Origin: Chromera velia
Taxonomy: Eukaryota > Sar > Chromeraceae
Direction: 5' to 3'
Length of the DNA stretch: 25,541 bases
Assembly (NCBI GenBank): GCA_018398765.1
Contig: JAHBMJ010005940.1
Span: forward strand, 8,378-33,918
The position numbers and the translations under genes were made by a program. Below are positions 1-25,541 of the stretch, one piece after another. The notes beneath the pieces were generated by a model. It was not told the origin of the DNA and did no database searches. It saw only the letters and a program-made list of their open reading frames with translations. How positions within the stretch are numbered: the first letter of the stretch is position 1; the number at the start of each line of letters is the position of its first letter.

Positions 1-2
1 GG

Positions 3-764
3 GGGGGGGGGTCGTTGGGTGAAGGGGAGACGTACGGGAGGTTAGGGATGGAAGCGTTGATGAATGGAGTGATTGAGAGTGAGAGAGGCCTGCCTGAGCT
101 TAGAGAAGTGGATTTTTCGTACACGCGGGCAGGGGAAGGGGCGACAGCTTTGGGCCGTGGGCTGATGTCAGGGAAGTTGGGGGGTCTGACCCGCATTGAC
201 TTGTCTTGTGCGTCTTTGAGAGATGAGGGTGTGGAGGGACTTGGGGAAGCCATCAGAGCGGGGGCTCTGGAGTTGAAACTAGGGCCAAGACTGGAGGGGC
301 ATGTGAACAGCGAGGGGTGGCAGGGGTTTTTGCAGTCAATTATAGACAGTGAGAGAGGGCTTCCGAGACTTCGTTATCTGGAACTCGACGAAGGTTGGCA
401 TTCACGTGGGGGGCTTGGGGGTTCCATTGGGAGGGTGTTGGGGTCAGGGAAGGTGCCGTCTCTCCAGTCTCTGTGTCCTCAATCGTATGTGCTTGATGAA
501 GAACCTGAGGGTTTGTTGGCATTGAGTGAGGCAATTCGAGTGGGGAGATTCCCTCCTCGATTTGATGCATGGCCCGGCCTCAGCTTCCGTCTGGCGTACA
601 GAAGACAGGAGGTGGAGAGAGTGAACCTCGACTGCTTGCTGTTTGCCATTGCAGAGAGTGAGAAGGGACTCCCTAGTTGTGTAAGAGAACTAGATCTGAG
701 GGGGGGGCGAGTGGGAGAGGGGGCTTTAGTGGCACTCAGGGAGGCAGCATCTGGTAGTTCCTCT

Positions 765-796
<32 letters not shown>

Positions 797-1160
797 TTCC
801 TCCTGTTCCTCCTCACCGGGTGGTTCGAAAAAGCTTTCTCATTTGAGATGCCTCAATCTGTTTGAGTGTGGCATTGACGATCTGAGGCTGGGGAGGCTGG
901 GTGAGATCTTCTGTGCAGATAGATGTCCACAGCTCGAGGAACTTTCTCTTGAGTTGAATGAAATCACTGCAGAGGGGTTCTCGGCCTTCGTTGACGTTCT
1001 CTCCCCGGACTCCCTTCCGAAGCTCCGGGTGTTAAAGTTGAGCGGCCAGCGGGGACTGGAGGAGCGAGAGCACTCAAAGGCTTTTTGGGCCTCTGTCAAA
1101 GCTCTGCAGAAGAGGGCGCGCTCAAACGGAAAGCTCCCATGTTGGCCCAGTATTAAATAA
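3..1160 (+). CDS. Leucine-rich-repeat protein, 5' partial
   Basis: The reading frame is open from the left edge to a TAA at 1158-1160, giving about 385 residues. There is no convincing start: the first in-frame start-like codon is TTG at 15, and the frame runs open upstream of it, so the true N terminus lies outside the window. The protein consists of irregular leucine-rich repeats of the ribonuclease-inhibitor-like kind. Recognisable strands include GLPELREVDF, LTRIDLS, GLPRLRYLELD, VRELDLRG, LRCLNLFECGIDD, LEELSLELNEITAEG and LPKLRVLKLSG, each usually followed by a helix rich in Gly, Glu and Ala. A serine run (756-815) interrupts the repeats. There is no signal peptide or membrane segment in the visible part. 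By family knowledge such LRR proteins bind other proteins; the partner is unknown. The style matches large LRR families in chromerid algae (inference from memory). No intron is needed in the visible part. Confidence 0.82.
756..815 (+). repeat. TCY codon repeat encoding poly-serine
   Basis: Sixteen consecutive Ser codons, almost all TCC or TCT, are followed by one Cys codon (TGT, 804-806) and three more Ser codons. The run sits between two leucine-rich repeats, just before PGGSKKLSHL. It is a pyrimidine microsatellite inside a coding region and probably forms a flexible linker. Confidence 0.9.
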
Positions 1161-1713
1161 TGTTGACAGGATAAAGAGGATCTCCATGGAGACTAATCTA
1201 GAGACTAATATAGATAAAGGCTGCAATGTTGGTGCATGAATGTGTATGACCGTCTCCCCAATCAGTGGAGAGTAACAGTTAAGGTAAAATTTTACTCTGA
1301 GTCTAAGCTTTACCCCTATAGTCAATAGTACTCAGACTGTAGTCTTTCTCAGCTTACTCTCTCTAATAGACTATATTGCACCATCCTATCCAAAGTGGTT
1401 AAAGTATGGCAAAGTAAGACAAGTCCACCCCTAAAAAAGGTCAATATTAGGATCGAAACTAGGACTAATTAAAGCTAAAAAGTGGTGGAACTTAAGTTTG
1501 TTAGTAGGCTTCTTATGAAGTTTAATTAATCTTTATTGAAACCTAGATAGAAAATGATAGAAACCTAGTAGATAGAAACTCTTTAGTAATTCAAACTCTT
1601 AGAGAAACTCCTACTAGTATATAAGCTTTCATTCAAAACATATTATTTACTATAGATTATTTACTGTTACCATATACTCTAAGGATTGGATAATTTTGCA
1701 TTTCGATAAAAGT
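1161..1713. other. AT-rich intergenic spacer, no gene seen
   Basis: This stretch has no sustained open frame and is clearly more AT-rich than the LRR gene to its left. Short words such as TAGAAACCTAG and AACTCTTAG recur, but no ordered repeat stands out. It would contain the 3' UTR of the LRR gene; no clear polyadenylation signal was identified. Confidence 0.6.
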
Positions 1714-2053
1714 ATGTTCTGTACTACTCCGATGCGATTCGTTCAGAGTAATAACAGAATTCTATAAGGTATAATCAGTTGTTCTAGAGTTGTTTGTACT
1801 TATGCAGAGAACGGATTTAAGGGTCCACTTCAGTGTTTTTGCAGGTTCTGGAAGGTTCTCGATTTCTGGGGGTCTTGACTGAGGGTCCGAAATCGATCTG
1901 AAGTCGGATGGATTTCTCTGATCCCCCTGGAAGACTTGGATGTTTTAAGTCTTTCGGTAGTCTTCCAGTCCATGCGACAGGCCGTCATTCAAATCTTTCA
2001 CTCATTCAAGTCTTTCGCTAGTTTTTTATTTCGAAGTCTTTCATTGGAAAAGG

Positions 2054-2125
2054 CAAGATGCCTGGTCTTGAACCAGAGACCTTCAGTATGCTAGGCAGTT
2101 GCTCTACTAACTAGGCTGGTAGTTG
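2054..2125 (-). pseudogene. tRNA-Ala(AGC)-like element, unit 1
   Basis: Read on the minus strand, these 72 nt fit the tRNA layout exactly: 7-nt acceptor side, CA, D arm, anticodon arm with loop CTAGCAT (AGC at positions 34-36), 5-nt variable loop, T arm with loop TTCAAGA, and a 7-nt 3' side. Box B reads GGTTCAAGACC, a full match to GGTTCRANNCC. The T stem pairs fully (one G-T). The D and anticodon stems are partly broken, and the acceptor stem has few pairs, so it cannot be a normal tRNA. A run of four T lies just after the 3' side on the minus strand, as expected for a Pol III stop. Confidence 0.7.
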
Positions 2126-2630
2126 GTTTCTTTAAAGGTATATATTCTATCCTGAGTGTTCTTTTATTTTTTCTCTAGGTTTTTCTATTGTCTTCTTTTT
2201 CTATTTTCAGTTTGGCGTTCCACTAAGACATAACATGTGCCCCCTTTCAAGTTTGGGGTTCCACGCCCAAAGATATAACATGAACACAACGTGTTCTATA
2301 CTACTCCGACGCGATTCGTTCAGAGTAATAACAGGATTCTATAAGGTATAGTCAGTTGTCCTAGAATTGTTTGTACTTACGTAGAGAACGGATTTAAGGG
2401 TCCACTTCAGTGTTTTTGCAGGTTCTAGAAGGTTCTCGATTTCTGGGGGTCTTGACTGAGGGTCCGAAATCGATCTGAGGTCGGATGGATTTCTCTGATC
2501 CCCTTGGAAGACTTGGATGTTTTAAGTCTTTCGGTAGTCTTCCAGTCTATGCGACAGGCCGTCATTCAAGTCTTTCACTCATTCAAATCTTTCACTAGTC
2601 TTTCACTTCGAGGTCTTTCATTGGAAAAGG

Positions 2631-2702
2631 CAGGATGCCTGGTCTTAAACCAGAGACCTTCAGCATGCTAGGCAGTTGCTCTACTAACTAGGCTGGTAGT
2701 TG
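2631..2702 (-). pseudogene. tRNA-Ala(AGC)-like element, unit 2
   Basis: Same 72-nt tRNA layout on the minus strand with AGC in the anticodon position and a downstream TTTT. Box B is weakened to GGTTTAAGACC. The acceptor stem pairs only at its two outermost positions. Confidence 0.68.
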
Positions 2703-3207
2703 GTTTCTTTAAAGGCATATATTCTATCCTGAGTGTTCTTTTATTTTTTCTCTAAGTTTTTCTATTGTTTTCTTTTTTTATTTTCAGTTTGGGGTTTTAC
2801 TAAGACATAACATGTGCCCCCTTTCAAGTTTGGGGTTCCACGCCCAAAGATATAACATGAACACAACGTGTTCTATACTACTCCAACGCGATTTGTTCAG
2901 AGTAATAACAGAATTCTATAAGGTATAATCAGTTGTCCTAGAGTTGTTTGTACTTACGCAGAGAACGGATTTAAGGGTCCACTTCAGTGTTTTTGCAGGT
3001 TCTGGAAGGTTCTCGATTTCTGGAGGTCTTGACTGAGGGTCCGAAATCGATCTGAGGTCAGATGGATTTCTCTGATCCCCCTGAAAGACTTGGATGTTTT
3101 AAGTCTTTTGGTAGTCTTCCAGTCCATGCGACAGGCCGTCATTCAAATCTTTCACTCATTCAAGTTTTTCGCTAGTCTTTTACTTCGAAGTCTTTCATTG
3201 GAAAAGG

Positions 3208-3279
3208 CAGGATACCTGGTCTTGAACTAGAGACCTTCAGCATGCTAAGCAGTTGCTCTACTAACTAGGCTGGTAGTTG
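3208..3279 (-). pseudogene. tRNA-Ala(AGC)-like element, unit 3
   Basis: Same layout. The anticodon loop here is TTAGCAT, the usual form in eukaryotic tRNA-Ala(AGC). Box B is AGTTCAAGACC, one base off the consensus, which also breaks one T-stem pair. TTTT follows downstream on the minus strand. Confidence 0.68.
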
Positions 3280-3784
3280 GTTTCTTTAAAGGCATATATT
3301 CTATTCTGAGTGTTCTTTTATTTTTTTTCTAGGTTTTTCTATTGTTTTCTTTTTTTATTTTCAGTTTGGGGTTTTACTAAGACATAACATGTGCCCCCTT
3401 TCAAGTTTGGGGTTCCACGCCCAAAGATATAACATGAACACAACGTGTTCTATACTACTCCGACGCGATTCGTTCAGAGTAATAACAGAATTCTATAAGG
3501 TATAATCACTTGTCCTAGAGTTGTTTGTACTTACGCAGAGAACGGATTTAAGGGTCCACTTCAGTGTTTTTGCAGGTTCTGGAAGGTTCTCGATTTCTGG
3601 GGGTCTTGACTGAGGGTCCGAAATCGATCTGAGGTCAGATGGATTTCTCCGATCCCCCTGGAAGACTTGGATGTTTTAAGTCTTTCGGTAGTCTTCCAGT
3701 CCATGCGACAGGCCGTCATTCAAGTCTTTCACTCATTCAAGTCTTTCGCTAGTCTTTCACTTCAAAGTCTTTCATTAGAAAAAG

Positions 3785-3856
3785 CAGGATGCCTGGTCTT
3801 GAACCAGAGACCTTCAGCATGCTAGGCAATTGCTCTACTAACTAGGCTGGTAGTTG
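3785..3856 (-). pseudogene. tRNA-Ala(AGC)-like element, unit 4
   Basis: Same layout with full box B GGTTCAAGACC and AGC anticodon. The downstream T-run is five T rather than four. The anticodon stem reads ATTGC on its 5' side. Confidence 0.68.
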
Positions 3857-4115
3857 GTTTTTTTAAAGGCATATATTCTATCCTGAGTGTTCTTTTGTTT
3901 TTTCTCTAAGTTTTTCTATTGTTTTCTTTTTCTATTTTCAGTTTGGCGTTCCACTAAGACATAACATATGCCCCCTTTCAAGTTTGGGATTCCACGCCCA
4001 AAGATATAATATGAACACAACGTGTTCTATACTACTCCGACGCGATTTGTTCAGAGTAATAACAGAATTCTATAAGGTATAATCAGTTGTCCTAGAGTTG
4101 TTTGTACTTATGCAG

Positions 4116-4391
4116 AGAACGGATTTAAGGGTCCACTTCAGTGTTTTTGCAAGTTCTAGAAGGTTCTCAATTTCTGGGGGTCTTGACTGAGGGTCCGGGA
4201 TCGATCTGAGGTCAGATAGATTTCTCTGATCCCCCTGGAAAACTTGGATGTTTAGAACGGATTTAAGGGTCCACTTCAGTGTTGTTGCAGGTTCTAGAAG
4301 GTTCTCGATTTCTGGGGGTCTTGACTGAGGGTCCGAGATCGATCTGAGGTCAAATGGATTTCTCTGATCCCCCTGGAAGACTTGGATGTTT
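4116..4391. repeat. 138-bp direct duplication inside array unit 5
   Basis: The block starting AGAACGGATTTAAGGG at 4116 restarts at 4254 and runs on to about 4391. The junction reads GGATGTTTAGAACGG. The two copies differ at scattered bases (for example GTTTTTGC against GTTGTTGC). This accounts exactly for the 715-bp spacing of unit 5. Confidence 0.9.
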
Positions 4392-4499
4392 TAAGTCTTT
4401 CGGTAGTCTTCCAGTCCATGCGACAGGCCGTCATTTAAGTCTTTCACTCATTCAAGTCTTTCGCTAGTCTTTCACTTCGAAGTCTTTCATTGGAAAAGG

Positions 4500-4571
4500 C
4501 AGGATACCTGGTCTTAAACCAGAGACCTTCAGCATGCTAGGCAGTTGCTCTACTAACTAGGCTGGTAGTTA
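4500..4571 (-). pseudogene. tRNA-Ala(AGC)-like element, unit 5
   Basis: Same layout, AGC anticodon, TTTT downstream. Box B is GGTTTAAGACC, the variant also seen in unit 2. Confidence 0.68.
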
Positions 4572-5077
4572 GTTTTTTTAAAGGCATATATTCTATCTTG
4601 GGTGTTCTTTTGTTTTTTCTCTAAGTTTTTCTATTGTTTTCTTTTTTTATTTTCAGTTTGGGGTTCCACTAAGACATAACATATGCCCCCTTTCAAGTTT
4701 GGGGTTCCACGCCCAAAGATATAACATGAACACAACGTGTTCTATACTACTCCGACGCGATTTGTTCAGAGTAATAATAAAATTCTATAAGGTATAATCA
4801 GTTGTCCTAGAGTTGTTTGTACTTACGCAGAGAACGGATTTAAGGGTCCACTTCAGTGTTTTTGCAGGTTCTGGAAGGTTCTCGATTTCTGGGGGTCTTG
4901 ACTGAGGGTCCGAAATCGATCTGAGGTCAGATGGATTTCTCTGATCCCCCTGAAAGACTTGGATGTTTTTAAGTCTTTCGGTAGTCTTCTAGTCCATGCG
5001 ACAGGCCGTCATTCAAATCTTTCACTCATTCAAGTTTTTTGCTAGTTTTTCACTTCGAAGTCTTTCATTAGAAAAGG

Positions 5078-5149
5078 CAGGATGCCTGGTCTTGAACTAG
5101 AGACCTTTAGCATGCTAGGCAGTTACTCTACTAACTAGGCTAGTAGTTG
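5078..5149 (-). pseudogene. tRNA-Ala(AGC)-like element, unit 6
   Basis: Same layout, AGC anticodon, TTTT downstream. Box B is AGTTCAAGACC, the variant also seen in unit 3. The D arm carries an extra change (GAGTAAC where other units have GAGCAAC). Confidence 0.67.
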
Positions 5150-5654
5150 GTTTCTTTAAAGGCATATATTCTATCCTGAGTGTTCTTTTGTTTTTTCTCT
5201 AGGTTTTTCTATTGTTTTCTTTTTTTATTTTCAGTTTGGGGTTTTACTAAGACATAACATGTGCCCCCTTTCAAGTTTGGGGTTCCACGCCCAAAGATAT
5301 AACATGAACACAACGTGTTCTATACTACTCCGACGCGATTCGTTCAGAGTAATAACAAAATTCTATAAGGTATAATCAGTTGTCCTAGAGTTGTTTGTAC
5401 TTACGCAGAGAATGGATTTAAGGGTCCACTTCAGTGTTTTTGCAGGTTCTGGAAGGTTCTCGATTTCTGGGGGTCTTGACTGAGGGTCCGAAATCGATCT
5501 GAGGTCAGATGGATTTCTCCGATCCCCCTGGAAGACTTGGATGTTTTAAGTCTTTCAGTAGTCTTCCAGTCCATGCGACAGGCCGTCATTCAAGTCTTTC
5601 ACTCATTCAAGTCTTTCGCTAGTCTTTCACTTCGAAGTCTTTCATTGGAAAAGG

Positions 5655-5726
5655 CAGGATACCTAGTCTCGAACCAGAGACCTTCAGCATGCTAGGCAAT
5701 TGCTCTACTAACTAGGCTGGTAGTTG
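5655..5726 (-). pseudogene. tRNA-Ala(AGC)-like element, unit 7
   Basis: Same layout, AGC anticodon, TTTT downstream. The T loop reads TTCGAGA, with the canonical CG of a tRNA T loop, although the 3' end of box B is changed to ACT. Confidence 0.68.
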
Positions 5727-6231
5727 GTTTCTTTGAAGGCATATATTCTATCCTGAGTGTTCTTTTGTTTTTTCTCTAGGTTTTTCTATTGTTTTCTTTT
5801 TTTATTTTCAGTTTGGGGTTTTACTAAGACATAACATGTGCCCCCTTTCAAGTTTGGGGTTCCACGCCCAAAGATATAACATGAACACAACGTGTTCTAT
5901 ACTACTCCGACGCGATTCGTTCAGAGTAATAACAGAATTCTATAAGGTATAATCAGTTGTCCTAGAGTTGTTTGTACTTATGCAGAGAACGGATTTAAGG
6001 GTCCACTTCAGTGTTTTTGCAGGTTCTAGAAGGTTCTCGATTTCTGGGGGTCTTGACTGAGGGTCCGAAATCGATCTGAGGTCGGATAGATTTCTCTGAT
6101 CCCCTTGGAAGACTTGGATGTTTTAAGTCTTTCGGCAGTCTTCCAGTCTATGCGACAGGCCGTCATTCAAGTCTTTCACTCATTCAAATCTTTCACTAGT
6201 CTTTCACTTCGAGGTCTTTCATTGGAAAAGG

Positions 6232-6303
6232 CAGGATGCCTGGTCTTGAACCAGAGACCTTCAGCATGCTAGGCAATTGCTCTACTAACTAGGTTGGTAG
6301 TTG
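6232..6303 (-). pseudogene. tRNA-Ala(AGC)-like element, unit 8
   Basis: Same layout with full box B GGTTCAAGACC, AGC anticodon and TTTT downstream. The D arm starts CAACCT rather than CAGCCT. This is the last, right-truncated unit of the array. Confidence 0.68.
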
Positions 6304-6413
6304 GTTTCTTTAAAGGCATATATTCTATCCTGAGTGTTCTTTTGTTTTTTCTCTAGGTTTTTCTATTGTCTTCTTTTTCTATTTTCAGTTTGGGGTTCCA
6401 CTAAGACATAACA

Positions 6414-7968
6414 AGTAGAGCCTATATACACTGTAGAGGTTCACTCTAATTAACTTAGTAGAGCTTAGTCTTACTCCGAGTCCATCTTAACCAAGGAATT
6501 TAGAGTAACTTCGATCGGTAAAGCTAGCGGTAAAGCTAAAAACAAGATTTTTTATCATAGTTTTAGAAGACTTCTACCGTTTAAAGTTTAATATTAATAT
6601 AATTTTTAAAAATATATTTTTTTCAATTTTTAATTTATTTTCATGACTGAAGTTCAAGTCCTAGAATGTGCTGTTTGAACCCGAAAGCGTCACTTCTAAG
6701 CCTTCGGGCCATCGCCGGCAAACCCATGCTTTTAATACTTGAAGTCTTTTTTACAACCTTTTTGCGAGAGTTTTTATTTAGACCTCGATCGAACCACGCT
6801 CGCATCAATCATGTCAGTTGTCAAAAAAAGATGAGGAATGTTCAAAAAATTACAAAAGTGGCACACCATCTCATATTTCGTTGGCCAGTCCCCTCACAAT
6901 CGCTCTATCGCTCCTCTATCCTTCCCGCCCGTATCGAACTATTTTGATCTCTCGATCACTCGTCATGTTAGGATCTTCTCCACGGTCAGGGCCAGGTCTA
7001 TGCGATCTTCTGTGTACGAATCTTGACCGAGCTAACCAATTGAGAACGCATCTTCAGTCCGATCGATCGTGCAGTCTCATGGGAGTGTTTTTGTGGCGCT
7101 GTGCGCGACTGCATGTCACTCCTCTCCCTCTCCTTACGCCCGCAGTCTTCGAGTCTTCCTATTTCCGTCCAGACGCGTGTACGCACGTACGGAACTGGAA
7201 TTCAGTCAAGACGGCGCAGAACCACAGGCAAATAGGCAGAATAGAAGTGCGTCTCCGGTCTCATCGACTAATCGGACGGATACGGCATGAGAGAGAGGGA
7301 AAGACGATTGCATGCATTACTCAGTGCTGTCACAAAACAAGACAGAGGGAAGGCAGTAAGATAGGAAGAAAAGACAGACAGAAGGCCGAAGACAGCATCG
7401 AAAGAAAAGAAAAAATCTGTGAGGAAGAATGAAGGGGGAAAAAATATGCGTGTTCCCACCGCAGCCTGATGACACTCAGACTCGGCACGGATACACATAC
7501 ACCTCTCCTCCCAACCAAACGAAACCAGACCAAACGATTTGTTTTTTTCGTTAAAAAAGATGAGGGCGCTTCCTTTGCTTTTGCTGCAGTCTGACTCTTT
7601 TACTTTCTTACTTGGAGCCCAGTGCCCTTTCTTCTCCGCATCGAGACCGAGGACGAAAGGAGGGAGGAACACGAGAGAGAACAGACGGACTTCGTTCGAG
7701 TCCCAGTTGTTGGTGAAACGACGTCAGTCGCAGTCTACCGTTCTGTCCAATCCACTTGATAGACTTGCAGGAAACTGAGTCACTCAGTCAGTCAGTGAAT
7801 GAATGAAAAGGATGGATGGGATGGGTGAGTGGACAAAATAAGGCAAAACGCAGACAGCGCGTGAAGTTTAGACAGACGAAGAGACAGAAAAAAACATACA
7901 TGCAGACAGACAGAAAGGCAGACTGAAAGGAGGGAAGGAAAAGGAAAAGAAAGAAAATAAGCAAGACC
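6414..7968. other. Non-coding stretch right of the satellite
   Basis: The first 250 bases are AT-rich and resemble the left flank of the array in texture (TTACTCCGAGTC here, TTACTCTGAGTC near 1292). The rest is mixed sequence of moderate GC that becomes purine-rich, with GACAGACA words near 7890-7915. Open frames of up to about 200 codons exist, but none has a recognisable domain, splice structure or coding-like composition. Confidence 0.5.
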
Positions 7969-8147
7969 GAAAAAAAAGAAAGAAAGAAAGAAAGGAAGAA
8001 AGAAAGAAAGAAAGAAAGAAAGGAAAGAAAAGAAAGAAAGAAAGAAAGAAAGAAAGAAAAGAAAGAAAGAAAGAAAGAAAGAAAAGAAAAGAAAAGAAAG
8101 AAAGAAAAAAAGAAAGAAAGAAAGAAAGAAAGAAAGAAGGAAAAGGA
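7969..8147. repeat. AAAG microsatellite, unbroken 179-nt purine run
   Basis: The plus strand contains only A and G for 179 bases, mostly AAAG repeats with AAAAG and GGAAG variants. Such homopurine tracts can form triplex structures and are prone to length change. Confidence 0.95.
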
Positions 8148-8380
8148 CAAAAGATCAGGACACACAAGACACCATATGGCGTGCATGCATAGATGGCGTG
8201 AATGAAGTTGCCGGCCGACCCGATCGATCGAAGAGAAAAAAAAACCGCCAAGCCAGGCAGGCCACCTCCGTGCAACCAAAACAAAACAAAACAACCACCG
8301 TCAGATGGGAATGCACGACAGCATGCCGCCAACACCCGCACGCAGTCTTTTTGGCAGGCAGATACCACCACAATCCGTGT

Positions 8381-8409
8381 GTCAGTCAGTCAGTCGGTCA
8401 GTCAGTCAG
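8381..8409. repeat. GTCA microsatellite
   Basis: About seven GTCA units with one GTCG interruption. Confidence 0.9.
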
Positions 8410-8636
8410 AACTCCTGAGCCAATCTGTCAATCTTGCCGATGCGCTAGTTCTCTCTGTTTCTTCCCGCCTCTCTTCCGGGGAGACTCACACCGCATAAAC
8501 AGCGGTAGTGAGTGCAAGGCTGGTAGGCGGCATCAATTGGAGCTTGTGTTTGAGCCAACCCCACAGGCATCGATCGATTGAATGACGGAATAAACTTGGC
8601 AGTGAGTGCCGGTGTTGTTTCTTTCAGTCTCCCTCA

Positions 8637-8706
8637 GTGTGTGTGTGTGTGTGTGGTGTGGTGTGTCTGCCTCTGGCTGTCCGGTGTGTCTGCCTCTGGC
8701 TGTCCG
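8637..8706. repeat. GT run followed by a 23-bp tandem duplication
   Basis: A GT run (8637-8660, slightly interrupted) leads into two exact copies of a 23-bp unit, 8661-8683 and 8684-8706, each beginning GTGTGTCTGCC. Confidence 0.9.
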
Positions 8707-11228
8707 GTTGCATGGACAAAGGTCCAAGCAACCCCCAAGGTATGCACGTTCAGTGAATGAAGACCTCACAAGAGCTTCCTTCCTTCATTGAGGTGACCTC
8801 TTTTTTTTCAGTCACTGTTCTTTTCCGTCTGGCTTAAAGTGACATGAGAACGCCAAGAGGCAAATGAGAGGCGGGTCGAATACAAAGCGAAGAAGAGACA
8901 GGTAAACACTGGAACAAGAGACACACAAAATCGGGAAGCGGACGCGCGATCGTTCGCCTCCAGTTGTGTCTCTCCTCTTCAACTTTTTGCATCTGACCGC
9001 TTTCTCTTTTGCTTCATTCCTCACTCTCTGTCTCGGCTTAATTTCTCGTTCTGTTGATTTCTGATCTTTTCTCTCCTTTTGGTGAAGAAAACCGAAAAAA
9101 ACTTTGACAGAAGAATAGCACCACGGAGGGACAAGAGAAGAGAACAAACGAATGACTTTCTTCTCTTCAGTCCCTTCACGTTTGTCTCTCTTTTTATCGA
9201 GTGTCTTTTTTTACATCTTCTCGTGTCTCGCTCTTTCTTGCCCTCTTGATAGCAGACACACCAATGGTTGTGCTTGCGATCAAGATCCTCTCCGTCTCTT
9301 TGAATGACGGAGCCGGTTGTCTCTCCTTTCTGAGTGAGTTGATTTTGCGTAGTGTCGGGAGTGTCGGAAAGGAAGAAAGCATCGGGTCCTTCTTTGTCAT
9401 TTCTGTTTGTGTTCTTTTTTTCAGTCGAGTTCTTTCATTCATTTCTTCAACAAATTTCTCTCTTTCCTCTTTCCGTGAGTCCCTTGCGTGTGTTCTGTAC
9501 AGACCCATTCCTTCAAGTCTTCCGTCTTCTTCATGCCTTTTGGTACCCCATCTCTTTTTTCTTCTCCTGCGCCTCTTCCTGGGTGAGGCTTTTTTTCTTT
9601 ACTCTTCTCGAATTCTCGTTTTGAGAATCAGAGGGGCGAACATCACTCACTTTCCTTCTGCACCCTCTCCTCATGTCTTTCGTCTTTTTCAAACGAATGA
9701 AGGCCGACGTGAATTCACATAAACTCTCTTGGTTCTTTTTAATTCTCTCTTTCGGCATTTCTTCTTGCGACTCTCTCTTTGTCTTTCATTAACGAACGCG
9801 GTTTCTGCACCTGAAGGAGAGCGAAGAAAGCGAGAGACAAAGACCGGCGGATTCCTTTGGTCAGATTCCCCCTCTCTCGCTCTCTGTCTTGCTCGAGCCG
9901 ATCCCGCCTGAAAATCCGCTGGCCCCATGCAATGGAACTGCCGCTCTCTGAGTTCAATTGAATAAGCGGTCCCGTCTCCACACCTGCCATGCAACTTCTC
10001 TGTGGAGGGAGGCAGAATGAGACAGCTCAGCCAGAGGAAGGAAGAGAGATGACAAGTCATCGCACACAGGTTTCTTTCTCTCTCTGTGTCTGTTTTCCCG
10101 TGATGAGAAAGGTGTTTTGTGTATCATTATGCATCTTTGAGTGTATGAAGGTCACCGTCGCTTGAATGTCTTTCTTCTGTTTGTTGACTGACGTTCGTTT
10201 CCCTCCCTTCCTTCCTTGACTCCACACTGCATGCATGCCCCCCCCATGCCGATCTATCTCTCTCTGCTTCCCGTTCCTTTGAACGATTCCGTGCACGCTG
10301 ACTGCTTAAGTTCTATTCAGAAGGGCGCGATAGATCAGAAGGGAGACGACGCCCCGGCCGAGAGACCGGCTGACCGACCGACCAGCTTTTCGTTAGTTCG
10401 TTCGTTCCTTTTGTCTGTCGGAGAGAGAGACGGCCGCATCTGAGGAGAGAGTGCGCGCGCGTGGTACTTGTGCATGCCGTCGTCGGATTCCTGTGCTGTC
10501 AGGAGAGAAAAAAAGAGTAAAGACTCTCTTCTTTCTTTCTGTCTTCCTTCACCAGTCTTTCCCTGCTTCTTTTTTACTCCTCGTCGCTTTGTTCCTTTTC
10601 GTACTTTTTGCTTTCAGTATGACCGGTTGAAAGGCAAGCAGGGAAGGACCAAGCTGGAGTGGAACGATGAAGATGAACCAATGGTGAAGTGGTTGAATGT
10701 GTGAATGAATGGATGTTTGTTGAAGGGGAGAGAGAAGAGCGACGAGCCGGGGGTAAAAACGTCTCGCCTTCCTCTCTCTCTGCCTGGTGCGTGCATGCAT
10801 AGCGGTGATCGAATGCAAAAGGGTAAAAAAAGAAAACAAAGTCTGTACAAGAGCCGCGACAAAATATTTTTCTGCCTGCTTCTTGCGTTTTGTGGTTAAC
10901 TGAATTGCTTTCTCGGACACAACAGTCATTTCAGACTGAGAGGTCAGTAGGCCGGCCTGAGGAAACGCATTTTCTTTCTGTGTCCTCCCTCCTCGGTGGG
11001 CCTGCTGCATAGGTCCTTTCTCTGTCCATGCTCGTTACTTCAAACCGATTCCATAGAGCTTTCGTCTGTCCAGGTGTGTCACCTCATGTAATCTCTGTGC
11101 CGAGTCTGTCTGTTTGCCGATGGACGCCAACATGATTGACTTTTTTCTGCTCACTCTTTCGTTTTTTCAGGTACAAACGCTCTCTTTCTCAACGTCTTCG
11201 TCTCTTCTTTCAGTCAGACGACATCACA

Positions 11229-11231
11229 GAC

Positions 11232-11267
<36 letters not shown>
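11229..11267. repeat. GACA microsatellite
   Basis: Perfect GACA repeats from 11237 to 11267 with an imperfect left edge. Confidence 0.92.
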
Positions 11268-12274
11268 CGATCTACATGCGTCAACCTTGCGGCAGGCCTT
11301 CGTTCTGGGATGAATTCGCTGTTCTTCTCTCTGTCGATTATTTTCTGTTTTCTTTAATCTCCCCTCATTTCCCTTTGCAAAAATTTTAAAGTTTCGACCC
11401 ACCAAAAAATCTCTGTATGGTTCTCTCAACTCCATGAGGGACCTCCTTCCTTCCCTCCTTGGGCTCCTTCCGACGAGTGAAGGATCACTCACAGAGTTCA
11501 AAACCCATGGAGGAGAGAGCCACAAGAAGACCATGCCATGTACAGTCGATCACCACACACACACACACACACAAACACAAACACGTCCATGCATCATGCA
11601 TGCAAGCAGGCAGGCAGCACCTCATTCCGTTTCTTCTTTCCGAAAGGAAACGAAGGCGCCAGAGAAAAGATTAGGAAGAAACTAAGAAAGGCGGGTCGGA
11701 GCAGAAGCAAAGAAGGAAGGAAGGAAGAAACAAAAGGAGGATTGAAAAAGGAGATAAAAAGGCAGCGAGACCCAAACGAAGCGAGACATACAGGAAGCGG
11801 ACTCAATTGCATCAAAGAAAGAAAGACAGACAGAAAGACATTCGACCAAACACCCACCCACTCACTCACACGTAAAGAAAGAAAGAAAGAAAGAAAGAAA
11901 GTGTGCACAGACGCTGACACACTTTCTTTATCACTCCAAAAAGACCATTACTCATGCACGCACACTCACTCACTCACCACTCACTCGGTCGCTCACGCGC
12001 ACACACGATGCAGACGCTTCTGCAGCAAGTATAAACATACACCACTTGTCACACACAAAAAGGAAAGGGAAGACTGAAAGACATCATTATAAAGAAGACG
12101 CAAGATAAGCAAGCCGGCGGAAAGAGAAGAACATGCGCTTTCCAGTCAAAGACGAAGAGAGACAGAGAGGAAGACGGAGGCAGGCAAAGAAAGAAACAAA
12201 GACAGACAGCCAGACTATGTGTTTTTTCTTCTTCTCCCTCCTTTTCTTCATGAACACAACAGACAAAAGGAAGC
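11268..12274. other. Purine-rich low-complexity stretch, no gene seen
   Basis: Pyrimidine-rich to about 11370, then largely purine-rich on the plus strand (about 11640-12230), with an AC run at 11554-11573 and short AAAG runs near 11820 and 11876-11900. Open frames on both strands are by-products of these repeats. Confidence 0.5.
11554..11573. repeat. AC dinucleotide run
   Basis: Twenty bases of perfect AC alternation, continuing imperfectly as ACAAACACAAACA. Confidence 0.9.
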
Positions 12275-12346
12275 CAGACAGACAGACAGACAGACAGACA
12301 GAAAGAAAGAAAGAAAGAAAAGAAAAGAAAGAAAAGAAGAGAAAAT
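12275..12346. repeat. GACA array passing into AAAG array
   Basis: CAGA/GACA repeats to about 12301 change directly into AAAG/AAAAG repeats. Both are purine-rich on the plus strand. Confidence 0.92.
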
Positions 12347-13740
12347 AAAACAAAGAGAGAGATAAAGGGGTGTGGACCAAGTCAGGGTCTTCGCTGATTG
12401 CTGCTGCGGGTGGTGTTTCGGTTCCCGACCTCGACTGACTTTCACTGATCGAGCCTTGGTGTAACTAACACGCTTATTTGTCTGCAGAGTCAAGGCATTC
12501 GTCAGTGCAAACCTGCTTGCACCAAGAGAAGAGAGGAGCCATGTTCTCTTCTTCAACCCATGCACCCCTGAAAAAACAGAGAAGAGGCAGTCAAGATAAC
12601 AAGGCTCGCACGCACATACAAAAGGAAGGCCAGACGACTGCCCAATGAGTGCGTGTAACCAACCGTTCATTCAACCAACCGAATATTGAGATGAGACGGA
12701 AGATCCCTGTCTCCTGTCGGTCTCAAGAGAGTGAGTGCTTCCTTCTGACTGATGTCCCATGCAGCCCATTCATTCATTCATTCATTCATTCATGTTCCTC
12801 CTGACAAGCTTGGAAGGAAGGAAATGACAGGTGGACACAGTCTTTGGATACCCCCCCCCTCCCCCTTCCCTACTGTTTCCCCAGTCTTCCTGAATTCCCA
12901 TCCCCTTGGTGCTTTTCTTCTCCCCCCCCTCCCCCCCCGCCTTTCTTTGTTTGACATTTGTGCCCTCATTTCACCCCCCCCGCTTTCGTCTTCACTTTCG
13001 TTTTTGCTTTGGTGCGAATTCATATCTCTCGTATCGCTTTTCTGGTCTCGCTCTCCACGACTCTATGCGTTCGTTTTCGAAAGCTCTGTTGTTCATGAGA
13101 AAAACCAACCTTTTGTCTCCTTCCTTTCCCAACCGCAAACGGATTGAAGAAAGGAACGAAGAGACGACACAGGAGAGGAACGAGGAGGAACGGCAGAATG
13201 CAACGAAAAAACATGGAGCCAGCTATTCTGTCTGGTATCTACTTTTCGTTTCCGCACCGATCTTTTTTGCGCGTTTTTTTTCCCTTTCTTTGCCGATCGC
13301 AACCCCCTTCCAGCCCGTCTTCCCCTTCTAACAGGTCCTCCATATACCTCGCTCCCTGTCGTGTCCTTTCACTTCACCTGCGTGGAAAAAAAAACGCAAA
13401 AGGAGGGAAGCGACACGAAGACAAAACAAGACCCCCCAAGTGTGAGTCGATGCAGGAAGGCAGGACCCCTGCAGGTCATACAGTCCTTGAGTGATCTGTT
13501 TGATTCATTCAAACAGACACAGTCCAGAAGACTCAATCATCTGTGAGTCAGTCAGTGTCTCTCTCTGCGCTTTCTTCTCTTCGCTCCCTCTTCAACCTGT
13601 CGATTCTTTTTTTTCCTCACTCCCGTCCAGAAACTGAAAAGGGAGAAAGGGAAAGGTGGAAACACAGCAAGAAAAGAACGAACAAAAGAAAGACAGGCAG
13701 ACGAAAAGAAAGTAAGGCAGGAAGACAAACAGGCAAACAG
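12347..13740. other. Gene-free stretch with C-tracts
   Basis: A mixed-composition part (12370-12760) is followed by a pyrimidine-rich part with several runs of 7 to 9 C between 12851 and 12985. No gene recognised. Confidence 0.5.
12767..12793. repeat. CATT microsatellite
   Basis: Just over six perfect CATT units. Confidence 0.92.
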
Positions 13741-13856
13741 AAAGAAAGAAAGAAAGAAAGACAGAAAGGAAGGAAGAAATAAAGAAAAAAAAAAGAAAGA
13801 AAGAAAGAAAGAAAGAGGGAAGAAAGAAGGAAGGAAGGAAGAAAAGTGAAGAGAAA
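13741..13856. repeat. AAAG/AAGG microsatellite
   Basis: Almost pure purine on the plus strand, broken only at ACAG and AAAT; AAAG units give way to AAGG at the right end. Confidence 0.93.
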
Positions 13857-15195
13857 AGAATCCCCTTCTACCGCTCGATGTTCCCCAGGGCACGATAGCA
13901 GTAGCTACCACCCTACCCGCCTTCAAGTTCCTTTTTCTTGTCTCATCTGATTTCTCTGACTGCTCTCGCTCTCTTCCTACGAGCACGCGACAGTTCGGAC
14001 AGACAGAGATAGTGAGAGAGAGAGAGAGAAAAAAAGGGACCTGCAGGCAACCTCCTTCCTCGATCTTCGTTCGCATCGATCAACTCCCAATTGAAGTCAA
14101 CGAACATCCATCAAGTCATCCCATCCCTTTACGTCGCCATGCATGTCCATCCATGCCGACAGGTAGAATGAATCCTTTTCGAATTCTTGACTCCAACCAA
14201 CGAATCCATCCATGTTGTCGTCCCTTTTCTGTCGAGGAACACAAAAAACAACTTAAACCCTTCCTCTCATGCTCGATCCTTCATGGGGGTCACACAAAAA
14301 AGAAAGAGACAGAAAAAGAAAGAAACAGGGAGAGAGAGAGGGGGAGGGAAGGAAGGAAGAAAGAAAGAAAAGAAAAACGATCCGTCGCGGACTCCGTCGA
14401 TATGTCGATCGATCGATCGATCCGTCGCTCTGCACGTCTTGCTTTCATAGCAGTGGAACTTTCACCCCCCCTCACAGACTCGGTTGATTCTCGCACCCTG
14501 CATGTATCTGAATTTCTTTCAAGTCTTGGCTCACTCACTCACAGTCAGTCAGTCAGTGAGTTTGCACAAAAAAAGGAAAGACGAAATCAAAGAAGACGTG
14601 GGGCTACAGAGTGGAGCTCCAAAAGGAAGAAGGGGCAAGAAAACAAGAGGAACTTCTTCAAGCCCCAACCAAATACTCGCTGGCCTGATCATTAAAACTA
14701 CACATGCAAGTAATGAAGGAATGAAAAACAAAATGAACAGGAAGAGGGAACATCATCCCACAACAAAACAGAAGGAACAGAAAGAAGAAGAGAAAGATAG
14801 AAAGGCAAACAACTCACTAGGTCACTCACTTCACTTTCACTGCGACCCCGCTTCGACGCTTTTCGCTTCCTGCAGTGACAGCATCTCTTCCTTTCTTTTT
14901 CCCTGTTCTCTTCCTTTCTTTGCACAACTAGATCGCCGACCCAACTTCATTTCATCCCACCCCTTTCCCTCCATCAAGACAGACAAATGTCTAGACGGTC
15001 ATGCCCCCCTTCCTCTTCCTTTGACCACCTCCTCCTTAAGTTGCTGCCCTTCGCTTCCCTTTTCGGATCTCTCTCAGTGCTCTCTCTGCATTTGCAGTTT
15101 TGGCACGCCAAGAAAGAGGCAACAGGATCGAATATCGCTCACAAAGATAGAAAGAAAACAGAAACAAACAAACAAAAGAAATAAATACAGAGAGA
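13857..15195. other. Low-complexity gene-free stretch
   Basis: Alternating purine-rich (14290-14400, 14560-14830) and pyrimidine-rich (14830-15100) blocks, with a short palindromic GATC array at 14405-14422. The longest open frame in the central region lies here (14484-15380, plus), but it begins with TTG and its translation has no recognisable domain. Confidence 0.5.
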
Positions 15196-15300
15196 GTCCG
15201 AGAACTCCCGCCACCGGGAGGCCGGACAGAATTAAGGCAACACAGCCTGACTGCAGAGGGCCACTACGAACCTTTCGTGCTCAGCTGTCTTTCGTGGCCC
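15196..15300. other. Pair of adjacent GC-rich stem-loops
   Basis: First hairpin, 15196-15227: outer stem GTCCG/CGGAC and inner perfect 6-bp stem CTCCCG/CGGGAG closing a CCAC loop. Second hairpin, 15258-15300: GGGCCAC plus CGAA pairs with TTCGTGGCCC across a 20-nt loop, with a two-base TA bulge. They stand out from the surrounding low-complexity DNA. Whether they are transcribed, and from which strand, cannot be seen. Confidence 0.5.
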
Positions 15301-18290
15301 GTAGTTTCTTTCACTTTACCTTCCTTACACTCTCCGTGAGTGCGTTGAACCAGCCAGCCAACAAACAACCGGATTGTTGACACAAAAACCAAACAGACCG
15401 ACTAGAGGACTTCACTGAACCCCATGTCATCTCGAACTGATTGACAAAGAGCATGAACGACAACAATTTTCCCTCCTTCCGCTTAAAAGAGAGAGGAAAA
15501 AGCCCCATCCAGTCGCATCGTACACCCGACGAGAATTCTTTCAGACACATGCAAGAATTGATTGATTGAATTCGCATCACATCATCACCGTGGTCCTTTC
15601 TTTGAAGGAGCCATCAAACAAAAGGGAGCTAGGTGAGCATGCAAACAGAAAGGGAGGGAGAAGAGAGAAGACAGCAAACAAACGGCTCAGCTGATACACA
15701 TGCAGACAAAGCACAACGTGCATTTACTCACGAACACACACTCACAGCAAGCAATGAGAAAGGCTGGGGCAAAAAGAAAAAGAGAGAGAAGAGCTCACTC
15801 CTGGAGCCCTCTCCTCCCTTCCTGTCTGCCTGCCTGCCTCTCAAGCCGCAGGCATGTCGCCGTTATCAATTCGCTTCTATCGATTACTCGAACACCTGGA
15901 ATGATAAAACACGGAGAGGGGGAAGGAAGAAGGAGAAAGAAAGATAAATAGGGGGAGAGAGAGAGAGAGAGAGACAAGCTTTGCTATCGTCCCTTTTCTT
16001 CTCTTTCGTACCGACTAACCAACCAGCCAGGCAGACAGGCAGAGAGACAAAAAGCCCTCTTTGTGTCCTCAGAACCCATACTCTCCCTCACGTTAATCGT
16101 TTTCTCTTTTTTGTGCATATGCCTAAGAGAAAACAAGAAAGAGGCTTTGCTGTTAGGTTTCCTTTTTTCTCCTTTATTTGTACACGTACACTCAGGCCCC
16201 CTTTCCTTTTCTATGGGACTTCTCCTTTTGCATGCTTCTTCTCTTCTCTTCCTTCTGCTGCCGTCAGTTCCCTTGCAAGCAACTGTTCCTGCTCATCCTG
16301 CCTAGCTCTCCTTACTTACTTAATTTCTTTTCGATCGAGATGGAGGAAGGGAATCAGGAAGGAAGGAAGTTAACGAGCGGACAAACGAGCGAGGAGCCAG
16401 AAAAGAAGGGAAGGGGAAAGGAAAAGGGAAGAGCAAGAGAAGAAGCAAGGGCGAAATGATCGATCCGATCAAGACACAAAGGAAAGGCGGGGGGCGGATG
16501 GGCGGATGAGTGAGTGAGTGGATCGATCAGGACATGCAGGAACGGTTCTTGCCTGCCTGCCTGCCTGAATCCCTACAGCTACGTAAAAGCGGGTTGGTTC
16601 ATCGGATCGACGCCATAACCGGGAAGGCTGGCAGGGAGTTCGAATAAAAGAAGAAGAACGGATGGATGGATAGACGGATGGATGGAAGGAGAACGAGACA
16701 GATGATTCAGTGACTGAGTCATTGTCTGGACCAGTGGAAAGACGAAGGGCGAATTTTGGCATTGAAGTAATGCGTCGAGTCGTTTTTTCCGGAAAGAAGA
16801 GGTGTCTCTTTCTTTCTCTTCCTCTTCCTATAAATACACTGAAAGATACTTCTATGCTGTTTGCTTCTGACGCGCTTGCCAGTCGTACCGTCTTTTTGTG
16901 AAGTGGACTCTCTCTCTTCCTTCACAACAGTTCTAAACGGAATCAATGAATGGAAGCGGGAACATACAAAAGCGAAGTGGGTTAGCGGATCTGATTCGAC
17001 GGAGTCTCTTCTTTTCTTTTCTTCGTTTGTTCTGTCTTCTCTCTTTAATAAGCGAGTTCTTCTCTTTCTTTTTCTTTCATTCATTACCTAATCTCTCTTT
17101 TTCTCTCTCTGTTTCTCATTGTTGAAGACATGAGCGAATGCATGCATTTATGTCGGAAGATCAAGGCAAAAACAAACAGCATTCATTTATTCCTTCGGGT
17201 CCGGAAGGAAGCTTCAACTTTGATCGATTCATTGATTACACTTGAGTGCGCTTCTTTTTGAATTCTTTGGTCGGAAAGGGTCTGTCAGGAAGTTGCTTTC
17301 ATTGTCGCAAGGAGGAACGGAGAAAGACCTGCCGCTCAATTGCTCCCTCAGCCAGTGATTACATTTTGCTTCCCACCTTCCACACTCCTTCCTTCATACA
17401 CCTGCGCCCTATCTGTTGATTGATGTTGACGGACTGGACCGTTCGCTTGTCCCACAGAACGAACGACTTGTGCCGCAAATCTCCATGCCCATGTTCCATT
17501 CTACCCCTCTTCTCTCTACGTCGTTTCGTTGCTTGTTTATGTGTTTAGAGAGCGATCGGAAGCAGCATGATTTCTCACATGCATCTCTCTCTTTTGCTTT
17601 CAGCTGCTCTCTTCCGTTGATTCTTCTAGAGGAATCGTTTCCTTCAGCTGTCTGTCAGACACGCTTTTGGAAGGCAGGCGGAGAGAGAGACAGCTTTCTG
17701 GGTTGGAGAGAGCAGAGGACGGAGCTCTTGAGTCTCTCCTGATCTATGTTGCAGTACAAAAGAGGGGTGGAAGGGAGGCGCGCTTGGTAACGTCGAAAGC
17801 ATAGACGGACATGGAGGGAGGGAGGAGGAATGGAACCTGGTGGCAATTCGATTCTCCGGGACACGTCAAAGAGAAAAGAAGGAAGGAAGCAAGGATGCAA
17901 GGACGAAGAGAAGGAGGGAGAAAGAAAAGGATGTGGAGGACTGAAGAAATCGAGGGCAGGAAGAAAAAACATGAAGCGAGAGAAAGCACGACTACTTCTG
18001 TGTTTCCTTCTCTCTTTTGTTTCTACTTTCAACCTGCTTTCATGCGTTCATCCGTCCGTCCATCTGACCTCTTCCCCCCCTGTCCTTCTTTGGTGTCTTG
18101 CTTTTCTCGCTCTCTTTCTTTCTCTCTGTGTCCACTTTATCTTGTTGTCTCACTCGCAACGGTTGTTGCTACATGCCTGTTTGGCGTGCTTTTTTCCCTT
18201 CCGTTCTTTCCATTCCATTTCTCCCTCTTCTCACAATCCTTCAGTTTTCAATACTTTTGCTCTTCGGGCATTCAAATGCACAACACACCA
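15301..18290. other. Low-complexity gene-free stretch
   Basis: Mosaic of purine- and pyrimidine-rich DNA with CCTG runs at about 15824-15838 and 16552-16566 and a GA run at 15955-15974. No exon chain, RNA gene or mobile-element gene recognised. Confidence 0.5.
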
Positions 18291-18333
18291 AACGCACACA
18301 CACATCCACACACGCGCGCGCGTGCGCGCGCAC
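18291..18333. repeat. Alternating CA/CG tract
   Basis: CACACA runs lead into CGCGCGCGCGTGCGCGCGCA, a strictly alternating purine-pyrimidine stretch of the type that favours left-handed (Z) DNA. Confidence 0.85.
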
Positions 18334-18494
18334 GGGGACAGACACAGACACCCGATGAGAGAAGACCCACCAGCTATCCCTGGTGTCAGGTCTGAATGCT
18401 CTCACTCACGCACTCACTCACTCGTTTCCCAATTCAGTTACATGGAAGGAAACCACCCTTACGTAAATGCATGACATGAATGATCGTGCACGAC

Positions 18495-18521
18495 CAGACA
18501 GACAGACAGACAGACAGACAC
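18495..18521. repeat. GACA microsatellite
   Basis: About six and a half perfect GACA units. Confidence 0.92.
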
Positions 18522-19017
18522 AGGCATCACACGAACGAACGAATTTGCACTGCACAAGAACACAAGCATACCATGAAACAGGCACATGAAGGAAGGACCA
18601 CATGCAGCCTTGATTGATTTCTCCGACCACTCGAAGGAAACGAAAGTGAATCAATCATGCAGTAGTTGTGCGTGCCTTCGCATCTCTTAATTAGTTATTG
18701 CCTGCCCCTTCTCTCTTCCACGTACACGCTTGCTGCAGTCGATCCATCTACCTCTTTTTCCTTCCCACTCAGAAACGGAGAGAGAGAGAATACAAGAAGA
18801 GAAGAGAATAGATTCCCTCCCAAAGCTGCATTATTGTTACTTCACTGCAAAGTCGTTGTCTTCTTCTTCTCCTCTTTCTCTCGCTCGTGTGATCGAATGT
18901 TCAATTTGGATGGCACAAAAAAACACTGAAGAGGCAGGCTGAACTGAGAAAAACAACCACGGCTGACTCACATGAATGCACTTTCCTTGCTTATCTCTTC
19001 TTTCTTTTGTTGCACAT

Positions 19018-19039
19018 CGTTCGTTCGTTCGTTCGTTCG
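19018..19039. repeat. TCGT microsatellite
   Basis: Five tandem TCGT units. Confidence 0.92.
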
Positions 19040-19167
19040 ATTCGTTTGTCTCATCGATTTGCAACCCTTCTTCGTTCGGTAGGTCTCCTCCCTCCACACA
19101 CGTACAGGCAGTCTGTCAGCAGTCATTTGTCTGTCCCCCGCCCATCTTTGCTTTACTGATCGGCCGC

Positions 19168-19194
19168 CAGACAGACAGACAGACAGACAGACAG
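19168..19194. repeat. GACA microsatellite
   Basis: About six and a half perfect GACA units, same orientation as the other GACA arrays. Confidence 0.92.
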
Positions 19195-19380
19195 GACCAG
19201 CGTTGGTGATGAATGTCTGTGTCTCTCTCTCCCCCCCACTTTCTGGTAGGTCAACAATTTTCTGAACCACTCTTCTTCCCCCTCCCCCGCAGAGAAGACG
19301 AAGGCTTGAAAGAAAGAGACCAAAACAGACAGAGACAGGAGAGATGACTCGCTCATTCATCCATTCATTCATCTGCAGAG

Positions 19381-22300
19381 TTATCGATCGAAGCCCCCCT
19401 CCCCTTCCCCTGCGGCAGAGAAGAAGAGAGCCTCACGCAGAGAGACCAATAATTCATCCCCCATCCGATCTTCCACTCCATCCTCCTCGTCCTCTCCCGC
19501 CTTCAACAAAACCCCCTCACCACACTTAGACACAACAGGAGAGGCGGGAGACAGAACAAGGGGAAGACGCACAGGGGGGGACTGTGACCCGGACCGACAC
19601 GTGTCCGCTCCCAGCCCTCCTCTTTTTCCAACCCCCATCTCGTTTGTTGGGTCTTTCTCAGACCACACCCCGCCCCCCACTTTCTTCAGACCAACCCCGC
19701 TCTCTGTACCTGCTGCCACTCTTGTGCTTCTGTTCACGGCGGAGTCGCTCACATTCGGCGCGGCCCATCCGTTCAGGGTTGCAACCTCCTCGGGGGAGGG
19801 TTTGTGTTTGGACACCCCCCGGGGTCCTCCACACTCAGCCTGGCCCCTGCTAATGCTGAGGGGTCCCCCCGCACTCCCCCCCCACACGCTCTCAGGCGGT
19901 CCCCACAGTGAACTCGAGGGAACGGCCCCTAGCCCCCTCCCGTCCTGCATCCGCATGTGCATGGCAGAGAAGGAAAACGCAGGCGAAAGCTCGCCCTCTC
20001 CCGCCAGGGACAGAGTGTGGGTTGCTGTGGGGCTTGCTGAGTCATCCCCGTGTAGGAGGCTGAAGCGGTCGGTCGGACTGACTGGGGGGGCACCCAGGGG
20101 ACTCTCTTCACAGACCCCGCACCCGTTTGGTGACCCCCTCGGCCCCTCTGTCTGCAGGTGCATCTGGGGGGGTGAGAAGACACCGGCCCATGTGCCGGGC
20201 ATGCTGCAGCGGTGGGTTGTCGAAGTGGCAGCAGCAGTGGAGGAGAGGGGGGAGACAACGGGGGAACCGGGGGGCGCAGGGGGGGGAGTGGGTCCCCAGA
20301 ACTTATGTGCAAAACTCTCTCCTCCTCCCCCTCTGTGTTGAGAGGCCTTTGTTTGGAGAGGAACTGCAAGAGATTTCATCATTTTCCCCTCTCCCTTCTC
20401 TTTGCAACCCCCACTGGTCGGCAATAGAGGAAAGCAATCGGTTTGCCCCTCTGTCTCCTTCTGCTGCTCTGCACCTTCCGCAGACTGGTCCGAGCAGGTG
20501 CGGGGAAAAGGAAGAGACACAGAAGCTCTCGCCTCCCCCTCCTCTAAACAGTCCTCTGAGGGTGAAGCAAAGCACGCAGGGAGGAAGTCAGGAGGGTAGG
20601 GGATCTCAAACCGACCCCTCTCAAGCACTGCCGACGTGGTCCTTCTGACTACTGTGTACTCCCTCTCTAGCCCTCCGCTCGGAATGCCCTGTTCATCCCC
20701 CACATGCACCAAGGGGGGTCCGCATGCGGGGGGGCGCCTACTCGCACTGCTGCACTCCCTCGAGACCTCTCCCTCCAACCCCCCCCCTCCATTCAGGGTG
20801 GCAACTGAGAGGGCGGACCCTCTGGAGGGCGAGTGGAGAGCTGTGAGAGCAGTCTGGGGCTCCGGCTGTGCTGGGGGCAAAAGGGGGGTTGTGCGGAGGG
20901 AGGAGGAGGCCCGCCTAGAGAGGGGCAGGGACGGTGCCCCCCCTTCGCCTTCACCCCCGTCTCCGCAGTCTCCCTCTCCTTCGCCCTCTCTGGTTGTGAC
21001 CGTGACGACTGACGGAGACTCTACTGACTGCTGCTGCATCGTCTGGGTCTGGCTGCTGTCTAGCTGCATCTCCATCATATTGTCAGCTGATTTCTTCTTC
21101 ACAGGGGACGTCTGCTGTGCTGCAGGTGCAACAGTAACAGCTGAGGAGGGGCGGAGCGGCAGTGTGCCTTTGCGCACAACGGCGGCCCATGAGAGGGTTT
21201 CGTTTGTTGCATGTGCTGTAAGGGTCTTTGTCTGTGTCTTCTGTGTCTCCGCAGGGCATGGGACGGCGCTTATTTTCTGTGCTGGTGCTTTTTCTTTCTC
21301 GAGAGGTGGGAATGCGTTCTGTTGTGTTGTTGTTTTTTTCTCTTTTACACCCTCTCCCTCTCTCTTGTCTCCCTCCGTATCCCCCCACACAAGGAAGGGT
21401 TCTTCTCCGTCTCCCTCACACTTCTCCACCTCCCCCCAAGGGGCTCCCTTTCGGGCTCCTCCTCTCCCATCTGTCTCCACAAATTTGAGAGAGCGGGAAG
21501 AAGGAGACGTCGAGATGGAAACCCCCTCACAGCCACAGGCCGAGGAGGGGGAGGAAGAGGAAGAGGGACGGATACCGGCGGGGGCGCTGCACCCCAGAGG
21601 CTCGAAGGGCAGGGCCTCGGCACGCAGACGTCCGGCAGAGGGTGTCATATCAGCAGCAGGCACACACGGACAGGCTGACAGCAGTGTCAACTCCTCGACA
21701 GGCCCTCCCGCCTTCACACCGCCCCCCTTCCCCCTACTACCCCTCCGACGGCGGGCAAGCTGCTTCTTCGTTTCTGCTGCCGTCTGCACCCCTCCATTCC
21801 TCCCCCCGGTCTTCGCAGAGACACCCTCGAGGACCGTGGGAGTGGAAGAGTCCCCAGACACACCTACAGCAATCGGGCTGCCCTCCTCCTCTACCTCGGC
21901 CAGGGTACGGGCGCCACTCAGAACATGAGGGGCACTTCTCAAGACGTACTGGAGATCTTCTTCATCGGCCGTGGGGGCACCGAGGAACCTGCGCAACTCG
22001 CCTGTGGTCATCTTAGTGCCCCTCAGGTCGAGTTTCATCTTCAGAGCCTGTGCGAGGAGCTTGTCCCTCTCAGACCGTTTGTACTTCCTCTCGCGAAGCT
22101 CCTGCTGCCCGTGGGCATGACGGCAAGACTCCCCCGCAAGGCACCCCCCCTGGAGCCAGAAGTGGCAGATCCGAGACTTGTAGTAGTCGTCTGTGCTCCT
22201 CAGCTCGTGTCGTCCGTGAGCAAAGCTGCATATGAGAGAGAGAGAAAGGAAAGCACGGGGGTAAGTAAGTACAGGACTCAGGGGAGGAAGTGGAGACCGA

Positions 22301-22892
22301 GCTAGAGTGGACGTTGGACGGCCCACAAGGACGCTCAGAGGACCCGAATTCTTCCAGAAACTGTCTTGTCCCCTGAAATGGAGGGGAATGAATGGCGGGC
22401 CGAAGTACAGACACACTTGGAAGGAAGGCGAGAGAAAGATTCAGAGGATGAACGAGCTTCACGGCCGAAAAGAGTAACTGACTCACTTGCAGGATGAACC
22501 CCGGTTGCAGAAACCCCTTTGCCACAGAGGGCAGAGCTTCGTCTTTCGAAGGTCCACCTCAGGCCTCAGCTCAGAGTCATCGTGCGCATACTGCAGGGAC
22601 ACACACAAAGCGGAGAAGACAAGAACAGAAATCACGAGACTGAAGGCTTGGGACGTGATGAGGGGAAAACCCGAAAGTCACTCCCAATGCCAGACCCCGT
22701 CTTCTCTTCGCTTCAGGAAAATGCAATCGCACTTACCGTGCATGAAGTCCCCTTCGTACAGTTGCCATTGGCCTGGAAAGGGCACCTCTTGGTCTTCCAA
22801 AACTGGTCGACCTGAGCCTGCTGCTGCTGCTGGTTCTGCTGATTCTGCCTCCCTTTGGCGGAGGAATTGGAGCCTCCGTTTGCCTTCCTCAT
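19381..22892 (-). CDS. Triple CCCH zinc-finger protein, three exons
   Basis: Exons on the minus strand are 22892-22737, 22590-22487 and 22225-19381, 3105 nt in all, giving 1034 residues and a TAA stop. Three CCCH fingers follow one another: C37-C45-C51-H55, C72-C80-C86-H90 and C107-C115-C121-H125, all C-x7-C-x5-C-x3-H, each led by a short basic stretch (FWKTKRC, LRKTKLC, YYKSRIC). Finger 1 spans the exon 1/2 junction and finger 2 the exon 2/3 junction, which confirms the splicing. Residues 21-25 are poly-Gln; a basic stretch at about 240-258 ([19 protein letters not shown]) could be a nuclear signal. The remaining roughly 750 residues are Ser/Pro/Gly/Glu-rich and low in complexity. CCCH fingers of this type bind single-stranded RNA, often in mRNA stability or translation control; the target here is unknown. 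The start is the first ATG after an in-frame TGA, but lacks a purine at -3, so an upstream exon remains possible. Confidence 0.9.
22226..22486 (-). other. Intron 2 of the CCCH gene
   Basis: 261 nt, minus-strand donor GTGAGT and acceptor ATGCAG, splitting the Asn-87 codon (AA|C). An ATG inside this intron (22416) is in frame with exon 3, so a plain open-frame call starts there and loses fingers 1 and 2. Confidence 0.88.
22591..22736 (-). other. Intron 1 of the CCCH gene
   Basis: 146 nt, minus-strand donor GTAAGT and acceptor CTGCAG, between codons 52 and 53. Removing it joins CT to YAH and completes the first CCCH finger. Confidence 0.88.
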
Positions 22893-23262
22893 CAGAGGAC
22901 ACTCTCCTTGGCTGTTGGAGCTGTGTACTATAGCAGAGATGCGTCTGATCTGTGTTCAGACAATCTACGATAAGTTGAGCCGGGGCGTTAGAAGTCTCTT
23001 TTCACTTTCGTCTCGTCAGTGGATCAGCCTGACTACAATCGAGTTCGCATTCTCTGACAAAACCACGTACAGAATATATAACAGACAGAAACGGGTATGC
23101 AAGGACAGATCCTTGCTTCGACACGGACACCGTAGAAAGGCCTTCACAAACTGACTGGTAGATGGCCTCGAAGAAGATTCAACTGTGGCCCCCACATCGA
23201 AGGTGTACGAGATTTTTTGTCCAATTTTTGTTTAAAATTGGCCTGCATGCTGGGGCGGCGCC
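22893..23262. other. Upstream region of the CCCH gene
   Basis: Presumed 5' UTR and promoter of the minus-strand zinc-finger gene. No further exon with a good splice donor was recognised. The right end passes into the GC-rich repeat cluster. Confidence 0.45.
23075..23080 (-). promoter_or_regulatory. TATA-like element upstream of the CCCH gene
   Basis: TATATA on the minus strand, about 183 nt upstream of the chosen ATG, in otherwise balanced sequence. Position suits a promoter, but the match is short and nothing else supports it. Confidence 0.22.
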
Positions 23263-23382
23263 CGCATGGCCCCGGAAAGCGAAGGGGGGGGCACTTACCA
23301 ATTAAACAATCGCCTGAGCCCACGCATGGCCCCGGAAAGCGAAGCGGGGGGCACTTACAAAACAAAAATACCCCAGCCCATC
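23263..23382. repeat. Two 60-bp tandem units, CGCATGGCCCCGGAAAGCG type
   Basis: Unit one is 23263-23322 and unit two starts at 23323. Both read CGCATGGCCCCGGAAAGCG, then a G-run, then GCACTTAC. CCCC and the following G-run can pair as a hairpin. Related copies occur at 24061-24120 and 24330-24395, with a fragment at about 24430. Confidence 0.85.
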
Positions 23383-23769
23383 GCCTCGGGGGGCAGCTCA
23401 GCTCTGCTGAGATCAGCCGAGAGGCCCTGAGATCACACGCATCCGCATAACGCATTTTTTCATTTTTTGGGGGGGGATTCGGTTCTGTTTCCGTCACGGT
23501 CAGTGTTGTTTAAATTCCAAAATGTGCCCCTCAAGCAACTCGCACAGAGTAGCACGGAGCCGTGATCGTATTATAATATTATATACCTCACTCTTCATGA
23601 TACGTGCCCCTCAAGTAACTCGCATGGAATTAATTACATATGTGTTCATGCACGGTCCCGAAAAGTATATTTTGCGCACATTGCCGTGGTCCCTACCATT
23701 TGCCCAGGCAATTAAGACATGCTGCTTTTAGTTATTTCATCATGCAATCAAATTATGGCTCACCGCCTA

Positions 23770-24395
23770 AATGGCCCCCCGAGGCACTCACCCAACTACT
23801 TGAGTGTATCCCGTATATATGCATGTACGCTAGTCTTTCACTAAAAACCCAGCCCCAAAAGGCTGGATTTGCGTCATGCGTGCGTCAGCGCTCAACCCTG
23901 GGTTTTTTTCCCGCGGGGGGGAGGTTTTGCGCGCTGTTTTTTTCCTGCANCGACACTACCATGCATGCACCACAGCACCATGGTCGGCGTACATCAATCG
24001 TGCAGTTCTCATTTTTCTTGCTTTCCGGGGCTGTTCGCAAGCTTGCTTGCGCCAGATGCATACATGGCCCTGAAAAGTGAAGCGGGGGGCACTTACAAAA
24101 TAAAAATACCCCAGCCCATATATATGCACGCTAGTCTTTCACCAAAAACCCGGCCCCGAAAGGCTATATTTGTATCATGCATACGTCAGATGGCCTTTCC
24201 CGCGGGGAAAAGGAGGGGTTTCCGCACTGTTTTTTTCCCGCGGGNGGGGGGGGGGGGTCGGTGCTACCATATATACACTATGTAATGGCCAGCGTGCGTC
24301 AATCATGCATTTCTCATTTTTCTTGCTTTAGCCCCGGAAAGCGAAGCGGGGGGCACTTATGAGCACTTACCAAACAATCCCCTGAGCCCACACAT
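23770..24395. repeat. Diverged tandem repeat, ~270-290-bp period
   Basis: Copy one begins near 23770, copy two near 24063, and a third is begun at about 24330. Shared blocks are GGCCC...GCACT(T/C)AC, GCTAGTCTTTCAC, AAAACCC.GCCCC.AAAGGCT, TTTTTTTCC(C/T)GC, and CATTTTTCTTGCTTT. Both full copies carry an undetermined base (23950, 24245) in or near a G-rich run. Confidence 0.8.
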
Positions 24396-24723
24396 GCATG
24401 CATGCATGCAGCTTTCATAAAAAAAAATGCCCCGGAAAGCTCTGCTCCCAATTGGCTCAGAAAAGCGTATGTCAGAATAGGCTACGTGCGGCGGCGCTTG
24501 AAACCACGATCGCAATCCCCCCCCCCTCCCGGCCCCTGCTTCTCTCTCTCTCGCAAAAGATGCGAAGAAGAAAAAGAAAGAAGAAGAGAAACTTCCCCAC
24601 CTTCCTCTTCTGAGAGAAGAAGAGAAGAAGCTTCTAGAGAAGGTGCAAAGAAGAGAAGGAAAGAAGAAGAGAAATAGAGAATCGTCGGTCCGTCTCCTTC
24701 TTACCAACCTCTTTTTTTGTTTT
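24396..24723. other. Short spacer, no gene seen
   Basis: Begins with CATG repeats (24393-24409), continues with mixed sequence, then purine-rich GAAGAAGAG DNA with an AGAAGCTTCT palindrome near 24627. Confidence 0.5.
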
Positions 24724-25090
24724 CAGCACGTTTGTCTGCTTTCTGTTTCCCCGTCTCCTTCTTGCCTGCTTACTGCTTTCCTTTTGACATGCTCGTCTGC
24801 ATTTCGTCTGCCTGTCTCCTGCTTGCCTACTTGTTTTTTTCCTTCCAGCACGTCCGCCTACGTTCTGTCTGCCCATCTCCTTACTGCATATTCGTTCTTT
24901 TTTTTTCAGCACGCTTGCCTCAGTTCCGTCAGCCTGCATTATGCCTGTCCATCTCCTTTCCTCCAGGACGCTGGGCCGCATTTTGTCTTACCGCCTCGTT
25001 CTTGCGCGCGTGCATCTTTCCTTCCAGCATGTCATGCATTATGTATTTCCATCTCTTTTTGGTCGGCTTACTTCTATATTTCTAGTGCGC
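24724..25090. repeat. Seven-unit ~60-bp pyrimidine minisatellite
   Basis: The word (T)TYCAGCACG or a close variant recurs at about 24724, 24785, 24846, 24907, 24964, 25025 and 25084, a period of 57-61 bp. Each unit continues with TCTG-rich sequence, a CCATCTCCTT-like block and a T-rich tract ending in YAG. Copies are well diverged. Open frames across it on the plus strand exist in more than one phase, so they are more likely a by-product of pyrimidine bias than genes. Confidence 0.8.
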
Positions 25091-25541
25091 CCAGCTCAAT
25101 TTTGTCTACAAAGAGAGAGAAAGGGAAAGAAGAGAAAGACAGAACAGAGGGAGAGAAGAGAAACAGAAGAGACAGAAACTGACTGTACTGACAATTGAAA
25201 CTTTTGTACTGAAAAATGACTTTAAAAAATTTAGTTTTTAAAACATTAAAATAGATAGTTTAACCTTTAAACTAATTGATTTTCATAATTTATTTAAGAC
25301 TATTTAAGCTTAGTAAGATGTTTAAAAAATAAAATAAAAAAATATATATATCGAGTATATATTTTTTCAAAACCATAAATTGTCTGGTACCTATCATCGT
25401 AAATTAACGCTAAGACGAAAACACAATAAGAAATGCATCTGAATGGCTCTGAATCGATCTGATTGAAGCATTTTTTCTCATGATCATAACTGTTTTGTTT
25501 TTAATTCATATGAGGCACTGCTCAACGGCGGGCGTGTCAGG
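25091..25541. other. AT-rich right end, no gene seen
   Basis: A purine-rich bridge (25108-25180) leads into strongly AT-rich sequence (25200-25380) with ATATATAT words. Nothing recognisable as a gene or RNA. Confidence 0.5.

Follow-up and report, generated by a model that had tools for sequence, protein, structure and literature searches.

What kind of repeat carries a tRNA-like block in each of eight tandem units of the Chromera velia genome? The window analysed here (the whole stretch of 25,541 nt) contains an array at positions 1715–6413 whose eight repeat units share pairwise identities of 94.2–96.9%; repeats about 95% identical may be merged when short reads are assembled. The start-to-start spacings, from unit 1 to unit 8, are 577, 577, 577, 577, 715, 578 and 577 nt, and there is a 138-bp internal duplication inside the fifth unit. 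The original prediction described a tandem satellite. The tandem arrangement stands, but the unit is composed of a 521-nt LTR (TGTT...AACA) and a 56-nt internal piece, and a purine tract, target-site duplications (TSDs) and solo copies of the LTR accompany it. The whole array comprises eight 521-nt LTRs, the fifth of which holds the internal duplication, and seven 56-nt pieces between them; a single LTR-56-LTR element would measure 1098 nt. We detected no ORF of at least 100 aa between positions 1161 and 6817, the array being noncoding and small-sized in the manner of TRIMs. The features are as follows (window coordinates; bit scores from the covariance model described below).

1711–1714, no strand: left TSD AGTA, adjoining TGTTCT at 1715 and the same as 6414–6417
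1715–2235, minus: LTR 1, 521 nt, TGTTATG...AGAACA on this strand (taken as sense)
2061–2117, minus: tRNA-derived block of LTR 1 (27.0 bits, E 3.8e-7)
2236–2291, minus: internal piece 1, 56 nt, its purine tract GAAAGGGGGCACA adjoining the sense 5' end of LTR 1
2292–2812, minus: LTR 2
2638–2694, minus: tRNA-derived block of LTR 2 (27.3 bits)
2813–2868, minus: internal piece 2
2869–3389, minus: LTR 3
3215–3271, minus: tRNA-derived block of LTR 3 (24.5 bits)
3390–3445, minus: internal piece 3
3446–3966, minus: LTR 4
3792–3848, minus: tRNA-derived block of LTR 4 (29.0 bits, E 7.3e-8)
3967–4022, minus: internal piece 4
4023–4681, minus: LTR 5, with the 138-bp internal tandem duplication (4116–4391)
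4507–4563, minus: tRNA-derived block of LTR 5 (27.3 bits)
4682–4737, minus: internal piece 5
4738–5259, minus: LTR 6
5085–5142, minus: tRNA-derived block of LTR 6 (19.6 bits)
5260–5315, minus: internal piece 6
5316–5836, minus: LTR 7
5662–5718, minus: tRNA-derived block of LTR 7 (25.2 bits)
5837–5892, minus: internal piece 7
5893–6413, minus: LTR 8, ending in ACATAACA, with no internal piece after it
6239–6295, minus: tRNA-derived block of LTR 8 (22.4 bits)
6414–6417, no strand: right TSD AGTA

The sequence shows that the repeats are LTRs. The 521-nt direct repeats have the terminal TG...CA, the first bases of one diverged copy (L011) being TATT. Exact 4-bp TSDs were recovered in all three copies with both outer flanks readable (AGTA for the array, CTAC for L010 and ACCT for L011), the chance of each match being 0.0055. 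L010 (605 nt) and L011 (593 nt) are single diverged LTRs in unrelated flanks, each with its own TSD, and we thus consider them solo LTRs. A genome search for the unit, as the original prediction had proposed, recovered the LTR family on at least six contigs (C4011 with the array, C3560, C412, C368, C3690 with two copies, and C2649); an isolated LTR-56-LTR copy was absent among the family matches listed from the assembly. When the joined flanks of the array were used to search for a paralogous empty site, only the two flanks themselves matched.

The minus-strand block with AGC at the anticodon position, boxes A and B and a T-run was found in eight of eight units, as predicted, and its derivation from a tRNA was confirmed. 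When a profile HMM of 29 tRNAs from the same genome was searched against about 0.12 Mb, made up of the window and 18 further loci, it recovered the eight blocks with E-values of 1.1e-6 to 3.4e-5 (25.4–20.6 bits). Every one of these matches was on the minus strand, and outside the LTR family no score in this dataset exceeded 7.4 bits. The block of unit 4 scored 25.4 bits, while 2000 dinucleotide shuffles of that unit reached 10.0 at most. A covariance model of 26 tRNAs from the same genome, searched against the window and L010–L014, ranked the eight blocks 1 to 8 (29.0–19.6 bits). The Rfam tRNA model matched nothing at E ≤ 10 either in window positions 1100–7000 or in L010–L014. ARAGORN reported zero tRNAs across the window and Rfam nothing at gathering thresholds, so that the signal was visible only with a model built from the tRNAs of the same genome. 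Rfam matches to microRNAs and other families (window positions 1100–7000 and L010–L014) were below the cut-offs and regarded as chance.

The proposed tRNA-Ala(AGC) identity was not retained. The six best tRNA matches of unit 4 were Val(TAC), Thr(CGT), two Thr(AGT), Thr(TGT) and Ala(GGC); parentage by the Ala(AGC) genes of the genome, which fall outside these six, was rejected. The anticodon position reads AAC in the L010/L011/L013a subfamily. Neither the cloverleaf nor the nearest relative expected of a functional tRNA-Ala(AGC) gene was found, unit 4 being closest to Val(TAC) and Thr. The acceptor stem was indeed reduced to its two outer pairs in nearly all copies (29.9% of cells paired).

That the minus strand is the sense strand of the element is well supported, although not proven, because of the purine tract and of an integrase-chromodomain remnant in a relative (L013); the block would therefore read in the same direction as the element. 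By inspection, GAAAGGGGGCACA adjoins TGTTATG in the array, as expected for a polypurine tract. A purine tract also lies next to the LTR start in L012, L013b and L014, and a related purine-tract/LTR junction is present in 13 longer repeats (L015–L027). The ORF between the two L013 LTRs shares the strand of the block and is homologous to the stretch directly after the integrase core: it has 56% identity with the relative C3872, where the rve match stops shortly upstream, and matches integrase 3dlr (E 0.0025) and PFV integrase 3oyi (E 0.0061) in PDB. Its chromodomain match (24.1 bits, E 3.5e-5) is slightly below the cut-off of 25.1. In C3872, matches to RNase H, integrase zinc finger and rve exceed their cut-offs and the chromodomain match (21.5 bits) stays below. 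L013a and L013b may not bound one element: the identity of L013a to L013b (88.5 and 92.6%) is no higher than that to L010 (89.8 and 92.7%) or L011 (92.2%, longer piece), and a purine tract lies on the sense 5' side of L013b itself. The plus strand had been a candidate sense strand, the piece after the LTR resembling a primer-binding region, and was dropped once the integrase remnant and the purine tract had come to light. The longest perfect tRNA complement of the 56-nt piece was 9 nt vs mostly 7–9 nt for shuffles (incomplete tRNA set), and a pattern search for a candidate L013 primer-binding site matched nothing.

The reading that we favour, with a probability of about 0.82, is that the array is one integrated noncoding LTR retrotransposon of the TRIM type, grown into a tandem multimer and carrying a captured piece of tRNA. 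An LTR ancestor would have taken up, in sense orientation, the middle of a tRNA gene from the D arm through the T arm, and the element would thus work like Helenus and Cassandra. A single LTR-56-LTR copy, which chromodomain-type Ty3/Gypsy elements probably mobilised in trans, would have inserted and then expanded via unequal recombination between LTRs, or via insertion of concatenated cDNA. Less surely, the block may formerly have supplied Pol III transcription to the element.

The promoter-type signals are regular in the eight units. Box A has two mismatches to TRGCNNARYNGG per unit, except one in unit 6 and three in unit 8 (by eye); box B has 0–1 mismatch to GGTTCRANNCC and 0–2 to the stricter GGTTCGANNCC. 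The distance between the boxes is 44 nt in all eight units, and TTTT follows 11–12 nt past box B (TTTTT in unit 4). LTR 4 has no run of four or more T in its sense strand other than the one that follows the block. A depletion of T-runs in the sense strand was considered and rejected, 11 runs being present vs about 10 expected from base composition (estimate). The LTR 4 sequence also has a TATA-like AATATATG at sense positions 90–97, closely upstream of the block.

An ordinary Pol II LTR array, starting from AATATATG and carrying the tRNA-derived piece as an inert passenger within R/U5, shares the structure of our favoured explanation and differs from it only in the polymerase, so that the odds of the two overlap; we regard it as a serious contender, somewhat short of even odds. 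A match to the TATA consensus is weak evidence, and boxes A and B at tRNA-like spacing with the T-run occur not only in the eight units but also in L010, L012 and L014. The drift of the block speaks for a passenger: over five diverged LTRs its identity (0.78) is that of the average LTR window (rank 249 of 467), with box A at 0.82 (rank 271 of 510) and box B at 0.89 (rank 132 of 511). The suggestion that the Pol III signals have been kept thus found no support. Judged from these alignments, the block today drifts like the remaining LTR, and its cloverleaf decays without compensatory change (none in 21 cloverleaf pairs among 11 copies).

tRNA-derived SINEs have a Pol III-type tRNA block at the 5' end and a 3' tail, and lack LTRs and 4-bp TSDs. 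That such a SINE turned into a tandem satellite, as originally predicted, is very unlikely, although the array does repeat in tandem a Pol III-type block of tRNA origin followed by a longer body. The other SINE traits do not fit: the LTR has box A 117 nt in rather than at its 5' end, the terminal TG/CA and 4-bp TSDs are LTR features, and the solo LTRs with TSDs contradict it. A 121-nt block probe had at least 14 matches in the assembly, and each of the 14 listed lies within the same LTR family. Neither a 5'-terminal tRNA head nor independent mobility was observed, and the satellite or SINE reading was rejected on the TSDs, the LTR ends and the absence of free copies among the matches listed. 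A SINE may possibly have delivered the block by inserting into an ancestral LTR, as Kojima proposed for Helenus (Kojima 2024, PMC10886601).

A noncoding RNA gene family using tRNA promoter elements, in tandem for dosage, would agree with the boxes, the 44-nt spacing and the T-run in eight of eight units, as well as with the single T-run of LTR 4. Cloverleaf cells were paired in 56.3% of cases vs 21–45% when partners were slid by 1–3 columns, as expected for a tRNA descendant, but column shuffles of the 11 copies gave 57.0%, hence no excess. Two units had fold energy z-scores of -0.5 and -0.9 and L010 one of -1.7, vs -3.4 for a real tRNA-Thr. Together with conservation at the LTR average, the lack of compensatory changes and a number of T-runs close to the base-composition expectation, this makes such a family hardly credible. 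Least credible of all is a chance likeness to tRNA, for which the silence of ARAGORN and Rfam would speak, against E-values of about 1e-6 in about 0.12 Mb, a lead of 15 bits over the best of 2000 shuffles, the agreement of the covariance model and the scores of the diverged L013a, L011, L010, L014 and L012 in the profile HMM search (21.6–8.8 bits).

Among known systems, TRIMs are below 1000 bp and Helenus elements, defined as TRIMs with a tRNA-derived sequence in the LTR, span 311–1263 (Kojima 2024, PMC10886601). The array element corresponds to this definition according to the profile HMM, the shuffles and the covariance model. It resembles Helenus in the tRNA-derived block with boxes A and B in the LTR, the noncoding nature, the polypurine tract and the solo LTRs, in the 4-bp TSD of animal Helenus, in the tandem LTR-internal arrays noted for zebrafish LTR-11_DR, and in that most Helenus members are not predicted to encode a functional tRNA (PMC10886601). 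It differs by its LTR (521 nt vs 323 for the longest Helenus LTR named), its internal piece (56 nt vs 85 in the Selaginella one), the lack of a recognised primer-binding site and its host, an alveolate alga, the Helenus table listing fungi, animals and one lycophyte (PMC10886601). Most Helenus conserve TRGCY and YGG in box A and GGTTC in box B (PMC10886601), a conservation not seen here (1/8, 0/8 and 4/8 units, respectively). Pol III transcription of Helenus itself has not been validated (PMC10886601).

It is unlikely, in our opinion, that a whole Ty3/Gypsy-type lineage of this alga, including L013-like members with the integrase-chromodomain remnant, carries a tRNA-gene promoter in its LTRs, recombination having lined up Pol III units here in tandem, much as in a tRNA or 5S gene array. 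If true, such a lineage-wide promoter would contradict Kojima's expectation that the Pol III promoter is missing from the LTRs of the coding partners of these TRIMs (PMC10886601).

The array also recalls two other groups of elements. For one comparison a primer-binding motif matters, TGGTATCAGAGC, which we take to be that of initiator tRNA-Met. Cassandra likewise has a small-RNA-gene promoter piece in every LTR and published tandem arrays in which n LTRs alternate with n-1 internal domains (PCR detected 13 and 12), but its piece is of 5S rRNA and its hosts are plants, and TGGTATCAGAGC is in the search pattern of that paper whereas no primer-binding site was recognised here (PMC7215508). PbTRIM of the harvester ant is also a small noncoding LTR element with 4-bp TSDs and many solo LTRs; its LTRs measure 152–184 bp, and the portion of the source consulted mentions no tRNA-like block (PMC3532108).

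LTR retrotransposons that have captured small-RNA promoters had already been described: Cassandra in plants, and Helenus in fungi, animals and one lycophyte. To our knowledge, no LTR element with a tRNA block of this kind is known from chromerids, and a case in these algae, which are photosynthetic relatives of apicomplexan parasites, would suggest that eukaryotic elements have made such captures repeatedly and independently. After loss of the acceptor stem, such a block can be missed by a tRNA finder and by Rfam and still be found with a profile from the same genome, so that more of them may hide in protist genomes.

The eight-unit tandem array of the original prediction, with a tRNA-derived block in each unit, was recovered at 1715-6413 (pairwise identity 94.2-96.9%; a 138-bp tandem duplication within the fifth unit). 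The 577-bp unit was resolved into a 521-nt LTR and 56 nt, and the array has the architecture LTR-(56-LTR)x7. It closes exactly on an LTR, a boundary to be expected from a retrotransposon multimer but not from a randomly cut satellite. The true LTR ends, read from outer copies, are TGTT...AACA, except that one end of L011, a diverged copy elsewhere, reads TATT. Exact 4-bp flanking duplications were readable for the array (AGTA) and for the diverged copies L010 (CTAC) and L011 (ACCT), one flank of the other copies being internal sequence or disrupted. With true ends and duplications of their own, L010 and L011 are solo LTRs. These ends, the duplications and the exact closure on an LTR replace the initial idea of a SINE turned satellite by that of an LTR multimer.

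The genome search originally proposed, performed with one unit on the 177.8-Mb assembly (4040 contigs), in which the window is C4011:8378-33918, recovered diverged copies, 75-80% identical, on five further contigs (C3560, C412, C368, C3690 with two, and C2649). At least 13 further loci (L015-L027) matched with a short terminal motif, all match counts being lower bounds. No isolated LTR-56-LTR element was among these matches, and a search with the joined flanks revealed no empty site. The block had at least 14 genome matches, all 14 inside the LTR family and none outside it. L015-L027 are larger dispersed repeats whose resemblance to the array family is confined to the purine tract and the initial LTR bases; the GGAACCCCAAACT motif flanks the LTR start on both sides within this shared stretch, and the profile HMM scan described below detected no tRNA-derived block in them. 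Tandem repeats occur in or beside L021:3612-5001 (about 61 bp), L027:4034-5001 and L018:3659-4106. L010:921-2635 is another small LTR-like element, of 1.7 kb, with 390-bp direct repeats at 96.7% identity and a second occurrence at L013 8747-10000; it has no relation to the array family.

ARAGORN and Rfam gave zero tRNA matches for the block, Rfam even at E<=10. We thus built a profile HMM from 29 ARAGORN-predicted tRNAs of the same genome (Ser, SeC and long ones excluded, near-duplicates merged, organelle-like tRNAs kept) and scanned the window together with L010-L027. Scores of the eight window blocks were 25.4-20.6 bits (E 1.1e-6 to 3.4e-5), against a best match elsewhere of 7.4 bits, and those of the diverged blocks 21.6 (L013a, one of the two LTRs of L013), 15.1 (L011), 14.5 (L010), 14.2 (L014) and 8.8 bits (L012). 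Blocks of 13 of the 14 LTR copies thus scored above the best match elsewhere; that of L013b, the remaining copy, carries a 12-nt insertion and reached only 3.3 bits. Unit 4 scored 25.4 bits, whereas none of 2000 dinucleotide shuffles of this unit surpassed 10.0. A cloverleaf covariance model of 26 tRNAs, run with filters off on the window and L010-L014 only, placed the window blocks at ranks 1-8 (29.0-19.6 bits), followed by L013a, L012 and L010; the L011 block (11.2 bits) fell under one unrelated match at 13.5, and those of L014 and L013b were not found at E<=10. The covariance match spans model positions 9-65, from D arm to T arm. At the sequence level, we consider the tRNA origin of the block confirmed. 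A tRNA-Ala(AGC) parentage was not supported: the AGC triplet is in place, but Ala(AGC), with two matches on C1459 and one on C3597, was outside the top six of unit 4. The nearest host tRNA of that unit was Val(TAC) (score 46), on a contig with an apparently plastid-like set of tRNAs, followed by Thr(CGT) and Thr(AGT) (44); the nearest was Thr(AGT) for L012 and L014 and Met(CAT) for L010.

The AGC triplet, box A, box B, T-run and lost acceptor stem had been correctly described for all eight units, except that box A of unit 8 has one mismatch more than claimed. Box A, box B, their 44-nt spacing and the T-run make Pol III transcription plausible, though unproven. Conservation was averaged over L010, L011, L013b, L012 and L014 relative to unit 8, with L013a excluded. 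Mean identity was 0.78 for the block versus 0.78 for the LTR; box A (0.82) ranked 271 of 510 windows, and box B (0.89), ranked 132 of 511, was just mildly over the LTR average. Among the 11 of 14 copies alignable without gaps, 56.3% of cloverleaf cells were paired, versus 21-45% with slid partners and 57.0% in column shuffles; only the T stem was nearly completely paired (90.9%), and none of the 21 pairs exhibited a two-sided change. Fold-energy z-scores of two window units (-0.5, -0.9) were no better than shuffles, that of L010 was slightly better (-1.7), and a real tRNA-Thr gave -3.4. In the L010 subfamily, inspection and folding revealed another outer stem (GGATGC/GCATCC) enclosing the block, and this stem is missing from window units. 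These conservation, pairing and folding results count against an active Pol III unit; a block identity equal to the LTR average, the lack of two-sided changes and shuffle-like folds also led us to abandon the proposed non-coding RNA family.

We interpret the array as a multimer of a TRIM-type LTR retrotransposon of the Helenus kind. In Kojima (2024; PMC10886601), Helenus designates TRIMs with tRNA-like sequence in their LTRs, Cassandra is its 5S counterpart, and SINE insertion into an LTR is the proposed source of the tRNA or 5S piece. The array element, of TRIM type with tRNA-derived LTR sequence, corresponds to Helenus as defined there; compared with the Helenus described there, its proportions and host are unusual and the box A/B motifs typical of most members are only partly present. 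Because of these partial motifs, and since no primer-binding site was recognised in pattern and tRNA-complement searches, we kept it apart from plain Helenus members. Among the open-access papers listed by targeted searches, no title or abstract beginning reported such an element in an alveolate. One LTR-56-LTR would measure 1098 nt; non-coding at such a size, it would be mobilised in trans. The array probably grew by unequal recombination between LTRs or by insertion of concatenated cDNA, the same two routes as for published tandem arrays.

Read on the minus strand, the 56-nt piece has GAAAGGGGGCACA at its end, directly abutting TGTTATG, which is the typical position of a polypurine tract. 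This junction recurs in L012, L014 and L013b, and the 13 longer repeats have a related version of it; searching the genome with one form of the motif gave at least 12 places, every one in these loci. Between the two LTRs of L013 lies a minus-strand ORF with homology to the region immediately after the integrase core in many genomic elements (best identity 56%; no Pfam match of its own), and a following frame has a chromodomain match below cut-off (24.1 versus 25.1 bits). On C3872, a relative has RNase H, integrase zinc finger and rve domains above cut-offs together with a sub-threshold chromodomain, a set of the Ty3/Gypsy chromovirus type. Judged from the junction, the L013 remnant and the C3872 relative, the block most likely reads in the LTR sense direction. 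The remnant may be part of a different insertion, since L013a is equally close to L013b, L010 and L011, and L013b has a purine tract also on its sense 5' side.

The eight units differ by 71 transitions versus 2 transversions; 58 differences are C>T or G>A relative to the majority base, at 10/30 CG, 15/51 CHG and 33/161 CHH sites. Transitions per transversion were about 6-13 in seven L015-L027 pairs and about 3-5 in three L010-L014 pairs. The excess resembles the effect of cytosine deamination or of a RIP-like process on repeats.

Other features of the window were:
3-1160, plus strand, end of a leucine-rich-repeat gene (Pfam LRR_6, LRR_4)
7946-8143, long AAAG microsatellite
19381-22416, minus strand, open frame of 1011 aa; weak CCCH zinc finger (Pfam, below cut-offs) near the N-terminal part
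23265-24383, second, diverged repeat unit with the 57-nt motif CATGGCCCCGGAAAGCGAAG... four times

The gene at 3-1160 has a serine run encoded by a TCC/TTC microsatellite, and the unit at 23265-24383 contains two more repeated pieces (72 nt and 45 nt) at a spacing of about 300 nt. Further AGAC/AAAG tracts extend up to about 14400.
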